Shown one piece after another: positions 1 through 64,000 of a DNA stretch of 64,000 nt; positions within the stretch are counted from its first letter, which is position 1, and each line of letters starts with the position of its first letter. The translations under genes were made by a program, and so were the position numbers. The notes beneath the pieces were generated by a model that made no database searches, had not been told where the DNA came from, and saw only the letters and a program-made list of their open reading frames with translations. Origin of the DNA: Terriglobia bacterium (GTDB taxonomy: Bacteria > Acidobacteriota > Terriglobia > Bryobacterales > Bryobacteraceae); the NCBI GenBank assembly GCA_020073615.1, contig JAIQEX010000012.1, forward strand, positions 1 to 64,000. Direction: 5' to 3'.

Positions 1-137
1 CGGCGCGTGGTGGGCAGGCGGCGCGGCACGCGGTGGGGCAGGCGGCGCGGCGCGTGGTGGGCAGGCGGCGCGGCGCGTGGTGGGCAGGCGGCGCGGCACG
101 TTGTGGGCAGGCGGCGCGGCGCGTGGTGGGCAGGCGG
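1..137. repeat. 23-bp tandem repeat array (left edge)
   Basis: About six head-to-tail copies of a 23-bp unit built around GTGGTGGGCAGGCGGCGCGG. The CA of GGGCAGG recurs at steps of 24, 23, 23, 23 and 23 bases. Every frame through it is open, so the track's overlapping ORFs here (7-492, 33-227 and the start of 77-1303) are low-complexity artefacts. The array runs off the left edge, so its true copy number is unknown. It lies just beyond the 3' end of the UvrC-like gene. Confidence 0.85.
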
Positions 138-166
138 TACGCCGAGCCCGTGGACGGGCGCTGTTT

Positions 167-1285
167 TCACAAGTTGCCGGTGTGGGGCCGGGCCACGCGC
201 GAGATGGCGTGGACCAGCTTGCGGTAGGGCAGGTCCTGGTAACTGTCGAAGCCCAGCCATTCGCCGTCGCGCCAGCTCGAGTAATACCAGCGCGCCAGCA
301 GGGCCAGATATTCCTGCCGTTCGCGGACGGTCAGCTTGCGCGGCGCCGCCTGCGCGAAGGTCTCGCGCAGCTTGCGGTCGAGCGATACGGTCCGGCCTTG
401 CTCGACCTGGAAACCGAAAGTCATGTGGGACTGCACGACGCCTTCGCGCACCGGCCACAGCTCCACCGCGTCGGGCGCCAGCGACCGGGTGATGGCCAGG
501 CCATTCAGCCGGTCCAGGCCGTGCGCCAGTTCGTCGCGCAGCTTCAAGACCTCCTGCACCTTTTCGTACCGTTTGTGCAGCCGCGCGGCCTCCTCGAACA
601 CCATCTCCTCGCTCAGCCGGTCGCGCGAACGCGCAATCGCCTCCGCCAGCGAGCGGCCGTCGCTTTCGAGGAACTCCACCACGCGCGCGACTTCGTGACC
701 GTACTCGGCGGGCCCCACCACCTGCTGGCACGGCCGGAGACACATTCCCATTTCGCCGTAGATGCAGCCGGGGTGTTCGGGCGAGGGAACCAGGTCCTCC
801 TGGCAGCGCCGCATCTGGAACAGGTCGAGGAATTGCGCTTCGAACTTCTCCGCCGAGGCGCGCGAGCGGAACGGCCCGTAGTACAGGCCGGCCGAGCGCG
901 TGAGATGGGTGGTAATGAGGCTGCGCGGGAACTCGTTATTCAGGACGATCTTCACGTAGGGCGGCATGCGCAGCCGGAGCATCTCCAGGTAGGTTTCGGG
1001 AAAGTGGAGGCGGGCGCGCTCGTAAAGAAGCACGCTCGATTCCAGGGCCGACCCGGTCAACTGGTACTCGATGCGGCTGACGGTGTGGCGCAGGTTGAGC
1101 AGGCGCGAAGGTTTCTCGCGCTCCTTCAGGAGGCGCAGCAGGCGGCGGCGCAACAGCGCCGTCCGGGAGAGGTACGGGTCGCCCTCGGTGGGCCAGAGCA
1201 CGAAGACCGCCGGGCTGTTGGGCAGCGCTTCGAGCGCGACATCCAGTTGCGCGAGATCGCCCGCGACGTCAATGGCCTGCATCAC
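167..1285 (-). CDS. UvrC-like protein lacking the C-terminal nuclease half
   Basis: A 372-residue protein related to the N-terminal half of excinuclease subunit UvrC. Visible family signatures are YYGPFRSRASAEKF, the cysteine cluster around GCIYGEMGMCLRPC, and a UVR-type coiled segment (ARLHKRYEKVQEVLKLRDEL). UvrC is normally about 600 residues and carries a C-terminal RNase-H-like nuclease for the 5' incision; that half is absent. The N-terminal GIY-YIG region is also degenerate: the GVY and YVGK motifs read AVFVLW and YLSR, though an LRRRL stretch remains. It may bind DNA or partner UvrB without cutting, or be a divergent Cho-like protein. The start is GTG at 1285 or ATG at 1282, overlapping the stop of the upstream aldo/keto reductase gene, so the two are translationally coupled. 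Confidence 0.8.
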   Translation of the reverse strand: MMQAIDVAGDLAQLDVALEALPNSPAVFVLWPTEGDPYLSRTALLRRRLLRLLKEREKPSRLLNLRHTVSRIEYQLTGSALESSVLLYERARLHFPETYLEMLRLRMPPYVKIVLNNEFPRSLITTHLTRSAGLYYGPFRSRASAEKFEAQFLDLFQMRRCQEDLVPSPEHPGCIYGEMGMCLRPCQQVVGPAEYGHEVARVVEFLESDGRSLAEAIARSRDRLSEEMVFEEAARLHKRYEKVQEVLKLRDELAHGLDRLNGLAITRSLAPDAVELWPVREGVVQSHMTFGFQVEQGRTVSLDRKLRETFAQAAPRKLTVRERQEYLALLARWYYSSWRDGEWLGFDSYQDLPYRKLVHAISRVARPHTGNL

Positions 1286-2280
1286 TGGTACAGGCGCAGA
1301 TAGGCGTCCCGGCCGGCGGGCGGAACTTTGGCGATACCCAGGTTTTCCAGCACGTGGTCGCGCCGCCCCATGCCGACCAGGGCGACGGCGATCCCCGGCG
1401 TCGAGCGCGTGAACTGGATGGCCCGCTGGGCATCGCTGGCCAGTCCGGGCAGCAGGTCGGCCACCGCGGCGGGCATCTGCGCCAACACGCGCGTCTGCAG
1501 GAGCGTGGCGCTGGCCACGACGGCGATTCCCAGCGAGGCGGCCGCCGCCAGCACATTATCGGTCCGGTCCACGAACGCTTCCACCATGCCCAGATTAAAC
1601 GGCAGTTGGATGAAGCGGAAATGATGCTCCGCCCCGCCCTCCTGGGCGGCGATCGCCGCCAGGCGCGGCAGGCGCAGCGCGCCCTTCTTGCGAAAGCCGT
1701 CCCAGGTGGCGGCGCCGTAGCGGCGAATCTTACCCTGCGCGACCAGGCGTTCCAGGCGCGCGAAAGCGCGGGCAATGCCCTGGTCGAATTCCGCAGGCGC
1801 GCGGAAGCCGAGCTGCGTTTCGGGATTGTGCAGGTAGAAGATGTCGATGGCGTCCACGCCGAGGTTGGCCCGGCTGCGTTCAATTTGATCTTCGAGGAAA
1901 TCGGGCGCCATGGAGTGCATTCCGCCCACCACGTCCTCGGCCGGGAGAGACTCGGGCACGGCGCCCGGGGTGAGGAAGCCCGCTTTGGTGGCGACCACGA
2001 TCTCGTCGCGCTGGAGGTGCTTCAGGGCGGCGCCGATGGAGCGCTCCGAGCGCTGGTTGCGATAATTGATGGCGCAATCGAAAAAGTTGATGCCGCTTTC
2101 GCCCGCCGCGATGAGGGCATCGGTGTAGGCGCGGTCCGTGGCGTCGTCGGCTGCGCCGAGGTAGGTGCCGATGCCCAGAGTCGAGACTCTGAGATCGAAA
2201 ACCGTGCGGTAGAAGCCGGCGTCGCGGTGTTCCGGGCGGCGGTCTACGTGGCGCGCGGTGCCTTCGGCGGTGGCGTACAT
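1282..2280 (-). CDS. Aldo/keto reductase family protein
   Basis: A 332-residue NAD(P)H-dependent oxidoreductase of the aldo/keto reductase superfamily (TIM barrel). Motifs include LGIGTYLG near the N-terminus, FFDCAINYRNQRSERSIGAAL (the D...Y catalytic segment), IVVATKAG (the K segment), DIFYLHNPE in place of the usual YxxH, and a C-terminal cofactor-binding stretch (GIAVALVGMGRRDHVLEN). The track's 415-residue version adds about 83 residues that run antisense to small genes; the ATG at 2280 (MYATAEGTARHV) gives the normal family length. Its stop overlaps the start of the UvrC-like gene. The substrate cannot be read from the sequence. Confidence 0.85.
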   Translation of the reverse strand: MYATAEGTARHVDRRPEHRDAGFYRTVFDLRVSTLGIGTYLGAADDATDRAYTDALIAAGESGINFFDCAINYRNQRSERSIGAALKHLQRDEIVVATKAGFLTPGAVPESLPAEDVVGGMHSMAPDFLEDQIERSRANLGVDAIDIFYLHNPETQLGFRAPAEFDQGIARAFARLERLVAQGKIRRYGAATWDGFRKKGALRLPRLAAIAAQEGGAEHHFRFIQLPFNLGMVEAFVDRTDNVLAAAASLGIAVVASATLLQTRVLAQMPAAVADLLPGLASDAQRAIQFTRSTPGIAVALVGMGRRDHVLENLGIAKVPPAGRDAYLRLYQ

Positions 2281-2379
2281 GAATGGATGTGGGGTCCCCC
2301 GTCCACCACCTATTATCGCCCGTGAAAGTGCGGACACGCAGCCAAGCGTTAGGATAGTAGATATCGGCATGCTCACCGC

Positions 2380-2478
2380 ATGGCCGAGGAATTGCAGTCC
2401 GAGCCCGATGACGCCAAAGCCCATCGTCAGTGGGCGCAAATCGAGAAGATGATCTTCGGCCTGGACTATCCGGACTAA
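2380..2478 (+). CDS. Possible 32-residue ORF upstream of a frameshifted small gene
   Basis: An open frame from ATG at 2380 to TAA at 2478 encodes 32 residues rich in charged and polar amino acids (starts MAEELQSEPDD, ends IFGLDYPD). It ends three bases before the ATG of the next small gene, which suggests a two-gene unit. No convincing ribosome binding site is seen. The family is not recognised and the ORF could be fortuitous. Confidence 0.3.
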   Translation: MAEELQSEPDDAKAHRQWAQIEKMIFGLDYPD

Positions 2479-2481
2479 CGC

Positions 2482-2725
2482 ATGCCTCATATCGATTGGC
2501 ATGCTCTTCCACGAGCGGTGCGGGATCATCTCCAGGACAGGGCCAGGACGAGGCTACTGTTCCAAAGAGGATCTGCTGAACTTGATGGAATGGGTCCGCA
2601 ATAATCCGGAGGTGCCGGAAGGCGCGTGGTGCAAAGACTTTGGCACGTTCAAGCTGGTGGTGCACGAAGCGATGCCCTCGACGTTTCTTGAAAAACATCA
2701 GCCGTGCTTCGGTACCGTTATTTGA
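2482..2725 (+). pseudogene. Small conserved-looking gene with a frameshift
   Basis: The reading starts as MPHIDWHALPRAVRDHLQDR in one frame and continues in the next frame as SKEDLLNLMEWVRNNPEVPE, then GAWCKDFGTFKLV, to the TGA at 2725. Together they make one plausible protein of about 80 residues, so a single indel between about 2540 and 2570 explains the break. It could be a genuine mutation or a sequence error. The protein family is not identified with confidence. The track lists only the second half (2501-2725). Confidence 0.5.
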
Positions 2726-2827
2726 GCGTGGCACGCGAACCCGGCAGCCGCGGATCGACCGCTCTATCGAACCCTAGCGCCCCGGTGTTCTGAGGGGGCC
2801 GGGATTCGGTTCCCGCCACCGGAACGA

Positions 2828-3153
2828 TCACCGGCGCTTCTCGGCATACACCAATCTCTTGGCTTCCACCGCAGTCAACTCATCGCGCATGGCCCGGTAG
2901 ATTTCAATGACGCGAGCGAAGTCCTTCTGGGCCCATGCGGCGTCCGCTTCCTTGCGCCGGAGCGCGAGTTCTTGTCTTCCGGTGTACGGCCGTGGTATAC
3001 GTTGACGAACACTTGCTTCGATTGGTAGCGAACGAAGGTTGAGTTCTTCGTTACCGGCTTGAGGCCGTAGGACCGCAAGAAATTGAAGCTACCGAGCGCA
3101 GCCCCTTCAAAGGCCAGCAGTTCGCGATTCGCTCCAGCCTCGGTCTTGAACAT
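2828..3153 (-). pseudogene. Broken small gene downstream of thrS
   Basis: The frame beginning MFKTEAGANRELLAFEGA and running through GLKPVTKNSTFVRYQSKQVF and VNVYHG has protein-like composition, then turns into low-quality sequence. Near position 2990 the next frame takes over (RRKEADAAWAQKDFARVIEI, then YRAMRDELTAVEAKRLVYA) to a TGA at 2828-2830. The two parts form one product of about 105 residues interrupted by a frameshift. Upstream codons in the first frame (ending IEI before the Met) may also belong to it. The function is not recognised. It lies on the same strand as thrS and just after it. Confidence 0.5.
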
Positions 3154-3206
3154 GATCTCGATTCCCGCCGGACTTGCATGGCTTCAGACAGCGGATCATA
3201 CTCCGT

Positions 3207-5141
3207 TTACTCCACAACCGCTTTTTCGTCGATCAGCTTGCGGATCGCGGCCATGCAATCGGCCAGCGGCTGCGCCCCCTGGTCGCCGTGCTTGCGGTTG
3301 CGCACCGCCACCTGCCCGCTTTGCTGTTCGCGGTCGCCCACCACCAGCATGTACGGAATCTTCTGTAACTGCGCGTCGCGAATCTTGAGGTTCACCTTTT
3401 CACTGCGCTCGTCGACGGTGGCGCGGATGCCCGCGGCGTCCAGTTGCTTCTGCACGGCGCGCGCGTACTCGGTCTGGCGGTCGGTGATGGGCAGCACGAT
3501 GGCCTGCACCGGCGCCAGCCACACCGGGAAAGCGCCCGCGTAGTGCTCGATGAGGATGCCGAAGAAGCGTTCGATGGAGCCGTACAGCGCGCGGTGGACC
3601 ATCAACGGCTGGTGCTTCTTGCCGTCCTCGGCGATATACTCCAGCTCGAAACGGCGCGGGAGGGTGAAATCGAATTGCACCGTGGAAAGCTGCCAGGGGC
3701 GGCCGATGGCGTCCACCAGCTTGACGTCGATCTTGGGCCCGTAGAACGCGGCTTCGTCGGGCACCACCTTGACCTTCATGTGCAGGCGGTCGGCCGCCCG
3801 CTGGAGCGCCTTCTCGCCGATCTGCCACTGGTCGGCTGTGCCGTCGTACCTGCCGCTCGCGCCGCCATCCCAGGTGGAGAGCTCGGCCGTGTACTGGTCG
3901 AAGCCGTAGGTTTTGAGCGTGTCCACGGCGAACTCGAGGCAGCCGGCCACTTCGTCTTCGATCTGCTCCGGCGTGCAGAAAATATGGGCGTCGTCCTGGG
4001 TGAAGCCGCGCACGCGGAACAGCCCGTTGAGCACGCCGGAACGCTCGAAGCGGTAGACCGTGCCCAGCTCGCCCAGGCGCACCGGCAGATCGCGGTAGCT
4101 GTGCGGACGGTCGCGGTAGATCAGGATGTGGAACGGGCAGTTCATGGGCTTGAGCTGGTACTCGGCGTCGTCCAGCTCCATGCGCGAGAACATGTTGGGC
4201 GCGTAGAAGCCCGCGTGGCCGGAAGTCTTCCACAGATCGAAACGCGCCACGTGCGGGGTGTAGACCAGCGAGTAGCCGCGCTTCAGGTACTCGTCGCGCA
4301 TCCAGTCTTCGAGCTGCTTGCGGATGATGCCGCCCTTGGGATGGAAGAAGATCAAGCCCGGGCCGGCCAGCTCCTGAATGCTGAACAGGTCGAGCTCTTT
4401 GCCCAGCTTGCGGTGATCGCGCTTCTTGGCCTCTTCCACCTGCTTGAGATAGTCGTCCAGCTCTTTCTGGGTGAAGAAGGCGGTGCCGTAAATGCGTTGC
4501 AACTGCTTGTTGTGCTCGTCGCCTTTCCAATAAGCGCCGGCGATGGAGAGCAGCTTGAAGGCCTTGATCTTCGAGGTATCGGGGAGGTGCGGCCCGCGGC
4601 AGAAGTCGATGAAGTGCGGGCCCAGGGTGTACTCGGAGAAGACGTCGCCGGCGCGCTCGGCGATCAGCTCGCATTTCATCCACGCGTCGGAGTATTTCTT
4701 GAGGCCTTCTTCTTTGGGCGTATAGACGCGCTGGTAGGGGAGATAACGCTTCTGAATCTCCCACATTTTCTGCTCGATCTTCGCCAGGTCGTCCTGGGTA
4801 AACGGCGTGGCGCGGTCGAAATCGTAGTAGAAGCCGTGCTCGATCGCCGGTCCGATCCCCAGCTTGGTCTCGGGATATAGTTCGAGCACGGCCGCGGCCA
4901 GCAGGTGGGCGGTGGAATGGCGATAGATTTCGAGCGACTCGGAATCCTTGGGGGTAAGGATTTGCACGCTGGCATCGTTTTCGAGCGGCCGCGTCAGGTC
5001 GTAGAGCTCCCCATTGACTTTGGCGGCGATGGCGGCATCGGCCAGGCGCGGGCTGATCGACCGGGCGACATCCATAGGCCGGGTCCCCGCCGCGACCGAC
5101 TGCTTACTGCCGTCGGGCAGAGTAATCTCGAGGGTGCTCAT
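3207..5141 (-). CDS. thrS: Threonine--tRNA ligase
   Basis: A 644-residue class II aminoacyl-tRNA synthetase that charges tRNA-Thr in the cytoplasm; the length is normal. Domains in order: an N-terminal TGS domain (MSTLEITLPDGSKQSVAAGT), the editing domain with HSTAHLLAAAV and FIDFCRGPHLP, the catalytic core with motif 2 around RVRGFTQDDAHIF and zinc-ligand region KPMNCPFHILIY, motif 3 around PLMVHRALYGSIERFFGILI, and a C-terminal anticodon-binding domain (GIRATVDERSEKVNLKIRDA). The start at 5141 follows the normal TGS N-terminus. No T-box leader was seen upstream. Confidence 0.98.
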   Translation of the reverse strand: MSTLEITLPDGSKQSVAAGTRPMDVARSISPRLADAAIAAKVNGELYDLTRPLENDASVQILTPKDSESLEIYRHSTAHLLAAAVLELYPETKLGIGPAIEHGFYYDFDRATPFTQDDLAKIEQKMWEIQKRYLPYQRVYTPKEEGLKKYSDAWMKCELIAERAGDVFSEYTLGPHFIDFCRGPHLPDTSKIKAFKLLSIAGAYWKGDEHNKQLQRIYGTAFFTQKELDDYLKQVEEAKKRDHRKLGKELDLFSIQELAGPGLIFFHPKGGIIRKQLEDWMRDEYLKRGYSLVYTPHVARFDLWKTSGHAGFYAPNMFSRMELDDAEYQLKPMNCPFHILIYRDRPHSYRDLPVRLGELGTVYRFERSGVLNGLFRVRGFTQDDAHIFCTPEQIEDEVAGCLEFAVDTLKTYGFDQYTAELSTWDGGASGRYDGTADQWQIGEKALQRAADRLHMKVKVVPDEAAFYGPKIDVKLVDAIGRPWQLSTVQFDFTLPRRFELEYIAEDGKKHQPLMVHRALYGSIERFFGILIEHYAGAFPVWLAPVQAIVLPITDRQTEYARAVQKQLDAAGIRATVDERSEKVNLKIRDAQLQKIPYMLVVGDREQQSGQVAVRNRKHGDQGAQPLADCMAAIRKLIDEKAVVE

Positions 5142-5227
5142 AGGGAATTTTCAGCGTAGCACGTAAAGAGTCATCGCGAAGGCGACCGGGTTCAAGGGTT
5201 AGTACGCGTGCTCGGTCGATACGATGT

Positions 5228-5355
5228 CACCGCCGAGACGCCGAGACGCCGAGCGAAACCAAGTCTATGGGTTTCGACGAGCCCGGCTGGCTGGGCACAC
5301 GATCCTGAAGGAAGCGGAAATGCGTGGAAAACCAGTTCTCGGCGTCTCGGCGGTG
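5228..5355. repeat. 128-bp element with perfect 19-bp terminal inverted repeats
   Basis: CACCGCCGAGACGCCGAGA at 5228-5246 is exactly mirrored by its reverse complement at 5337-5355, with about 90 bp between. The left arm continues with another GACGCCGAG repeat. It fills the gap between the divergent thrS and ECF sigma genes and has no good ORF. The layout fits a REP/MITE-like palindromic element or a strong transcript hairpin. It also lies directly upstream of the sigma-factor start at 5397. Confidence 0.75.
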
Positions 5356-5396
5356 GAAGGCCTTTGCCCTTGCGCTATGATGATGGTGTACCCGCC

Positions 5397-6017
5397 ATGG
5401 CCGTTCCCAGCCAAACCGGAATTGACGAGGGCACCCTTGTGGCGCAGGCCCGCGAGGGCGACACCGGCGCGTTCGGCGAGCTGGTGAGACGCTATGAGGG
5501 TAAGATCTTCCGGTTGGCGCAGCACGTGACGCAGAACCGCGAGGATGCCGAAGATGTGCTGCAAGAGACCTTCATGAAGGCCTACGAGCACCTCGACCAG
5601 TTTCATGGCGATTCGAAATTCTACACCTGGATCGTGCGCATTGCGGTCAACCAGGCGCTGATGAAACTGCGGCGCCGGAAGACCGACAAGTCGGTATCGC
5701 TGGACGAGACCATCGATACCGGAGAAGACACGATCCTGCGCGAAGTGGCCGCCTGGGACGAGGATCCGGAGCAGCGCTTCTCGCGCGAGGAACTCGGCAA
5801 GATACTCAATTCGGCGATTCAGAGCCTGGAGCCGCCGTACCGATCGGTGTTCGTGCTGCGCGATATCGACGAACTTTCCACCGAGGAGACGGCGGAGGCC
5901 CTGGACCTTTCCATACCCGCGGTGAAGAGCCGGCTGTTGCGGGCCCGCTTGCAATTGCGTGAGAAGCTGACGCGCTTCTTCAAACGCAAGGGAGACGACG
6001 CCTTTGCTTACATGTAA
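5397..6017 (+). CDS. ECF-family RNA polymerase sigma factor (RpoE-like)
   Basis: A 206-residue sigma-70-type factor with region 2 (GELVRRYEGKIFRLAQHVTQ, then REDAEDVLQETFMKAYEHLD) and region 4 (EPPYRSVFVLRDIDELSTEE, then ALDLSIPAVKSRLLRARLQL). The ATG at 5397 (MAVPSQTG) is preferred; the 63 extra residues in the track run through the inverted-repeat element. The next gene, a small zinc-finger protein, overlaps its 3' end, as expected for a sigma/anti-sigma pair. The inducing signal is unknown. Confidence 0.93.
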   Translation: MAVPSQTGIDEGTLVAQAREGDTGAFGELVRRYEGKIFRLAQHVTQNREDAEDVLQETFMKAYEHLDQFHGDSKFYTWIVRIAVNQALMKLRRRKTDKSVSLDETIDTGEDTILREVAAWDEDPEQRFSREELGKILNSAIQSLEPPYRSVFVLRDIDELSTEETAEALDLSIPAVKSRLLRARLQLREKLTRFFKRKGDDAFAYM

Positions 6018-6246
6018 AGATTTCCTCAGTGAATTGAGCGACTATCTCGACGAGTCTCTGGACGCCGAGCTGCGGACGAAACTGGAACAGCACATCACCG
6101 AATGTCCCAACTGCTGGGTGATTGCCGACACGACCCGGAAGACGATACAGATCTATAAGGGGATGGACCCGTATCCCATCCCGGGCGAAGTGGAAGCGCG
6201 GCTGATGAAGGCGCTCGAAAAGAAGATGGCGGCCAAGCAGCGGTAG
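6004..6246 (+). CDS. Zinc-finger anti-sigma factor (zf-HC2 type)
   Basis: An 80-residue protein with the HxxxCxxC zinc-binding core (LEQHITECPNCW) after an N-terminal cysteine (MLTCKDFL), the pattern of zf-HC2/ZAS anti-sigma domains. It starts with TTG at 6004 and overlaps the sigma gene by 14 bases. There is no transmembrane segment, so this is a short soluble regulator that would bind the adjacent ECF sigma factor, perhaps as a redox or zinc sensor. Confidence 0.85.
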   Translation: MLTCKDFLSELSDYLDESLDAELRTKLEQHITECPNCWVIADTTRKTIQIYKGMDPYPIPGEVEARLMKALEKKMAAKQR

Positions 6247-6280
6247 CGAGGCGATTCGGCGCCGGCCGGTGGTACCCGGT

Positions 6281-6733
6281 CTATGTCCACGGCGCGCTTT
6301 TTCCCGGCCGAACCAGCGACAGCCAGGCGGCCAGTTGTCTCCAGCGCGCTTCGGGCTTGCTTTCCCCGTGCACCACGGCTCGAATGAAGGGGATGTACCC
6401 ACCGCGCGGCAGGTCGATGATCACCGGGTCCGACCCGCCGGCGCCCAGGTAGTAATTGTGCAGGCGGCGGCGAACGTGAGTAGCTTCGGCGCGGACGATG
6501 GAGTTCTTGCGGCGGTCGAAGCCGGCGCCCAGGTTGAACACGTGGGCGGCCACCAGGGGTTCGTTGATCTCCCTGGCCCGGCCGGCCAGGGTCTCTTCGA
6601 CAACGAACCGCAGAAACTCCTGCACGCGCGGGGCGCGGGCGAAAGCGCGCGACGCCAGGATTTTCTCCAGGTAGCGGCGCACTTCGCCCTGGTCCGGCGC
6701 GTTACTCGCGAGTGTGGGGCCTCCGATCCCCAT
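6281..6733 (-). CDS. Stand-alone N-terminal domain of the TolB/TPR regulator family
   Basis: A 150-residue protein strongly resembling the first 110 residues of the gene at 10439: compare EVRRYLEKILASRAFARAPR with [20 protein letters not shown], and THVRRRLHNYYL with [12 protein letters not shown]. In its relatives this domain is followed by a membrane helix and TolB-like and TPR domains; here it ends soon after a GGYIPFIR segment. It starts one base after the stop of the upstream membrane-anchored gene (TGACATG), so both are in one operon. It may be a DNA-binding or protein-interaction module; no direct function is known. Confidence 0.7.
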   Translation of the reverse strand: MGIGGPTLASNAPDQGEVRRYLEKILASRAFARAPRVQEFLRFVVEETLAGRAREINEPLVAAHVFNLGAGFDRRKNSIVRAEATHVRRRLHNYYLGAGGSDPVIIDLPRGGYIPFIRAVVHGESKPEARWRQLAAWLSLVRPGKSAPWT

Positions 6734-6734
6734 G

Positions 6735-7103
6735 TCACCGGGTGTCGGCGATCAGTTTCGCCACTCGCGACTCGGGGGTCACGGGCTCGACCATCAGGAT
6801 ATGCGCGGCGTTGATGGCCATGTAATCGGGCGCGTGCCATTCCTTGCCGCGGCGGATGAGCACGCTGGTGGTCTGCTTGGTGTTGGGGTCGGTGGCGGCT
6901 TGCACGTAGAAGACGTCGCGCAGAATGGGAAAGGCGCCGCCCAGCCCTTCCAGCTTGCCGTAGTACACGTTGCCGTTGGTGAGCAGCACCGCCTGGTAGG
7001 CGGTCTTGAACTTCACCGTGCCTGGAGTCAGGGAGCGCCCGACGCCCCACACGGCGGCGCCGAGCACGATTACGGCGATGATCATCCACAGGATTCGTTT
7101 CAT
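6735..7103 (-). CDS. Small membrane-anchored hypothetical protein
   Basis: A 122-residue protein with an N-terminal hydrophobic anchor (ILWMIIAVIVLGAAVWGVG) followed by a soluble domain with YQAVLLTNGNVYYGKLEG and LRDVFYVQAA. This is an uncleaved signal-anchor layout with the C-terminal part outside the cytoplasm. I do not recognise a named family. It is translationally coupled to the 150-residue gene downstream and lies just after the PEP-CTERM gene on the same strand. Confidence 0.75.
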   Translation of the reverse strand: MKRILWMIIAVIVLGAAVWGVGRSLTPGTVKFKTAYQAVLLTNGNVYYGKLEGLGGAFPILRDVFYVQAATDPNTKQTTSVLIRRGKEWHAPDYMAINAAHILMVEPVTPESRVAKLIADTR

Positions 7104-7122
7104 ATGTGCCTCGCAACTCCCG

Positions 7123-10100
7123 TTACCGGGTGCGGCGCATTTTGCGCCATTGATAACCGCCCACCAGCAGGCCGGCGGCGATCAGGAAGTAAGTGGCCGG
7201 CTCGGGAACGGTATTACCGCCGCCCTGATAGAGAACTTCCAGGGTCAGGCTCTTGTCGCCCCACAGGGAAAGGAACGAGTATCCGCTAGCCAGCGTGGGA
7301 AAGGTGATGGCGTCGAAGGAACCGGTGCGCACGCCGGTCCAGTTGAGGATGTCGAAGGTGGTTCCGCCGGCGGGCGCGTAGCCGCCGTAGAGCAGGATAG
7401 CGAGGGTGCCGGCCAAAGAGATGTCGCCGTTGACGTTCAACTGGTCGAATTGCCCGAGGCCCGGGCCGCCCAACTCGATGTTCATGAAGCTGCCCATGGT
7501 CTGCGTGAAGTTGCCGTTGATGGTGAGGGTGCCGGGGGAATTCCCGGGATCGGTTTCGCCGGACACGACGACGTTGCCGTCGATGATACCCGAACCTTTC
7601 AGTTGCTGGCCGGAGCCGACATCCACGGTGCCGGCCACCAGCGTGCCGCTGACGTTGAGGGACCCGGTGTTGTTGAAGGTGCCGGTGACGTCCAGGGTAG
7701 AGCCGGCGCCGACATCGATGGCGCCTTCGTTGGAGAGATCGCCCGCGGTGGTGAAGTTGCGGCCATTGAGAAGCTCAAAAGTACCGCCCGCCCGGTTGTC
7801 GATGAAGGTGGAGGCCAGCGCATCGATGGCGCCGTACACCAGGGAGGACGACGTGCCGTCCAGGATAATGGTGGCTGCGTTGTTGACGATCGGGCCGGCG
7901 ATCCCGATGATGCCAACCATATCGTAGGTGCCGCCGGTAAGCGTGCCGCCACTGTAGTTGGCCAGATCGCCGATACTCAGGACTTCTCCGGCGCCAGCCC
8001 GGACCGTGCCCAGGTTGGTCAGGTGGGCGGTGATGTTGCCGGAACCCTGAATGGTATTGTCGATGTTCGTCAGGCTTCCAGGGGCGCCGTTAGGAGTGTA
8101 CCCATCGATGAGGCCCCCGGCCATGTTGATCGTTCCGCCACCGGTCAAAGTAGCGCTCCCGGGGACGAACATTTGGAGATTCAGTCCGATATTCCCGCCC
8201 GCCATGGTGATGGTTCCGACGTTGTCGATAGTGCCGGCTAATACGGTGTTGCCGCCCCCCACCGTGCGCAGGTTCCCCAGATTGGCGATGCCATTCAGCA
8301 CCACGGGGCCGGCATCGATCTGGCCCGTGTCCGACGTGTTCAGGGTGCTGCCGGTAACGGTGAGGCCGCCGCTCAACGCGACCGTGGAGCCGTTCAGCGC
8401 CTGGATGAGTCCGCCGTTTACCGAAGTCGTGGCGCCGCCCCCGAGTTGCAGCGTCCCGCCGTTGCTGGCCTGCAGTGTGCCGGTGTTGTTGACGGTGGCG
8501 TCGTAAATCGCCAGCGTCTGGCCACCGGTGTTGGCGTCGATCACGCCTCCGGCCTGGTTGTTGAGGACGATGGCGGAGAGCGAGCCGGCGCCCTGAATGT
8601 GGTTGTCCGTAGTCAGCGTTCCAGGGGCGCCGTTGGGCGTGTATCCCGAAATGCTGCCCCCGCCCATGTTCACGGTTCCGCCGCCGGTTAGGGTAGCGTT
8701 CCCGGGGACGAACATCTGGAGATTCAGTCCGATGTTCCCGCCCGCCAGCGTGATGGCGCCCGTGTTGTTGATGGTGTTGGCCAGCACGGTGGTGCCGGGC
8801 CCCACCACGCGGAGGTTGCCATTATTAGTGATGCCATTCAGCACCGCGGCACCAGCATTGATCTGGCCCGTGTCCGACGTGTTCAGGGTGCTGCCGTTAA
8901 TGGTGACGCCATTGCTCATCATGACCGTGGAGCCGCCCAGCGCCTGGATGACGCCGCCCGATACCGAGGTCGCGGCGCCACCCCCGAGTTGCAGCGTCCC
9001 GCCGTTGCTGGCCTGCAATGTGCCGGTATTGTTGACGGTGGCGTCGTTAATCATTAGCGTTCCGCCGCTGGTGTTGGCGTCGATCATGCTCTGGTTGTTG
9101 AGGACGATGGCGGTGATCGAGCCGGCGCCCTGAATCAGGTTGGCGGCGTTGGTCAGCGTTCCCGGCGCGCCGTTGGGGGTGTACCCGGAAATGTTGTACC
9201 CGCCCATATTGACGGTTCCACCGCCGGTCAAGGTAGCCGCTCCGGGGACGAACATCTGGAGATTCAATCCGAGGTTTCCGCTGGCCAGGGTGATGGTTCC
9301 GGTGTTGTTAATGGTATTGGCCAGGACGGCGTTATTGCCCTGCAGAACACCGGGCACGGTCACAACCTGGAGATTTCCCTGGTTGGTAATGCCGTTCAAG
9401 ACCATCCCTTCGCTGGCCTGGATGACGCCGCTGCCGACGGTGCTCAGGATGCTGCCGGTGATGGCGCCGGCGGCATCATAGTCGCCGGGGTTGGTGTAGC
9501 CGAGCAGGACTGTGGAACCGTTCTGGGCCTGGATGGCGCCGCCGTTTACATTGGTCGCGCCGTAGCTCCAGTGGCCGCCGCCGAGTTGCAGAGTTCCGCC
9601 ATTCACGGCCTGCAAGACACTGCCGGTGGCGTCGATGGTGGCGCCGGACACCACTAAGCCGCCCCCGTTGGCCTGCATCATGCTCCCGGCCGTGATCAGA
9701 CACAGGCCCGCCAAGCCGTTGCAAGTGACGATGCCCGAGCCGTTGCCTTGGATGGTCTGCGCGCTGAGCGTCAGCGGGGACGTGATCAGCAGCCTCCCGC
9801 CGGTCAGGTTGATGGTGCCGCCCCCGGAAGCGGTGATGCCCGTTACCGGGTCCATCCACGGTGGGACGTTGACGTTGTTGCCCACCTCGAGAAAGCCGTC
9901 CGTTATATTGATCTGGTTGCTGTTGATCAGCGAACTGGTGACTATGAGTGTAGGCACGTTGCCACCGGTGCCCTCTTTCACCAGGCTGATGACGCCGGAG
10001 TTGTTCAGCACGTTGACGGCGGGCCCCATTCCCGTCATCCCCGACTCACGAACCGTGATGGTGCCGGAGGTGTAGGCGGTGACGACATCTCCGTATGCCG

Positions 10101-10242
10101 TGATCGTGGGCGGTCCGGTAGGGCTCCAATTGTTGGCGCCGTCCCAAGTTCCGGTACCACCGAGCCAAACGTACTGGATGCTGCTGCCCCAAGCCAGGCT
10201 GGCGGTCCAGAGGACGAATAGAGTAACGACAAAGCGCTTCAT
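7123..10242 (-). CDS. PEP-CTERM-anchored autotransporter-like repeat protein
   Basis: A 1039-residue exported protein. It has a signal peptide (FVVTLFVLWTASLAWG), an N-terminal WLGGTGTWDGANNWSPTG segment typical of autotransporter-associated beta-strand proteins, a long Gly/Asn/Thr-rich beta-helix region, and a C-terminal PEP-CTERM sorting signal (VPEPATYFLIAAGLLVGG, then a basic tail WRKMRRTR). The middle contains three related blocks of about 180 residues carrying LNLQMFVPG and SGYTPNGAPGTLT. A clear AAAGGAG ribosome site precedes the ATG. PEP-CTERM proteins are processed by exosortase and placed on or outside the outer membrane, often with exopolysaccharide; no exosortase gene lies in this window. 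Confidence 0.9.
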   Translation of the reverse strand: MKRFVVTLFVLWTASLAWGSSIQYVWLGGTGTWDGANNWSPTGPPTITAYGDVVTAYTSGTITVRESGMTGMGPAVNVLNNSGVISLVKEGTGGNVPTLIVTSSLINSNQINITDGFLEVGNNVNVPPWMDPVTGITASGGGTINLTGGRLLITSPLTLSAQTIQGNGSGIVTCNGLAGLCLITAGSMMQANGGGLVVSGATIDATGSVLQAVNGGTLQLGGGHWSYGATNVNGGAIQAQNGSTVLLGYTNPGDYDAAGAITGSILSTVGSGVIQASEGMVLNGITNQGNLQVVTVPGVLQGNNAVLANTINNTGTITLASGNLGLNLQMFVPGAATLTGGGTVNMGGYNISGYTPNGAPGTLTNAANLIQGAGSITAIVLNNQSMIDANTSGGTLMINDATVNNTGTLQASNGGTLQLGGGAATSVSGGVIQALGGSTVMMSNGVTINGSTLNTSDTGQINAGAAVLNGITNNGNLRVVGPGTTVLANTINNTGAITLAGGNIGLNLQMFVPGNATLTGGGTVNMGGGSISGYTPNGAPGTLTTDNHIQGAGSLSAIVLNNQAGGVIDANTGGQTLAIYDATVNNTGTLQASNGGTLQLGGGATTSVNGGLIQALNGSTVALSGGLTVTGSTLNTSDTGQIDAGPVVLNGIANLGNLRTVGGGNTVLAGTIDNVGTITMAGGNIGLNLQMFVPGSATLTGGGTINMAGGLIDGYTPNGAPGSLTNIDNTIQGSGNITAHLTNLGTVRAGAGEVLSIGDLANYSGGTLTGGTYDMVGIIGIAGPIVNNAATIILDGTSSSLVYGAIDALASTFIDNRAGGTFELLNGRNFTTAGDLSNEGAIDVGAGSTLDVTGTFNNTGSLNVSGTLVAGTVDVGSGQQLKGSGIIDGNVVVSGETDPGNSPGTLTINGNFTQTMGSFMNIELGGPGLGQFDQLNVNGDISLAGTLAILLYGGYAPAGGTTFDILNWTGVRTGSFDAITFPTLASGYSFLSLWGDKSLTLEVLYQGGGNTVPEPATYFLIAAGLLVGGYQWRKMRRTR
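8030..9410 (-). repeat. Internal ~541-bp repeats in the PEP-CTERM gene
   Basis: The motif GGGGACGAACAT(C/T)TGGAG recurs at 8161, 8704 and 9244, a period of 543 and 540 bases (about 180 residues). The first two coding units are nearly complete and the third diverges after the NLQMFVPG block. These in-frame repeats could expand or contract by recombination. Confidence 0.85.
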
Positions 10243-10438
10243 CGAAAAACTCCTTTACCTGCGTTGAACTCGATCCACTGTAACCGCGATTGTGTGCGCC
10301 ACGGCCGCTAAAAGGTGTATTTAACATGCTAAACTCCTGTTACTTCAACCCCTTGCAATCCTGCAAAAAGCGGAGTACATTCAGGACATCGGCATCCCGT
10401 TTAAGGTCGCGGCGCCGGCTCGAGGATCGACGCTGGGC

Positions 10439-12250
10439 GTGGGGGTGGACTCCCGCGAGGTTCGCGAACACCTCGAAAAGATCCTGGCATCGCCGGCGTT
10501 TGCCGGTGCTCCGCGGGTGCAGCAATTTCTGCGTTTCGTGGTGGAAGAGGCCCTGGAAGGCCGGGCGGGCGAGATCAAGGAGAGCGTGGTGGCGATGCAA
10601 GTTTTTGGCCGCCGCGGCGACTTCGATTCGCACAGCGACTCGGTGGTGCGGGTGCACGCCACGCATTTGCGGAGGCGGCTGCGCGAGTATTACCGGAGCG
10701 AGGGCGAGGGCGATGCCCTGATCGTCGAACTTCTGCCGGGCGCATATGTGCCCTCCTTCCGGCCCGCGGCCGCCGCGCCCATCGCCGCCGCGGGTTGGAG
10801 ACCAAGATGGCTGTTGCCGGTAGCAGTGCCGGCCACCCTCGCCGCGGCCCTCGCGCTGGGGGCATTCGTCTGGGTGGCGAGGAGCGGTCCCACGTCAATC
10901 GCGGTGCTGCCCTTCACCTCCCTCGATGCCACGCCGGACAGCGAGTATCTGGCGGAGGGCATTGCGGAGGATCTGATGACTTCGCTGGCCCGGATGCCAG
11001 GGCTGAGGGTGGTGGCGCGCACTTCGGCCTTCCAGTTTCGCGACAGGAATATCAGCGCCCGTACGGTGGGCCGCGACCTGGGGGCGAGCGTCCTGCTCGA
11101 AGGGAGCATCCGGGGGAACCGCAATCACCTGAAGATCGCCGCGCAACTGGTGAACGCGGCCAGCGGATTCGACCTCTGGTCGGAAAGCTGGGAAGGAGCG
11201 GTGGGCGACGCGCCGCTGTTCGAGGAGCAGATTGTCCGGGCCGTAAGCCAGGAGTTGGGGAAGGCGCCCGCCAAGCGGGCAGCATCGGCAGCGGCAACCG
11301 CGGCGCGTCCGCCCCTACCCGGCGCCCAGGAAGCCTACTGGCGGGGAAGATACCTGTTGAGCAAGGGCCACGCAACGCGGGCCGACAGCATCAAGTTTCT
11401 GGAGGAGGCGGCGCGGGCGGATCCCCAGTATGCGCCGGCCTGGGCGGGCTTGACCAGCGCTTACGCCACCCTGGCTTTCCACATGCAAGGGGACGTCGGC
11501 GAATTAATTGCCAAGACCAGGAACGCGGGCGGGCGGGCACTGCAGCTCGATCCGGATTCGGCCGAAGCGCTGGCGTCGCTGGCGGTGTTGAGCTATGCCT
11601 TCGACCACGATTGGGCGAGCGCGGAGCGGGATTTCGAGCGCGCCCTAACGCTCAATCCGAGCTATGCCCGCGGCCACCTGCAGTACGCCATGGGGTTGAT
11701 TACGCGCGCGCGGTTCGAGGCCGCGATCGCGCACATCCGCCAGGCGCGGGTGCTGGACCCGCTCTCGTACGCGATTGGCAACGATCTGGCGGTGGCCCTG
11801 GAATGCGCCGGCCGCTACGAGGAATCGATCGCCACCGCGCGGCAGACGCTCCGTAGCGATCCCAAGTTCGCGTACGCGCACGTGCCGCTGGGTTCGGTGC
11901 TGGCCTTGCAGGGCAACCCGGCGGCCGGCATCGCGGAAATCGAACTGTCGGTTCAGGCCCTGGGCCGCGACGCGTGGATTCTGGGCCCGCTGGGTTACGC
12001 GCTGGCGCGCGCCGGCAGGAAGGCGGAGGCGGAGAGCATCGCCCGGGAGATCGAACCGGCGGGGGATGGCGGGGTGGATCTCGCCCGCGTCTACGCCGGC
12101 CTGGGCGACCACCCGCGCGCCCTCGATGCCCTGGAGCGCGCCTATACGCAGCGCATCGTGGACGTCAACTTCATGGCCGTGGACCCCATGTTTGCCGGCC
12201 TGCGCGGGGAGCCCCGCTTTCTGGCGCTGAAGCGCCGCATGGGGTTGTAA
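10439..12250 (+). CDS. Membrane-bound TolB-like / TPR regulatory protein
   Basis: A 603-residue protein in four parts. Residues 1-110 form the [20 protein letters not shown] / GAYVPSF domain also found alone at 6281. A membrane helix follows at about 120-143 ([20 protein letters not shown]). Next is a TolB-N-like domain ([20 protein letters not shown], then [20 protein letters not shown]), and finally tetratricopeptide repeats from about residue 290. The plan resembles CadC-like and cyclase-associated regulators with the TPR part outside the membrane. The start is a GTG at 10439. It is divergent from the PEP-CTERM gene and 61 bases upstream of an ADOP permease, so it may sense envelope state for either neighbour. 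Confidence 0.8.
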
Positions 12251-12311
12251 GCTCGCGCGTCGCCGGCGCCCCTGCGCCCTCGGGTCCATAATAAGCTCAG
12301 AGGGTAAGAGG

Positions 12312-14660
12312 ATGCGCCACCTGTTGCAGGACCTCCGTTATGCCATGCGGATGCTGGGGCGGGCGCCGGGCTTCACGATCGTCGCCGTTTTGTCGCTGGC
12401 GCTTGGCATCGGCGCCAACACAGCGATCTTCAGCCTGGTTTACGCGGTACTCTTGAAGCCTTTGCCGTTTCGCGAGCCGGCGCGGCTGATCACTACCTGG
12501 GACAGCTATTTACCGCTCTTCCCGAAGCTGGGCGTCTCGCCGCCGGAGCTGGAGAGCTGCGAGCGGCAAACGGACCTCTTTGAGCAGACCGCCTGGTATC
12601 GCTACGTGCCCAAAGACTTCAACCTGGTCGGGCCCGGGGCGGCGGCGGTGGAACTTCACGCGACGATCGTCTCCCCCGGCCTGCTGCCGTTGCTGGGCGC
12701 CGCCCCTGCTCTGGGCCGCGCCTTCTCCGCAAGCGGCTCGCCGCAAACGGTCCTGCTGAACGATCGCTTGTGGAAGAGCCGCTTCGGCGGTAGCCGGGCG
12801 ATCATCGGCCAGTCAATCCGCCTGGAGGACCGGGAATTCACTATCGCCGGGGTGATGCCGCCGGAGTTTCAGTTTCCGAAATCGACGGACATCTGGCTGC
12901 CGCCGGGAACGCTGATGGGCGATGAGCTGACCAACCCGGTGCGGCACGCTTTTGGGTTTATTGCGCGGCTCCGCCCCGGCGTGACAGCACAGCAGGCGAG
13001 CGTGCGCCTGGAGACGGCCTTCCGTCGGCTGGCCGCGGAGCACCCCAAGACCAGCGCCGGTTTTGGGGTGCGGATCTCGGGGCTGCAGGAAGACCTGACG
13101 CGCGACTCGCGGCCGGCTTTGCTGTTGTTGCTGGGGGCGGTCGCCCTGGTGTTGCTGATTGCCTGTGGCAACGTGGCCAACCTGTTGTTATCGCGCGGCA
13201 GCAGCCGAAGGAAGGAGATCGCCATACGGACGGCTCTGGGGGCCAGCGCGGGGCGGCTGATCCGGCAGTTGCTCACGGAGAGCATCCTTCTTGCCGCGGT
13301 GGGCGGAGGGGCGGGTTTGGCGCTCGCGGCGTGGAGCCTGGCGGTGTTCTCGCCCATTCCGGCCCCGCTCGATTCCACGGTCCTGTGGTACCTGCTGGCG
13401 GTTTCCCTGGCCACCGGCATGGTGTTCGGGCTGGCGCCCGCGCTTCAGGCCCGGAAAATCGATCCGATTTCGGCCATCAAGACGGGGCCGGCGGGAAGCG
13501 GACAATCCTCGATGGCGCGGGGCGCGGTGGTGGTTCTGGAATTCGCCTTCGCCCTGATGGTGGTGATCGGGGCGGGCATTCTCGGGCGGAGCTTGCTCTG
13601 GCTGCTGCATGTGGACGGCGGCTTCAGCCCACACGGGGTGCTCACCCTGCGGATTTCGCCGCCGCCCGCGGGGGACGCGGATGCCCTGTTCAGGCGGATC
13701 GCGGGACGACTTCGGCCGCTTCCGGGCATCGAATCCGTGGCCGCGGCGAATACGCTGCCGCTCATCGCCAACCGCGCGAGCGCGCTGCGTTTCCACGTTC
13801 CGGGAAGCCCCCTGATCAACCCCGATGCCCTGCCGGTGGCGCAATTCCGGGCGGTGAGTCCGGAGTACTTCGGCGCCCTGCGAATTCCACTTCGCTCGGG
13901 CCGTGTGTTCGACGAGCGCGATCTGAACCAACCGGTGGCGATCATCAACGTGGGCATGGCGCGGCGCTTCTGGCCGGGCAGGGACCCGGTGGGGATAAAG
14001 TTCGTGACCGGACCGTGGGGACCGAACCCCAACTGGTCCACGATTATCGGCGTGGCAGGCGATGTCAAGCAGTTTGGCCTCGATTCGGAATCGAGCATGG
14101 ACGTGTACTTTCCGAGTCTCGCGGGGCGGTACCTGATATTGCGGACCGCGGGCGAACCGGGATCGCTGGCCGCGGCCGTGGAGCGGGAGATCCAGGCCAG
14201 CGATCGAGGGCTGGCGATATCGGAGGTACGCACGATGGATCAGATCTCAGACGAATCGACCTATTCGCGCCGATGGACGACGGGGCTGCTGGCCGGGTTT
14301 GCCGGCATGGCGCTGGTTCTGGCACTGGTAGGAATCTACGGCGTGACGTCATGGGCCGTAGCGCAGCGCACGCGCGAGATCGGCATCCGCATGGCACTGG
14401 GCGCGGACCGGGGGCAGGTTCTGCGAATGGTGCTGCGTTACGGAGCCAGGCTATGTGGCGCGGGCCTGGCGATCGGGCTGGGGGGAGCGCTGGCGCTGCG
14501 CCGCGTCCTTTCCAGCCTGGCGTTCGGCGTGAGCACGGCCGATCCGGCGATTTACGGGGGCGCCGTCCTGCTGCTGGTGGTGGCGGCGCTGCTGGCGTGC
14601 TATCTGCCGGCCCGCCGGGCGAGCCGGGTGGCCCCGTTGGCCGCGTTGCGCTGGGAGTGA
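12312..14660 (+). CDS. MacB-like ABC permease of the acidobacterial duplicated type (ADOP)
   Basis: A 782-residue inner-membrane permease with two MacB-PCD/FtsX units. The first begins [20 protein letters not shown] and [20 protein letters not shown], with a periplasmic domain to about residue 270 and three helices. The second unit ends with [20 protein letters not shown], the [20 protein letters not shown] signature and a final helix. There is no ATPase domain and no adjacent ATPase gene, as is usual for these orphan permeases. Unlike the copy at 38795 it lacks the N-terminal PadR-associated extension and has no PadR gene. Substrate unknown. Confidence 0.88.
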
Positions 14661-14680
14661 TTGGCGCGGGTGGCGGCTGA

Positions 14681-16486
14681 CTATTTGACGGCCAGGGTGA
14701 CGTTCTGCGTGGTGGTGGCGGCTCCCGCTCCGGTTCCCACGGTAACCACTACGGGCACACTTCCGGGTTTGGCTGTGTCCGGGACCACGGCGTTGATTTG
14801 CATGAGCCCGGGAATGGACCCGATTGGGGCCTGCGCCGTGGCCACGGCTCCGGCGCCGTCAATGGTGACGCTCACCGCCAACACGGGGGTAACTTTGCCG
14901 CTGATCAGGTTGGCCTCGGTCGCCCCGGTAGTACAGTCGCTGACAATGGCGTCGGAGGCGTCGAGGATGGGGACGCAACTGGTGGCGCCGTAGCCGGTGA
15001 GATAGAGCACCACGGTGGAGCCCTTGGTGGCCTGGGTGGACGCGCCATTGACGATATAGTCGCCGGTGGCCGCATTGAAATTCAGGAAAGCGCCCTGGCC
15101 GCTTCCGGTGGCATTCATGGTGAAGATGCCAGGGTTGGCGTCGACCTTCTTAACCGGGAAGGCTGCCGAGGCAGCCGAGTTGTAGGTGACCACCACATCC
15201 ACCTGGCTGCCGCTGGTCGAAGGAGTGGTGAAAGGCACAATGCAGCTCACCTGGTCGGCACTGGTATACACCAAAGGCGCATCCACCCCGTCGATGGTAA
15301 CGGAAGTCCCGGTGACGCCGGACGGCAAAGAGGTGGCAATGGGATCGGTACCGGACAGGGTGAGCAGATTGGCGGGCCCCAGGCCCAGGCCATAAATCGT
15401 AATGATCTCGCCCGGCGAGACACTCCCCAGCGCGTAACTGGCGGCATCGGTCACGGCCAGGATTTCCGGGTCCGAAATAACGGTGAAATCGAGGGTGCCG
15501 GAATCTCCAGTCGCGGTAGGCGTTTTGACCATGATGGGCAGGATTCCCTTGGCCGTCATCTGCGCCGCCGGCATGGTCACCAGCATGCTGGTCGGGCTGA
15601 TCACGATGCTGGTCAGCTTGAGGGTGCCGATGTACGCGCTCGAAGTAATCGCCGCGGTGCCATAGAAATTCGTGCCCGTAATGGTCACGTAGGTGGCGGG
15701 CGAATTGATCAGACCCTCGTGCGGCCACAGGGCGGTGATGGTGGGCACTCCTGGGGTGATGATCAGGGTCACCGCGACGGTGATCGGCCTGGTGGCGGTG
15801 GTCGAGGGCGTGAATTTGATGGAGGCGTTATAGGTACCCGGGCCGAGAGTGGCGGGATTGACGCTCACCATGACGGTCAACGGGGTTCCCGTCAGCGCGA
15901 TGCCGCTCGACGGCGCAGCCTTCAACCAGACGCCGCCGGTAATGGTGGTGGCGATGGAAACGGCCCCGCCGCTCGCGGTCAGGACAATCGGCTGGGGCGC
16001 CGGATTGACCAACGCGTCGGCTACGAACGCGAACGACAGGGCGGCGGTGCTGGCAATCACCGTGGCCGGAGCGTCGCTGATCTCCAGGGTCACGTTAAAG
16101 GTGACCGATTGTGAGGTCGTGGCCGTGGGCGCCTTCACGACAATGGCGCCGCTGTAACTCCCGGAGGCCATGTTGGTGGGGTTGACATAAACTTTGATGG
16201 TGGCCGGCGTGGTTCCGGAATTGGCGGAGACGCTGAGCCATGGCTGGGCAATGGGCGAAATGGTAAAGGCCAGGGCAGCGCCGGTGCTCTTGATCTGCAG
16301 GGACTGGTTGGCGGGTGGCGCAGCTCCGGGTATGGCCTGGTATTTGAAATCCAGTGTGGCAGGCAAAAAGGAGATATCGTTCGTGGTAGCGAGGGCAAGA
16401 TTCGCGAGCTGGAGAACCAGAATCGCGAACAGGGAAACGTGGCGGAGCTTTGCTACCCGCCGGTATAAGCAGCTCATGATTGTCAT
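14681..16486 (-). CDS. Secreted protein with BACON-like repeats and a TIGR03437-type C-terminus
   Basis: A 601-residue exported protein. A signal peptide (HVSLFAILVLQLANLALA) is followed by two or three Ig-like/BACON-like domains (for example QPWLSVSANSGTTPATIKVY and GVWLKAAPSSGIALTGTPLT), an IPT/TIG-like domain (ITGTNFYGTAA), then a long C-terminal region beginning AVTDAASYALGSVSPGEIIT. That last segment, with ITIYGLGLGP, IVPF and VTIDG strands, matches the TIGR03437 domain expanded in Solibacter-like genomes. Probably an extracellular adhesion or structural protein. The start may be the M at residue 1 or 4. It is convergent with the ADOP permease. Confidence 0.85.
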   Translation of the reverse strand: MTIMSCLYRRVAKLRHVSLFAILVLQLANLALATTNDISFLPATLDFKYQAIPGAAPPANQSLQIKSTGAALAFTISPIAQPWLSVSANSGTTPATIKVYVNPTNMASGSYSGAIVVKAPTATTSQSVTFNVTLEISDAPATVIASTAALSFAFVADALVNPAPQPIVLTASGGAVSIATTITGGVWLKAAPSSGIALTGTPLTVMVSVNPATLGPGTYNASIKFTPSTTATRPITVAVTLIITPGVPTITALWPHEGLINSPATYVTITGTNFYGTAAITSSAYIGTLKLTSIVISPTSMLVTMPAAQMTAKGILPIMVKTPTATGDSGTLDFTVISDPEILAVTDAASYALGSVSPGEIITIYGLGLGPANLLTLSGTDPIATSLPSGVTGTSVTIDGVDAPLVYTSADQVSCIVPFTTPSTSGSQVDVVVTYNSAASAAFPVKKVDANPGIFTMNATGSGQGAFLNFNAATGDYIVNGASTQATKGSTVVLYLTGYGATSCVPILDASDAIVSDCTTGATEANLISGKVTPVLAVSVTIDGAGAVATAQAPIGSIPGLMQINAVVPDTAKPGSVPVVVTVGTGAGAATTTQNVTLAVK

Positions 16487-16531
16487 ATCGGCGGTTACGC
16501 GGAAAACTGTAGGGCGGGGAGGCCTACCCCG

Positions 16532-19483
16532 TTAGAAATAAGGGTTCGTGCGCGGCACCCGCGGCTTCCGGGGGGCCGGAGTAGTGCCTTTGGCGGCGGG
16601 CCTGGTACTCTTGGCGGCGGCTTTCGGTATTGGGGCGGCCTTGGGTTTGGCGGCGGCTTTCTTGCGGGAGACCCCGAGACTGGTTTCCAGCACCTGTTCG
16701 AGCAGCTTCTTTTCCGACGGCAGCATGACTTTGGCGAAATCCGCGGGACGCGCGGCAGCCAGCTCGCGCATGCGGCGGAGCCACAGCAGGGATTCCCTGG
16801 CGGGGTGGTTCTCGACGGCGCCGAGAAGCTCCAGGCTTTTGTCGAAGTCGGGGATGGTGCGGTAACAGCGCAGCGCGTCGCGCGGGCTGGCGGCTTTCAG
16901 GTATTCCACGGCGGCTGCTTCCAGTTGGCCCAGTCCTTCGCGGCACTCGGCGATGAGCATCGGGCTGGCGTCCGACGCCTGCTCAAGGAGTTTGAGAGCC
17001 ATGCCGTGGGCTTTCATGCGCATCAATGACCGGATGGCCTTTTCGCGCATGCGGGCGGTGCGCGCGGCGGCGTCGAGCGGGCTGAACAGCGCATACTGGG
17101 ACGCGAGCATCTCCAGGACGAGATCGGGGGAGCGGTCGAGCTCATCTTCGAGCATCCGTAACCAGGCGGCGCTGCGCGGCTGGAGTTCGACCAGCAGCCA
17201 CCCCTCGACGTCCTTCTGGTGCGTCCGCAGCGCGGAGCCCAGGCGCAGCAGCGAGGGCGTTTTGTCGGTGGCGTAATCCCGCTCATAGGCGCCGATGACC
17301 TCGAGGAGGCCGGCGAGCCCCAGTTGCCCAGCCATGTGGGCGCTGCGCGCGGCTTCGCCGAACAGATCGATGCGCCCCATCTCGGCGGGCAGCGCGAGCT
17401 TGCGAAAGGCCATGGTGAAGGAGACCTGGCACAGGGTCTTATACGCCGACTGGCGGGCGGCCGGATCGGTGACGGAGAATTTACTGCCGGGCTCGCCCAG
17501 GAGCGCCACCGCCTGCCGGGCGCGGGACCAGGCCAGCGGGGGCCGGACCTCCAGAAACTGGCGCGCGTCGTTCTGGCAGAGGCGGACGCGCTCCTCGGCA
17601 TCGAGCGACTCCTCCTCCAGAGACTTGGCCAGCACCGCGGGGACCACCGGGTAAGCGCGTTCCCCGTCGGCGGACAGCATGTTCTGCGAGAGCTGCAGGA
17701 CGCGGTCGCTGGGATTGACGTCCAGCCAGTACAGGCGCTCGGAGGGGCGGCTCAGCACCACGCGAAGCTGGTCAATGGCCAGGCGCTTGCTGAGATCGTC
17801 CAATTCCAGGCCGCGCCCGCGGTCGCGCGCCTGGAAGACGCGATCGAGCCACAGGCCGGCATCCAGGATGCAGACCGACTGGAAATCGAGCCCCTTGGCT
17901 TCGAAGGTGGTCAGGACGCGGTCGCGCAGGGGCTCGGGCACGTAAGCCGGCACGGTGTCTCCCATGGTGATGATGGCCAGACCCTCGCGTTGGGAAAAGG
18001 TGTGCAGCAACTCGTCCAGCTCGGGCCCCCGCCGGGCGGCGCACAGGATCACCTGGTCGCCGGCGTTATCGTCGATCTCGGCGACGCCGGAGCCGCCGGG
18101 GCGCTCGTGCTTGGCAATCGCGCCGTAGAGATCCCAAACGCGGTTGACCAGGGTGGCAATGCGCTTGGGACTGCGCAGGTTGGTTTGCAGCTTGAACTCG
18201 ATGGGCGACGCCAGGCGGTAATGAATGAGATCCTGAAACCATCCCCATTCGAAATCGGTGGGCCGCACGGTCTGCGCTTCGTCTCCGGCCACCAGCAGAC
18301 AGGGATCGTGGCGGTTCTTCCCGGCCAGCTCGCAGAGGGCCAGGGCCTCGATGGGGGTGAGGTCCTGGGCTTCATCGAGGGCGATGCAATCGAAATCCGC
18401 CAGTACCCCGGCGCCTTGCGCGCGAATTCGGTGGACGGCGCGCCAGGCGAGGTCGAGCTCGCGAAAGAAGCGCTCCTCGAGGGGGCGGGCATCGCGCCGG
18501 CGCAAGGTTTCGGCGACCTCGACGGCGGCCTCGGCGGCCACGCGGCCGATGGAGCGCTCGCGCAGATCGCGATACTGCCGGGCGGAAATCCGCCGGTCCG
18601 GGAAACCGGGGAAACGGCCTACGGGGACGGGCAGGAGCGCGCCGACGAGGTGGGCGTGCATCTCGTCGTAGAGGGCCGCTTTTTCGTTCAGCCACGGCCC
18701 GAGGATGGTAGCAGAGAAGGCGGACACCTCTTTGACGAAGGCCTCGCGGGCCACGCGCAGCGGCTCGAAGGGGGTGTCGCTTTCCAGCACCTGGCGCAGG
18801 AGCTGCGCGAAGGTGGCGACGTGGAAGCGCTTGTGAGAAGGCACGAACTTGTCGAAGTGGTCGCGCGCCAGGGCCGCCAGCTCGGGCGAGTAGGTGATAT
18901 AAAGGATAGATTTGCGCCCCGCCTTATCGGCCGCGTGCCACAGGGCGGTGGTCTTGCCCGAACCGGGAAACCCCTTGATGATGCGCGTCTTCTGGCGGGC
19001 TTCGGCGAAGCGCGCCTGGGCCTGCGTCCAGGGCGCGGGCACGTAATCTTCCTGGCGCAGCTCCTGGACGCCGATGGGCAGGTAGTGCTCGGCGACGGAC
19101 TGGGGATGGAGCGGCCGGTGGTCGTCGTGGTGGCGGATGTCGCGCAGGAAGATGGCGCCCTCGGGGGCGGCGTCGAATTCCGGGCTGGCTTGCAGCGGCG
19201 CGGCGCCTCTGGGGGCCCACCAGGCATAGAAATGATTGCCATGGTTGCCGCCCAGGGGCGAGCGGCGCCAACCGCGGTTCTCGCCCTGGGTGGCCTTGTA
19301 ATGCTGGCGGCGGACATCCACCCACAAGCGCTGCAACAGGAGCGCGGCGCGGCGGCCGACGGTGCTGTTGCGGTTCTCCTCCATGCGCTCGAGAAACTCC
19401 TGGTGGCAGAAAAGCGGGTTGCCCTCGCGGGGCGGAGCGGAATCTTCGTACAGGGTAGCCTGCTGTTCGATACGGCGTGCCAT
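16532..19483 (-). CDS. Superfamily-1 (UvrD/Rep-like) helicase with basic Ala/Lys/Pro tail
   Basis: A 983-residue protein from the ATG at 19483 (MARRIEQQATLYE); the track adds 23 upstream residues. Residues 1-150 are an uncharacterised N-terminal region. The helicase core follows with Walker A (GFPGSGKTTALW), a ThrIle/TYSPELAAL segment, Walker B (DCIALDEAQDL), a GDEAQTVRPTDF motif, and a late motif VLTTFEAKGLDFQSVCILDA. The C-terminal third is helical and repeat-like, ending in a Lys/Ala/Pro-rich tail (KKAAAKPKAAPIPKAAAK) typical of nucleic-acid contact. No nuclease motif is visible. Likely an ATP-dependent DNA helicase in repair or defence; no dedicated partner gene is adjacent. Confidence 0.82.
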   Translation of the reverse strand: MARRIEQQATLYEDSAPPREGNPLFCHQEFLERMEENRNSTVGRRAALLLQRLWVDVRRQHYKATQGENRGWRRSPLGGNHGNHFYAWWAPRGAAPLQASPEFDAAPEGAIFLRDIRHHDDHRPLHPQSVAEHYLPIGVQELRQEDYVPAPWTQAQARFAEARQKTRIIKGFPGSGKTTALWHAADKAGRKSILYITYSPELAALARDHFDKFVPSHKRFHVATFAQLLRQVLESDTPFEPLRVAREAFVKEVSAFSATILGPWLNEKAALYDEMHAHLVGALLPVPVGRFPGFPDRRISARQYRDLRERSIGRVAAEAAVEVAETLRRRDARPLEERFFRELDLAWRAVHRIRAQGAGVLADFDCIALDEAQDLTPIEALALCELAGKNRHDPCLLVAGDEAQTVRPTDFEWGWFQDLIHYRLASPIEFKLQTNLRSPKRIATLVNRVWDLYGAIAKHERPGGSGVAEIDDNAGDQVILCAARRGPELDELLHTFSQREGLAIITMGDTVPAYVPEPLRDRVLTTFEAKGLDFQSVCILDAGLWLDRVFQARDRGRGLELDDLSKRLAIDQLRVVLSRPSERLYWLDVNPSDRVLQLSQNMLSADGERAYPVVPAVLAKSLEEESLDAEERVRLCQNDARQFLEVRPPLAWSRARQAVALLGEPGSKFSVTDPAARQSAYKTLCQVSFTMAFRKLALPAEMGRIDLFGEAARSAHMAGQLGLAGLLEVIGAYERDYATDKTPSLLRLGSALRTHQKDVEGWLLVELQPRSAAWLRMLEDELDRSPDLVLEMLASQYALFSPLDAAARTARMREKAIRSLMRMKAHGMALKLLEQASDASPMLIAECREGLGQLEAAAVEYLKAASPRDALRCYRTIPDFDKSLELLGAVENHPARESLLWLRRMRELAAARPADFAKVMLPSEKKLLEQVLETSLGVSRKKAAAKPKAAPIPKAAAKSTRPAAKGTTPAPRKPRVPRTNPYF

Positions 19484-19562
19484 GGGGGTGTGAGCATTAC
19501 CAGTCTGGCACAGCGGCAGGGTTGGCGCGCGGCCAGCGCCGTCCGGCAGCAACCGCTATCAT

Positions 19563-19687
19563 ATGGAACCTGGCGCGTTTTCGATCAGCCTGGCGGCCAG
19601 GGATATCGAGGCTTCGCGGAGGTTCTACGAAAAGTTCGGCTTCCGGATCCTGACGGAAACACGATCCTGGTCGATCAGCACGTGTGA
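19563..19687 (+). pseudogene. VOC/glyoxalase-family gene with its centre deleted
   Basis: The frame from ATG 19563 begins GAFSISLAARDIEASRRFYE and KFGF, the characteristic start of vicinal-oxygen-chelate (glyoxalase/bleomycin resistance) proteins. Directly after it, in another frame, comes PDPDGNTILVDQHV and a stop, which is the usual end of the same family. The 90 or so residues between them are missing, so an internal deletion has fused head to tail out of frame. Confidence 0.75.
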
Positions 19688-19716
19688 GCAGCCGGGGCCG
19701 GCAGTTTCCCTGACGC

Positions 19717-20004
19717 CTACATGACCGCCAGCGCCGCCCTGCCGTGCTCCAGGGCCGCCGCCCGATGCTTGTTGCGCATGGCAGCCAGCATGGCGCGCAC
19801 GTGGGGAACTGCGTGGTTCAGCCGTTCGGCGTCCGGGTTGCGCTCCGGTCCCGCCTTGCCCCGCCCGTAGATGGGACGGGCGAGCCGCTCCATTTCCGAA
19901 CGGCATCCCTCACCCGATTCGATCTGGGCTTCCCATCCGCCCTCATCGGTTCCTTCCAGCCACGCCAGAATGCTCTTCAGTGAATCCTTTAAACCGTCGT
20001 ACAT
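19717..20004 (-). CDS. Hypothetical small soluble protein
   Basis: A 95-residue predicted soluble, mostly helical protein (begins MYDGLKDSLKSILAWLEG, later GRGKAGPERNPDAERLNH). The codon usage and amino-acid composition look genuine and no overlapping ORF is better. No family recognised; no operon partner on the same strand. Confidence 0.55.
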   Translation of the reverse strand: MYDGLKDSLKSILAWLEGTDEGGWEAQIESGEGCRSEMERLARPIYGRGKAGPERNPDAERLNHAVPHVRAMLAAMRNKHRAAALEHGRAALAVM

Positions 20005-20250
20005 GATAGAGATTGTAACGTCTTCCGTTGGAGGCTAAAGAGGCCAACCAACCGGGAGAGCGCGAATCTCCGGCCAAGGCGGACCTGGGCGGCCCGCAAA
20101 TTGGCGGGCCTGGGCGTGGCCGGCCGCGACCTTCTGCCGAGCACCCATCGTCCCGGGTTAGGATTCCGGCGGAGCGAACGGGGGATGGCGGGGCCGGGCC
20201 TCGCGTTGCGGGCGGTCGCCGGCAACGCGCTTTTTGTCGCGTCAAGACCG

Positions 20251-20643
20251 TCAGCCGGTTCTGAGGGCTGTCGAGCCTCGAGGCGTCAGTAGGCCGAGAA
20301 CGATCGCGACAAGAAAGAGCGCCGACACGTCACCCCAAAGATGTCCGAGGTGTTCGGGATTTTGAAAAGATTGCGCGGCCATGATTCCACCGTGCACTAT
20401 GCTCGACCAGACGGTGAGCCAGATGAGGCTTCGGTGAGCCAGAGGATCGCGCGATGCGATCAACAGGAACACCCCAAGCGTGGCGTAGATCCCCAGAATC
20501 ATCCGCAGGTAATCCGATTGGCCGGCGTGCCAAACCCAGCCGGACGGCCAGACAATCGTGAGCGGATAGATCCCGATCAGGAAGATCAAACCGACCACCA
20601 CAAGCGCAATACGCAGATAGGTCACGCGATCGGTGTTTGACAT
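20251..20643 (-). CDS. Four-helix small membrane protein (DUF6632-like)
   Basis: A 130-residue integral membrane protein with about four hydrophobic helices: LRIALVVVGLIFLIGIYPLT, YLRMILGIYATLGVFLLIAS, LIWLTVWSSIVHGGIMAAQS and ALFLVAIVLGLLTP. The IYPLTIVWPSGW and MILGIYATLGVFL segments resemble the DUF6632 family, whose function is unknown. An AAGGAG ribosome site lies seven bases before the ATG. It appears monocistronic. Confidence 0.75.
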   Translation of the reverse strand: MSNTDRVTYLRIALVVVGLIFLIGIYPLTIVWPSGWVWHAGQSDYLRMILGIYATLGVFLLIASRDPLAHRSLIWLTVWSSIVHGGIMAAQSFQNPEHLGHLWGDVSALFLVAIVLGLLTPRGSTALRTG

Positions 20644-20827
20644 GTTGTTCTCCTTGGAGCGGGCAGCCGGGCCAGTATACTCGATTGCACGGCTGGGCGG
20701 GAGCCGCTTGTCCTTGGTAATCGCCTCTTGAACCCGCCGCGGACGGGCTGCTATACCTCAGACCTGCGCTCCCACGCTTGACACCTCGCTCGCGCCGCCC
20801 CCACACTCACAAAAGGGGGGGAATAGC

Positions 20828-20965
20828 ATGCACTCATCGCGACGCACCTTCCTGGGCGGAGTCGGCGCGGCATCGCTGCGCGCGGGACCGGTGAAGCCGG
20901 ACCTGCTCCTGGTCAACGCCAATATCTGCGAATTGGCCGGCCGGGTAGTGGCCGGCCGGGTATAG
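20828..20965 (+). pseudogene. Truncated Tat-signal amidohydrolase-like gene
   Basis: A 45-residue frame with a strong purine-rich ribosome site (GGGGGGGAATAG before ATG). It encodes a twin-arginine signal (SRRTFLGGVGAASL) followed at once by KPDLLLVNANI, a typical first strand of exported amidohydrolases, then ends after a duplicated GGCCGGCCGGGTA sequence. The enzyme body is missing. Its TAG lies in the AGGAGG ribosome site of the next gene, so translation of the remnant may still influence that gene. Confidence 0.6.
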
Positions 20966-20979
20966 GAGGCTTGAGCGCT

Positions 20980-22629
20980 ATGAACGAACACAACCTTCTT
21001 TCGGTCGCATTTCCCATCCTCGATGACACGCAGATCGGTCAACTGGCAAGCTGCACCGCCGCCGAGCCGAAGTTGTTTCGGAACGGCGAAACGCTTTTTG
21101 CGGTGGGCGAAGTGAACATGAATTTCTTCATCGTGAAGTCGGGCGAAGTGGAGATCGTGGATTACTCGGGCGACGAGCCGAAGACCATCACCGTCCACCG
21201 CCCGGGCGAGTTCACGGGCGACATCTCGCATCTGACCGGCCTGCCGGCCATCGTCAGCGCAGTGGCGCGGGGCGATTGCGAGGTGTACGAGATCACGGGA
21301 GAGGCGCTGCGGGCCGCGCTGAACCAGTGTCCGGGGGTCAGCGATATCATTCTCCAGGCGTTCATCGCGCGCCGCCAGCTTTTGCGCGAGTCTCCCAACT
21401 TCATGGGGCTGCGGGTGATCGGCTCCCGTTACTCGCAGGATACCTTCCGGGTGCGCGATTTCCTGTCCAAGAACCGCATCCTGTTCACGTGGGTGGACGT
21501 GGAAACCGATCCCAACGTGGACAAGCTGCTCCGGCAATTCGGGGTGACGGAGTCCGACACGCCCGTGGTGGCCTGCGGGCGAATGCTGCTGTTGCGCAAC
21601 CCCTCCAACCTGAAGCTCGCCGACGCCATCGGCATACGCCAGCCGCTGGAGGATCTGGTGTACGACCTGGTGGTGGTGGGCGCCGGTCCGGCGGGCCTGG
21701 CGGCCGCGGTTTATGGCGCGTCGGAGGGCTTGCAGACCGCGGTGCTCGAAACCACCGCGCCGGGCGGGCAGGCGGGCAGCAGCATGCGCATCGAAAACTA
21801 CCTGGGGTTCCCTACGGGTTTGACGGGCGGCGAGCTGGCCGGGCGGGCCATCCTCCAGGCCAACAAATTCGGCGCCCATTTGTCCGTGCCCACGCCGGTG
21901 AACGGGTTGGCCTTCGAAAACGCCTATACCGTGGTGCACCTGGAGGGAGGCGGGACGGTGACCGCCAAGTGCCTGCTGATCGCCACCGGGGCGGACTACC
22001 GCCGCCTGGGCGTAGAGGGGTCCGGCCGCTTCGAAGGGACAGGCGTCTACTACGCCGCCACGCTCGCCGAGGCGCAACTGTGCCGGGGATCGGAGGTCAT
22101 CGTCGTGGGCGGCGGAAATTCGGCCGGGCAGGCCGCGGTGTTTCTCTCCGGGCACGCGCGCCGCGTGCTGCTGCTGATCCGCGGCGACGACCTGTATAAG
22201 AACATGTCCAGCTACCTGGTGCGGCGCATCGAACAGACTCCCAATATCGAGCTGGTATGCAGCACCACTATCCGCCGCATGAACGGGAACTCGCATCTGG
22301 GCTCCGCCGACATCGCCAACAGCAAGACCGGCGAGCAGCGGACCGTGGCCACGCCGGGGATCTTCAGCTTCATTGGCGCGGAGCCGCGAACCGGCTGGCT
22401 GCCCCCGGAAATCGAAAGGGATGAGAAGGGATTCGTGCGCACCGGCGCGGACCTGGCGCAATCCCGGCACTGGACTTCCCGGCGCCAGCCGTTTCTGCTG
22501 GAGACCAGCCGCGCCGGCGTGTTCGCGGCCGGGGACGTGCGGTCGGGTTCGGTGAAGCGCGTCGCCTCGGCCGTGGGGGAGGGCGCCATGGCGGTGCAGT
22601 TCGTGCACGAGTGCCTCAAGCACATGTGA
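20980..22629 (+). CDS. Cyclic-nucleotide-binding domain fused to thioredoxin-reductase-like FAD oxidoreductase
   Basis: A 549-residue cytoplasmic fusion. Residues 1-135 form a cNMP-binding domain (GETLFAVGEVNMNFFIVKSG, then HRPGEFTGDISHLTG). Residues 140-215 resemble a glutaredoxin/thioredoxin-like fold (LFTWVDVETDPNVDKLLRQF). From about 225 a thioredoxin-reductase-like module follows, with FAD-binding VVVGAGPAGLAAAVYGASEG, NAD(P)-binding VIVVGGGNSAGQAAVFLSGH and a C-terminal FAAGDVRSGSVKRVASAVGE. The CxxC redox pair of true thioredoxin reductases is not found, so electrons probably leave by another route. The ATG at 20980 fits the AGGAGG site; the track's start at 20971 does not. It may couple redox state to cyclic nucleotide signals. 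Confidence 0.85.
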   Translation: MNEHNLLSVAFPILDDTQIGQLASCTAAEPKLFRNGETLFAVGEVNMNFFIVKSGEVEIVDYSGDEPKTITVHRPGEFTGDISHLTGLPAIVSAVARGDCEVYEITGEALRAALNQCPGVSDIILQAFIARRQLLRESPNFMGLRVIGSRYSQDTFRVRDFLSKNRILFTWVDVETDPNVDKLLRQFGVTESDTPVVACGRMLLLRNPSNLKLADAIGIRQPLEDLVYDLVVVGAGPAGLAAAVYGASEGLQTAVLETTAPGGQAGSSMRIENYLGFPTGLTGGELAGRAILQANKFGAHLSVPTPVNGLAFENAYTVVHLEGGGTVTAKCLLIATGADYRRLGVEGSGRFEGTGVYYAATLAEAQLCRGSEVIVVGGGNSAGQAAVFLSGHARRVLLLIRGDDLYKNMSSYLVRRIEQTPNIELVCSTTIRRMNGNSHLGSADIANSKTGEQRTVATPGIFSFIGAEPRTGWLPPEIERDEKGFVRTGADLAQSRHWTSRRQPFLLETSRAGVFAAGDVRSGSVKRVASAVGEGAMAVQFVHECLKHM

Positions 22630-22802
22630 GACAGCGGGGCACGGGCCCAGGCCGTGATCCGTACGTAAGCGCAATGGCTTTCCACCGTCGAGGCGCCGTG
22701 GCTTTCCACCGGCGGTGACATCTTATCGACGGATTACCGGCGGGCCGGCGATTGCGCCCCACCAGGCCCACCAGGAAAGACTCCGTGCATCAGCGGCCCT
22801 GC

Positions 22803-22832
22803 TTGCGGTATGATTTGAGGCACTTCTAATAT
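22803..22832 (+). promoter_or_regulatory. Putative sigma-70 promoter for the GH13 gene
   Basis: TTGCGG (22803-22808), an 18-base spacer and TAATAT (22827-22832) lie just before a GGGAG ribosome site and the ATG at 22848. The leader would be very short. It is the only AT-rich patch in the 218-base gap between the oxidoreductase and the amylase gene, in which nothing else was recognised. Confidence 0.4.
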
Positions 22833-22847
22833 TCAATAGGGAGCAGT

Positions 22848-24662
22848 ATGCCGAATTCACTCTTCTCGCCGGAATTTCAATCCATCCTCGACCAGGTTAA
22901 GGACACCGGCGGCACGCCCAAGGCGTTTCCGTCTCCCATCGACTGGCGCGATGAATGGATTTACTTCCTCATGGTCGACCGGTTCAACAACCCCGCGGCG
23001 GCACCCCGCCACCCGCCGTTCGACGACCCCGGTCTGTTTCAGTTTCAGGGGGGCAATTTCGCCGGCATCCAAAACCAGTTGCCCTATATCAAGAAGCTTG
23101 GCGCCGGCGCCATCTGGCTCAGCCCCGTCCTGGAAAACACGCTTTTCGAAGAGGGAACGTACCACGGCTACGGCATTCGCCACTTCCTGCGCGCCGACCC
23201 GCGATTCGCGAAGGATCCCCAGCACGCCGACGATGAATTGCGATCTCTGGTGGACGCCGCGCACGGCCTGGGAATGTACGTAATTCTGGATATCGTCTTG
23301 AACCACACCGGGAACGTGTTTGCCTATGAGTGCACGCCGGGAGAAAAAACCTGCCAGGACTCCAGCGGGGCCGCAGCCGACTTCCGGCCATCGGCACGAG
23401 ACATCCGGTGGCGCGACGCCAACGGGAATGCGCGTGCGGATTGGCGCGACATCGCCGCCATCCCCAGCCCGCCCACGAATGCCCTGGTGTGGCCGAGCGA
23501 GCTGCACGACAATTCTCTTTACCGGCGGCAAGGCGATCCCGGCTCCGGCGACGACACCGTCGGCGATTTTGCCTCACTGAAGCAGTTCCGAACGGACCTG
23601 GTGCCGCTACAACAATTCCTGATCCGGGCCTACCAGTATGTGATTGCCCGGTTCGACATCGATGGATTCCGCATCGACACCCTGCGGTACCTTAAGGGAG
23701 GACTCCCCCTGCTGTTCGGAAACTCGGTGCGCGAATTCGCGCTGAGCATCGGAAAGAAGAACTTCTTCACTTTCGGCGAGGTGTTTGTGGGCGATGCCGA
23801 AGAGGAGATCGCCCGCTTCATAGGCCGCACCACCACCGACCAGAGCGACATGGTGGGCGTGGACGCCGCGCTCGATTACCCCCTGTTCTTCAAATTGAAG
23901 CCGGTGGTCAAAGGCTTTTCGGCGCCTTCCGACCTGGTGGGCATGTACCTGTTGCGGAAGCGCATCGAAGCCGGCGTGCTCAGCTCGCACGGGGATGCCA
24001 CCCGCTTTTTCGTGACGTTCCTGGATAATCACGACGTCAAGGAGCGGATCCGTTACGTCCAGCCGGGTAACGAGCACCAATTCGACGATCAGGTGACTCT
24101 TGGGCTGGGGTGTCTATACAGCCTGCCGGGAATTCCTTGCCTGTATTATGGGACTGAGCAGGGCCTGCACGGCAGCGGCAGCGACCCGGCGGTCCGCGAG
24201 GCGTTATGGGGCGGCCCCGGATTTCAGCAGGGAAGCTTCTACTATCAGCAGATCGCCCAACTGGCCGCGGTGCGTGCCGCGGAGCCGGCGCTGCGCTACG
24301 GACGCTTCTATTTCCGGCCGATTGCGGGCGATGGGCAGCACTTCGGCATTTCCCCATTCCCCCAGGGCATCCTGGCGTTCTCGAGGATTCTGATGGATCA
24401 GGAGGTGGTTGTGGCGGCGAACTGCAGCACGTCCGACAGCCGCAGCTTCGATGTGATTGTCGACCTCACTCTCAATCAGCCGGCCGACCGGTATCACGTG
24501 CGATACAGCAACAAATCCGCTTTTCGGGAACCGGACCCGGTGCAACACAAGGCGGCCGGCTCGGTATCGGTCGAGGAGACGGACGGGAGCTCGGGCATTG
24601 GCCCGCTGCGCTCGATTCGCGTCACCCTGGCGCCGCTGGAGGTTCAAATTCTGAGCCGGTGA
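22848..24662 (+). CDS. GH13 alpha-amylase family glycoside hydrolase
   Basis: A 604-residue enzyme of glycoside hydrolase family 13. The conserved regions are present: DEWIYFLMVDRFNN near the start, region I (YVILDIVLNHTGN), region II with the nucleophile (FDIDGFRIDTLRY), region III with the acid/base (FFTFGEVFVGDA) and region IV (FVTFLDNHDVKER). A C-terminal beta-sandwich domain follows from about residue 510. No signal peptide is seen, so it probably acts in the cytoplasm on alpha-glucans or maltodextrins. The exact specificity (amylase, transferase or trehalose-related) cannot be assigned. Confidence 0.92.
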   Translation: MPNSLFSPEFQSILDQVKDTGGTPKAFPSPIDWRDEWIYFLMVDRFNNPAAAPRHPPFDDPGLFQFQGGNFAGIQNQLPYIKKLGAGAIWLSPVLENTLFEEGTYHGYGIRHFLRADPRFAKDPQHADDELRSLVDAAHGLGMYVILDIVLNHTGNVFAYECTPGEKTCQDSSGAAADFRPSARDIRWRDANGNARADWRDIAAIPSPPTNALVWPSELHDNSLYRRQGDPGSGDDTVGDFASLKQFRTDLVPLQQFLIRAYQYVIARFDIDGFRIDTLRYLKGGLPLLFGNSVREFALSIGKKNFFTFGEVFVGDAEEEIARFIGRTTTDQSDMVGVDAALDYPLFFKLKPVVKGFSAPSDLVGMYLLRKRIEAGVLSSHGDATRFFVTFLDNHDVKERIRYVQPGNEHQFDDQVTLGLGCLYSLPGIPCLYYGTEQGLHGSGSDPAVREALWGGPGFQQGSFYYQQIAQLAAVRAAEPALRYGRFYFRPIAGDGQHFGISPFPQGILAFSRILMDQEVVVAANCSTSDSRSFDVIVDLTLNQPADRYHVRYSNKSAFREPDPVQHKAAGSVSVEETDGSSGIGPLRSIRVTLAPLEVQILSR

Positions 24663-24670
24663 GAAGGCAG

Positions 24671-24699
24671 CGGCCCGTGGGCGGGCGAGCCCGCGGCCG
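24671..24699. terminator. GC-rich hairpin between convergent genes
   Basis: CGGCCCGTGGGC and GCCCGCGGCCG can pair imperfectly around a short loop between the stops of the amylase and tricorn genes. No T-run follows on either strand, so it is only a possible bidirectional terminator. Confidence 0.3.
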
Positions 24700-27600
24700 T
24701 TACTTGCCCGCGCCGCCGGCCGTCTTGCCGCCGCGGTAAACCGGGTACGCCGGCTTCTTGTGGACCGGAATGGGGTGCTTCTCCAGCTCCGCCAGCAGCA
24801 CCTCGACGGTCTTTTCGAGCTGCGGGTCGTGACCCTCGCGCACGGCGTGCGGATCGAGCTCCACTTCGATGTCCGGGGCGATGCCGCGGTTCTCCACCTC
24901 CCAGTCGCTGCGCGGCGTCCAGAAGCCGCGGCTCGGTGTCGATACCACGCCGCCGTCCATCAACTGTTCCTGCGGGCCGAAGAAGCCGACCAGCCCGCCC
25001 CAGGTGCGCTTGCCGATCAGGGGCCCGATCCCGAGCTCGCGGAAGTGAAACGGCATGGCGTCTCCGCCCGAGCCGGCGTACTCGTTGATGATCAGCGCTT
25101 TCGGGCCGGGAATCAGGCTCACGGGCCAGGTGGTATCCTCGCCGTCGCGCGTGGTGCGATAGTTCAGCAGCCGCCGCTGCAGGTACTCGAGGATGTAATC
25201 GGTCATGGTGCCGCCGCCATTGAAGCGCTCGTCCACCACGGCGCCCTCTTTGCCGGCCTGTGGGAAGAAATAGCGGTTGAAGAACGTATAGCCGCCCGCG
25301 GAGGTATCGGGCAGATAGATGTAGGCCAGGCGGCCCTTGCTGAGCTGGTCCACCTTGCGGCGATTCTCTTCCACCCAGGCGAGGTTGCGGAGCGCCTGCT
25401 CGGATGCCACGGGGACCACGGTCACTTCGCGCGCGCCGGCTCCGTTGGGATCGGGGCCCACACGCAGGCGCACGGATTTGTTGGCGGTGCCCTCGAAGAA
25501 GCTGTAGACTTCGTCCGTGGCGCGCACCTCGCGCCCGTCGACGGAGAGCAGGTAGTCGCCGGCGGCCACGTTGACGCCCGGCTGGGTGAGGGGCGCGCGA
25601 AGCTGCGGGTTCCAGTTTTCGCCGTCATAGACGCGCGTGAAACGATAGCGGCCGTTTTCCACCTGGTAGTCCGCGCCGAGCAGACCCACGGGCACGCGGC
25701 GCACCTCGGCGAAATCGCCGCCGCCCACGCGCAGATGCCCGACCGTGAGCCCTCCCAGCGCCTCTTCGAAGAGGTAGTTCAGATCCACGCGCGCGGCGAT
25801 GCCGTCCAGGTAGGGTTCGTAGCGCTTCTCGGCGGCCTCTAAATCGAAGCCGTGGAAGCCGGGGTCGTAGAAGAAGTCGCGCTCCAGGCGAAACGCTTCG
25901 TGGTACATCTGTTTCCATTCGGCCAGCGGGTCGACGCGCACTTCCATCGCTGCCAGGCGCAGGACCTGCGCTCCGGGCCGCGCGCCCGCGGGTGCGGCGG
26001 CGGGACCCGCCGGGGCCGGTGTGGTGGGTGCGACGGTCCACTGACGCGCGGGCGGACCGCCACCCGCGGGGGCGGCGCCGGTTCCGGCGTTGGGCGCATT
26101 CTGCCGGTACAGCATCTTCTCGCCGTTGTCCGAGACGGTGAAGAAGGTGACGCCTTCGACGAGCCTTTCCGCCTTCCGGGTCTTCAGGTCGAACCGCTGG
26201 ACGGCGATCGTATTCGGGCCGCCCAGCGATTGCACCAGCCCTCCTTCCACCACGAAGAGCACGCCCTCTTTGCCCGCGATCAGGCGCTCGTAGTTGCGGG
26301 GCGGAAGGGGCAGCGCAAGGATGCGCTGGGAGATGCGGTCGAAATCCACGCGGACGGGGGGCGGCTCTTTCGCGGGCTTCTTGGCGGCCTCGGTCTCGGG
26401 CCGCGGCGCTTCCGCCTCGAGAGCGGCCTTCTCTTCATCGCTCTCCGGCGCCAGGGGCGAAGGCAGATCCTTGCGCAACACGGTCACGTACACGCTGCTG
26501 GTGAACTGCCGGTTGAAGCCGGTCATGGAGGTGTCCATGAGCGGCCCGGCATCGGTGCTGGCCAGCAGGTACAGGTATTTGCCGCCGCGGTCGAAGACCG
26601 GCGACAGGGCGTCGCTCATGCCGTCGGTCACGGCATGGCTCGCGCGCGTTTCGAGCGAATAAAGGTAGACCGATCGCATGTGGCTTTTGCCCTGCCGCGT
26701 ATAGGCCAGCCACTTGCTGTCGGGCGACCAGGCCGCCTGGAAGATCTGCTCCGGGCCGGTGAAGGTGTCCTGGAATACGTGCACCGGCTTGCCGTCGGCG
26801 AGGTCCACGTACCACAGGTTGAGGCGCTTGTCGGTGTAGGCGATCTTCTTGCTATCGGGCGACCAGGTGGGGTTGTAGAAAAACGACGCGGGAGTGCCGA
26901 GCGCGATCTTTCGTACGTCGCCCTCGCCGTCCTGCTTCACGATATGGAGCGCGTACTCGCCCGATTCATCGGAGAAAAACGCCACGTGCGCGCCATCCGG
27001 CGACCATGCGGGATTGCGCTCGTGCACGCCCGGCGTGTTGGTCAGGTTGCGGATGTCGCCCTTTTCCGCCGGGACGGTGAGGATCTCGCCGCGCGCTTCG
27101 AAGGCGGCGCGGGCGCCGGTGGGCGAGAGCGTGGCATCGCCGATGCGGTTGGCCACGGTGACGAAGTGCGGCCGCACCTCGGGCATGTCGCCGGCCAGGC
27201 GGATATCGACGGGATGCGCGCGCCCGCTCTTCAGGTCGTACAGATGGATGGCGCCGAACTGCTCGTAAACGATCGCGCCCGGCCCGGCGCAGGCGGATTT
27301 CAGGTCCAGGCCGTCGTTGTCCACCACCGGGGTGACGGTCTTTTTGCGCGTGTCGTAGGAGAACAGGGTGACCGGGCCGTTGCGATCGGAGAGGAAAAAG
27401 ATGCGGTCGTCCACCCACATGGGGTTGAAGTCGTTGGAATTGTCGCGCGGCAGTTTTTCGATGCTGGAGTCCGCGAGCTTGGCTATCCAGATGGGCGACG
27501 TGCGGCCGCCGCGATAGCGCTTCCACATGGAGAAGGCGCGATTCAGCGGCACGTAGGCGATGCGCGTGCCATCGGGCGAATAGGAACCCTCGCCGCCCAT

Positions 27601-28044
27601 GGGAAGCGGCACCTGGCTGGGAAAGCCTCCGCCGCGCGGCACGGTGAATAGCTGCGTGAAGAACGTGTAGCTGGCGCGATTGGAGGTGAACAGAATGCTC
27701 TTGCCGTCGGGTGTCCAGCCCATGGTCTGATCGGGCGCGGGATGCCAGGTGAGGCGCCGCGGCACTCCTCCGGAAGCGGGGACGACGTAGACGTCGGTGT
27801 TGCCGTCGTACTCGCCGGTGAAGGCAATCTCGGCGCCGTCGGGCGAGAAGTAGGGGCGCGTCTCCACTCCGGCGCCGGTGGTGAGCCGCTGGGCGACGCC
27901 GCCTTCGCGGCCGGCGATCCAGAGATCTCCGGCGTACACGAACGCAATCCGGGCCGCGCTCAACGTGGGCTTTTGCAGGAGCAGTTTGGGCTCGGCGGAG
28001 AGCGTCATGCCGGCGAATACCAGGAGGCAGAGGAAGCGATTCAT
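24700..28044 (-). CDS. Tricorn protease homologue (S41 serine peptidase with beta-propeller)
   Basis: An 1114-residue exported peptidase from the ATG at 28044 (signal MNRFLCLLVFAGMTLSAEP), which has a GGAG ribosome site; the track adds 11 residues. The N-terminal half is a TolB/WD40-like propeller with repeated blade motifs (SPDGAEIAFTGEYDGN, WSPDSKKIAYTDKR). Then comes a tricorn core domain, a PDZ domain (GDYLLSVDGREVRATDEV) and the C-terminal S41 peptidase with VVDERFNGGGTMTDYILEYL and the nucleophile region INEYAGSGGDAMP. In archaea tricorn trims proteasome products; bacterial homologues with signal peptides likely act in the periplasm on peptides. Confidence 0.93.
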   Translation of the reverse strand: MNRFLCLLVFAGMTLSAEPKLLLQKPTLSAARIAFVYAGDLWIAGREGGVAQRLTTGAGVETRPYFSPDGAEIAFTGEYDGNTDVYVVPASGGVPRRLTWHPAPDQTMGWTPDGKSILFTSNRASYTFFTQLFTVPRGGGFPSQVPLPMGGEGSYSPDGTRIAYVPLNRAFSMWKRYRGGRTSPIWIAKLADSSIEKLPRDNSNDFNPMWVDDRIFFLSDRNGPVTLFSYDTRKKTVTPVVDNDGLDLKSACAGPGAIVYEQFGAIHLYDLKSGRAHPVDIRLAGDMPEVRPHFVTVANRIGDATLSPTGARAAFEARGEILTVPAEKGDIRNLTNTPGVHERNPAWSPDGAHVAFFSDESGEYALHIVKQDGEGDVRKIALGTPASFFYNPTWSPDSKKIAYTDKRLNLWYVDLADGKPVHVFQDTFTGPEQIFQAAWSPDSKWLAYTRQGKSHMRSVYLYSLETRASHAVTDGMSDALSPVFDRGGKYLYLLASTDAGPLMDTSMTGFNRQFTSSVYVTVLRKDLPSPLAPESDEEKAALEAEAPRPETEAAKKPAKEPPPVRVDFDRISQRILALPLPPRNYERLIAGKEGVLFVVEGGLVQSLGGPNTIAVQRFDLKTRKAERLVEGVTFFTVSDNGEKMLYRQNAPNAGTGAAPAGGGPPARQWTVAPTTPAPAGPAAAPAGARPGAQVLRLAAMEVRVDPLAEWKQMYHEAFRLERDFFYDPGFHGFDLEAAEKRYEPYLDGIAARVDLNYLFEEALGGLTVGHLRVGGGDFAEVRRVPVGLLGADYQVENGRYRFTRVYDGENWNPQLRAPLTQPGVNVAAGDYLLSVDGREVRATDEVYSFFEGTANKSVRLRVGPDPNGAGAREVTVVPVASEQALRNLAWVEENRRKVDQLSKGRLAYIYLPDTSAGGYTFFNRYFFPQAGKEGAVVDERFNGGGTMTDYILEYLQRRLLNYRTTRDGEDTTWPVSLIPGPKALIINEYAGSGGDAMPFHFRELGIGPLIGKRTWGGLVGFFGPQEQLMDGGVVSTPSRGFWTPRSDWEVENRGIAPDIEVELDPHAVREGHDPQLEKTVEVLLAELEKHPIPVHKKPAYPVYRGGKTAGGAGK

Positions 28045-28151
28045 AGGGGGCTCCAATCGGCTTGGAATTGGCACCATTCTACTTCAAAACCGCGGGAATC
28101 GATTTCAGCGGGAACCGCTCAACGTGAGGATCGGCCGCTCGGCGGAGGGCT

Positions 28152-28559
28152 TTACCGCATCATGGGTCCGCGCATCCCGCCCCGCCAGAGCGGGCGGCCG
28201 GCTTCGTCGCGGAGGCGGATGGTCTTGTTGCCGGCGGGGAGCGTGACGCTGGCTGCCACCATGTCGCCGTTCATCTTATAAGCCTTGACTGCAATCTCGT
28301 CACCGCGCTTGGGGTTGAATCCCTGGGCCATCAGGTAGCGCATCGACCCCAGGAACACCTTCACCGTCCGATCGCCGCTCTTGACGGTCACAAACGGCAT
28401 CCCTTCTCCAGGCGTGATCTGAACGCGGGCCACCTTCCCGTTCAACTCGATCAGCGGACCGGGACTCACGGCGCCGCAGCATGCCCCCATGCCCCGCTGC
28501 GCCATCAGAGCGCCGGGGACCAGCACGCTAGCGATCATCCAGCCAACCACCCACTTCAC
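28152..28559 (-). CDS. Small exported protein under a sigma-54-like promoter
   Basis: A 135-residue protein starting with GTG at 28559 after an AGGAGG site (track start 28730 is too long). A signal peptide (VVGWMIASVLVPGALMAQ) is followed by a Cys-Cys pair (GMGACCGAVSPG) and a beta-rich domain (KVARVQITPGEGMPFVTVKS and IAVKAYKMNGDMVAASVTLP) ending in a Gly/Met/Arg tail (RGGMRGPMMR). I do not recognise a named family; the double cysteine and Met-rich tail suggest metal or redox exposure. It is divergent from the kinase/NtrC-type pair and shares its presumed regulation with the Spy-like gene at 31465. Confidence 0.8.
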   Translation of the reverse strand: MKWVVGWMIASVLVPGALMAQRGMGACCGAVSPGPLIELNGKVARVQITPGEGMPFVTVKSGDRTVKVFLGSMRYLMAQGFNPKRGDEIAVKAYKMNGDMVAASVTLPAGNKTIRLRDEAGRPLWRGGMRGPMMR

Positions 28560-28586
28560 CGGCGCGCGCCTCCTGCGTTCAATATT

Positions 28587-28601
28587 GCACCCGGGGTGCC
28601 G
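28587..28601 (-). promoter_or_regulatory. Candidate sigma-54 (-24/-12) promoter of the 135-residue exported protein
   Basis: Minus-strand CGGCACCCCGGGTGC fits TGGCAC-N5-TTGC, with GG and GC exactly 12 positions apart; only the first base of each box differs. Transcription would start about 12 bases downstream, directly before the AGGAGG site and the GTG at 28559. Confidence 0.65.
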
Positions 28602-28655
28602 CGCCGCAAGCCGCTGAGTTTTGTAGCCCATTGCGACCTGGTCCGGTTGCAGGAT

Positions 28656-28702
28656 ACGCAGATCCTGCGCGGGTAGCCCGGCAGGGCGCAGAATTTGCGC
28701 CC
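28656..28702. promoter_or_regulatory. Paired palindromes, candidate enhancer for the NtrC-type regulator
   Basis: Two sites of the same form lie in the kinase/exported-protein intergenic region: ACGCA-GATCC-TGCGC (28656-28670) and GGGCGCA-GAATT-TGCGCCC (28684-28702). Their centres are 30 bp apart, about three helical turns. They lie 55-100 bp upstream of the -24 box, as expected for an NtrC-family activator. The first also overlaps a second palindrome, GCAGGAT-N6-ATCCTGC. Confidence 0.6.
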
Positions 28703-28826
28703 AAGACTGGCGAACCGCCCTTCGGGACATAGATAATCAGCGCCGTTGCAACAGGATCGCCCATGTCACCGGCAATTGCAGAAGGCATCTACGGTAATAC
28801 GGTATTAAGGGCTGTTAATATCGGTT

Positions 28827-30083
28827 ATGGCGGCTCGCCTGGCGGTGAAAATCTCGGGTTGGAAACGGACGGGCAGATTCTCATTCCGCGCGTTGCTCGC
28901 AGTATCCCTCGGCCTCCCGCTGGTTCTGGTGTTCCATGCGGTTCTGGCTTCCCGGGAACTGAACGAGATGCGCTCGATCTACCTCCGCGATCGGGCCGCC
29001 AACATTGCCGCGCGGCTGGAAGCAATACCGGCGGACCGGCTCCGGCGGGGCGATTTCGAAGAACTGCTGGAGAGCGAACCGGCATTGCTGGCAATTAAGG
29101 TGTTCTCACCTGCGGACAGCGACGCGGCCACGACCGCCGTGGAGGCCATTCGCTCGGGCCGCGAGTTGTACCACACCGAGGCGATGGGGACAGGGAGGGG
29201 CGCCGCATTTCGGGCCTATATCCCATTTCACTCCAGCGGCGAGGTCCACGTTGCGCGGATCGACCTCTTGGCATCGGCGCCGGATTTTATCCTGGTTCAC
29301 GCGCGACACAATACCCTGATCGCCTTCCTCAGCGGAGCGGTCCTGCTGCTGATGTCGTTCTTTGCGATGTGGGGCATGCGGCGGGCTTCCCGCTTCGAAC
29401 GGCAGCAATCGGAGACCGAGCGATTGGCGCAGCTGGGAACGCTCTCGGCCGTGCTTGCCCATGAGATTCGCAACCCTTTGGGAGCGATCAAGGGATTTGC
29501 CCAGTTCGCCCGCGAAGGCGCCGAGCCGGGAAAGGCGAAGCCGCTCGATGCCATCGTCCGGGAGAGCAGACGGCTGGAGAATCTCGTCGATTCACTGCTC
29601 CTGTACGGCCGTCCCGTGACGCCGGCAGCCGGGCCGACCGACTGGCAGCCGTTGTCGGACGATTTAGAATCCTATGCGCGGGACCTGATTGGTGCGCGCC
29701 CGATCCGCTTCACAATCGAATCGGACATACGCCGCTTGTCCACCGACGCGAATATGTTGAAGCAGACGCTTCTCAATCTGGTCCGGAACTCGGTGGAAGC
29801 CATTCCCGCTGGTGGTTCAGGAAACGTCACACTACGCGCAATGGCCGGACGGGGTGGCGTGGCCGCAATCTCGGTGGAGGATGACGGTCCCGGCATCCCG
29901 GAAGACATGCGATCGAGGCTATTCTCGCCCTTCACGACGGGCAAATCATCGGGCACAGGCTTGGGCCTGTCGATCTCGAAAAAACTAGTGGAAGCGATGG
30001 GCGGCACGCTGCAATTGCTGCCGATCGAGCCACACGGGACAAGAGCGGAATTGCAACTGTATGGAACGAATCCTGATCGTTGA
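28827..30083 (+). CDS. Membrane sensor histidine kinase (NtrB/ZraS-like)
   Basis: A 418-residue kinase. Residues about 20-42 are a first membrane helix (FRALLAVSLGLPLVLVFHAV), followed by a periplasmic sensor domain of about 120 residues, a second helix (LIAFLSGAVLLLMSFFAMWG), then HisKA with the phospho-acceptor in LAHEIRNPLGAIKG and a HATPase domain with NLVRNSVEAIP, EDDGPGIPEDM and GTGLGLSISKKLVEAMGG. It overlaps the response-regulator gene by 23 bases. Architecture and partner match kinases of sigma-54 systems such as ZraS. No clear ribosome site was found before the ATG, so the start is less certain. Confidence 0.9.
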   Translation: MAARLAVKISGWKRTGRFSFRALLAVSLGLPLVLVFHAVLASRELNEMRSIYLRDRAANIAARLEAIPADRLRRGDFEELLESEPALLAIKVFSPADSDAATTAVEAIRSGRELYHTEAMGTGRGAAFRAYIPFHSSGEVHVARIDLLASAPDFILVHARHNTLIAFLSGAVLLLMSFFAMWGMRRASRFERQQSETERLAQLGTLSAVLAHEIRNPLGAIKGFAQFAREGAEPGKAKPLDAIVRESRRLENLVDSLLLYGRPVTPAAGPTDWQPLSDDLESYARDLIGARPIRFTIESDIRRLSTDANMLKQTLLNLVRNSVEAIPAGGSGNVTLRAMAGRGGVAAISVEDDGPGIPEDMRSRLFSPFTTGKSSGTGLGLSISKKLVEAMGGTLQLLPIEPHGTRAELQLYGTNPDR

Positions 30084-31416
30084 CGACGACCCCGGCTTTC
30101 GCGACCTGCTGGAAACGATCCTCTCGAAAGAGGGGTATCAGGTCGATTCGGGCGCCTCCGTAGCCGATGGTGTCCGGCTGGGATCGCAGCGCCAATATGG
30201 CTTGGCGCTCACGGACCTCAAGCTCCCGGACGGAACCGGCCTGGACGTTCTGCGCTGGTTTACGGAACAGATGCCGGATGCGCCGGTGATCATGCTCACG
30301 GCGTTTGGCACCGTCGAATCGGCCGTGGCTGCCATGAAAATGGGCGCCGCGGATTATCTGGGAAAGCCGCTCAACAGTCCCGATGAGCTTCGGCTCACGG
30401 TGCGGCGGGCGCTGGATCAACGGCGGGCGAACCGCGAATACGCGGTCCTGCGCGAGGAGCAGATACGGCGGTTCGATTGTCAGGGGATGATCGCGGGCGA
30501 CCCGAAGATGGTGGCGGCGCTGGAATTGGCCCGCAAGGTTGCGCCCACCAGCGCGACGGTCTTGCTGACCGGTGAGAGCGGGACGGGAAAGGAAGTCCTG
30601 GCACGCTGTATTCACCTGAACAGCGCGCGCAGCCAGCGGGTCTTTGTGGCGGTGAACTGCGCGGCGCTGTCGCCGACGCTGATCGAGAGCGAGTTGTTCG
30701 GACACGAGAAGGGCGCTTTCACGGGAGCCGTGTCGCAGCACCTGGGCCGTTTCGAGCGGGCGCATGGGGGAACGTTGTTCCTCGATGAAATTGGCGAGCT
30801 GGATGGCGGTCTTCAGGCCAAACTGCTGCGAGTCCTCCAGGAGAAGGCTTTTGAGCGTGTCGGCGGCGCGCGGCAGATCACGGTTGACGTCAGGGTGATC
30901 GCGGCGACGAATCGCGACCTTAAGAAACGGGTTGCCGAAGGGCAGTTCCGCGACGACCTCTACTATCGTCTGAACCGCTTCCCGATCGAGATCCCGCCGC
31001 TACGCGAACGGCTGTCGGATCTCGAACCGCTGGCGGCGTATGTCCTCGCGCGTGCGGCGAAGGAACTCGGTAAGGCGCCGCCCCGGCTGACCAGGGAGGC
31101 AGTTCGGGCGCTGCTTTCGTACCGGTGGCCGGGAAACGTGCGGGAATTGGAGAATGCCATGGAGCGCATGGCGATCCTGTGCGAGGAGAGCATCGATGCG
31201 GGGGACCTGTCGATGCTGCAGGGCGAAGCGCGCAGGCCGCTGCTCTGGCGCGACATCGAACGCCAGGCGATTGAAGACGCCCTGCGCATGAACCACGGCA
31301 ACCGGACCCTCGCCGCGCAGCAACTCGGGATCAGCTTGCGGACCTTACAGTACCGCCTCAAGGAGTACCAACTGGATGACGGCGGCGGGGCGGCAGAAGA
31401 CGTCCCGGAAGCATAA
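30061..31416 (+). CDS. NtrC-family sigma-54-dependent response regulator
   Basis: A 451-residue activator with three domains: a receiver ([20 protein letters not shown], phosphorylated Asp in [15 protein letters not shown]), a sigma-54-interacting AAA+ domain ([15 protein letters not shown]; the GAFTGA loop; Walker [13 protein letters not shown]) and a C-terminal Fis-type helix-turn-helix ([20 protein letters not shown]). The GAFTGA loop means it activates sigma-54 RNA polymerase, which agrees with the -24/-12 promoters on both sides of this operon. Overlaps the kinase gene. Confidence 0.95.
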
Positions 31417-31418
31417 AA

Positions 31419-31459
31419 GCGGCGCGCGGGAGGCGACAACCGCGGCCCCCGCGCGCCGC
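31419..31459 (-). terminator. Intrinsic terminator between the regulator and the Spy-like gene
   Basis: A perfect 12-bp stem (GCGGCGCGCGGG / CCCGCGCGCCGC) with a 17-base loop, followed on the minus strand by TTTT. It lies directly after the Spy-like gene's stop and would end that transcript; it may also stop the convergent regulator transcript. Confidence 0.7.
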
Positions 31460-31464
31460 CTCTC

Positions 31465-32004
31465 CTACGGACGAACGCCGGCGCCAAAGCCCCGGCCCAT
31501 CATCCCCATGCCGCGTCCACCGCCCATCATCCCCATTCCCGGCCCCCAACCGAGGCCCATGCAGAGGCCGGCGCCCTCGTATTTGTCGAATTGATCGCGC
31601 TGTGTGGGCGTGAGGATGTTGTAGAGCTGCGCGAACGCCGTGGTGTGAATCGCCTGCATCTTAGCGACCAGCGTTCCGGCCGTCGTGGTCAGTTTGTCGA
31701 TGTCCTTACCCGTTCTGGCCGCATTACGCAGGTCGGTGTGGGCCTGCAGAAGAGCGGGTTGGAGAGCCTGGGTGGCGGCAAGCGCGGTGTCAAAGATCGT
31801 GTTCGCCTGCGCTTTCTGGGATACATCCAAACTCAGGATTGTCGAGATCCGTTCGAGCCACCAGTTGGCCGAGCGTTGGGCGCCGGCCTGTGGATTGGCG
31901 CACCAGTGTCCGAAACCCGGACCCTGGGCCATGGCCATGCCGACCGCAATCGCGGCGACCGCAGCCACTCTCATCATTCTGTTATCGAGCATCGTCGTCA
32001 TCAT
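31465..32004 (-). CDS. Spy/CpxP/ZraP-like periplasmic protein
   Basis: A 179-residue exported protein. The signal peptide (RVAAVAAIAVGMAMA) is followed by a helical domain carrying an LTPxQ motif (LYNILTPTQRDQFDKYEG), the hallmark of the Spy/CpxP/ZraP group, and a Gly/Met-rich tail (GPGMGMMGGGRGMGMMGRG). Spy-like proteins are periplasmic chaperones; the Met-rich tail suggests binding of a soft metal. The first ATG at 32004 has a GAGAAGG ribosome site. A sigma-54-like promoter lies just upstream, and the NtrC-type regulator is the convergent neighbour, as in ZraSR/ZraP. Confidence 0.85.
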   Translation of the reverse strand: MMTTMLDNRMMRVAAVAAIAVGMAMAQGPGFGHWCANPQAGAQRSANWWLERISTILSLDVSQKAQANTIFDTALAATQALQPALLQAHTDLRNAARTGKDIDKLTTTAGTLVAKMQAIHTTAFAQLYNILTPTQRDQFDKYEGAGLCMGLGWGPGMGMMGGGRGMGMMGRGFGAGVRP

Positions 32005-32048
32005 GGGTCACCTTCTCCATCGTGAATGTGAAACTGCCATTGAGGTAC

Positions 32049-32063
32049 GCAACTCCGATACCA
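32049..32063 (-). promoter_or_regulatory. Candidate sigma-54 (-24/-12) promoter of the Spy-like gene
   Basis: Minus-strand TGGTATCGGAGTTGC matches TGG-N8-TTGC exactly in sequence and spacing. The leader to the ATG at 32004 would be about 33 bases and includes the GAGAAGG site. Confidence 0.72.
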
Positions 32064-32136
32064 CGGCTTGGCATCTGCTGGCCGATTGCAATCCGGGGAG
32101 TTACGCGCCGGGGCGCCAAATCCTGGAGCGCCGCCG

Positions 32137-32182
32137 CTGCAGACCGTGCAGGCGAGGGGTGCCGGGTGCGCAAAGACTGCGC
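32137..32182. promoter_or_regulatory. Second pair of enhancer-like palindromes
   Basis: CTGCA-GACCG-TGCAG (32137-32151) and GCGCA-AAGAC-TGCGC (32168-32182) lie 75-120 bp upstream of the -24 box of the Spy-like gene. Their centres are 31 bp apart, and the second has the same GCGCA-N5-TGCGC core as the best site at 28684. The rest of the 453-base gap to 32458 holds nothing else I can support. Confidence 0.55.
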
Positions 32183-32457
32183 GGGTCGGGTCCGGTTGAA
32201 AGGGCCCTGGTGCGCCGCCAGGCTGGCGCGATCGCATCGCTACATAGGAGTCCGTCGACGAAGAGATGTGCCCCTGCGTCTGCCGACCCGGGCCGCCCCG
32301 GAAGATTACCGGCAACAAGACAAACCGCGAGCCGATCCGGCAATTACAGACGCGCCTCCTGGAACTCGCAGTTGACGCCGCGGAAGGAGCCACTCTTGGG
32401 GGGGTACCGCCCGGCCTTGCAAGAGACTAGAATAGGATTTTAAGAGTTTTTTATCCT

Positions 32458-34017
32458 ATGACCACGGCTACCAAGACTCAGAAGGACAACATCGCGGCGC
32501 TCGAAAAGGCGCGCGAGCGGGTGCGCGCCGGCGGCGGAGCGGAGCGCGCGGCGAAACAGCACGCGGACGGCAAGCTGACGGCGCGGGAGCGCGTGGCCAT
32601 GCTGCTGGATCGCGACACGTTCCAGGAGACGGGGCTGTTTGCGCAGCACCATGCGACGCTGTTCGGCATGGCGGACAAGCCGATGCCGGCCGATGGCGTG
32701 GTCACCGGCTCGGGCAAAGTGGGCGGGCGGACGGTGCATGTCGCCAGCCAGGACTTCACGGTTGCGGGCGGTTCGGCGGGCGAAGTGCACGGCATCAAGA
32801 TCGCCGGCGCCATGCGCCATTCCCTCGACACGGGCACGCCGTTTCTGTTCATCAACGATTCCGGCGGCGCCCGCGTGCAGGAGGGCGTGGGCAGCCTGGC
32901 AGGTTATGCCAAGGTGTTCTATCACAACGTCATGCTTTCGGGCGTGGTGCCGCAGATTTCGCTCATCTGCGGGCCCTGCGCGGGGGGCGCCGCCTACTCG
33001 CCCGCGCTCACCGATTTCATCATCCAGACCAGCTACGCGTACATGTTCATCACCGGACCGGCAGTGATCAAACAGGTCACCAACGAGGTGATCACGGCCG
33101 AACAACTGGGCGGCGCGCGCGCGCAGATGAACAATTCCGGGGTGGTCCACTTCGTCGCGGAAAACGACGTGGAGGCCATCAAAATCTGCAAACGCCTGCT
33201 CTCCTTTCTTCCGTCCAACAACCTGGAAGATCCGCCGCGGGTGGATCCCGACAAGCGTCACATGCGCGACGACTCGTTGAACCGCATCGTGCCGGACGAC
33301 ACCAAGATGCCGTACGACGTGCGGGAGATCATCACGCGCATCGTGGACCGCGAAGATTTTCTGGAGGTGCAGAAGGAGTACGCGAAGAACCTGGTGATCG
33401 GCTTCGGGCGCATCGTGGGCCGCACGGTGGGCATCATCGCCAACCAGCCGTGCGTGCTGGCGGGCGCGCTGGACATCAACGCCTCCGACAAGGGCGCGCG
33501 GTTCATCCGCTTCTGCAACGCGTTCAACATACCGCTGGTGACGCTGGTGGACGTGCCCGGGTTCCTGCCCGGCGTGGATCAGGAACACGGCGGCATCATC
33601 CGGCACGGGGCGAAGCTGCTGTTCGCCTACTCGGCGGCCACCGTACCCAAGCTGACGGTGGTGGTACGCAAGGCTTTCGGGGGCGGCTACATCGCCATGT
33701 GCGCGAAGGACCTGGGGGCGGACCACGTGTTCGCCTGGCCCACCGCCGAAATCGCCGTCATGGGGGCGGAAGGCGCGGCGGAAATCGTGTTTCGCCGCGA
33801 GATTGCCGCGGCCGAAGACCAGGATGCGCGGCGGCGCGAGCTCATCGAAGAGTACCGCGAAACATTCGCGACCCCTTATGTTGCGGCGGGCGCGCGCCTG
33901 GTGGACGAAATCATCGAGCCCGCCGAGACGCGCGGCTGTCTGGCGGCGGCGCTGGAGGCGCTGCACACCAAGCGCGTGCTGCGTCCCTCGAAGAAGCACG
34001 GGAACATTCCGCTGTGA
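32458..34017 (+). CDS. Acyl-CoA carboxylase carboxyltransferase subunit (PccB/MmdA family)
   Basis: A 519-residue biotin-dependent carboxyltransferase. It has the paired crotonase-like halves of the family: GKLTARERVAMLLDRDTFQE near the start, FLFINDSGGARVQEGVGSLA, ICGPCAGGAAYSPALTDFI (first oxyanion hole), and LVDVPGFLPGVDQEHGGIIR with AFGGGYIAM (second). It moves CO2 between carboxybiotin and an acyl-CoA, most likely propionyl- or methylmalonyl-CoA. The next two genes encode a small basic protein and a biotin carrier, the gene set of methylmalonyl-CoA decarboxylase or a split carboxylase. No biotin carboxylase is in the window. Confidence 0.93.
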   Translation: MTTATKTQKDNIAALEKARERVRAGGGAERAAKQHADGKLTARERVAMLLDRDTFQETGLFAQHHATLFGMADKPMPADGVVTGSGKVGGRTVHVASQDFTVAGGSAGEVHGIKIAGAMRHSLDTGTPFLFINDSGGARVQEGVGSLAGYAKVFYHNVMLSGVVPQISLICGPCAGGAAYSPALTDFIIQTSYAYMFITGPAVIKQVTNEVITAEQLGGARAQMNNSGVVHFVAENDVEAIKICKRLLSFLPSNNLEDPPRVDPDKRHMRDDSLNRIVPDDTKMPYDVREIITRIVDREDFLEVQKEYAKNLVIGFGRIVGRTVGIIANQPCVLAGALDINASDKGARFIRFCNAFNIPLVTLVDVPGFLPGVDQEHGGIIRHGAKLLFAYSAATVPKLTVVVRKAFGGGYIAMCAKDLGADHVFAWPTAEIAVMGAEGAAEIVFRREIAAAEDQDARRRELIEEYRETFATPYVAAGARLVDEIIEPAETRGCLAAALEALHTKRVLRPSKKHGNIPL

Positions 34018-34026
34018 GGTGACCCG

Positions 34027-34296
34027 ATGGCGCCCGTACTGGAGATCGAAACACTGGAGATCGAAACCGTGATCGAGCAGCGGCCGGAGATCGGCGAGCG
34101 GCACCGCGTGCTGATTGCGGCGGCGGTGGCGGCGGTGGTAGGCGGCCCCTTCCGCATTCTGGAAATCAAGCCGGCGGAGCCCGCCGCGACGGGCTGGAAA
34201 CATTGCGGCCGGATCTCGAAGCCGGTCACGCGCGCGGTGCTTCGCCGGCGCACCCAGGTCCGCACCAGGGCGGCCCGCAAGGAGGACAAGCGGTGA
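34027..34296 (+). CDS. Small protein in the carboxyltransferase operon
   Basis: An 89-residue basic protein between the carboxyltransferase and biotin-carrier genes. It has a short hydrophobic stretch (VLIAAAVAAVVGGPFRILEI) and a basic C-terminus (VTRAVLRRRTQVRTRAARKE). The position is that of the OadG/MmdD-like small subunits of sodium-pumping decarboxylases, but the sequence lacks a convincing membrane helix of that family, so the role is open. Its stop overlaps the next gene's GTG start. Confidence 0.7.
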   Translation: MAPVLEIETLEIETVIEQRPEIGERHRVLIAAAVAAVVGGPFRILEIKPAEPAATGWKHCGRISKPVTRAVLRRRTQVRTRAARKEDKR

Positions 34297-34658
34297 AACT
34301 TCGCATCACGATCGAGGACACGAGCTACGACGTGGCGGTGGAGGTTCTCGCGGAACCGGAGGCCGCACCGCACGCGGAGGACCCGCTGGCGGCGGTACCC
34401 GAATCGGTGCTGCAGCCGCCGCATCTGCCCGACACCAGGCCGGAGGACAGGATCTGCCGCAGCCCGATTGCGGGCATGGTGGTAGCCATTACAGTTGCGC
34501 CGCGCCAGAGGGTCCGGCAGAACGATCCGCTGCTGACCATCGAGGCCATGAAGATGCAGACCTCGATTGGGGCGCCGGTGGCCGGCGTGGTGGAGGAGAT
34601 CCTGGTGAAGGCCGGGGAGGCCGTGAAGTCGGGCCAGGTGTTGTGCCGGCTGGGCTGA
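34293..34658 (+). CDS. Biotin carboxyl carrier protein
   Basis: A 121-residue protein beginning with GTG at 34293 (VKLRITIEDTSYDVAVEV), preceded by an AAGGAGG site and overlapping the upstream stop as GTGA. The track's version adds 30 residues read from the neighbour. A linker is followed by a biotinyl domain with the canonical biotinylation motif EAMKM (LLTIEAMKMQTSIGAPVAGV). It carries the carboxyl group for the neighbouring carboxyltransferase. Confidence 0.92.
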   Translation: MKLRITIEDTSYDVAVEVLAEPEAAPHAEDPLAAVPESVLQPPHLPDTRPEDRICRSPIAGMVVAITVAPRQRVRQNDPLLTIEAMKMQTSIGAPVAGVVEEILVKAGEAVKSGQVLCRLG

Positions 34659-34688
34659 AGGGCGGGCGGTAGGAATCCACATTTCCCC

Positions 34689-34717
34689 TTGACAAGCAAC
34701 AGATCTGTCGCTACTAT
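34689..34717 (+). promoter_or_regulatory. Strong sigma-70-type promoter of the ATPase cassette
   Basis: TTGACA (34689-34694), a 17-base spacer and TACTAT (34712-34717) form a near-consensus promoter, 48 bases before the first ATPase gene. The spacer contains the palindrome ACAGATCTGT, a possible repressor site. The local sequence is AT-rich compared with its surroundings. Confidence 0.7.
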
Positions 34718-34764
34718 TCCAAGTAAAGCAACAACCTTATTGCTTCTGGCTTGAGAGGTGGCGA

Positions 34765-35991
34765 ATGGCAAGGCGAATACTGGCGGGCGGCGTTCCCGAG
34801 CCGGAGGAGCTGTTCGGCCGGGAGCACACCATCCGATTCATCTGGGAGCAGTTGCGGGGCAACAACATTTTGCTGGTGGCGCCGCGGCGCTTCGGGAAGA
34901 CGGGGGTGATGAACCACCTCTTGAAGCGGACCGAGCCCGGATATGTGGCGGTCTACCTGGATGTGGAGGACGTTCACGATCCGGAGGTCTTCTGTTCCAA
35001 CCTGATTGCCGGTCTTCTGGAACACAACGGTCTGCGCTCCATCATCGCCGGCACAAAGGCTCTACCCAAGAAAGTCCTGGACATTATCGCCTCGCGAGTC
35101 GGCGGCGTGAAGATGGAAGGCTTCGAGATCGAGCTGCGGGACGTGGTGCGGGACGAATGGGCCAGCGTCACGCGGGCGCTGATTCTTGAAATGGAAAAGG
35201 CCGACCAGACGGTGCTTTTTATCCTCGACGAGTTCCCGCAACTGATCGAGAACATCGCCAGGAAGCACCAGGACGAGGCGGCGCGCACTTTTCTGCAGTG
35301 GTTCCGGTCGCTGCGCATGAAACAGAAAGACGTGCTGCGGCGGTACCGGTTCGTGCTGGGCGGTTCCACGAGCATCGACTTGACCCTGCGGCGGCTGGAG
35401 GTGCCCGACAAGCTGAACGATTTCTACCGCGTGCCGATTGAAGCGCTAAGCCAGGAACACGCGGAGGCTCTTTTCGACGCCCTGGCGGAGACCTCCGGGC
35501 TGCGCTTCACGGCGGAAGGGCGGGCGGCGTTCTTCGAGCTGGTCGCGCCGCCGGTTCCTTACTTCCTGCAGTTGTTCGTTTCGCAGATCCGGCTGGAGGA
35601 GAAGCTGAAGGACCGGGAACTGGGCCCGGAGGAGGTGGCCGCGGTGTATCACCGCCGGGTGCTGGGGCCCACGTGCCGCGCTTATTTCGACTACTACCGC
35701 CAGCGGTTGAAGCGCTACGGGGAGAAGGGCGAACGTGCGGCGTGGGCGGTGTTGCAGGAGGTGGCGCACGCTCCCTCGGGCCGGGTGTCGGACAGCATGC
35801 TCTACGACGTGTATCGGCGCGCGCGGGGGAAGGGGGCATCCAGTTTCGAGTTCAGCGAGATCATGGCCGACCTGGAAAGCGACTGGTACCTGCTGCTGGA
35901 CCTGAAGACCAACGAGTACGGTTTCCTGCTGCAGGTGATGCGCGATTGGTGGAAGCGGTTCAGCCGAACGGTGGGCGGGAAGTCGAAATAG
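34765..35991 (+). CDS. P-loop ATPase of the archaeal-ATPase/AAA type (cassette gene 1)
   Basis: A 408-residue protein. Walker A is APRRFGKTGVM after an N-terminal FGREHTIRFIWEQ; Walker B is VLFILDEFPQ; a sensor-1-like segment follows (YRFVLGGSTSID). The C-terminal part (from about residue 290) looks like a winged-helix region (ERAAWAVLQEVAHAPSGRVS, then EIMADLESDWYLLLD). The plan matches the archaeal-type STAND/AAA ATPases that often act in conflict or regulatory systems. It lies nine bases upstream of a second, different ATPase gene and has its own promoter. Substrate or effector is unknown. Confidence 0.8.
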   Translation: MARRILAGGVPEPEELFGREHTIRFIWEQLRGNNILLVAPRRFGKTGVMNHLLKRTEPGYVAVYLDVEDVHDPEVFCSNLIAGLLEHNGLRSIIAGTKALPKKVLDIIASRVGGVKMEGFEIELRDVVRDEWASVTRALILEMEKADQTVLFILDEFPQLIENIARKHQDEAARTFLQWFRSLRMKQKDVLRRYRFVLGGSTSIDLTLRRLEVPDKLNDFYRVPIEALSQEHAEALFDALAETSGLRFTAEGRAAFFELVAPPVPYFLQLFVSQIRLEEKLKDRELGPEEVAAVYHRRVLGPTCRAYFDYYRQRLKRYGEKGERAAWAVLQEVAHAPSGRVSDSMLYDVYRRARGKGASSFEFSEIMADLESDWYLLLDLKTNEYGFLLQVMRDWWKRFSRTVGGKSK

Positions 35992-36000
35992 GAGCCGACG

Positions 36001-38895
36001 ATGGCATTCGCGCACTTGTCTTACGATCCCTGGGAGTTGCAGCGGGAGGAACGCGAAAAAAGGTTCGTGGGGCGCGAGGCGCTGCTGGAGCAGGTGCTGG
36101 GCGCGGTCGCCGAGCAGCAAGGGCACGGGACGCTGCAGCATTACCTGCTGCTGGGACCGCGCGGAATCGGGAAGACCACCTTGCTGCTGACGCTACGCGA
36201 CCGGGTGCGGGACCAACTCTCGGCGCAGTGGTGGTGCGTGCAGCTTCGCGAGGAGGAGTACTTTGTCCGGACGCTTCGGGACCTGCTGGAACTGACGCTG
36301 CGCGGTCTGGCGGAAGAGGAATCGCTACCCGACGCGGCGGAGTTGGCGGACTGGGTGCATGGAGAGCCGAACGCGGAGCGGAGCCTGGCGCTGGCCGTGG
36401 AGGGATTGCGGGCCTTGGCAGCGAAGCATGGCAAGCGGGTGCTGCTGCTGGTGGACAATTTCGACCGGGTGTTTCCAGCGACGGCGGCGGGCCGGGGTAA
36501 GAAGCGGCCGCCGGAGAGCGAATTCCGGGCCTTTCGGAAGCTGCTCAGCCGGGAGGGCTTTTTGATGGTCGTCGGCGCGTCGGTGCGGCTGTTCGAGGAG
36601 ATTGCGGCGTACGACCGTGCCTTCTTCAATTTCTTCGTGCCGGTGGAAGTTCCCGACCTTTCCGAGGACGAGATCTGCGAGTTACTGCGACGCTGCGCGG
36701 AGGCGGAGGGCAACACCAGGTTCCTGGCGCAGTTCGACGCGATGCGGGAGAAGGTGCGGGCGATCACCTACATGACAGGAGGGAATCCGCGGCTGGTAGT
36801 GATGCTATACGACGTGCTGCGGCAGCATGAGATGGCGCCGGTGGTGCAAGCGCTGCGGGAGACGGTGGGCGGACTAACGCCGCTGCTGAAGCACGTGCTG
36901 GACGACATGCCGCGGCAGCAGAGCAAGACGCTGGATGCGCTGGCGCGGCTGCGGGTGCCTGCATCGCCGAACGAGATTGCGAAGCTGGCGCGGCTGCCGC
37001 TGAACGTGGTCACGACGCAGCTTGGCCGTTTGAAGGAGGGCCGGTTTGTAGCTGTGGCGGGAGAGGGCAAAGGGCGGCCGGCCACGTACCGGATTGCGGA
37101 CCCAATGTTTCACACGTGGTACCAGATGCGGTATCTGCGTCCGGCGGGGCGACGGGTGGAGTTGTTTGTGGAGTTCATACGTGCCTGGTTTTCGGTGGAG
37201 GAGCGGCGGAAGTTTCTGGATGAGAGATGGCGGGAGTTGAGGACGGGACGGCGGGTGGGCATGGAGGCGGCGCTCACGATCCAGCACTATGCGTCCGCTC
37301 TCGAGGATAAGCGGGAGCGGTGGGGGCACGTGGAGCGGCTGGCCGATGTGCTCGCGGAAGGAGGAAAGGAGCGCGAGGCGGCGATGTTGCTGGCGGAGTC
37401 CGCGGAGCCGGACGCGTTCACGGAAATAAACTTTGACTCGGCAGGGTATCGGTTACTGGGGTTTCGGAGAGTGGCGAAGCGGGATCTCAAGGGAGCGGTC
37501 GCAGCGTTCCAGGAGGCACTGCGGCAGGAGCCGGGAAACGCGGCGGCTAGGATAGGTCTGGGGCTGTCCTTTGCGGAGGCCGGGAAACATACTTTGGCGG
37601 TACAGGAGTTAGGGCGGGTTCTTGAGATGAAGGGTCTCCCAGTGGAACAGGTTGCCACGGCGCTCGTAGGAAGGGCTGCCGAGAAAGAAGAACTCGGCGA
37701 CCTCCAGGGCGCAATTGCCGATTCTACGGCAGTGGTGGAGTTGGCTGGTGCTCCAGTCGAAGGCGTTGCCATGGCGCTCTACAACCGAGGGCACGCGAAG
37801 GGGCAAGGCGGGGACAGACAGGGAGCGATTGCCGACTACACCTCAATGTTGGGGTTGGCCGGCGCTCCCGTAGAAGTAGTTGCCAGGGCGCTCTACAACC
37901 GAGGGCACACGAAGGGGCAAGGCGGGGACAGACAGGGAGCGATTGCCGACTACACGGCAGTGGCGGAACTGGGCGAGGCTCCGGTGGAACAAATAGGTAT
38001 GGCATTGATAAACCGGGGCTTCACGAAAGAGCAACTCGGGGACCCAAACGGCGCAATTGCCGACTACACGGCAGTGGTGGAGTTGACTGGCGTTTCGGTG
38101 GAACGAGTTGCGATGGCGCTCGTCAACCGGGGCGGCATGAAGGTACAACTCAAGGATCTCCAGGGCGCAATTGCCGATTCTACGGCAGCGGTGGAGTTGG
38201 CCGGCGCTCCTGCGAAAGGCGTTGCCAGGGCGCTCTTGTGCCGAGGCATCGCGAAAGGGCAACTGGGGGATAGACAGGGAGCGATTGTCGACTATACGGC
38301 AGTGGTTGAGTTGCCCCGCGCTCCGATCGAACAAGTTGCCAATGCGCTCAACAATCGCGGCACGGTTCTGAGCGACCTCGGGAGGACGGAAGAAGCGATT
38401 GCGTCCTTTGAACGATGCCTGGAATTGAAGGCGAGTGAGGAGTCAGTACACGCATCCTTCACCGGGCTGGTAGGAGTTCTCCTCGCCAACGGAAGGGATG
38501 CCGAAGCAGCGGATTGGATGGTGCGACTGGACGAGTTCGAATCGACGGACGTGCCGATAGAGGCTCGGCTGGAAGCCAGAATCCAGGCGGTCAAGGCGGC
38601 GGGGAGCCAGTATGGGCCCGACGCCGCCGAGATGCTGCTGGATGCGGCATTGCGCGGAGGACCGGAGGATATTCGGGCGCGGCTGGAATTCCTCGGGCCG
38701 GCTATTCAGTATGCGAAGTCGGGAGATGAGCAGGCCCTGTACCGGCTGCCGGAGCGGGAACGCGACATGGCAAAACAGATCGCCGGTTCGCTCTCTACTC
38801 CTGCCGTAGCGCCCGCACCGGATCTACCCGGCTCGCCCGCCGCGCGGGCAGGAAACTCGCGAACAGGGCGGCGGCTACCAGCACGGAAATCGTGA
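36001..38895 (+). CDS. STAND-like ATPase with long array of 38-residue repeats (cassette gene 2)
   Basis: A 964-residue protein preceded by an AGGAG site. Residues 1-280 are a P-loop ATPase: FVGREALLEQVLGAV, Walker A LLGPRGIGKTTLLLTL, Walker B RVLLLVDNFDRVF (Asp-Asn rather than Asp-Glu), and a sensor segment GFLMVVGASVRLFEE. Residues 300-390 form a winged helix (PNEIAKLARLPLNVVTTQLG, then YRIADPMFHTWYQMRYL). From about 490 the protein is TPR-like, with about seven 38-residue repeats containing GDRQGAIADYTAVVEL. This is the STAND plan of signalling ATPases: nucleotide switch plus superstructure-forming sensor. No fused effector domain is visible. Its last 33 residues are encoded antisense to the neighbouring permease gene. 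Confidence 0.8.
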   Translation: MAFAHLSYDPWELQREEREKRFVGREALLEQVLGAVAEQQGHGTLQHYLLLGPRGIGKTTLLLTLRDRVRDQLSAQWWCVQLREEEYFVRTLRDLLELTLRGLAEEESLPDAAELADWVHGEPNAERSLALAVEGLRALAAKHGKRVLLLVDNFDRVFPATAAGRGKKRPPESEFRAFRKLLSREGFLMVVGASVRLFEEIAAYDRAFFNFFVPVEVPDLSEDEICELLRRCAEAEGNTRFLAQFDAMREKVRAITYMTGGNPRLVVMLYDVLRQHEMAPVVQALRETVGGLTPLLKHVLDDMPRQQSKTLDALARLRVPASPNEIAKLARLPLNVVTTQLGRLKEGRFVAVAGEGKGRPATYRIADPMFHTWYQMRYLRPAGRRVELFVEFIRAWFSVEERRKFLDERWRELRTGRRVGMEAALTIQHYASALEDKRERWGHVERLADVLAEGGKEREAAMLLAESAEPDAFTEINFDSAGYRLLGFRRVAKRDLKGAVAAFQEALRQEPGNAAARIGLGLSFAEAGKHTLAVQELGRVLEMKGLPVEQVATALVGRAAEKEELGDLQGAIADSTAVVELAGAPVEGVAMALYNRGHAKGQGGDRQGAIADYTSMLGLAGAPVEVVARALYNRGHTKGQGGDRQGAIADYTAVAELGEAPVEQIGMALINRGFTKEQLGDPNGAIADYTAVVELTGVSVERVAMALVNRGGMKVQLKDLQGAIADSTAAVELAGAPAKGVARALLCRGIAKGQLGDRQGAIVDYTAVVELPRAPIEQVANALNNRGTVLSDLGRTEEAIASFERCLELKASEESVHASFTGLVGVLLANGRDAEAADWMVRLDEFESTDVPIEARLEARIQAVKAAGSQYGPDAAEMLLDAALRGGPEDIRARLEFLGPAIQYAKSGDEQALYRLPERERDMAKQIAGSLSTPAVAPAPDLPGSPAARAGNSRTGRRLPARKS
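37670..38360 (+). repeat. 114-bp tandem coding repeats in the STAND-like ATPase
   Basis: The segment GCGCTCTACAACCGAGGGCA occurs at 37774 and 37888, a period of 114 bp (38 residues). Related units continue to about 38360. The second and third units are nearly identical, while later ones diverge, which points to recent local duplication. Confidence 0.85.
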
Positions 38896-41440
38896 TGGCG
38901 AAGGTCGATGGCGCCGTGGGCTGCATTCCCTCCACCAGCCGCTCCAATACCCGTGCGGCTGCCAGCGCGGCGGCGATGCCAGCGCCCACACCGAACAGGA
39001 TCATGCCCAGGCTTTGCCGCAGCACCAGCCACATGACACTGCCCGAGCTGGCCCCCAGCGCCATGCGGACGCCGATTTCCGGCACGCGGCGGCCGGTCAG
39101 GTAGGCCAGCACACCGTAGATGCCGATGGAGGCCAGCAGCAGGGCGAGGGCGGCGAAGATGCCGAACAGGAGCAGCAGGAAGCGCTGGCGGGCGAGGGTG
39201 GCGCGGGCGAGTTGCTCCATGGTGCGCACCTGGTAGAGTACCTGGTCGCCGGTATCGCCGCGCAGCGCGTGGCGCAATGGCTCGACCAGCGAGAGCGGCC
39301 GGACGCTGGTGCGCACAGCCACCGAGGTGAGCTCGGACCAGCGGCGCAGCCATCCGTCGGGCACCTGCGCGAAGGGATAGTAGAACTGATCGCGCACCTG
39401 CGCCTGGTCGTCCCCGGCCAGTCCCCAATGGCGAACGTGGCCCACCACGCCGACGACCTCGAGGGGGCCGTCGCCGATATCGGGGATCCAGAGGCGCTGG
39501 CCCACCGCGTCGCGTCCGCCGAATGCGTGCTGCGCAAAAACATCGTCGATAACGATCACGGGCGCGCTATCGAGGCGATCGCGGTCGTCGAAGAAGCGGC
39601 CGCGGCGTAAACGGATGCCCATGGTTTTCAGGTAATCCGGCGACACGCTGGTGGCCAGCGCCATGGGGCGCTTGTTTTCCGGCGGCAAAGCCGGCGTGGC
39701 CCACCAGGTGACCTGGTTGTTGCCCTCGCGCATGGGCACGGTATCGACGGTGGCGATGGATTGTACGCCCGGCACGCGGCGCGCGCGATCGAGAGCGTCC
39801 TGCCACGCGGCGCGGATGCGCGCCGGATGAGGAAGCGTGGCGGGGGATAGCGCCATGCGGGCGATCAGCAGGTTGTGGGTATTGACGCCGGGATCGAGAA
39901 ACGCGGCGTGCAGCAGCGCGCGGCCGAGCATTCCCGCGGAGACCAGGAGCACGACGGCGAGCGCGATCTCGGCAGCCACGAAACTGCCGTGGAGGCGTTG
40001 CGCGCTCCCCGAAACGGTGCGCGCTCCCGAGCGCAGGACGCGTTCGAGCGCGCGCACGGGAACGCGCAGAGCCGGCGCGAGGCCAAAAAGAAGACCGCTG
40101 GCCAGGGAAACGGCGAGGGCAAACAGCAAGACACGCCAATCGAGGCGGACCTCTTCGGCGCGCGGCAGAGCGCCCGGCCAGAACACCAGGAACGGGCGCA
40201 GGCCGAGGGTTGCCAGCAGGACGCCGAGCGCGCCTCCGGAAAGGGCCAGCACCGCGCTTTCGGTGAGACACTGCCGCACCAGGCGGCCGCGGCCGGCGCC
40301 GAGGGCCACGCGCATGGCCAGTTCGCGCTCACGGGAAACGGCGTGCGCTAGCAGCAGGCTGGCCACATTGGCACAGGCGATCAGCAGCACGAGGCTGACG
40401 GCGCCCAGGAGCAGCCAGAGCGTGGATCGCACCTCGGTGACATCGGGCCGGAGTGGCTCGACGCGAAACGTGCGGCCGCCGTTGGTATCCGGGTAGCGCT
40501 CGGCGAGACCGCGGCCGGTGAGGGTCAGCTCGTGCTGCGCCTGGAGTAGCGTCATGCCCGGCCGGAGACGCGCCACGGTGCCTACCGGATGCGCGTGGCG
40601 ATTGTGCAGGTAGGGGGCCGCGTCCTGCCCGAGCGGCGTATAGGCGTCCGGCTCCTCATCCAGCCGAAAACCCGCGGGTGAGATGCCGACCACCGTGTAG
40701 CGCTTGCCATCCAGGACCAGGGAAGTGCCCAGTACCGCGGGATTGCCGGCGAAATGGCGTTGCCAGAAGGTGTAGCCCAACATGGCGACCGGCGCGCCGC
40801 CGGCGCGGTCTTCCTCGGGCAGGAAAGCGCGGCCCTGCGCGATTTCCACGCCCAGAACGGAGAACAGGTTGGCGGAAATCTCCCATAGATCGACGTACTC
40901 GGGTTCCCCCGGCTCGCTCACGGTTCCGCCGTTGAAGAGCCGTCCCGCCATGACCAGAGAACGGCTTTCGCGTTGCATATCGCGGAAGTCGTAGTTGGCG
41001 AGATTCTGTTCGCCGAACACGGCGCCGTTCCAGGTTTCGCTATGCCCGTGCAGCCGCACCAGGCGGCCGGGATCGGGAAAGGGCAGCGGCTTGAGCAGCA
41101 CGCCGTTGGTCACGGTGAACATGACGGTGGTGGCGCCGATGCCCAGCGCCATGGTCACCAGCGCCACGGCGGCGAAGCCGGGCTTCTGGCGAAGCGTGCG
41201 CAGGGCATAGCGGAAGTCCTGCCACAGGTCCTCCAGCCAGCGCGTGCCGCGGGCATCGCGGCAGCTCTCCTTCACCTGCTCCGGACCGCCCAGGGCCAGC
41301 CGGGCCTGGCGCCGCGCCTCCGCTGGCATGTGGCCCTGCGCGATCAGATCGCTGGCGTATTGGTCGAGATGGAAGCGCAGCTCCTTGTCGAGCTCGTGTT
41401 CCATTTGCCCGCGGCGCCGCAGGCGCTGCCACCAGGTCAT
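38795..41440 (-). CDS. MacB-like ABC permease of the ADOP type with PadR-linked N-terminus
   Basis: An 881-residue inner-membrane protein. Residues 1-75 are the N-terminal extension seen in ADOP proteins encoded beside PadR regulators (LDKELRFHLDQYASDLIAQG). Two MacB/FtsX units follow, starting DFRYALRTLRQKPGFAAVAL and ending with LLASIGIYGVLAYLTGRRVP plus the EIGVRMALGASSGSVMWLVL signature. No ATPase is encoded. The ATG overlaps the stop of the PadR gene (ATGA), so they are co-transcribed. Its 3' end overlaps the convergent STAND-like ATPase gene by 101 bases. Confidence 0.9.
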   Translation of the reverse strand: MTWWQRLRRRGQMEHELDKELRFHLDQYASDLIAQGHMPAEARRQARLALGGPEQVKESCRDARGTRWLEDLWQDFRYALRTLRQKPGFAAVALVTMALGIGATTVMFTVTNGVLLKPLPFPDPGRLVRLHGHSETWNGAVFGEQNLANYDFRDMQRESRSLVMAGRLFNGGTVSEPGEPEYVDLWEISANLFSVLGVEIAQGRAFLPEEDRAGGAPVAMLGYTFWQRHFAGNPAVLGTSLVLDGKRYTVVGISPAGFRLDEEPDAYTPLGQDAAPYLHNRHAHPVGTVARLRPGMTLLQAQHELTLTGRGLAERYPDTNGGRTFRVEPLRPDVTEVRSTLWLLLGAVSLVLLIACANVASLLLAHAVSRERELAMRVALGAGRGRLVRQCLTESAVLALSGGALGVLLATLGLRPFLVFWPGALPRAEEVRLDWRVLLFALAVSLASGLLFGLAPALRVPVRALERVLRSGARTVSGSAQRLHGSFVAAEIALAVVLLVSAGMLGRALLHAAFLDPGVNTHNLLIARMALSPATLPHPARIRAAWQDALDRARRVPGVQSIATVDTVPMREGNNQVTWWATPALPPENKRPMALATSVSPDYLKTMGIRLRRGRFFDDRDRLDSAPVIVIDDVFAQHAFGGRDAVGQRLWIPDIGDGPLEVVGVVGHVRHWGLAGDDQAQVRDQFYYPFAQVPDGWLRRWSELTSVAVRTSVRPLSLVEPLRHALRGDTGDQVLYQVRTMEQLARATLARQRFLLLLFGIFAALALLLASIGIYGVLAYLTGRRVPEIGVRMALGASSGSVMWLVLRQSLGMILFGVGAGIAAALAAARVLERLVEGMQPTAPSTFAITISVLVAAALFASFLPARRASRVDPVRALRQE

Positions 41441-41781
41441 TCCGCACCCCCTTCGGACATTCTGAGGATGAGGCCCACGGCTTCCGCCAGGCGCTGCCAG
41501 CCGGCGGCTTCCGTTTCGAGCTGCGCCCGCCCCTTGCGCGTCAGGTGATAGAACTTGGCCTCGCGCCCGGTCTCGGTCTCTCTCCAGTCCGCAGCCAGCA
41601 GGCCGCGGTTCTCGAGCCGGTGCAGGGCTGGGTAGAGAGATCCTTGGGGAACCTGCACCACATCGCGCGAGACCTGCTGCAGCCGCTGCGCGATGGCGTA
41701 GCCATGCACCGGGCCGAGCGCGGCGACCTTGAGAATCAACAAATCCAGGGTGCCTTGCGGGAGGTCGGACTTCTCGGGCAT
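41437..41781 (-). CDS. PadR-family transcriptional repressor
   Basis: A 114-residue winged-helix regulator from the ATG at 41781 (MPEKSDLPQGTLDLLILKVA); the track adds 17 residues that run through the operator. The family core is clear: GPVHGYAIAQRLQQ, then VPQGSLYPALHRLENRGLLA and YHLTRKGRAQLETEAAGWQR. PadR proteins repress their own operon and are released by small ligands or drugs. It is coupled by a 4-base overlap to the ADOP permease, which it presumably controls. Confidence 0.93.
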   Translation of the reverse strand: MPEKSDLPQGTLDLLILKVAALGPVHGYAIAQRLQQVSRDVVQVPQGSLYPALHRLENRGLLAADWRETETGREAKFYHLTRKGRAQLETEAAGWQRLAEAVGLILRMSEGGAE

Positions 41782-41795
41782 CGTTATACCTCGAT

Positions 41796-41827
41796 CTTCT
41801 ACAGGTCTAACACAGGATGTGTAGAAG
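41796..41827. promoter_or_regulatory. Candidate PadR operator
   Basis: A 32-bp inverted repeat with arms CTTCTACA and TGTAGAAG, containing a nested ACACA-TCC-TGTGT palindrome, lies 15 bases upstream of the padR start. A further TGTAGAAG half-site occurs near 41886. The position between padR and the divergent kinase gene would let one repressor act on both. Confidence 0.6.
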
Positions 41828-41918
41828 CGCAAGGTATGCGGTGGCGCGTCTTCGTATTTCCCCTCACACTCGCCCGGCGGTAGGCTGTAGAAGGGCCGTG
41901 GCTCCGCCAGTGAAGCGC

Positions 41919-43340
41919 ATGGAATCCTCTTCGGACGGCAATCGCAACGCGGATCGGCTGCAATGGAGCAGCCGCTTTACCCTGGTGGCCGGCTTCGGCG
42001 GCCTGCTGGCGATCGTGGCGCTGGCCGGGGTGGACGCGCTGCGGGTGCTGCAACAGATCCGGCGCGACGACGACCAGATTCGCCGCCAGTTCCTGGCGCG
42101 GAATCACGTGCTCAACGACATTCGGTCGCAACTCTACCTTTCGGGAACGTACGTGCGGGACTACCTGCTGGAGCCCGACGCGGCGCGGGCCACGACGTAT
42201 CGGGCCAACTTGCAGGAGGTGCGCGGCGAAATGGAGTCGGCTCTGGCGTCGTATGCCCGGCAGGTGGAACCGGAAGCGGCCCGGCACTATGGAGCTTTGA
42301 AGGCGGAGTTGTCGCAATACTGGCAAACTCTCGACCCGATCCTGAACTGGGATGCGGCCGAGCGGCGCGCACGTGGGTATATCTTCCTCCGCGACGCGGT
42401 GTTTCCGCGGCGCAGGGCGATGCTGGAGATTGCGGGGCGCATTGCGGACATCAACGAACAGCAACTGAACGCCGGCAACGAGCGCGTGGTGGCGTTGTTG
42501 CACAGATTTCAGAACCGGCTGGCGGCGACTGTTTTGGCGACACTGGCGCTCGGGCTGGGCATGGCGGCGTTCAGCGCCCGCAAGATCCTGCGATTGGAAA
42601 CCCATGCGCAGGCGCGGTACCGGGAGGTCGCGGACGCGCGCCGGCAGTTGACCAACCTCTCCGGCAAGCTGGTGCAGGCGCAGGAGACGGAGCGGCGGGC
42701 GCTCTCCCGGGAGTTGCACGACGAAGTCGGCCAGGCGCTCTCCGCGGTGCTGGTGGAGCTGCGGAACCTGGCCACTGGTCTGGCGGCGCGGTCCGAAGAG
42801 CAATCGCGGAGCCAGGTGGAGCTGATCAAGGGCCTGGTGGAGAACACGGTGCGCGTGGTGCGGAACATGGCGCTGCTCCTGAGGCCCTCCATGCTGGACG
42901 ACCTGGGCCTGATTCCGGCGCTGCGCTGGCAGGCGCGGGAAGTTTCCAAGCGCACCTCCATGGATGTCAGCGTGGCCACGGATATCGATTCGGTGGACTT
43001 GCCGGACGATTACAAGACCTGCATCTACCGGGTGGTCCAGGAGGCGTTGCACAACTGTTCGCGGCATTCCGACGCGACCACGGTTCGCATCCGGGTGCAG
43101 CAGAAGCCGGGCCGGGTGGCGCTGGCCATCCAGGATGACGGGCGGGGCTTCGACGTCCGGCAGTCGAAGGGGCTCGGCCTGCTGGGGATCGAGGAGCGCG
43201 TGGCCCGCCTGGGAGGCGCCTGCGAAGTGCATTCGGCGGCGGGGAGCGGAACCATATTGTCGATCGAACTGCCGTTCCCGGGCGGGAGCGCGAGCGGTAC
43301 GGAGGAAAGTGAAGCCGATTCGCATTCTGTTAGCGGATGA
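41919..43340 (+). CDS. NarL-type sensor histidine kinase with four-helix-bundle sensor
   Basis: A 473-residue kinase from ATG 41919 (MESSSDGNRNADRL); a GTG at 41899 is also possible, and the track start lies in the operator. The first membrane helix (FTLVAGFGGLLAIVALAGV) is followed by a helical extracytoplasmic sensor of about 150 residues and a second helix (ATVLATLALGLGMAAF). HisKA_3 follows with the acceptor His in ETERRALSRELHDEVGQALS, then HATPase (VVQEALHNCSRHSDATTVRI, DDGRGFDV, GLGLLGIEERVARLGG). It overlaps its response regulator by 32 bases. The sensed signal is unknown. Confidence 0.9.
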   Translation: MESSSDGNRNADRLQWSSRFTLVAGFGGLLAIVALAGVDALRVLQQIRRDDDQIRRQFLARNHVLNDIRSQLYLSGTYVRDYLLEPDAARATTYRANLQEVRGEMESALASYARQVEPEAARHYGALKAELSQYWQTLDPILNWDAAERRARGYIFLRDAVFPRRRAMLEIAGRIADINEQQLNAGNERVVALLHRFQNRLAATVLATLALGLGMAAFSARKILRLETHAQARYREVADARRQLTNLSGKLVQAQETERRALSRELHDEVGQALSAVLVELRNLATGLAARSEEQSRSQVELIKGLVENTVRVVRNMALLLRPSMLDDLGLIPALRWQAREVSKRTSMDVSVATDIDSVDLPDDYKTCIYRVVQEALHNCSRHSDATTVRIRVQQKPGRVALAIQDDGRGFDVRQSKGLGLLGIEERVARLGGACEVHSAAGSGTILSIELPFPGGSASGTEESEADSHSVSG

Positions 43341-43959
43341 CCACAACGTCATGCGCCGGGGCCTCCGCCTGTTGCTGGAGAGCCAGTCCGGTTTTAGCGT
43401 AGTGGCGGAAGCCTCCGACGGCCGGCAGGCGGTGGACCAGGCGATGGCCACCAAGCCGGACGTGGTGGTTCTGGATATCACCATGCCGCGCCTCAGCGGC
43501 ACGGAGGCGGCACAGAGAATCACGGAAAGCCTCCCCGACACGGCGGTGGTGATTCTGAGCATGCACGCCGACGAGGGATACGTGCTGCGGGCGCTGAAGG
43601 CCGGGGCCAGGGGATACCTGGTGAAAGACTCGGCGGAGGACGATCTTATCGAGGCGATTAAAGCCGTCAGCGAAGGAAAAGCATACTTCAGCCCGGAAGT
43701 TAGTAAGATGCTGGTGGAGGATTACGTCAGGGAGATACGAACGCGGCAAGTCGAGGATAGCTATGAGTTACTAACTGCCCGCGAGCGGGAGATCCTGCAT
43801 TTGCTGGCGGAGGGGAAGTCCAACAAAGACATCGCCACGCTGCTGAATCTGAGCTTGTTCACGGTGGAAACGCACCGGCGGAACTTACAAGAGAAGCTTA
43901 ACCTGCACAGCCTGGCAGAGCTGATCCTGTATGCGGTGCGAAAAGGGCTGATCTCGTAA
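43309..43959 (+). CDS. NarL/LuxR-family response regulator
   Basis: A 216-residue regulator starting with GTG at 43309, right after GGAGGAAA (spacing is short). The receiver (IRILLADDHNVMRRGLRLLL, phospho-Asp in VVVLDITMPRLSG) is followed by a C-terminal LuxR-type helix-turn-helix (LTAREREILHLLAEGKSNKD, then LNLSLFTVETHRRNLQEKLN). The track's longer version runs in the wrong reading of the kinase gene. It forms a two-component pair with the kinase; target genes are unknown. Confidence 0.93.
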   Translation: MKPIRILLADDHNVMRRGLRLLLESQSGFSVVAEASDGRQAVDQAMATKPDVVVLDITMPRLSGTEAAQRITESLPDTAVVILSMHADEGYVLRALKAGARGYLVKDSAEDDLIEAIKAVSEGKAYFSPEVSKMLVEDYVREIRTRQVEDSYELLTAREREILHLLAEGKSNKDIATLLNLSLFTVETHRRNLQEKLNLHSLAELILYAVRKGLIS

Positions 43960-43960
43960 A

Positions 43961-43999
43961 TACCAACGCTCCCTCACGGTGATGAGCGAGCGGTTGGTA
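43961..43999. terminator. Hairpin between the NarL-type operon and the PEP-CTERM gene
   Basis: TACCAACGCTC and GAGCGAGCGGTTGGTA can form a stem with a small bulge in the 46-base gap between two convergent genes. It could terminate both transcripts. Confidence 0.45.
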
Positions 44000-44005
44000 G
44001 CCAGC

Positions 44006-44689
44006 CTATCGAGCCAGTTTTCGCCGGATGGCGAGGCAGGCGAAGCCAGCCACGAAGAGCATTCCGGTGGCAGGTTCAGGGGTCTGATTTCCGGCTGCTC
44101 CGAACTCCAGGTTGTCGATGATCGGCGACCAAGGCTGGCCGGCTTGAGTCAGTTGAACCATTCCGATGCCGGCAGCATCCGACCACCCGGCAAACACGAG
44201 AGCGCCATCCGCAGATAGACCGATTCCCGGTAGAGTGCCGATCAGGGTTGTGTCGTCACTTGCATAAACGGATAACGCCGCGGTGGCGCCAAAGGTGCTG
44301 AAGGCCCGCAGGTCGACCCCAAACGCGGTGACCCCCGACGTGAAGTCGATCGTTAGAGGTTGTCCCGCGGGCGCACCGGAAAGGAGTTCCTTCGAGGTTG
44401 AACCGAAATACCCGGGACCGTCCCATTGACCGCCGCCGCTGCCGAAGGTGAAGTTTACACCGCCCACTACGAGCCCCGGCCCCTGCTCGTTGCAGACGGC
44501 CGATGCGTTCAGCACAGCGCAACTCATTCCGGTGGAGGATTCGCTGCCTACGCTGAATGCCTCGAAATTCTCGGTGACTCCAGGACCGCCGAGCAACGAC
44601 ACGAGGGTCGTCCGGTCGACGATTGACCCCGCCTGGGCCACCGGAAACGATATCGCACACACGGACAGAACGAAGAACAGTTTTCTCAA
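44006..44689 (-). CDS. PEP-CTERM-anchored exported protein
   Basis: A 227-residue protein with a signal peptide (LFFVLSVCAISFPVAQAG), a beta-rich body with GGVNFTFGSGGGQWDGPGYF and PLTIDFTSGVTAFGVDLRAF, and a C-terminal PEP-CTERM signal (TPEPATGMLFVAGFACLAIR, then a basic tail). The start is TTG at 44689 with a CGGAGG site; no better ATG exists. It would be sorted by the exosortase system like the protein at 7123. The body resembles other choice-of-anchor/PEP-CTERM proteins of unknown role. Confidence 0.85.
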   Translation of the reverse strand: MRKLFFVLSVCAISFPVAQAGSIVDRTTLVSLLGGPGVTENFEAFSVGSESSTGMSCAVLNASAVCNEQGPGLVVGGVNFTFGSGGGQWDGPGYFGSTSKELLSGAPAGQPLTIDFTSGVTAFGVDLRAFSTFGATAALSVYASDDTTLIGTLPGIGLSADGALVFAGWSDAAGIGMVQLTQAGQPWSPIIDNLEFGAAGNQTPEPATGMLFVAGFACLAIRRKLAR

Positions 44690-44874
44690 GATGATTGCCT
44701 CCGGTTAAGAGGATTTGCGTATCGATTTACAAACCCTCAGTAGTAAGTCTGACTGATCCCGTCGCCTGGCACAAGCGATTTTCGAGAATTCAGGACCTGG
44801 ATAGTACCGTACTGTAGGGTGTCTCTAAAGTTAATAGCTCCGCTGACGAGGCGCCGCGGGTCCGCGCCGCCGCC

Positions 44875-46488
44875 TTACGCCGTCTCCGCTCCGGCTGATT
44901 TTTCCAAACCGCGCTCGGCGATCTCGTGCTGGCGGATGCGGTACTTCTGCACTTTGCCGCTGAGCGTCATGGGGAAGGCATCGACGAAACGGATGTGCTG
45001 CGGGACCTTGTAATGCGCCAGGCGGGCGCGGCAGAAGGCGCGGATCTCTTCCTCGTCCGCGGTCTCGCCGGGCTTCAGGCGGATCCAGGCGAGCACGGTT
45101 TCCCCCAGCCGCTCGTCGGGCAAGCCGACTATCTGCACGTCGGAGATTTTGGGATGGCTGTACAGGAACTCTTCGATCTCCCGCGGGTAGATGTTTTCGC
45201 CGCCGCGGATGATCATGTCGCGGGCGCGCCCGGTGATGCGGAAGTAGCCGTCGGGACGCATCACCGCCAGGTCGCCGGTGTGCAGCCAGCCTTCCGCGTC
45301 GATGGCGGCGGCGGTGGCCGCGGGCTCTTCGTCGTAGCCCTTCATCACCATGTAGCCGCGCGCCAGCAGCTCGCCCTGCTCGCCGGCGGGCAGCGTGGCG
45401 CCGGTGGACGGGGAGGCGATGCGCACCTCGGTTTCAGGCAGCGGGCCGCCCACGGTGGTGCAGCGGGTTTCCACGCTATCGTCCGTGCGCGACATGGTAA
45501 TCACCGGGGCGCTCTCGGTCTGCCCGTAGGCCACTACGATTTCCGGGCAATGCATATCGCGGACGACGCGCTTCATCACCTCGATGGGGCAGGGCGCGCC
45601 GGCCATGACTCCGGTGCGCAGCGAGCGCAGATCGAAGCGCGCGAACTCCGCGTGCTGCAACTCGGCGATGAACATGGCGGGCACGCCGTAGACCGCGGTG
45701 CACCGTTCCCGCTCGATGGCCTCGAGGGTTGCGCCCGCGTCGAAAATGGCCGAAGGCAGAACCACCGCCGCCCCGGTGACGGCCGCCGCCATGGTGCCGA
45801 TCACCGAGCCGAAGCAGTGGAACAGCGGCACCGGGAGCGCGATGCGGTCCTCTTCGCCGAGCCGCAGGTACTGGGCGATGAAGCGCCCGTTGTTGACCAG
45901 GTTGAGGTGGGTCAGGAGCACGCCCTTGGGCTGCCCGGTGGTGCCGGAGGTGTACTGGATGTTGGCCGGCGCGGCGGGATCGGGGGAGGCGGGCGGCTCG
46001 CCAGGCTCGCGCAGGAAGTTCGTCCACGCGGGAGAATCCAGGTAGATGACGTGCTCCAGGGCCAGCGGCTGGCCGGCGCGCGATTCCTCGAGAATGGCGC
46101 GATAGTTGGAGCGGCGGTCCTGCTCGCGCAGGAACAGCGTCTTGATGCGCGATTGGCGCAGCACAAACGCCAGCTCGTGCGAGCGATAGGCCGGATTCAC
46201 GTTGACCAGCACGGCCCCGGCCAGCGCGCAGCCGAACTGGAGCAGGACCCACTCCAGGCAGTTGGTGGCCCATACGCCGGCGCGGTCACCCGGAGCCAGG
46301 CCGAGCGCGCGCAGCCCGGCCGCCGCGCGCTGCGCCTCATGCGCGTATTGCGCCCAGGTGAGGCGGATGCCCGGCTCGCGCGCCACCACCGCCAGCCGGC
46401 CGGGGAAACGCGAGGCCGTATCCAGGAACGCCTCGCTGATGGATTTGCTCAGGACCGTGCCCCGCGGCCCCCGTGCGTAGCTTTCCAT
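44875..46488 (-). CDS. AMP-dependent acyl-CoA synthetase
   Basis: A 537-residue adenylate-forming ligase that activates a carboxylic acid to an acyl-AMP and then to acyl-CoA. It has the P-loop-like motif [16 protein letters not shown], the A5-type motif [36 protein letters not shown] (A7) and the hinge/lysine region [20 protein letters not shown] with a late GKVQKYR (A10). The length and motifs fit medium- or long-chain fatty acyl-CoA synthetases (FadD-like). It is monocistronic on the minus strand. Confidence 0.92.
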
Positions 46489-46565
46489 GCCTATAAGCTA
46501 TCAGCTCGCAGCGGCCCGCTAGCAGCGCCCTACGCCATGCGGAAAAGCGTTAAGCTACTGGTCTG

Positions 46566-47741
46566 ATGACGAACACGGCCCGCCACCGCCTGCGCATCTA
46601 CGCCGCCTGTTTTCTCGCGTGGACCGTGTTCGGCCTCTTCTTTTTCAGCCAGAGCATCACGCAAAAGCTGGTTTCGCACGATCCCACGCCCTGGTGGCAT
46701 TTTCTGTTGTCGTGGCTTACCGGCGTGTACATCTGGGCGGCACTGACTCCGGCGGTTCTCTGGCTCGGGCGCCGGCTGCCCATCGAGCGACGGAACTGGC
46801 CCGCCCGCGTGGCGTTCCATCTCGCGGCCAGCGTGTTGGTCTCCCTCCTGCAACTCATCGTGGAGAGCGCGGTTCTTCCGCGGCTGGGCGTCTTCCCGGC
46901 CGTCATGAAGACATTCGGAGCCACGCTGGTGGTCTTGCTGCTCCTCGGCTTTCACAGCGGCATCACCACGTATTGGATGCTGCTGGGCATCCAGTACGGG
47001 TTCGCGTATTACCGCCGGTACCGGGAGCGCGAGCGGCAGGCCCTGCAACTGGAGTTGCATGCCTCCGAGCTGAAGACCGAGCTGGCGCGGGCGCAGTTGA
47101 GCGCTTTGAAGATGCAGCTTCAGCCGCATTTTCTGTTCAACACCCTGAATGCCATCATGGTGCTGGTGCGCCACGAGCGGGCGCGCGAGGCCGAGGAGAT
47201 GCTGTCCCGGCTGAGCGATCTGTTGCGCTGGGTGCTGGAGGATGTGGAGGCCCAGGAAGTGCCCCTCCGCCGCGAACTGGAGTACTTGCAGCTTTATCTT
47301 TCCATCGAACAGGTGCGCTTTCAGGACCGGCTGCGCGTCGAGATCGCGGCGGACCCGGCGCTGCTGGATGCCGCGGTCCCGCACATGGGGCTGCAGCCGA
47401 TTGTCGAGAACGCCATCCGCCATGGCATCGGGCGCAGCTCGGCGGCGGGCGAGATTCGCATCGGCGCCACGCGCGTGGGCCAGACGGTGGAGATCACAGT
47501 GGAGGACGACGGTCCGGGGCTGCCCCCGGCAAACTCGTCCGCGGTGCGCGGCATCGGGCTGGCGAACACGCGGGCGCGGCTCCATCAACTCTACGGCGAA
47601 GCGGCCCGCCTGGCGGTGGAGAACCGCGCGGCGGGCGGGGCGATCGCCACCATGGTGCTGCCCTATCGCCTGGCGCCCGATCTGGCGGAACCGGAAGCGA
47701 TCGAAGTACATGCCCTTGACCACCCTGATCGTGGACGATGA
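46566..47741 (+). CDS. LytS/YpdA-type sensor histidine kinase
   Basis: A 391-residue membrane kinase with about four N-terminal hydrophobic segments (YAACFLAWTVFGLFFFS, VAFHLAASVLVSLLQLIV and TLVVLLLLGFHSGITTYWML) and a His_kinase domain of the LytS type: KMQLQPHFLFNTLNAIMVLV around the acceptor His. The HATPase domain follows with VENAIRHGIG, EDDGPGLPP and GIGLANTRARLHQLYG. The response-regulator gene overlaps its end by 32 bases. Confidence 0.92.
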   Translation: MTNTARHRLRIYAACFLAWTVFGLFFFSQSITQKLVSHDPTPWWHFLLSWLTGVYIWAALTPAVLWLGRRLPIERRNWPARVAFHLAASVLVSLLQLIVESAVLPRLGVFPAVMKTFGATLVVLLLLGFHSGITTYWMLLGIQYGFAYYRRYRERERQALQLELHASELKTELARAQLSALKMQLQPHFLFNTLNAIMVLVRHERAREAEEMLSRLSDLLRWVLEDVEAQEVPLRRELEYLQLYLSIEQVRFQDRLRVEIAADPALLDAAVPHMGLQPIVENAIRHGIGRSSAAGEIRIGATRVGQTVEITVEDDGPGLPPANSSAVRGIGLANTRARLHQLYGEAARLAVENRAAGGAIATMVLPYRLAPDLAEPEAIEVHALDHPDRGR

Positions 47742-48477
47742 GCCGCTGGCGCGCGAGGGCCTGCGCATGCTGCTCTCCCAGGATGCGGAGGTGGCGGCGA
47801 TTCACGAAGCGCGCGACGGCCGGGAAGCGGTGGCGGCGATCCTGGACGTCCGCCCGGATCTGGTCTTCCTGGACGTGCAAATGCCGGAGATGGACGGCTT
47901 CTCGGTGGTCCGGGAAGTCGGCGCGGAGCGCATGCCCGCGGTGGTGTTTGTGACGGCGCACGACCAGTACGCCATACAGGCATTCGAAATCAACGCCATC
48001 GACTACCTGCTGAAGCCGGTCACCGAGGAGCGTTTTCGCCAGGCGCTCGGCCGTGCCAAAGTCCGCCTCGAAGTCCGCGCGGGAGACGAGGCCAGCGGGC
48101 GGATCCTCTCGCTGCTCGAAGCCATGGCGGCGCCGCGGCGGTACATGAAACGCCTGGCGGTGCGCGCGGCGGGCAAGACGGTCTTCGTCGACGTCGAGGA
48201 CGTGGATTGGATCGAGGCCGCCGAGAATTACGTCCAGCTCCACGCCGGGAAGGCCGGCCACCTGCTCCACGTGCCCATGAACACGCTCGAGAAGTCGCTC
48301 GATCCCGAGATCTTCCTGCGCATCCATCGTTCGGTCATGGTGAATGTGCGGCGCATCAAAGAGCTTCAGCCGGCGGCACACGGAGAGTACGTGGTCACGC
48401 TGGCCTCTGGCGTCCGGCTGCAATCCAGCCGCACGTACAACGAGAAGCTGAAAGCCCTGGCGGCCAATCCGTTCTGA
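47710..48477 (+). CDS. LytTR-family response regulator
   Basis: A 255-residue regulator from ATG 47710 (MPLTTLIVDDEPLAREGLRM). The receiver has its phospho-Asp in LVFLDVQMPEMDGF; the C-terminal LytTR DNA-binding domain carries WIEAAENYVQLHAGKAGHLL, then FLRIHRSVMVNVRRIKELQP. The track's ORF extends upstream into the kinase. With the kinase it likely controls the ABC exporter genes that follow 92 bases downstream. Confidence 0.94.
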   Translation: MPLTTLIVDDEPLAREGLRMLLSQDAEVAAIHEARDGREAVAAILDVRPDLVFLDVQMPEMDGFSVVREVGAERMPAVVFVTAHDQYAIQAFEINAIDYLLKPVTEERFRQALGRAKVRLEVRAGDEASGRILSLLEAMAAPRRYMKRLAVRAAGKTVFVDVEDVDWIEAAENYVQLHAGKAGHLLHVPMNTLEKSLDPEIFLRIHRSVMVNVRRIKELQPAAHGEYVVTLASGVRLQSSRTYNEKLKALAANPF

Positions 48478-48568
48478 AGCCGCCGGTTCGCCACGCCGTT
48501 CGGCCACTTGGTCAAATGTCGCTTTCGGAAGGCGGCGTGCGGCCCCACACTGGTGCCATGGAGGACCG

Positions 48569-49513
48569 ATGATAGCGGTAAACGACAACGCAGCCGGCGA
48601 AGCATCCCCGGCTGTCTTCGAGCAGAACACCGATTGCCTGGCGCAGCTTTCGGGTGTGACCAAGCGGTTCGGCAGCATCGTGGCGCTGGACGGGCTGGAT
48701 CTGGAAGTCCGGCGCGGCGAACTTCTCGCCTTGCTGGGTCCGAACGGAGCCGGCAAGACCACCGCCATTTCGCTGCTGCTGGGATTGCAGCAGCCCGACC
48801 GCGGCCGGGCGCGGCTGTTTGGGCAATCGCCCAACCTGGTGGAGCCGCGGCGCCGCACCGGCATGATGATGCAGGAAGCGGCCCTGGCGGCGGAGTTGCG
48901 CGTCGGCGAACAGATCGACCTGGTCTCCAGCTACTACCCCGATCCGCGGCCCCTGGCGGCCGTCATGGAGATGACCCGCATCACGGCGCTCGCCAAGCGT
49001 CCGTATGGCAAGCTTTCCGCCGGGCAGAAACGCCAGGTGCAGTTCGCCCTCGCGGTGTGCGGCCGTCCGGAGCTGCTTTTTCTCGACGAGCCCACCGTGG
49101 GGCTGGACGTCCAGTCCCGGGAGATGGTGTGGGCGACACTCCGCGAGCTCGTCGGAGGAGGGGCTTCCATCGTGCTGACCACCCACTACCTGGAGGAAGC
49201 CGAGGCGCTGGCCGACCGCGTGGTGGTTCTCGCCAAGGGCCGCACGCTAGCCAGCGGCACGGTCAGCGAGATGCGGTCGCTGGTGGTGCGCAAGCGCATC
49301 GTCTGCTCGACGACGCTGAACGCCGGCGAGGTGGCGGCCTGGCCCGACGTGCTCAGCGCAACCCGCGACCATCAGGGATTGCACATTACCACCACCAATG
49401 CGGAGAACGTAGTCCGGCGCCTGCTGGCCGCCGACGAGGATTTGCAGGACCTGGAAGTCCAGCGCGCCGGGCTGGCCGAAGCTTTCACCGAACTCACGCA
49501 GGAGGTTTCGTAA
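48569..49513 (+). CDS. ABC exporter ATP-binding protein
   Basis: A 314-residue ATPase with Walker A (ALLGPNGAGKTTAISLLLGL), Q-loop (MMMQEAALAAEL), signature (KLSAGQKRQVQFALAVCGRP), Walker B (LLFLDEPTVGLDV) and switch His (IVLTTHYLEEAEAL). These are the features of CcmA/DrrA-like exporters. GGAGG precedes the ATG. The permease gene follows with a TAATG overlap, so both are translated together. Confidence 0.95.
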   Translation: MIAVNDNAAGEASPAVFEQNTDCLAQLSGVTKRFGSIVALDGLDLEVRRGELLALLGPNGAGKTTAISLLLGLQQPDRGRARLFGQSPNLVEPRRRTGMMMQEAALAAELRVGEQIDLVSSYYPDPRPLAAVMEMTRITALAKRPYGKLSAGQKRQVQFALAVCGRPELLFLDEPTVGLDVQSREMVWATLRELVGGGASIVLTTHYLEEAEALADRVVVLAKGRTLASGTVSEMRSLVVRKRIVCSTTLNAGEVAAWPDVLSATRDHQGLHITTTNAENVVRRLLAADEDLQDLEVQRAGLAEAFTELTQEVS

Positions 49514-50310
49514 TGAACGCCATGACTCTCGAAGCCGCCGGCCGGCCGGCCCGCGGCACCGCCATGCCCAGCGGTCGCGTGCTGCGGGCTTATCTCACCG
49601 AGGCCCGCTATGAGACCCTGCGCATGCTCCGCGCGCCGGCGTTTTCCGCGGTGTTCCTGTCCATTCCGGCCGTGCTGTTCCTGCTCTTCGGGGCGTTTCT
49701 TTTCGGCGACGCGATCCGCGCCGACCCGAAGAGCGCGCTGTTCCTGTTCATGGGGTTTTCCACCTTTGGCATCATGGGGCCGGGGATGTTCGGCTTCGGC
49801 ATCACCATCGCGATGGAGCGCGAGCAGGGACTTCTGCGGCTCAAGCGCGCCTTGCCGGTCCCGCCGGGGAGCGTGCTGCTCGCGAAAATGCTCATGGCCC
49901 TGCTGTTCGCCGCGATCATCATGATCAGCATGATCGCCGCCGCCCCGCTCGGCCATATGCGCTTGAGCGCCGGCCAAGCCCTGAGCGTCGCGCTGGTGGA
50001 GATTCTGGGCGCGGCGCCGTTCTGCGCCATCGGGTTGTTCATCGGCACGTGGGCCACCGGCAAGGGCGCGCCGGGCTTCGTGAACCTGTTTTACCTGCCC
50101 ATGATTTATCTTTCGGGCCTGTTCTTCCCGCTGCCCAAATCCGTGCAGTGGATCGCGCTGGTCTCGCCCGCGTACCACCTGAACCAACTGGGGCGCACCG
50201 CCGTCTGGGCGCCCAGCCAGGGATCGCCCGTGGTCCACGTAGCCGTCCTTGCCGGGGTGACTGTGCTCTTCACCCTGCTTGCGGTCCGCCGTTTGGCGCG
50301 CGTGGGGTAG
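49513..50310 (+). CDS. ABC-2 type exporter permease
   Basis: A 265-residue membrane protein with six predicted helices, for example AFSAVFLSIPAVLFLLFGAF, LFLFMGFSTFGIMGPGMFGF and the last VHVAVLAGVTVLFTLLA, and the ABC-2 signature region FYLPMIYLSGLFFPLPKSVQ. It starts at ATG 49513 overlapping the ATPase stop; the track's 600-residue ORF starts far upstream out of the real gene. With the ATPase it forms a drug, lipid or peptide exporter under LytTR control. The 3' end overlaps a convergent decarboxylase gene by 41 bases. Confidence 0.92.
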   Translation: MNAMTLEAAGRPARGTAMPSGRVLRAYLTEARYETLRMLRAPAFSAVFLSIPAVLFLLFGAFLFGDAIRADPKSALFLFMGFSTFGIMGPGMFGFGITIAMEREQGLLRLKRALPVPPGSVLLAKMLMALLFAAIIMISMIAAAPLGHMRLSAGQALSVALVEILGAAPFCAIGLFIGTWATGKGAPGFVNLFYLPMIYLSGLFFPLPKSVQWIALVSPAYHLNQLGRTAVWAPSQGSPVVHVAVLAGVTVLFTLLAVRRLARVG

Positions 50311-51745
50311 AGACTTGCGACGCCGCGCGGCGGACGTCTTCGAGCACGATTTCCATGTCGCGGAGGGTGGTGCGGTAGTTGAGCACGCAGCCGCGCAGGG
50401 CGAAATGGCCGTGGACGCGCGCGTTCGAAAGATAGCTGCTGCCGCCGCGCTGTAGGGCCACCAGGATGCGCTCGTTGAGGGCGTCGAGGTCACCCTGGAA
50501 GCCGGGCGGGGCGTAGCGGAAACAGAAGATGGAAAGCTCTACCGCGGCGAGCATTTCAAAATCGCCGCTGGCGCGGACCAGTTGCTCGAGGTACTTCGCG
50601 CAGGCGATGTTGCGCTCGATGGCCGCGCCCAGTTGGCGTGCGCCGGCGTACTTGACGATCAGCCAGAGATTGAGCGCGCGGAAGGGGCGCGAGAGCTCGG
50701 GGCCGTAATCCCAGAAGGCGAAGGCCTCGTCGCGTTCCAGGCCGATGGTGCGCGTGTACTCGGCGCCGTGGCTGAAGGCGGCGCGCGCGGCGGCGGGGTC
50801 GCGGTAGAGGACGCAGCCGCAACCGATGGGCAGGTAGAGCCATTTGTGGGGGTCGAGGGCGACCGAATCGGCTTCCGCGATGCGGGCGAAGAGGTGGCGG
50901 GCGGAGGGGGCCAGGGCGGCGAAGCCTCCGTAGGCGGCGTCGACGTGCAGCCAGAGGTTGTGGCGGCGGCAGAAATCGGCCAGGCCGCCGATGGGGTCGA
51001 AGGCGCCGGTGGCGGTGGTGCCGGCGTTGGCGACCACGCAGAAGGGGAGGTGGCCGGCGGCGAGGTCCTGCTGCACCAGGCGGTCGAGATCGGCGAGCGA
51101 GATCCGCAGGCCGTCTCCGGTCTTCACGGACCGCACGTTGGCTTCGCCCAGGCCCAGCATGCCGGCGGCTTTGGCCACGGAGAAGTGGCCCTCTTCGGAG
51201 ACATACAGGCACAGGCGCGTACCGGCGGCGGCGACGCCGTCGCGCACCACGTTGGCGGGGGCTTTGGCGCTGCGCGCGGCGGCCAGTGCGGCGAAGTTGG
51301 CCATCGATCCGCCGCTGGTCAGCAGCCCGGCAGCGGAGTCTGGGTAGTCCAACATTTCCTTCAGCCAGTTGATGGTGAGGTGTTCGAGCTCGGTACCGGA
51401 GGGCGCCGAACGCCAGCAGGTGACGTTGACGTTGAGCGCCGCCTCGAGCATGGCGCCCACCGCCGTGATGGGCGTTCCGGGGGAGGACACGTAGCCGAAA
51501 AAGCGCGGATGGCCGTTGTGGCGGCTGAAGTGGGAAATGACGCCGCGCAGGGTATCCAGGAGCGTTTGGAAATCGGCGCCGTCCTGCGGCAGAGGCTCGT
51601 CGAGCGCTTCGCGAATGGCTTGGGAGGTAGTGGGGACGACGACGGGGCGCTCGGCCAGGGATTCGAAGTAGGACGCCAGGAACTCGCCGGCGGCGGAGGC
51701 GATGGCACGGATCTCGGCGGGGGGGATGGAGAGCTTTCCGGACAT
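50270..51745 (-). CDS. PLP-dependent group II amino-acid decarboxylase
   Basis: A 491-residue enzyme of the aromatic-L-amino-acid/glutamate decarboxylase family. It has GHPRFFGYVSSPGTPITAVG near the N-terminus, LTSGGSMANFAALAAARSA, LPFCVVANAGTTATGAFDPI, LWLHVDAAYGGFAAL, and the PLP-binding lysine in SVALDPHKWLYLPIGCG. The HxxK-type lysine and the DAAYG aspartate are both present, so the enzyme should be active. Aromatic amino acids are the most likely substrates. The ATG at 51745 gives the usual family N-terminus. Confidence 0.92.
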   Translation of the reverse strand: MSGKLSIPPAEIRAIASAAGEFLASYFESLAERPVVVPTTSQAIREALDEPLPQDGADFQTLLDTLRGVISHFSRHNGHPRFFGYVSSPGTPITAVGAMLEAALNVNVTCWRSAPSGTELEHLTINWLKEMLDYPDSAAGLLTSGGSMANFAALAAARSAKAPANVVRDGVAAAGTRLCLYVSEEGHFSVAKAAGMLGLGEANVRSVKTGDGLRISLADLDRLVQQDLAAGHLPFCVVANAGTTATGAFDPIGGLADFCRRHNLWLHVDAAYGGFAALAPSARHLFARIAEADSVALDPHKWLYLPIGCGCVLYRDPAAARAAFSHGAEYTRTIGLERDEAFAFWDYGPELSRPFRALNLWLIVKYAGARQLGAAIERNIACAKYLEQLVRASGDFEMLAAVELSIFCFRYAPPGFQGDLDALNERILVALQRGGSSYLSNARVHGHFALRGCVLNYRTTLRDMEIVLEDVRRAASQVSTPRAPNGGPQAG

Positions 51746-51893
51746 GTGAAGGATCAGGGTAGCAGGCTCGCTGCGCTCGCGGGGCCGGGGGCCGGGGGCC
51801 GGGGGAGGGAGCGGCCCTTCGGGCCGAGCTTTTTTTGGGGGGCACGATCTTATACACGATTTCGGGCTGCGGGGAGTTTAACTGGTAGGAAGG

Positions 51894-52484
51894 ATGAAAG
51901 CCCTGGCATTCCTTGCTACGGTTGGACCGATGGACGGCGCGGGAGACGGCTTGAGCACGGTCGCGGCGGCGCAGGCGGGCGACCTGGCGGCGTTCGAGCT
52001 GCTGATGCAGCAGTACGAGCGCATGGTGCTGGTCACCGCCCTGCGCCTGCTGGGGAAGCTGGAGGACGCGCAGGACGCTTCGCAGGAAGTGTTCCTGCGG
52101 CTGTACCGGAACTTGCGGAAGGTGGAGTCGGGCAGCAACTGCGCGGGGTGGCTGTACCGCGTGACGGTCAACGTGTGCCACGATCAGCGGCGGAGGCGGC
52201 CGGCGCCGGTGGCGATGGAGGAGATTGCCGAACCGGCGGACGCCGGGCCCGATCCGCAGCAGAGCGCCACGGAAGCGGAGCGGCGGCGGGTGCTGGAGCT
52301 GAGCTTGCGGGTGCTCTCGGAGAAAGAGCGGGCGGCGCTGGTGCTGCGGGACCTGGAGGGGCTTTCGACGGAGGAAGTGGCGCGGGCGCTGGGATCGAGC
52401 GAAGCGACGGTGCGTTCGCAGGTGTCCAAGGCGCGCGTCAAGGTGCGGGAGTTCGTGGAGCGCTACTTCCGGAGGAGCGTATGA
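51894..52484 (+). CDS. ECF-family sigma factor, second system
   Basis: A 196-residue sigma factor (184 if the ATG at 51930, MDGAGDGLSTVAAA, is used). Region 2 is visible as LMQQYERMVLVTALRLLGKL and DAQDASQEVFLRLYRNLRKV, region 4 as LSEKERAALVLRDLEGLSTE and ALGSSEATVRSQVSKARVKV. Directly coupled by an ATGA overlap to a membrane anti-sigma gene. Different from the pair at 5397, whose anti-sigma is soluble. Confidence 0.92.
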   Translation: MKALAFLATVGPMDGAGDGLSTVAAAQAGDLAAFELLMQQYERMVLVTALRLLGKLEDAQDASQEVFLRLYRNLRKVESGSNCAGWLYRVTVNVCHDQRRRRPAPVAMEEIAEPADAGPDPQQSATEAERRRVLELSLRVLSEKERAALVLRDLEGLSTEEVARALGSSEATVRSQVSKARVKVREFVERYFRRSV

Positions 52485-53068
52485 ATTGCAGCGACTGGGA
52501 AGAACGGATTGCGATGTATGTAGGGGGCGAGCTGGCGGCGTCCGAAGCGGCGGAGGTGGGGCGGCACGTAGCGGACTGCGCCGGGTGCCAGGTGTTCGCG
52601 TCCGGTTTGCAGCAGAGCCTGGCGTTGTTGCGGGCAGCGCACCAGGAGCCGCTGGCGCCGGCGCATTTCGCGGCGGTGCGGGCGCGGGTGCTGGCGGAAC
52701 TGGCGGGGGAGCGGCGGGCATGGTGGCGGCGGGCCTGGGTGTATGGCCTCGCCGGTGCGGCGGCGGTGGCCCTGCTGGTGGCGCTGGCGGGGCGGCCGGG
52801 CCGCGCGCCGCAGCCGGTGAGGCGGCCGGAAATCGCGGTGACGAGGCCGCCCGCCGAGCCGCCGAAAGTGGCGGTTGCCGAGGCGGCGCCCGAGCCGAAG
52901 CCGGTTCCTCGCGTGCGGCACGGGCGCCGGGCAGGCCCCGGACCCGCGCCGCAGCCCGTGCAACTGGCGCTGGCGAGGCCGCCCGAGACCATGACGGTGA
53001 AGCTGGTCACCGACGACCCCAATATTGTCATTTACTGGATTACGGAAACGAGAGGAGAGCAAAAATGA
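52481..53068 (+). CDS. Membrane-anchored zinc-finger anti-sigma factor
   Basis: A 195-residue protein with a zf-HC2 motif (MNCSDWEERIAMYVGGELAA, then VGRHVADCAGCQVF), one membrane helix (WVYGLAGAAAVALLVALAG) and a Pro/Ala-rich extracytoplasmic region. It ends with a conserved-looking MTVKLVTDDPNIVIYWITE, seen in anti-sigma partners of this kind. Start and stop overlap both neighbours by ATGA. It would hold the sigma factor at the membrane until an envelope signal. Confidence 0.88.
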   Translation: MNCSDWEERIAMYVGGELAASEAAEVGRHVADCAGCQVFASGLQQSLALLRAAHQEPLAPAHFAAVRARVLAELAGERRAWWRRAWVYGLAGAAAVALLVALAGRPGRAPQPVRRPEIAVTRPPAEPPKVAVAEAAPEPKPVPRVRHGRRAGPGPAPQPVQLALARPPETMTVKLVTDDPNIVIYWITETRGEQK

Positions 53069-53826
53069 AGCGATACTGGTGCGCGTTGCTATTGATGGCG
53101 CTGCCGCTGGCGGCGCAGGAAGAGAAGAAGCCGGAGGCGAAGATCGTTCCGGACGTAAAGGTCAGCACCTCGATCTCCAAGCTGTTCGTGCTGAAGTATG
53201 CCGATCCGGACCGCATCGCCAACCTGCTGCGCGTGTTCAACGCGGTGGTGACGCCGAACACGGAGATGCACGCGCTGGCGGTGCGCGGCGACAAGGAATC
53301 CATGAACGCCATTGAAGACGCCATCACGCGGCTGGACGTGCCCGCGGCGGCGCCGAAGAACATCGACCTGATGGTCTATTACGTGATCGGCGCCGATGGC
53401 GAGAATAACCTGGGGGGGCCGCTGCCCAAGGATTTGGATAGCGCGGTGGCGGCATTGAAGACCACTTTCCCGTTCAAGGAGTACCGGCTGCTGGATGTGA
53501 TGACGATCCGGACTCGCGTGGGACAGAGGGTGGACACCAACAGCAACGCCGGAGCGCTCACTTTGGAAGGGCTGGCGGCGCCGATTACGAACTCCTTCCA
53601 TATGGACTCCTCGAGCCTCAGTCCCGACGGCACCACGGTGCGTCTGGACCGGATGCGCTCCATGACGCGGTTCCCGTACCGGAGCGGAAACTCGGTCAGT
53701 TATTCGGATCTGGGCATCAACCAGGACATGGATATTAAGGAAGGGCAGAAAGCCGTGGTGGGACGAGTGGGGATCGCCAAGGACCAGGCGCTGTTCCTGG
53801 TGCTGTCGGCGAAGGTAGTGCAGTAA
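53065..53826 (+). CDS. Exported secretin-N-like protein
   Basis: A 253-residue protein with a signal peptide (RYWCALLLMALPLAAQ). The segment FVLKYADPDRIANLLRVFNA, then LAVRGDKESMNAIEDAITRL, is a secretin short (N1/N3) domain as found in GspD or PilQ proteins. The second half is a different beta-rich domain without the secretin pore. AGGAGA precedes the ATG, and the gene overlaps the anti-sigma stop. It is probably a target and a possible sensor of this ECF operon. Confidence 0.8.
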   Translation: MKRYWCALLLMALPLAAQEEKKPEAKIVPDVKVSTSISKLFVLKYADPDRIANLLRVFNAVVTPNTEMHALAVRGDKESMNAIEDAITRLDVPAAAPKNIDLMVYYVIGADGENNLGGPLPKDLDSAVAALKTTFPFKEYRLLDVMTIRTRVGQRVDTNSNAGALTLEGLAAPITNSFHMDSSSLSPDGTTVRLDRMRSMTRFPYRSGNSVSYSDLGINQDMDIKEGQKAVVGRVGIAKDQALFLVLSAKVVQ

Positions 53827-53830
53827 GTGC

Positions 53831-53866
53831 GCGGGGCGGCGTCGACGCCCACGACCGCCGCCCCGC
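53831..53866 (+). terminator. Hairpin after the secretin-like operon
   Basis: A perfect 10-bp stem (GCGGGGCGGC / GCCGCCCCGC) with a 16-base loop starts five bases after the stop codon. No T-run follows, so termination efficiency is unclear. Confidence 0.55.
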
Positions 53867-53894
53867 CCGCGCAGGCCCATGCGAACGCTCTCGG

Positions 53895-54179
53895 GCATGG
53901 CCGGACCTTCGTCCACGTCGTTCTCAACGTCGTCACGGGGCGGGTGGGATCATTCGGCTGACCCTTGCCTGCGGGGAAGACGTACCACTCCGGCTTGCAC
54001 TCACCGAACCGCCGGATGTACCACGCGGCGTGCGCCTCGAGGGCGACCATCACCGTATCGTTCAGCGGGATCACCCGGCCCGTGCCTGCGTCGGTCTTTG
54101 ACTTGCCCACGGTGAGCTGCTTCTTATGGACGAGGTCGAGTTGCCGCCACCGGAGTTCGCGCAGTTCCTTGTCGCGCAA
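53895..54179 (-). pseudogene. Tyrosine-recombinase (phage integrase) fragment
   Basis: About 95 residues of a site-specific recombinase: RDKELRELRWRQLDLVHKKQ, IPLNDTVMVALEAHAAWYIR, and DPTRPVTTLRTTWTKVR. The first segment contains the LRxxEL-type catalytic arginine box area. Both ends are missing: an in-frame stop lies just upstream, and after TTWTKVR the sequence becomes unrelated, so the C-terminal His and Tyr are lost. It marks the left border of the decayed zone at 54-59.8 kb. Confidence 0.75.
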
Positions 54180-54309
54180 TCCTCAGTTCAGATCCACGAC
54201 GAGGGCGGGGACATGTTCTTGCTCCGCTGCTTCGAATCGTCGATGGCCCTCGGGCGGGCCTTCTCCGCTACCTGCAAGCAGGAAAGTCCGGGTCTGCAAA
54301 AACGTCCCG

Positions 54310-54503
54310 ATGCCTACCCTGGCGGCGTGGGCCTGAGTGCGCCGCTTTACCGCCTGGCCCCGCGGTTACTCGAACAGACGGCCGAGCTGCTGGCCGGATG
54401 CCGCGGCGATGCCGGTTGCCCTTCGTGCGTCGGCCCGGTAGGGGAAGTGGGCGAGCACGGCAAGGAAGTGGCGGCGAGGATACGGGCGGAGCTGACGGCG
54501 TGA
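54310..54503 (+). pseudogene. C-terminal fragment of an MrfA-like DEAD-box helicase (copy 1)
   Basis: Only the end of the protein remains: DAYPGGVGLSAPLYRLAPRL, LEQTAELLAGCRGDAGCPSC and VGPVGEVG, ending GKEVAARIRAELTA. The GCPSCVGP cysteine motif is typical of the DUF1998 zinc-binding end of MrfA/YprA-type repair helicases. The helicase body is absent. Upstream the frame runs antisense to the integrase fragment, so the track's start at 54126 is not real. Confidence 0.7.
54406..54500. repeat. 95-bp direct repeat, left copy
   Basis: This 95-bp stretch recurs at 55414-55508 with roughly 90% identity by eye. Both copies encode the GCPSCVGP tail of the helicase. Between them lies a toxin-antitoxin locus. 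Confidence 0.8.
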
Positions 54504-54667
54504 GCCTGACTAAAGCTCTGAAAAAATGGCTTCCTCAGCTCGGCTGCAACGCCGCGAGTGCTCGCGTCGGAGAGCACCCGGACGAACTACGAGGCCCATC
54601 ACCCGCCCCTGGCGTATTTCCTGTCGCCTGGCGTTGACTGATCCGGGGAGCAAGCCTTCGGCCGGTC

Positions 54668-54988
54668 TCAACCGCGGCGGGGACGGATCTCAAAGTTCAC
54701 GCCCTCCTGCGCTTGAAGATGAGCGAGGACGCCAAAAAGGTTCTTGGCCGAGGGGTTGCCATTTGGTCCAAACATCCGCATGAGGCTGTTGGCGGGGATG
54801 GATGTCGCCTCTTCCAATTGCCGAAAGCCGACGGTGGCGTTGATATAGTTGCGCAGGATCGCGCGGCCCGTCTTCTCGTCGCCGGAGAGCATCAGTTCGA
54901 TTGCCTCACGAAGCAACGCCTTGCGGAATTTCGGTTCCCGTTGGGCGCGTTCGCGGATCGTTTCGCGAAAGTCTTTGGTCAGTGCCAT
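54668..54988 (-). CDS. Antitoxin of a RelE/HigB-type module
   Basis: A 106-residue helical protein from the ATG at 54988 ([20 protein letters not shown]), with [40 protein letters not shown] and [20 protein letters not shown], the helix-turn-helix pattern of probable addiction-module antidote proteins. The track fuses it in frame with part of the toxin. The toxin gene just upstream is frameshifted, so this antitoxin may be an orphan. Confidence 0.75.
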
Positions 54989-54989
54989 G

Positions 54990-55310
54990 GTGTTCTTCCT
55001 GGGTCTTTCTGTTCCGGAATTCGCCTTTGCCTGCCGGATGTCTTTTTGTTGGCGCTTCTTCGTGCCACCCGCGAGCAGAATAATGAGCCGGTCGCCGTCC
55101 CGCCCGAAGTAAATGCGGTAGCCGGGGCCAAAATCAGTCTTGGTTTCGAGAACGCCGCTACCAACCGCTCTGACGTTGGACAGGTTACCATCCGCAAATC
55201 CGCTCAAGCGCCGTCGCTACTTTCGCCGCAGCATGAACGTTGAGTGCGCGCAGCCACTTCGTGAAGGGGCTTCGTCCAGCGATATCGATGTATTCCCGAA
55301 CGTCGAGCAC
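54990..55310 (-). pseudogene. Frameshifted RelE/HigB-like toxin
   Basis: The protein begins at GTG 55310 (DVREYIDIAGRSPFTKWLRA, then [11 protein letters not shown]) and hits a stop in that frame. The continuation lies in the next frame: [39 protein letters not shown] and [16 protein letters not shown]. Another frame change seems to occur at the end ([13 protein letters not shown]). These are the standard parts of addiction-module killer proteins, so the toxin is probably inactive. A near-palindrome TAACGTATATGTTA just upstream of the start may be its operator. Confidence 0.7.
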
Positions 55311-55412
55311 GGTTCAATAATAACATATACGTTAGGATCGACTGTCGATTCGGGGATAGGTTAGGTAACAATCCGTCGACCGGCGTTCTCTGAAGTATCG
55401 GTTCCGCGTCGC

Positions 55413-55529
55413 TGCGATGCCGGCTGCCCATCGTGCGTCGGCCCGGTGGGCGAGGTGGGCGAACGCGGCAAGGAAGTGGCGGCGAGGATCCTGGCGGAGC
55501 TGACGGCGCAGGGCTGCCTCACCCAATGA
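55413..55529 (+). pseudogene. C-terminal fragment of an MrfA-like helicase (copy 2)
   Basis: Reads CDAGCPSCVGPVGEVGERGK, then EVAARILAELTAQ to a TGA at 55529. It is the second copy of the tail at 54406-54500. Its last bases overlap the 3' end of the convergent vapC gene. Confidence 0.7.
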
Positions 55530-55899
55530 CAAGATCGAGGCCGGCGGCTTCGGCGAAGGCGCGAAAATCCCGGTCTCGCGTAAGAAGAGGTATCCCGCGA
55601 TCGATACAGCTTTGCGCGATCAGCGCATCGCCGAGGCGCGCCTTACGCCGCTTGGCCAACACCTTCGCTCGTAACTGGCCTGCCCGCTGCCAATAGCCGG
55701 GCTCGACCTCGATGAGCGGCAGTTCCGAGAGAGTTAGTGAAACCTCGTAAGGAAGCTTCGGGTCGCTCAACACCTCTGTGAGCACAACCGGCACCATCAG
55801 CACTTGCCGATCTTCGAGAGCCCGGTCGAGCAGGTCCGCGTCCTCACCGCCATCTCCCTGCAGGAACCCGATCCAGGTGCTGGTATCCACCGCGATCAT
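55519..55899 (-). CDS. vapC: VapC-type PIN-domain toxin
   Basis: A 126-residue PIN-domain ribonuclease. The acidic residues of the active site are visible: AVDTSTWIGF (first Asp), VVLTEVLSDP (Glu), RLGDALIAQSCIDRGI (Asp) and LLTRDRDFRAFA (Asp). VapC toxins cleave specific RNAs to arrest growth. The start overlaps the VapB stop by 4 bases. All catalytic positions are intact, so it should be functional. Confidence 0.9.
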   Translation of the reverse strand: MIAVDTSTWIGFLQGDGGEDADLLDRALEDRQVLMVPVVLTEVLSDPKLPYEVSLTLSELPLIEVEPGYWQRAGQLRAKVLAKRRKARLGDALIAQSCIDRGIPLLTRDRDFRAFAEAAGLDLVIG

Positions 55900-56099
55900 C
55901 GATCAGCCTTCAACTCGGCTGGCGTGCGCGTGAATCGAACTTTGCCCCGCAGTTGGCGCAGCCGCGCGTAGGCATGCGACGCCGCCACCAGCTCCAGACC
56001 GGTACGAACGGTCCGGGTGATGCCGCTGCCGCTGGCCCGTTGTGCCCTTGCGAGAAGCTCCGGCGGCACCTCGACGGTGATCTTGCGCGCGGTTTCCAT
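55896..56099 (-). CDS. vapB: VapB-type antitoxin
   Basis: A 67-residue protein starting METARKITVEVPPELLARAQ and continuing with GITRTVRTGLELVAASHAYA, a ribbon-helix-helix-like antitoxin, and a C-terminal toxin-binding tail (KVRFTRTPAELKADR). It precedes vapC with a 4-base overlap, the usual order. Confidence 0.85.
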   Translation of the reverse strand: METARKITVEVPPELLARAQRASGSGITRTVRTGLELVAASHAYARLRQLRGKVRFTRTPAELKADR

Positions 56100-56215
56100 T
56101 TCCGCCTCAATATACCATATCCGATACCAGCATTAGACATGGCCCCGGCGCCCGGAGGCTTTGGCCCGGCTGACTCAGTACGCGGCGCATAGTGGAAATT
56201 TCGAAGGATCGCTGA

Positions 56216-56305
56216 CTACGGCAGAAAGTCCGGGTCCAGTAGCACGTCCAGGGTGTACGGGCAGGTGCCGGGGAAGTCCGATTCCGGACGATTCGTTTCC
56301 GTCAT
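56216..56305 (-). pseudogene. Orphan C-terminal end of a DUF29 gene
   Basis: The 90 bases encode MTETNRPESDFPGTCPYTLD and VLLDPDFLP and a stop, the same end as the intact DUF29 gene at 59375. About 91% identity to it by eye. The rest of the gene is missing upstream. Apart from this fragment the interval 56100-56372 holds no recognisable gene. Confidence 0.75.
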
Positions 56306-56372
56306 CCTTCTCTGAGAGAGCTTTCCTTTCAGGCAGGTTGCCGGATTCCTGCGCAGAGCATGGGTGTAGCGC

Positions 56373-56405
56373 TTGACACTGCGGCAGGTAAGACGTTATC
56401 TTACC
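56373..56405 (+). promoter_or_regulatory. Promoter with overlapping palindromic operator for an antitoxin-toxin pair
   Basis: TTGACA (56373-56378), 17 bases and TTATCT (56396-56401) form a good promoter. The perfect palindrome GGTAAGA-CGTTA-TCTTACC (56387-56405) covers the -10 box. The ATG at 56409 is about where transcription would start, so the mRNA may be leaderless. Confidence 0.7.
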
Positions 56406-56408
56406 GGT

Positions 56409-56639
56409 ATGAAGACGACCGTCTCCTCCAAGGGCCAGATCGTTCTGCCGGCAGAGCTCCGGCAACTGGACCGCGTCGAACCAGGGCAGGAGTTCGACGT
56501 CGAGCGTGTCGATCGTGGGGACTATCGCCTCGTCCGGCGTACGGCTCCGCCGAACGAGGGTGCCGTTGACTGGCTACTGGACTGTCCGCAAAAGGGCTTC
56601 TTCGTCCCGATCGACTCTGAGTCGACGGATGCGCTATGA
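56409..56639 (+). CDS. AbrB/MazE-type antitoxin
   Basis: A 76-residue swapped-hairpin DNA-binding antitoxin: MKTTVSSKGQIVLPAELRQL is the classic AbrB start, followed by EPGQEFDVERVDRGDYRLVR and a C-terminal toxin-binding tail (GAVDWLLDCPQKGFFVPIDS). It overlaps the PIN-toxin gene by 4 bases and should repress the operon through the palindrome at 56387-56405. Confidence 0.9.
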   Translation: MKTTVSSKGQIVLPAELRQLDRVEPGQEFDVERVDRGDYRLVRRTAPPNEGAVDWLLDCPQKGFFVPIDSESTDAL

Positions 56640-57046
56640 AGTACCTGGTCGATGCTAACGTTCTGAGCGAGCCGACGAAACCGACGCCCGATCCACGGGT
56701 CGTGGCGTGGCTTCGCGCACATGAGCCAGATATTGCCGTCGATCCCGTGATTCTCGGCGAACTCCGATTCGGGATTCTCCTCCTTCCCAAGGGAAGGAAG
56801 CGGGCTGCCCTGGAACGCTGGTTCGACGCGGGGGCACGGCGTCTCCACTGTCTTCCCTGGGACGCGGACACGGGGCTGAAATGGGCGGAACTGCTGGCGC
56901 GTCTTCGCACAACCGGCAAAGCCATGCCGATCAAGGATAGCCTCATCGCGGCGACTGCGGCCGTCCACGGTCTGGCGGTCGCCACGCGAAATCGAGCTGA
57001 TTTCGTGAACGCCGGCGTGCGTCTCGTCAATCCATTCGTTGCTTGA
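56636..57046 (+). CDS. vapC: VapC-type PIN-domain toxin (second module)
   Basis: A 136-residue PIN ribonuclease with all acidic positions: KYLVDANVLSEPTKP (Asp), DPVILGELRFGIL (Glu), AMPIKDSLIAATAAVHGLAV (Asp) and ATRNRADFVNAG (Asp in the usual xNxxDF box). Paired with the AbrB-type antitoxin by a 4-base overlap. It is not closely similar to the vapC at 55519. Confidence 0.9.
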   Translation: MKYLVDANVLSEPTKPTPDPRVVAWLRAHEPDIAVDPVILGELRFGILLLPKGRKRAALERWFDAGARRLHCLPWDADTGLKWAELLARLRTTGKAMPIKDSLIAATAAVHGLAVATRNRADFVNAGVRLVNPFVA

Positions 57047-57524
57047 GGTCTCGCGAAGGTTCGGCCCAGGCCCAGCGAGGACTCGAACCCGAAAACAAAG
57101 CACTTCACGGCTGGGCCTCGGCTACGCTCTGTGTTGTCAACGAACGATAGACTGGCTCCCCACACTGGACACGTTTCGAACTTTCGCGGCGTAGATCCCC
57201 CCCTCTGTTCGAACCAGCAGAACGGCTTCAATGCTTCGTTGACTTGAGGATAGTGGGCGTGAGGCGACGGGCATCCAGGCTGGGTGCCCATGCCGGACGA
57301 ATCTCGAACTGTCATCTCGGCCCATTTCCGTGTAGCCGACATGGATTAGAGCCCTCTCGACTCGGACGCGGACTGTGGCAATACCACGAATAGGGTATGC
57401 TTGCGTCCGCCAAAACTGGTTACTTGAAAAATCCTCGATCTCGTGATTCCGCTGACTCGTAAATCGAGCATATTTTGAGAAGCCTGACAGAAGGCTCAAA
57501 TCACCATCAAAAGGAGCAGACACC
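57047..57524. other. Gene-poor interval with a tRNA-like inverted repeat
   Basis: No convincing gene. Around 57069-57120 the minus strand has GGCCCAG and CTGGGCC about 35 bases apart with GGGTTCGAGTCC between them, like the acceptor stem and T-loop of a tRNA, but D and anticodon arms are absent. The long minus-strand ORFs here (56401-57342, 57137-57583) look like chance readings. AAAAGGAG before 57525 is the ribosome site of the next gene. Confidence 0.5.
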
Positions 57525-58754
57525 ATGACCCCAGCCACTGTTAAACAACGAGGCAGCGAGCAGGCTTCTGACAAGACCGCCATTCACCCATTCCATGTGA
57601 ATGTTCCGGAAACCGAACTGAACGAATTGCGCAGGCGCATCAACGCGACAAAGTGGCCTGAACGAGAAACGGTTACAGATGCATCCCAAGGAGTACAGCT
57701 CGCGACGATTCAGGCGCTGGCGCGCTATTGGGCGACAGATTATGACTGGCGCAAGATCGAGGCAAAGATGAACGCCCTGCCGCAGTCCATCACCGAGATC
57801 GACGGGCTGGACATTCACTTCATTCACGTCCGTTCAAGACACGACAATGCGTTGCCCCTGATCGTTACGCACGGATGGCCCGGCTCGATCACCGAACAGA
57901 TGAAGATCATCGATCCGCTGACCAATCCCACCGCACACGGCGGAAATGCATCCGATGCGTTCCATGTCGTGATTCCGTCGATGCCGGGCTACGGGTTTTC
58001 CGGCAAGCCGTCCACCACTGGCTGGGACCCCGGCCACATCGCAGGTGCCTGGACCGTGCTGATGAAGCGCCTCGGATACACGAAATTCGTGGCGCAGGGT
58101 GGCGATTGGGGTGCGATCATCACCGAGCTAATGGGGGTGCAGGCGCCACCGGAATTGCTGGGCATTCACACCAACATGGCTAACGTGATTCCACTCGACA
58201 TCGACAAGCTGGCCTTTTCCGGCGCGCCGGCGCCGGCGAATCTCTCGGCCGACGAGAAACTCGCTTACGAGCGGCTGAGCATCGTCTATGCGAAGGGCAT
58301 CGGCTACGGCTTCCAGATGGGGTTGAGACCGCAGACGCTGTACGGAATAGCGGATTCACCGGTCGGCCTGGCGGCCTATTTTCTCGACCACGACGCGCGC
58401 AGCTACGAGCTGATCGCACGTGTCTTTGCCGGAGGGAGCGAAGGCCTCACACGAGACGACGTCCTCGACAACATCACGCTCACCTGGTTGACGAATACGG
58501 CGCTCTCAGGGGCCCGTCTCTATTGGGAGAACAAGGGGGCGTCGTTCTTCGCCGTCAAAGGCGTCGTGGTCCCGACGGCCGTGAGCGTCTTCCCTGACGA
58601 GCTCTATCCTGCTCCACGGAGTTGGGCGGAGCGGGCGTATCCCAAACTGATCCATTACAACAAGGTCGACAAGGGCGGGCACTTTGCGGCCTGGGAACAG
58701 CCACAACTCTTCACAGAAGAGGTTCGTGCGGGCTTCAGATCGCTGCGCAACTAG
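57525..58754 (+). CDS. Epoxide hydrolase family (alpha/beta hydrolase)
   Basis: A 409-residue protein with the N-terminal epoxide-hydrolase domain (FHVNVPETELNELRRRINAT, then WPERE) and the alpha/beta-hydrolase fold: oxyanion motif THGWPGS, PSMPGYGFSGKP, nucleophile elbow AQGGDWGAIIT (Asp nucleophile), and the catalytic His in DKGGHFAAWEQPQLF. These residues match microsomal/juvenile-hormone-type epoxide hydrolases. An AAGGAG site precedes the ATG. A second copy of its C-terminal end lies just downstream. Confidence 0.92.
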   Translation: MTPATVKQRGSEQASDKTAIHPFHVNVPETELNELRRRINATKWPERETVTDASQGVQLATIQALARYWATDYDWRKIEAKMNALPQSITEIDGLDIHFIHVRSRHDNALPLIVTHGWPGSITEQMKIIDPLTNPTAHGGNASDAFHVVIPSMPGYGFSGKPSTTGWDPGHIAGAWTVLMKRLGYTKFVAQGGDWGAIITELMGVQAPPELLGIHTNMANVIPLDIDKLAFSGAPAPANLSADEKLAYERLSIVYAKGIGYGFQMGLRPQTLYGIADSPVGLAAYFLDHDARSYELIARVFAGGSEGLTRDDVLDNITLTWLTNTALSGARLYWENKGASFFAVKGVVVPTAVSVFPDELYPAPRSWAERAYPKLIHYNKVDKGGHFAAWEQPQLFTEEVRAGFRSLRN

Positions 58755-58853
58755 TGGAGCGGAGGAATTCGTTCCGGTGGCCATCACGGCATGTGCGGGG
58801 GAGATCTATCGAGCCTCGGTGACAGGGTCCGGCGCTCTATCGCGACCGTCTGC

Positions 58854-58950
58854 TTCCACGAGGTCAACAAGGGCGGTCACGTCGCGGCGTGGGAGCGGCC
58901 GGAACTCTTTGCTGAGGAGATTCGAGCTTCTTTCCGATTGCTGATGGCAC
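58854..58950 (+). pseudogene. Orphan C-terminal end of a second epoxide hydrolase
   Basis: Encodes HEVNKGGHVAAWERPELFAE and EIRASFRLLM, parallel to DKGGHFAAWEQPQLFTEEVR in the gene above. Only this tail with the catalytic His remains, so it is the relic of a paralogue. Confidence 0.7.
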
Positions 58951-59087
58951 AGCGTACGCGCAGAAATTCCCGGGCAAGGATTCGCGTCGAATTCTCAGGG
59001 GCGTCGATCATAGCGTGCCGCAAGAAGCGCCGCAAGCTTTTGGGCAGGCTGTGATCGACGTCGACCCTTACTGAGTCGTCTGCATCG

Positions 59088-59374
59088 GATGAGCTCGATG
59101 GGATTGGCGTCAGCCTGAACGAGCTTGGGCGGGCGCTTCCGGGTTCCGACGAACCGGATCAGCGCCATCGTCGATGGAAAGAGGGTCATCACCGTGGACA
59201 CCGCGATGCGCATGGCGCGGTATTTCGGCACCTCGGCGCTGGATTGGTGGAATCTTCAGGCCGCCTGTGACCTCGCTCGAGGTCGCCGGGCAGGAGATTC
59301 AGCCACGCATTGAAAAGGAAGTACTGCCACGGACCGCCGCTTCGTTCTTGGGACCGGCCGTCTCGCTAACTTAA
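59088..59374 (+). pseudogene. Decayed HigA-type antitoxin
   Basis: Three frames together give a HigA-like protein: DELDGIGVSLNELGRAL, then VPTNRISAIVDGKRVITVDT with AMRMARYFGTSALDWWNLQA, then EVAGQEIQPRIEKEVLPRTA. At least two frameshifts separate them, and the start of the gene is missing. No intact HigB toxin is next to it. Confidence 0.65.
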
Positions 59375-59809
59375 CTACGGCAGAAAGTCCGGGTCCAGCA
59401 AAACGTCCAGCGTATACGGGCAGGTGCCTGGGAAATCCGATTCCGGATGATTCGTTTCCGTCATGGCATCCACCACCGCGCGCTCGTAGGCTTCGGCCAG
59501 GTCCTCCGCGAGACCGGATTGGAGGCTTGGATTCCGCGACAAGAGCCGGGCGAGATCCTTCCGCTGCACGCGGATGGTCAGTTCCCAACTGCGAGACCTG
59601 CGGCCAGCCTGCACCTTCCACTTCAGGAGGTGCGCGATGAGAATGCCCAGGCGCGACAGCAACTCCCGGCGCTCGCGTTGTCCCATGTCCTCGATTTCCT
59701 CGGCAATGTGCTCGAGGTCGGCTTCGCCCGCCCGGCCGGCGCGCAGCAGTTCCGCGTTCCGCCGGGTCCATTCGTAGAAATCGCGGTCGTACAGTTCGGC
59801 GGACTCCAT
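59375..59809 (-). CDS. DUF29 family protein
   Basis: A 144-residue protein with the DUF29 pattern: LYDRDFYEWTRRNAELLRAG, DLEHIAEEIEDMGQRERREL, LLSRLGILIAHLLKWKVQAG and a C-terminal TLDVLLDPDFLP. Function unknown; common in cyanobacteria and soil bacteria, often in accessory regions. The last 90 bases are duplicated at 56216-56305. Confidence 0.88.
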   Translation of the reverse strand: MESAELYDRDFYEWTRRNAELLRAGRAGEADLEHIAEEIEDMGQRERRELLSRLGILIAHLLKWKVQAGRRSRSWELTIRVQRKDLARLLSRNPSLQSGLAEDLAEAYERAVVDAMTETNHPESDFPGTCPYTLDVLLDPDFLP

Positions 59810-59825
59810 AAGGCGATTATAAAGC

Positions 59826-60575
59826 CTACCGCGCCTTCAGCTGTTCGGGCAGCACGGCGTAGCCGTCGGGCGGCGGGTAGAGCGACATCAGCAACTCCAG
59901 GCGGCGGCGCAGGTAGCGGCTGGGCATCTGCCGGGGACCGGTCTCGACGTCGATGTCGCAGCAGGTGCCGTGCAGGTACAGGGTGAGCGTGTCCTCGAAG
60001 GCCTGGCGCGCGTACTCGCGGAACAGCTTGGTCTCCTTGCGCACGTTGGTCTGGCGGCGCTGTAACGCCTGCTTCAGGTGCCAGCTCTTCTCGTCGACTT
60101 CGCCGTGGACCTCGGCGCTCAACTCCTCGCGGATGGTGCGAAAGAAGCGCTCCTGCACCTCGCCGGTCCAGCGCTCCGCCAGCAGGGCGGCCAGGGCGTT
60201 GTAGAACTGGTAGTGGTAGTCGGCTACTTCGATGTCCTTGATGCCCAGCGCCAGCACGGTCATATCGCCCAGCGAGCGGCGCGAACAGGGGATCTGGCGG
60301 GGCTCGGGCGGGCGCTCGAAGGTCACCGTGTCGCCCTCTTTGCCGTTGCTCTTTTCCAGATACGGCGCCAGAATGATGCCCATGAGCGGGAGGGTAGCGA
60401 CGATGGCCGGTGAGATGGCGGCAATAGGGTCGTTCAGGTACTGGCGCAGATCGTCCTCCGCCACCGGCAGGGTGGAGAAGTAGGAGAACTTGTTGGTGAG
60501 CGGAATCATCTCGCTGCGAAAGCGCGCGGCCAGATCGTCCACGGTCAGTTTGAGTCGTTCTGCGTCTGAGGACAT
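59826..60575 (-). CDS. Conserved hypothetical protein upstream of lpxB
   Basis: A 249-residue soluble protein from the ATG at 60575 (MSSDAERLKLTVDDLAARFR); the track adds 10 residues. Features include the internal LRQYLNDPIAAISPAIVATL, PRQIPCSRRSLGDMTVLALG and CCDIDVETGPRQMPSRYLRR. No enzyme motif is recognised. It is divergent from lpxB with only about 47 bases between the starts, so the two may share a promoter region. Confidence 0.7.
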   Translation of the reverse strand: MSSDAERLKLTVDDLAARFRSEMIPLTNKFSYFSTLPVAEDDLRQYLNDPIAAISPAIVATLPLMGIILAPYLEKSNGKEGDTVTFERPPEPRQIPCSRRSLGDMTVLALGIKDIEVADYHYQFYNALAALLAERWTGEVQERFFRTIREELSAEVHGEVDEKSWHLKQALQRRQTNVRKETKLFREYARQAFEDTLTLYLHGTCCDIDVETGPRQMPSRYLRRRLELLMSLYPPPDGYAVLPEQLKAR

Positions 60576-60622
60576 CCCGGTGGTTCGATTGTAACAGGGC
60601 GGCAAGCTAAACTCTTAATGGG

Positions 60623-61786
60623 ATGGTCCGGAAGATCCTGATTTCCGCAGGCGAAGCGTCGGGCGACCTGTACGCCGCGCTGCTGGTGGAGGAACTGCGG
60701 CGCGCCTGGCCCGATGCGGACTTGTTCGGCTGCACCGGGCCGCGGCTGCGGGCGGCCGGCGTGCACACGGTAGTGGACGCGGCTGCGCTGGCCGTGGTGG
60801 GCCTGGCGGAGGTGGTAACGCATATTCCGCGCATTTACGGCGAATACCGCAAGCTGCTGGCCGCGGCGCGCGCCGGGAAGCCGGATCTGGCGATCCTCAC
60901 GGATTCGCCCGATTTCCACCTGCGCGTGGCCCGGAAGCTGCACCAACAGGGCGTTCCCGTGGTTTACCTGGTGGCGCCGCAGGTGTGGGCCTGGCGAAAA
61001 GGGCGATTGCGGACCATCCGGCGCACCGTGCGGCGGCTGCTGTGCATCTTTCCCTTTGAAGAGGAGTTCTTTACGCGCGCGGGAGTGGCGGCGACGTACA
61101 TCGGGCACCCCCTGGCCGGGCTGGTGCGGCCGTCTCTCAGCCGGGACGATTTTTTTCGGAAACACAGGCTGGCCGCGGGCCGTCCATTGATAGCAGTGCT
61201 ACCCGGAAGCCGCCGCGGCGAAGCGGCACGTCATCTGCCGGCGTTGCTGGACGCCGCCGAGCGGTTATACCGGGAGCAGGCAGTGCATCTGATTCTGCCG
61301 GCCTCGGCTACGGCCGGGGCCGCCTTTTTCCGGGAACGCCTGGGTGGTTCGCCGGTTCAAGTGATCGAAGGAGAGAGCTGGGACGCCATGGCGCACGCCG
61401 ATGTCGCGCTCGCCGCGAGCGGGACGGTAACGGTGGAGGCAGCGCTTCTGGGCACACCGATGGTGACATTTTACAAGGTGACGCCGCCGAGCTGGCTGGC
61501 CGGCAAGCTGCTGGTGCGCGTCCCGTTTTATTCCATGGTGAACCTGATCGCTGGCCGCGCCGTGGTGCCGGAGCTGATGCAGGGACAGATGACCGGCGAG
61601 GCGTTAGCTCGCGAAGCGCGCCGGCTGCTGGCCGATGAAGGCGCGCGCACGCGCATGAAGGCCGGCCTGGGGGAAGTGCGAGAAAAGTTGTCGCGCGGGC
61701 CGGCGGGGGCAGGACAGTCCGCGCCGGGCTACGCCGCCGCCATCGTTCAAGAAATCCTGGAAGGACAAGTTGCACATGTTTCGTGA
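60623..61786 (+). CDS. lpxB: Lipid-A-disaccharide synthase
   Basis: A 387-residue glycosyltransferase of family GT19 that joins UDP-2,3-diacylglucosamine and lipid X to make lipid A disaccharide, on the inner face of the inner membrane. Characteristic segments are ILISAGEASGDLYAALLVEE, DSPDFHLRVARKLHQQGVPV, YLVAPQVWAWRKGRLRTIRR, YIGHPLA, IAVLPGSRRGEAARHLPALL and AASGTVTVEAALLGTPMVTF. It shows that the host makes lipopolysaccharide. The next gene overlaps its end by 11 bases. Confidence 0.97.
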   Translation: MVRKILISAGEASGDLYAALLVEELRRAWPDADLFGCTGPRLRAAGVHTVVDAAALAVVGLAEVVTHIPRIYGEYRKLLAAARAGKPDLAILTDSPDFHLRVARKLHQQGVPVVYLVAPQVWAWRKGRLRTIRRTVRRLLCIFPFEEEFFTRAGVAATYIGHPLAGLVRPSLSRDDFFRKHRLAAGRPLIAVLPGSRRGEAARHLPALLDAAERLYREQAVHLILPASATAGAAFFRERLGGSPVQVIEGESWDAMAHADVALAASGTVTVEAALLGTPMVTFYKVTPPSWLAGKLLVRVPFYSMVNLIAGRAVVPELMQGQMTGEALAREARRLLADEGARTRMKAGLGEVREKLSRGPAGAGQSAPGYAAAIVQEILEGQVAHVS

Positions 61787-63767
61787 CCTCCGCACCCATG
61801 CAGCCGCGCCGGCAATGGCCGGCCTGCTGCTGTTCGCCGCGACGCTTGCCGCGCCGGCTCAGGAGCGCCGCTCCACCTCCCGCATCGACGTCGAACAGTA
61901 CACCATCGACGCCGATATTTCGCCCAACACGCAGTCGGTCTCGGCCAAGGCAACCGTGCGGTTCGTCCCGGTGGATGACAACGTCACTTCGGCTTCATTC
62001 GAGCTGAACAACGCGCTCAACGTGTCGCGCGTGGTGGACGACAAGGGGAAACAGATTTCCGCGTCGCGCAACCAGCAGGATTTCACGGTGCGCCTGAGCT
62101 TCGATCAGCCGCTGCCCAAAGGGCAGCCGGTCACCATCACCTTCTATTACGACGGCAAGCTGACGGGGCAGGAAGACTCGCCCGTGTACGGCATCAAGTT
62201 CGCCGCCATCCATCCCGATTTTTCGTATCTGATGTACCCGGCGCGCTGGTTTCCGGTGAGCGGGTACACGACCGACCGTTTCGCCGCCGACATGCACGTC
62301 ACCGTGCCGATGGGATACGCGGTGCTGGGCAGCGGCCTGGATTCGCGGCAGACAGCGGGCGACAAGAACACCTACCAGTGGCGGTTCGACCGGCCGTCGT
62401 TTCCCGGCAGCATCGCGGTGGTGAAGGGCGACCCCGCGAAGGTGCAGTCGGAAGGCGTCACCACGGCGGTGTATTTCCGCGGACCTGAGGCGGACATGGC
62501 CCAGCCGTACGGGCAGGAGACCGGCAAGGTGATGTCGTTTTTCACGGGCACGTTCGGCCTGCCGCCCTATGCCAATCTGACGGTAGTGGAGACCGAGGCG
62601 GGCGCGCCCAACGGCTATGCCGCACCCGGCCTGATTTTCCTCGCGCCCAAGGGCATCGGACGGCAGCCCAACGGCAAACTGCTGGCCAACGAAGTTTCGC
62701 GCCAGTGGTGGGAGGAACTGGTTTCGCCCACCACCCGCAATCACCTGTGGCTCACCAACGGGCTGGCGGCCTACTCCGAGCTGCTGTGGAGCGAACATGC
62801 CAACGGCCCGGCCGCCATGGAGACCCAGCTCCGCGACGTGATGGTGGAATCGCTCACCGTGGATACGGTGCCGATCATCCAGTCCGCGCGCCTGGAAGAC
62901 TACTCACCGGAACTGTGGGCGCTGACCGGCAGCAAGGGCGCGGCGGTGATGAACATGCTGCGCTACGTGCTGGGCGATGCCAAGTTCTTCGAGACCCTGA
63001 AAGCTTACGCGCAGCAGGACGCCTGGAAATCGGTGAACACCGACGATTTCCGCAAGGTGGCGGAGACGGTCGCGGGCAAGGATATCGGCTACTTCTTCAT
63101 CCAGTGGATCGAATCGTCGGGCGCGCCCGAGTTCAAGCTGGAGTACACCGTTTTCCGCACCACCAAGGGGTTCCGCGTGCAGGGGAAGATCTCGCAGGAT
63201 CTGGACACGTTCCGCATGCCGGTGGACCTCAAGATTGAAACCGAAGGCAACCCGGAAGAGGCCAAAGTGGAAGTGGTGGGAACGTCGTCGGAATTCTCGA
63301 TCGACACCTTCGGCAAGCCCAAGAACGTGGTGATCGACCCCAACAACCGGGTGCTGCGCTATGCTCCGCAGGTGCGCGTGGCGGTGGCCATCCGGCGCGG
63401 CGAGCAGTTCGCCGAGCTGAGCGAATTCGGCGACGCGCTGAAGGAGTACCAGAAGGCGCTCGAGACCAACCGCCAGAGCTCGCTGGCGCACTACCGCATC
63501 GCCGAAGTGGAGTTTCTGCAAAACAACTTCCAAGGAGCGGCCAACGATTTCCGCGAAGCGCTGAACGGCGACCTGGAACCCAAGTGGACGGAAGTGTGGG
63601 CCCACATCAACCTGGGGAAAATCTTCGACGTGAGCGGGCAGCGCGAGCGCGCGGTGAACGAGTACAATCTGGCCATTCGCACCAAGGACAACACGCAGGG
63701 CGCGCAGGAAGAGGCCGGCAAATTCCTCAAGACGCCCTACGAACGGCAGAAGCGGGTGGAGCAGTAA
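61776..63767 (+). CDS. M1 aminopeptidase homologue without its zinc site
   Basis: A 663-residue exported protein from ATG 61776 (signal peptide APAMAGLLLFAATLAAPAQ). The N-terminal beta domain and the gluzincin fold of M1 peptidases are evident, but the zinc motif HExxH reads NEVSR (residues 305-309, LLANEVSRQWWEELV) and the third ligand in the usual NEG is Asn (LTNGLAAYSELLW). The spacing between ligands is exactly that of M1 enzymes. It should therefore be a non-catalytic pseudo-peptidase. The C-terminal 90 residues form TPR-like helices (EFGDALKEYQKALETNRQSS). It overlaps lpxB, so it is co-expressed with lipid A synthesis. Confidence 0.88.
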   Translation: MFRDLRTHAAAPAMAGLLLFAATLAAPAQERRSTSRIDVEQYTIDADISPNTQSVSAKATVRFVPVDDNVTSASFELNNALNVSRVVDDKGKQISASRNQQDFTVRLSFDQPLPKGQPVTITFYYDGKLTGQEDSPVYGIKFAAIHPDFSYLMYPARWFPVSGYTTDRFAADMHVTVPMGYAVLGSGLDSRQTAGDKNTYQWRFDRPSFPGSIAVVKGDPAKVQSEGVTTAVYFRGPEADMAQPYGQETGKVMSFFTGTFGLPPYANLTVVETEAGAPNGYAAPGLIFLAPKGIGRQPNGKLLANEVSRQWWEELVSPTTRNHLWLTNGLAAYSELLWSEHANGPAAMETQLRDVMVESLTVDTVPIIQSARLEDYSPELWALTGSKGAAVMNMLRYVLGDAKFFETLKAYAQQDAWKSVNTDDFRKVAETVAGKDIGYFFIQWIESSGAPEFKLEYTVFRTTKGFRVQGKISQDLDTFRMPVDLKIETEGNPEEAKVEVVGTSSEFSIDTFGKPKNVVIDPNNRVLRYAPQVRVAVAIRRGEQFAELSEFGDALKEYQKALETNRQSSLAHYRIAEVEFLQNNFQGAANDFREALNGDLEPKWTEVWAHINLGKIFDVSGQRERAVNEYNLAIRTKDNTQGAQEEAGKFLKTPYERQKRVEQ

Positions 63768-63781
63768 ACCGCGGGGAACCG

Positions 63782-63837
63782 GCAGGCGGCACCGCCTGGC
63801 CCACCCTGTGTTTGGCGGCGCAAGGGTTGCCGCCTGC
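63782..63837. terminator. Inverted repeat between convergent genes
   Basis: GCAGGCGGCA and its exact reverse complement TGCCGCCTGC lie 36 bases apart in the gap after the M1 homologue and before the Uma2-type gene's end. It could end both transcripts; the loop is long for a classical terminator. Confidence 0.4.
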
Positions 63838-63840
63838 GGT

Positions 63841-64000
63841 TTATCGTCCCTCTGGAAAAATCGCGTTCAAGCCGAGGCGCAGCCGCGAATCATCCGTGGT
63901 CAATGCCTCCAGCGCTTCGATCATGGCGTTGCCGTCATAGCGGTATGCCTTGCGGCGCCACGGGTCTAGAATCCACACGTTCGGACAACCCATGCGCCAG
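63841..64000 (-). CDS. Uma2-family protein (partial, runs off the window)
   Basis: The last 52 residues of a minus-strand gene: MGCPNVWILDPWRRKAYRYD, GNAMIEALEALTTDDSRLRL and GLNAIFPEGR, then TAA at 63841-63843. The WILDPWRRKAYRY strand and following helix resemble the C-terminal part of Uma2/DUF820 putative restriction-like endonucleases. The catalytic part lies outside the window. It is not in the track, being cut by the edge. Confidence 0.65.
   Translation of the reverse strand, partial: WRMGCPNVWILDPWRRKAYRYDGNAMIEALEALTTDDSRLRLGLNAIFPEGR

What the first reader, a model, noticed from the sequence alone, without database searches (positions are those of the whole stretch)
28587..32182. 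A self-contained sigma-54 regulon around a ZraSR-like two-component system
Both genes that flank the kinase/NtrC-type regulator point away from or toward it and carry a -24/-12 promoter: CGGCACCCCGGGTGC before the 135-residue exported protein and TGGTATCGGAGTTGC before the Spy/ZraP-like protein. Upstream of each promoter lie two palindromes of one family: ACGCA-N5-TGCGC and GCGCA-N5-TGCGC on one side, CTGCA-N5-TGCAG and GCGCA-N5-TGCGC on the other, with centres 30 and 31 bp apart. Paired, helically phased sites upstream of sigma-54 promoters are how NtrC-family activators bind. The regulator has the GAFTGA loop. Known biology: E. coli ZraSR activates zraP from a sigma-54 promoter. Inference: this operon senses envelope or metal stress and induces two periplasmic proteins, one of which (the CC-containing, Met-rich-tailed protein) seems undescribed.
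Basis: partly seen in the sequence, partly recalled or inferred. Interest (0 to 1): 0.85.

Follow-up and report, generated by a model that had tools for sequence, protein, structure and literature searches.

The report
Kinase-regulated sigma-54 envelope protein regulon
A soil-bacterium sensor kinase and its DNA-binding partner sit between two genes for secreted proteins, each with the same paired docking sites for the regulator, and the arrangement recurs in many related bacteria, so it is very probably a real, so far undescribed stress circuit rather than a chance pattern.

Summary
The four palindromes and two -24/-12-like sites are at the stated places. The window's only two GCA-N5-TGC pairs 30-32 bp apart are exactly these two (0.05 expected). 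In 22 orthologous kinase/exported-protein intergenic regions, GCGCA-N5-TGCGC is the most frequent of all spaced 5-mer palindromes. The pair-plus-promoter arrangement recurs in 9 of 22 (0 in 200 shuffles). Palindrome-to-promoter distances step by about 10.5 bp. In the own genome the paired site occurs essentially only here, so 'self-contained' holds here. Corrections: the conserved partner is not the Spy-like protein (only window and nearest relative) but the 135-residue protein, an exported OB-fold protein found beside the kinase-regulator in 32 of 40 orthologous loci. Its CC and Met-rich tail are not conserved. Relatives put tandem OB proteins, DUF2202 proteins, small Cys/His-rich exported proteins, a polyferredoxin or the kinase behind the same boxes. 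OB proteins of this family neighbour NtrC-type regulators in other Acidobacteriota and a second phylum. It works like ZraPSR but is not ZraSR by curated models. The signal (metal or envelope stress) is inferred. New variant of a known kind.

The parts
28152..28559 (-). P1: 135-aa exported protein, predicted OB fold; GTG start with an AGGAGG-type ribosome site 10 bases upstream; proposed target 1
   Evidence: AlphaFold2 mean pLDDT 75, core about 90; Foldseek hits are OB domains; ortholog beside the kinase-regulator in 32 of 40 loci
28587..28601 (-). -24/-12-like promoter of P1, CGGCACCCCGGGTGC (off-consensus at two places)
   Evidence: score 9.2; nearest relative has CTGGCATCGAGGATGCA at the same place, 12.3
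28656..28670 (.). proximal palindrome ACGCA-N5-TGCGC, start 69 bp upstream of the 5' edge of the promoter 17-mer
   Evidence: same spacing of 66-70 bp in 11 of 22 orthologous regions
28686..28700 (.). distal palindrome GCGCA-N5-TGCGC, 99 bp upstream of the same edge
   Evidence: 97-102 bp in L048, L050, L051, L053, L057, L061, L062, L064 and others
28827..30083 (+). sensor histidine kinase, two transmembrane helices flanking an extracytoplasmic PAS/Cache-like domain, HisKA and HATPase_c; no HAMP or PAS domain matched in Pfam
   Evidence: sensor model mean pLDDT 83, weak Foldseek matches to WalK, CitA and DcuS sensor domains
30061..31416 (+). NtrC-type response regulator: receiver, AAA+ with GAFTGA, Fis-type helix-turn-helix; overlaps the kinase gene by 23 bases
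   Evidence: 41 of 237 family genomes hold an ortholog; recognition helix [15 protein letters not shown] conserved
31465..32004 (-). Spy/CpxP-like (LTXXQ) exported protein with Met/Gly-rich tail; proposed target 2
   Evidence: 31.1 bits, Pfam cut-off 24.3; ortholog only in L048 = L042
32049..32063 (-). -24/-12-like promoter of the Spy-like gene, TGGTATCGGAGTTGC
   Evidence: score 9.0; the L048 counterpart is stronger, ATGGCACGGGAGCTGCA, 16.9
32137..32151 (.). proximal palindrome CTGCA-N5-TGCAG, about 88 bp upstream of the promoter edge
   Evidence: the same 88/119 geometry stands before the L051 kinase gene and 89/120 before the L053 polyferredoxin gene
32168..32182 (.). distal palindrome GCGCA-N5-TGCGC, 119 bp upstream of the promoter edge

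Best explanation
This is a dedicated two-component sigma-54 circuit for envelope proteins. An extracytoplasmic stimulus acts on the PAS/Cache-like domain of the kinase; the kinase phosphorylates the NtrC-type regulator; the regulator binds two palindromes (GCGCA-RRNYY-TGCGC) that lie three helical turns apart on one face of the DNA, assembles into a AAA+ oligomer and, by a short loop and its GAFTGA loops, opens sigma-54 RNA polymerase at the -24/-12 promoters of P1 and of the Spy-like gene. The two exported products then act in the periplasm, P1 as an OB-fold ligand- or metal-binding protein and the Spy-like protein as an ATP-independent chaperone or metal buffer. Shown by computation: gene content, box conservation, pairing, phasing, confinement to this locus, conserved coupling of P1 with the regulator. 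Inferred: that the regulator is the protein that binds the boxes, phosphorylation, direction of control (activation). Weakly inferred: that the stimulus is metal or envelope stress and that P1 binds a metal or feeds back on the kinase.
For: Unbiased count of all spaced 5-mer palindromes in 22 P1/kinase intergenic regions puts GCGCA-N5-TGCGC first: 10 loci against 4 for the next, which are sub-sites of it. Exact sites in 10 loci (0.1 expected), palindrome pair plus promoter in 9 (0 in 200 shuffles). Unselected pair spacings pile up at 30-32 bp (11 of 20 pairs within 70 bp) with smaller piles at 11 and 20-21. Proximal palindrome-to-promoter distances in 28 units are phased with a period near 10.5 bp (34, 47, 57, 68, 77, 88; Rayleigh p 1e-7 for all units, 5e-4 for distinct values). 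Own genome: 8 hits of the pair pattern, 3 of them here, the reversed control pattern gives 5, and the others lie mostly in coding-like frames. Seven paralogous regulator loci lack paired boxes. sigma-54 gene present. Regulators beside P1-like genes in another phylum with the same recognition helix have GCA/TGC pairs 20-22 bp apart before a -24/-12: L046, L242, L245, L251.
Against: The two promoters in this window are off-consensus; without the relatives they would not stand out. 5 of 22 orthologous regions have no palindrome with one mismatch or fewer. The spacing classes used in the triple test were chosen after seeing the data. Orthologous loci are not independent. No expression, footprint or binding data exist. 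Several distant loci with the same recognition helix (L145, L149, L159, L171, L248, L250) showed no such pair at my threshold.
Confidence: 0.8

Rival explanations
1. A true member of the ZraPSR zinc/envelope-stress system, with the Spy-like protein as ZraP.
For: Same architecture (kinase with a single extracytoplasmic sensor domain, NtrC-type regulator, small exported helical protein behind a sigma-54 promoter); the ZraR regulon of E. coli is likewise tiny and local: zraP, zraSR, mgtA (PMC7657598). Metal_resist (ZraP family) is the commonest Pfam among neighbours of P1-like genes elsewhere, 6 of 115.
Against: ZraS and ZraR NCBIfam cut-offs not reached, AtoS/AtoC score higher; Metal_resist below cut-off; the Spy-like gene is absent from all orthologous loci but one; no paired-box promoter faces the kinase in the window.
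Confidence: 0.12
2. The palindromes belong to another DNA-binding protein (repressor or nucleoid protein), and the regulator acts elsewhere.
For: No binding data; palindromes alone do not name their protein.
Against: They follow this regulator's orthologs, sit at helically phased distances from -24/-12 sites, are missing at seven paralogous regulator loci, and reappear beside distant regulators with the same recognition helix.
Confidence: 0.1
3. Chance or composition artefact of a GC-rich genome.
For: Single boxes and single promoters occur at background level.
Against: Pairs, promoters and spacing conserved across many species far above shuffled controls.
Confidence: 0.02
4. The signal is not metal or protein-folding stress but a small ligand (for example a carboxylate, as in CitA/DcuS), and P1 is a periplasmic ligand-binding or electron-transfer accessory protein.
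For: The sensor model resembles CitA, DcuS and WalK domains, though weakly (best E 0.004); the regulator is closest to AtoC; a paired-box promoter precedes a 4Fe-4S polyferredoxin in L053.
Against: Neighbours are Metal_resist, LTXXQ, DUF2202 and Cys/His-rich exported proteins more often than transporters or catabolic enzymes.
Confidence: 0.25

Closest known systems
ZraPSR of Escherichia coli and Salmonella
   Same: Sensor kinase, NtrC-type sigma-54 activator and a small exported protein of the Spy/CpxP/ZraP kind, with a very small regulon whose members lie beside the regulator (PMC7657598 for E. coli)
   Different: Sequence models for ZraS, ZraR and ZraP are not met; the conserved target is an OB-fold protein; the Spy-like gene is downstream and convergent; no paired-box kinase promoter in the window, although some relatives (L051, L062, L064, L073) have one
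AtoSC of Escherichia coli
   Same: Best NCBIfam scores of both kinase (175 bits) and regulator (423 bits); from memory, a similar recognition-helix end
   Different: Below both equivalog cut-offs (646, 714); no short-chain fatty acid genes at this locus
Spy/CpxP (LTXXQ) periplasmic chaperones
   Same: The 179-residue exported protein passes the Pfam LTXXQ cut-off
   Different: NCBIfam Spy equivalog not met (15 of 174 bits); Met/Gly-rich tail; control by sigma-54 rather than Cpx/Bae
sigma-54 regulome of Desulfovibrio vulgaris (PMC4641369)
   Same: Many NtrC-type regulators with local targets and palindromic sites, most within 100 nt of the promoter
   Different: The passages I read describe no GCA-N5-TGC paired site and no OB-fold exported target

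Membership tests
NtrC-family sigma-54-dependent two-component regulators | receiver + AAA+ sigma-54 interaction domain with GAFTGA + Fis-type helix-turn-helix | tested here: met
   (Response_reg, Sigma54_activat, HTH_8, all above cut-off); GAFTGA in the translation
NtrC-family sigma-54-dependent two-component regulators | sigma-54 encoded in the same genome | tested here: met
   one Sigma54_DBD match, 198.8 bits
NtrC-family sigma-54-dependent two-component regulators | upstream activating sites near -24/-12 promoters | tested here: met
   by sequence only
ZraPSR | regulator passes the ZraR equivalog model | tested here: not met
   346 of 760 bits
ZraPSR | kinase passes the ZraS equivalog model | tested here: not met
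   140 of 479 bits
ZraPSR | target is a ZraP (Metal_resist) protein | tested here: not met
   25.2 bits, cut-off 29.2; LTXXQ met instead
ZraPSR | autoregulated kinase-regulator operon | tested here: not met
   no paired-box promoter facing the kinase in the window, but found in L051, L062, L064, L073
ZraPSR | induction by zinc or envelope stress | not testable with these tools
   needs expression data
Spy/CpxP (LTXXQ) family, for the 179-aa protein | Pfam LTXXQ above gathering score | tested here: met
   31.1 of 24.3 bits; L048 ortholog 31.2
OB-fold proteins, for P1 | five-stranded OB barrel | tested here: met
   confident core in the model; PDB matches are OB domains of LysRS, ExoVII and Stn1, E about 1e-4, TM about 0.4; a distant member matches Pfam tRNA_anti-codon OB, 30.4 of 27 bits; window protein itself matches no Pfam family above cut-off

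The most novel reading that the evidence does not exclude
An old, widespread and undescribed envelope-sensing module: a PAS/Cache-type kinase, a distinct clade of NtrC-type regulators reading helically phased GCA-N5-TGC pairs, and a previously unnamed family of exported OB-fold proteins that is its core output and possibly its feedback sensor, present in Acidobacteriota and at least one other phylum, with clade-specific accessory outputs (Spy/ZraP, DUF2202, Cys/His-rich peptides, polyferredoxin).
Probability: 0.45. Interest if true: 0.68.

Novelty: new variant of a known kind. Interest (0 to 1): 0.52.

Why it matters
Sigma-54 circuits in Acidobacteriota are almost unmapped; I found no paper on one in the library. 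This locus gives a regulator, its predicted site, its promoter geometry and its targets together, all testable by footprinting. It also gives a first functional handle on an exported OB-fold family that occurs in 62 of 396 sampled genomes of the phylum and in 66 of 297 of a second phylum, and on DUF2202, for which the library holds no paper. The 10.5-bp stepping of enhancer-promoter distances across species is a natural experiment on helical phasing of close enhancers.

Tried and rejected
Single-motif enrichment in the window: boxes and promoters alone are at background. Pattern of one box plus one promoter in the own genome: 10 hits, 6 in the reversed control, other hits mostly in coding-like frames; no further target proposed. 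L047 (Desulfoluna) from the P1 scan is a chance peptide match in an unrelated membrane protein. The CC and Met-rich tail as defining features: not conserved. Spy-like protein as core of the system: rejected, in 1 of 40 relatives. Sequence search of the PDB with the P1 profile: nothing significant. Geobacter or Desulfovibrio papers as a source of the same motif: not found in the passages read.
Full report
WHAT IS THERE. A sensor kinase gene (28827-30083, +) overlaps by 23 bases an NtrC-type regulator gene (30061-31416, +). A divergent gene for a 135-residue exported protein, here P1 (28152-28559, -), lies upstream and a convergent gene for a Spy/CpxP-like exported protein (31465-32004, -) lies downstream.

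THE BOXES. Single elements are unremarkable: boxes with at most one mismatch 18 against 13 expected, and some 30 sites in the window reach the score of these promoters on my hand-made sigma-54 score. But the whole window holds only two pairs of GCA-N5-TGC with starts 30-32 bp apart, and they are the two reported ones; a first-order Markov model gives 0.05.

CONSERVATION. 41 of 237 family genomes, the own genome included, carry a close ortholog of the regulator; I fetched 40 relatives with flanks. P1 is recognisable in 32 of 40, the kinase in 37, the Spy-like protein in one. In 22 short divergent P1/kinase regions, a count of all 5-mer palindromes with spacers 0-15 puts GCGCA-N5-TGCGC first, in 10 loci against 4 for the next; those next are sub-sites of it. 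With at most one mismatch the box is in 17 of 22 (1.6 expected from dinucleotide shuffles), a pair at 30-32 bp in 12 (0.1 expected), and pair plus promoter at the conserved distance in 9 (0 in 200 shuffles). The distance windows for the last test were chosen after inspection, so that number is descriptive; the palindrome count is not. Without pre-selection, pair spacings pile up at 30-32 bp. In 28 pair-plus-promoter units the proximal distances are 34, 47, 57, 67-70, 77 and 88 bp, period about 10.5 bp. Alignment of the window with its nearest relative shows the palindromes and the promoter core as conserved blocks in otherwise diverged DNA on the P1 side; the Spy side is conserved less clearly.

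SPECIFICITY. In the own genome the paired pattern has 8 hits; three of them are these two sites (the P1 pair is counted on both strands), the reversed control gives 5, and the rest lie mostly in coding-like frames. The sigma-54 gene is present. Seven loci of paralogous regulators in the same genome have no paired boxes. The regulator's recognition helix ([15 protein letters not shown]) is nearly invariant among orthologs and differs from those of the paralogs.

WHAT THE TARGETS ARE. P1 has an export signal and a conserved core with LGSMRYLxxxxFNPKAG and LRDxxGxPLWRG. The model is confident over the core and matches OB domains in the PDB; one distant member hits the Pfam OB family above its cut-off. 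The Cys pair and Met-rich tail are peculiar to few members. Behind the same boxes relatives place: P1; tandem two-OB proteins (L058-L060, L070); DUF2202 proteins (L065, L068, L071, L072); small Cys/His/Gly-rich exported proteins ahead of P1 (for example L057, L061, L065, L069); a Fer4_5 polyferredoxin (L053); the Spy-like protein (window, L048); and in L051, L062, L064 and L073 the kinase itself.

BEYOND THE FAMILY. P1-like genes occur in 62 of 396 sampled genomes of the phylum. Of 39 non-family loci fetched, 15 have an NtrC-type regulator within the roughly 11-kb stretch. In the own genome 21 such regulators in 6.96 Mb would give about 1.3 by chance; this base rate is rough because other genomes differ. 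In the phylum of a MAG titled 'Deltaproteobacteria bacterium' 66 of 297 genomes have P1-like genes and 14 of 40 loci fetched have a regulator nearby. L046, L242, L245 and L251 of that phylum combine a related recognition helix with GCA/TGC pairs 20-22 bp apart before a -24/-12-like site. Other loci with the same helix show none at my threshold, so the site is only partly conserved at that distance. On a tree of 69 regulators the family orthologs form one clade (support 100/100), and most regulators beside P1-like genes group near it, apart from the seven own paralogs included. Among 115 neighbours of distant P1-like genes the commonest Pfam is Metal_resist, the ZraP family (6); among 74 neighbours in the family loci it is DUF2202 (5).

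HOW IT PROBABLY WORKS. See the best explanation. The sensor domain model is PAS/Cache-like with weak matches to WalK, CitA and DcuS; this fits an extracytoplasmic ligand or metal but does not name it. The metal/envelope-stress reading rests on the company of LTXXQ, Metal_resist, DUF2202 and Cys/His-rich proteins and on the analogy with ZraPSR, whose regulon is equally local (PMC7657598). It remains inference.

MEMBERSHIP AND NOVELTY. It is an NtrC-type sigma-54 circuit. It is not ZraSR, ZraP or AtoSC by curated models. No description of this circuit, motif or P1 family was found in the paper library, which lacks most subscription journals. I class it as a new variant of a known kind.

Noticed in passing
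L065, L068, L071, L072 downstream of the regulator; L055 without a clear promoter: DUF2202 (distantly rubrerythrin-like) exported proteins behind paired boxes and a -24/-12; a testable first regulatory context for DUF2202.
   Followed up: partly
L052, L057, L061, L065, L066, L068, L069, L070, L071, L073, L080 upstream of P1-like or related genes: Families of small exported Gly-rich proteins with Cys/His clusters or DKDxDGKCD and GPRDGSGP motifs, no Pfam match for the one tested (L061).
   Followed up: partly
L058-L060, L070, L083: Tandem two-domain versions of the OB protein (about 245-250 aa); a protein of five tandem copies in L145.
   Followed up: no
L159:4645-9383: By eye, a CusBA-like heavy-metal efflux pair lies beside the kinase, regulator and OB gene; not tested with a model.
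   Followed up: no
window 24700-28077 (-): Tricorn-type protease with beta-propeller, PDZ and S41 peptidase domains next to P1.
   Followed up: no
window 34765-38895 (+): Two adjacent genes that look like P-loop NTPases, the second with many TPR-like repeats, downstream of a carboxyltransferase/biotin-carrier pair.
   Followed up: no

Follow-up and report, generated by a model that had tools for sequence, protein, structure and literature searches.

What does a protein do that has the fold of an M1 aminopeptidase, a predicted export signal and none of the zinc ligands on which that family depends, and that is encoded directly after the gene for lipid-A-disaccharide synthase? This question is raised by one gene pair in the window, by which we mean the whole 64,000-nucleotide stretch of Terriglobia bacterium DNA analysed here, and our answer is that the second gene encodes an ancient pseudo-peptidase that probably serves envelope assembly as a periplasmic binding or chaperone-like factor (we put the probability at roughly 0.55). 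The gene pair, the domains of the protein and the remains of its active site are as follows.

60623..61786, forward strand: lpxB, lipid-A-disaccharide synthase (Pfam LpxB E=3.2e-88; TIGR00215 over its cut-off)
61776..63767, forward strand: M1-fold pseudo-peptidase with C-terminal TPR, 663 aa (ATG at 61776, stop ending at 63767)
61776..61859, forward strand: predicted Sec-type signal peptide, aa 1-28 (read from the sequence; modelled as a low-confidence tail)
61866..62480, forward strand: N-terminal beta domain, aa 31-235 (secondary structure of the model; alignment with active M1s)
62481..63134, forward strand: thermolysin-like domain, aa 236-453, active site lost (PF01433 match and model)
62688..62702, forward strand: NEVSR in place of HExxH, N305-E306-V-S-R309 (alignments with the family and with active M1s)
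62754..62762, forward strand: TNG in place of NEG, T327-N328-G329, N328 being the third zinc ligand position (alignments)
62928..62930, forward strand: G385 where the catalytic Tyr would stand, two residues ahead of a conserved KG (alignment with active M1s)
63135..63365, forward strand: C-terminal beta-sandwich, aa 454-530 (model; second in conservation among the domains)
63366..63731, forward strand: TPR superhelix of seven helices, aa 531-652 (Pfam TPRs, model, per-domain entropy)

The frame of the gene is intact, and AAGGA, a Shine-Dalgarno-like sequence, lies about 10 nt 5' of ATG 61776; a TTG 6 bases 5' of this ATG would add two residues but is too near AAGGA. Homology of the product to M1 peptidases exceeds chance, Pfam PF01433 (Peptidase_M1) matching aa 300-444 with E=2.9e-16 and 60.2 bits against a cut-off of 27.7 bits. 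The fold of the whole chain places it in the same family, given that the AlphaFold2 model, made from an alignment of 79 sequences, is confident (pLDDT 91.5, pTM 0.87) and has four domains, and that a Foldseek search with it returned IRAP, ERAP1 and other whole M1 enzymes at E of about 1e-30 and a probability of 1.00. The N-terminal beta domain carries an ARxFP-like M1 signature (A156-RWFP-160), and at the other end the TPR superhelix occupies the position of the M1 C-terminal helical domain. The initial annotation had read both a signal peptide and TPR helices from the letters of the sequence, and both readings stand: the predicted signal peptide ends APA-Q and has no lipobox Cys, the Gln that follows it (Q29) is almost invariant among relatives, and TPR_2 (E=2e-9) and TPR_1 exceed their Pfam cut-offs as tandem motifs that appear as helical pairs in the model. 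Indeed, the TPR part is the most conserved of all, with a mean entropy of 1.41 bits against 1.70 for the C-terminal beta domain and 2.22 for the peptidase part, and many family-invariant residues (P602, W604, G614, D618, R623 and Y630) cluster in the final TPR pair. W608 and D618 of the window protein would sit at positions that in TPRs are often turned to the ligand groove.

How thoroughly has the active site been lost? At the columns in question, eight active M1 relatives, five of them from the same genome as the window, show without exception the series His, Glu, His, Glu together with the catalytic Tyr, so that the ligand loss first noticed in NEVSR and TNG is confirmed, and it is broader than had been claimed. 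The catalytic Tyr at residue 385 is gone too, the window protein reads GAPNGYAAPG where GxMEN aligns, and the 663-aa protein thus lacks each of the marks of an active M1 enzyme: HExxH, a Glu as third ligand, a Tyr before KG and GxMEN. Nor is this a peculiarity of one sequence, for HExxH is found in none of 202 aligned family members (168 distinct sequences), the first zinc His being replaced in every one by N, R, T, K, D, L, Q or S. Among the same 202 members the third-ligand column holds N in 155, D in 20, Q in 11 and E in only 7, 3 of 57 family rows still have Tyr at its own position (G, A or S in Bryobacteraceae), and GxMEN is absent from all family rows shown in the alignments across clades. 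The loss of catalytic residues across the family is well supported. One detail of the initial annotation applies to the window protein and goes no further: E306 does retain the catalytic Glu, but the consensus of the 110 close homologues is NQxxR...xNG, with Gln at that column in 98 of them and Gln, Thr or Arg in most relatives, so that a retained Glu is not a property of the family and in the window protein it is incidental, a minority state.

The family is widespread, with homologues in every one of the 41 genomes that make up the nearest set (the window's own included), in 248 of 257 Bryobacterales genomes and in many of 297 sampled Acidobacteriota genomes. This distribution is the one within Acidobacteriota, the phylum covered, and the scan of named genomes covers its best 80 loci. 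Comparison with relatives at 97, 82 and 72% identity gives dN/dS of 0.05, 0.17 and 0.20, values that indicate purifying selection on the gene. Plasmid records yielded 43 matches, many annotated as M1 peptidases; each of them is less than 60% identical and falls short of 80% query coverage. In the tree the proteins that share M1 fold, ligand loss and TPR form one clade apart from active M1s with support of 99/99, or 81/79 once a divergent member (L268) joins it, and branches inside the clade track taxonomic families. The zinc site would have been lost a single time, close to the root of a clade widespread in Acidobacteriota, with the protein then retained as a non-catalytic one.

Two relatives with an intact motif turned up. 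One, L207 (311-2269, reverse strand), from Acidobacteriota family f29 (genome G535), is an M1-TPR protein with HEIGH...E intact and a candidate active relative; it is distant (24-26% identity), the window protein is the sequence that it matches best over the full length once its own genome is set aside in the phylum sample (E=7.8e-56), and it clusters with active M1s on a long branch. We considered it as a counter-example, that is, as a close homologue with intact HExxH, and rejected it as distant, free of lpxB linkage in the DNA read and grouped with active enzymes. The other, L254 (1171-3339, reverse strand), is an M1 protein, again with HEIGH...E, whose profile match extends into the TPR region. 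Since L207 joins M1 and TPR with an intact motif among active enzymes, the TPR fusion may predate the zinc loss, as far as a long branch allows one to judge.

The overlap with lpxB that had been reported is 11 nt long, the lpxB stop lying inside the downstream gene, and it is far from unique to the window. In all 77 named Bryobacterales loci that are not cut by a contig end, lpxB immediately precedes the gene on the same strand, and the identical 11-nt overlap recurs in 37 of these; lpxB also adjoins the gene in 8 of 8 loci of families f2/f3, in 18 of 18 members of what we call the RRxAY clade and, in the short flanks read, in 24 of 27 Acidobacteriaceae. The coupling is accordingly confirmed and old, but it is not family-wide, given that lpxB adjoins in none of the 13 loci of the REVAY clade, a large one. 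Genes farther upstream of lpxB differ among lineages, which marks out the pair itself as the conserved unit. In L221, for example, the genes upstream of the pair encode an NtrC-type (sigma-54) response regulator, an ECF sigma factor and a tRNA methyl transferase/MnmA-type protein, and L226, L227 and L232 carry related genes in matching order. A wider outer-membrane operon with bamA, skp and lpxA/D was considered and rejected, the upstream genes of the L221 clade being others and lpxB alone common. In the window itself a 259-aa protein without a Pfam match (59826-60605, reverse strand) is encoded divergently from lpxB and recurs at this position in several Bryobacterales loci; beyond it lie genes for a DUF29 protein (59375-59809, reverse strand, E=1.9e-48), an epoxide hydrolase (57525-58754, forward strand, EHN plus alpha/beta hydrolase) and a PIN-domain protein (56636-57046, forward strand, Pfam E=1.9e-12) that resembles the VapC-type toxin of a toxin-antitoxin pair. 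LpxC and LptD were found in the window's genome, so that LPS is probably made and exported there. Across the sampled phylum 272 of 297 genomes have lpxB, whereas matches to the family at E<=1e-40 were reached in 113, part of which are active M1s, and the family is therefore no general requirement for LPS.

What, then, might the protein be doing? In most lineages it would be produced directly after lpxB, often from an overlapping start codon. Most likely it is a periplasmic adaptor, binding or chaperone-like in its action, that serves envelope proteins, perhaps clients of outer-membrane or LPS assembly. Contacts would be made chiefly through the TPR groove and the C-terminal beta domain, with the emptied peptidase cleft a docking site at most. 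A periplasmic binding or scaffolding role in outer-membrane assembly had already been suggested; it fits the anatomy of the protein, and what points to it is the signal peptide, the conservation of the TPR and the linkage. We infer the function and the link to LPS, as we do the periplasmic location (from the signal peptide) and the non-catalytic mode of action. A more specific version, in which translational coupling to lipid A synthesis keeps the amount of a periplasmic TPR chaperone or adaptor for envelope assembly in step with LPS production, is something we hold tentatively and think somewhat unlikely as stated. Adjacency to lpxB is by itself no proof of common function and, because LpxB is cytosolic and the pseudo-peptidase is predicted to be exported, direct contact between the two is unlikely.

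The same considerations feed the strongest competing explanation, a serious contender that we would nevertheless bet against, which is that the pseudo-peptidase has a job unrelated to LPS or the outer membrane and that its site after lpxB is an old and handy promoter position passed on by vertical descent. LpxB and an exported protein cannot readily interact, the REVAY clade sits away from lpxB, and a tree that tracks taxonomy means that the linkage may be inherited rather than selected; what speaks for more than inheritance is that the pair endures while genes on either side change between lineages, and that the exact overlap is repeated in 37 of the 77 loci. It is quite improbable, by comparison, that the protein is still an enzyme, with some other metal site or chemistry in the old cleft, such as an Asn/His/Asp site in Acidobacteriaceae. 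This idea draws on a second His kept in Acidobacteriaceae and in families f2/f3, an acidic third-ligand residue kept in several clades and a catalytic Glu kept in the REVAY clade. However, no common residue set exists at the site: Bryobacteraceae have N/Q/R/N at the former zinc-site positions (NQxxR), Acidobacteriaceae mostly N/T/H/N (NTLAH), one set of families mostly R/R/Y/D (the RRxAY clade) and another R/E/Y/Q (the REVAY clade). Variation of this kind from clade to clade argues against a common new active site and makes a new type of metal site unlikely, and nearly the whole family lacks the catalytic Tyr and GxMEN. Finally, that a single gene is decaying in one genome, which the missing catalytic residues might suggest, is refuted by the same loss in 202 of 202 members, homologues in 248 of 257 genomes, dN/dS well below 1 and the intact frame, and we give it next to no credence. 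Purifying selection and the complete absence of intact HExxH from the 202 members, the presence of which in close homologues had been named as the refuting observation, strongly support the pseudo-peptidase reading.

Why does this matter? Catalysis appears to have been lost and the protein kept across much of the phylum, which would make the M1 fold re-usable as a bacterial non-enzyme; and if databases label these genes 'M1 aminopeptidase', the label would be wrong as to activity. A literature search for M1 proteins linked to lpxB, or for M1-TPR proteins of Acidobacteria, gave no match and, within the reach of the searches made, these pseudo-peptidases appear to be new as a described family. 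Acidobacteriota are abundant in soil and their outer membrane has been little studied, so the coupling to lpxB could offer a direct entry to envelope biogenesis in these organisms.

The closest comparison is of course with the M1 aminopeptidases themselves (PF01433; IRAP, ERAP1 and the Deinococcus M1 enzyme 6a8z), which share the N-terminal beta, thermolysin-like and C-terminal beta fold and, by sequence and structure matches, the W and G positions around the motif that are also conserved in the window protein. The pseudo-peptidase family differs in being without zinc ligands, catalytic Tyr and GxMEN, and the last domain is TPR in the window protein as opposed to HEAT/ARM-like in the aminopeptidases. 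L207 has the M1, C-terminal beta and TPR architecture of the window protein but keeps HEIGH...E, has additional N- and C-terminal parts and lacks lpxB in its 4-kb contig, and the two could serve as a natural before-and-after pair for the change from peptidase to scaffold. TAF2 is a eukaryotic nuclear protein, and so a different case, for which we know of no peptidase activity, TPR or export signal. Its aminopeptidase-homology domain (D1-D4) is part of TFIID (PMC6220335), and the resemblance, an M1-type domain serving as a structural part of an assembly, is a likeness in kind. In layout, the nearest parallel is BepA of E. coli, a periplasmic M48 metallopeptidase with a TPR for which contacts with LptD and the BAM complex have been reported (PMC8423444). 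BepA differs in that M48 is unrelated to M1 (Pfam and NCBIfam scans of the 663-aa protein gave no M48 match), its zinc site is intact and its catalysis is used, and we claim no homology beyond the TPR. The analogy, an exported peptidase-fold domain followed by a C-terminal TPR, is nonetheless instructive, for the protease-dead E137Q form of BepA has weakened yet retained assembly-promoting activity (PMC8423444), a precedent which suggests that a layout of peptidase fold plus TPR can act in envelope assembly.
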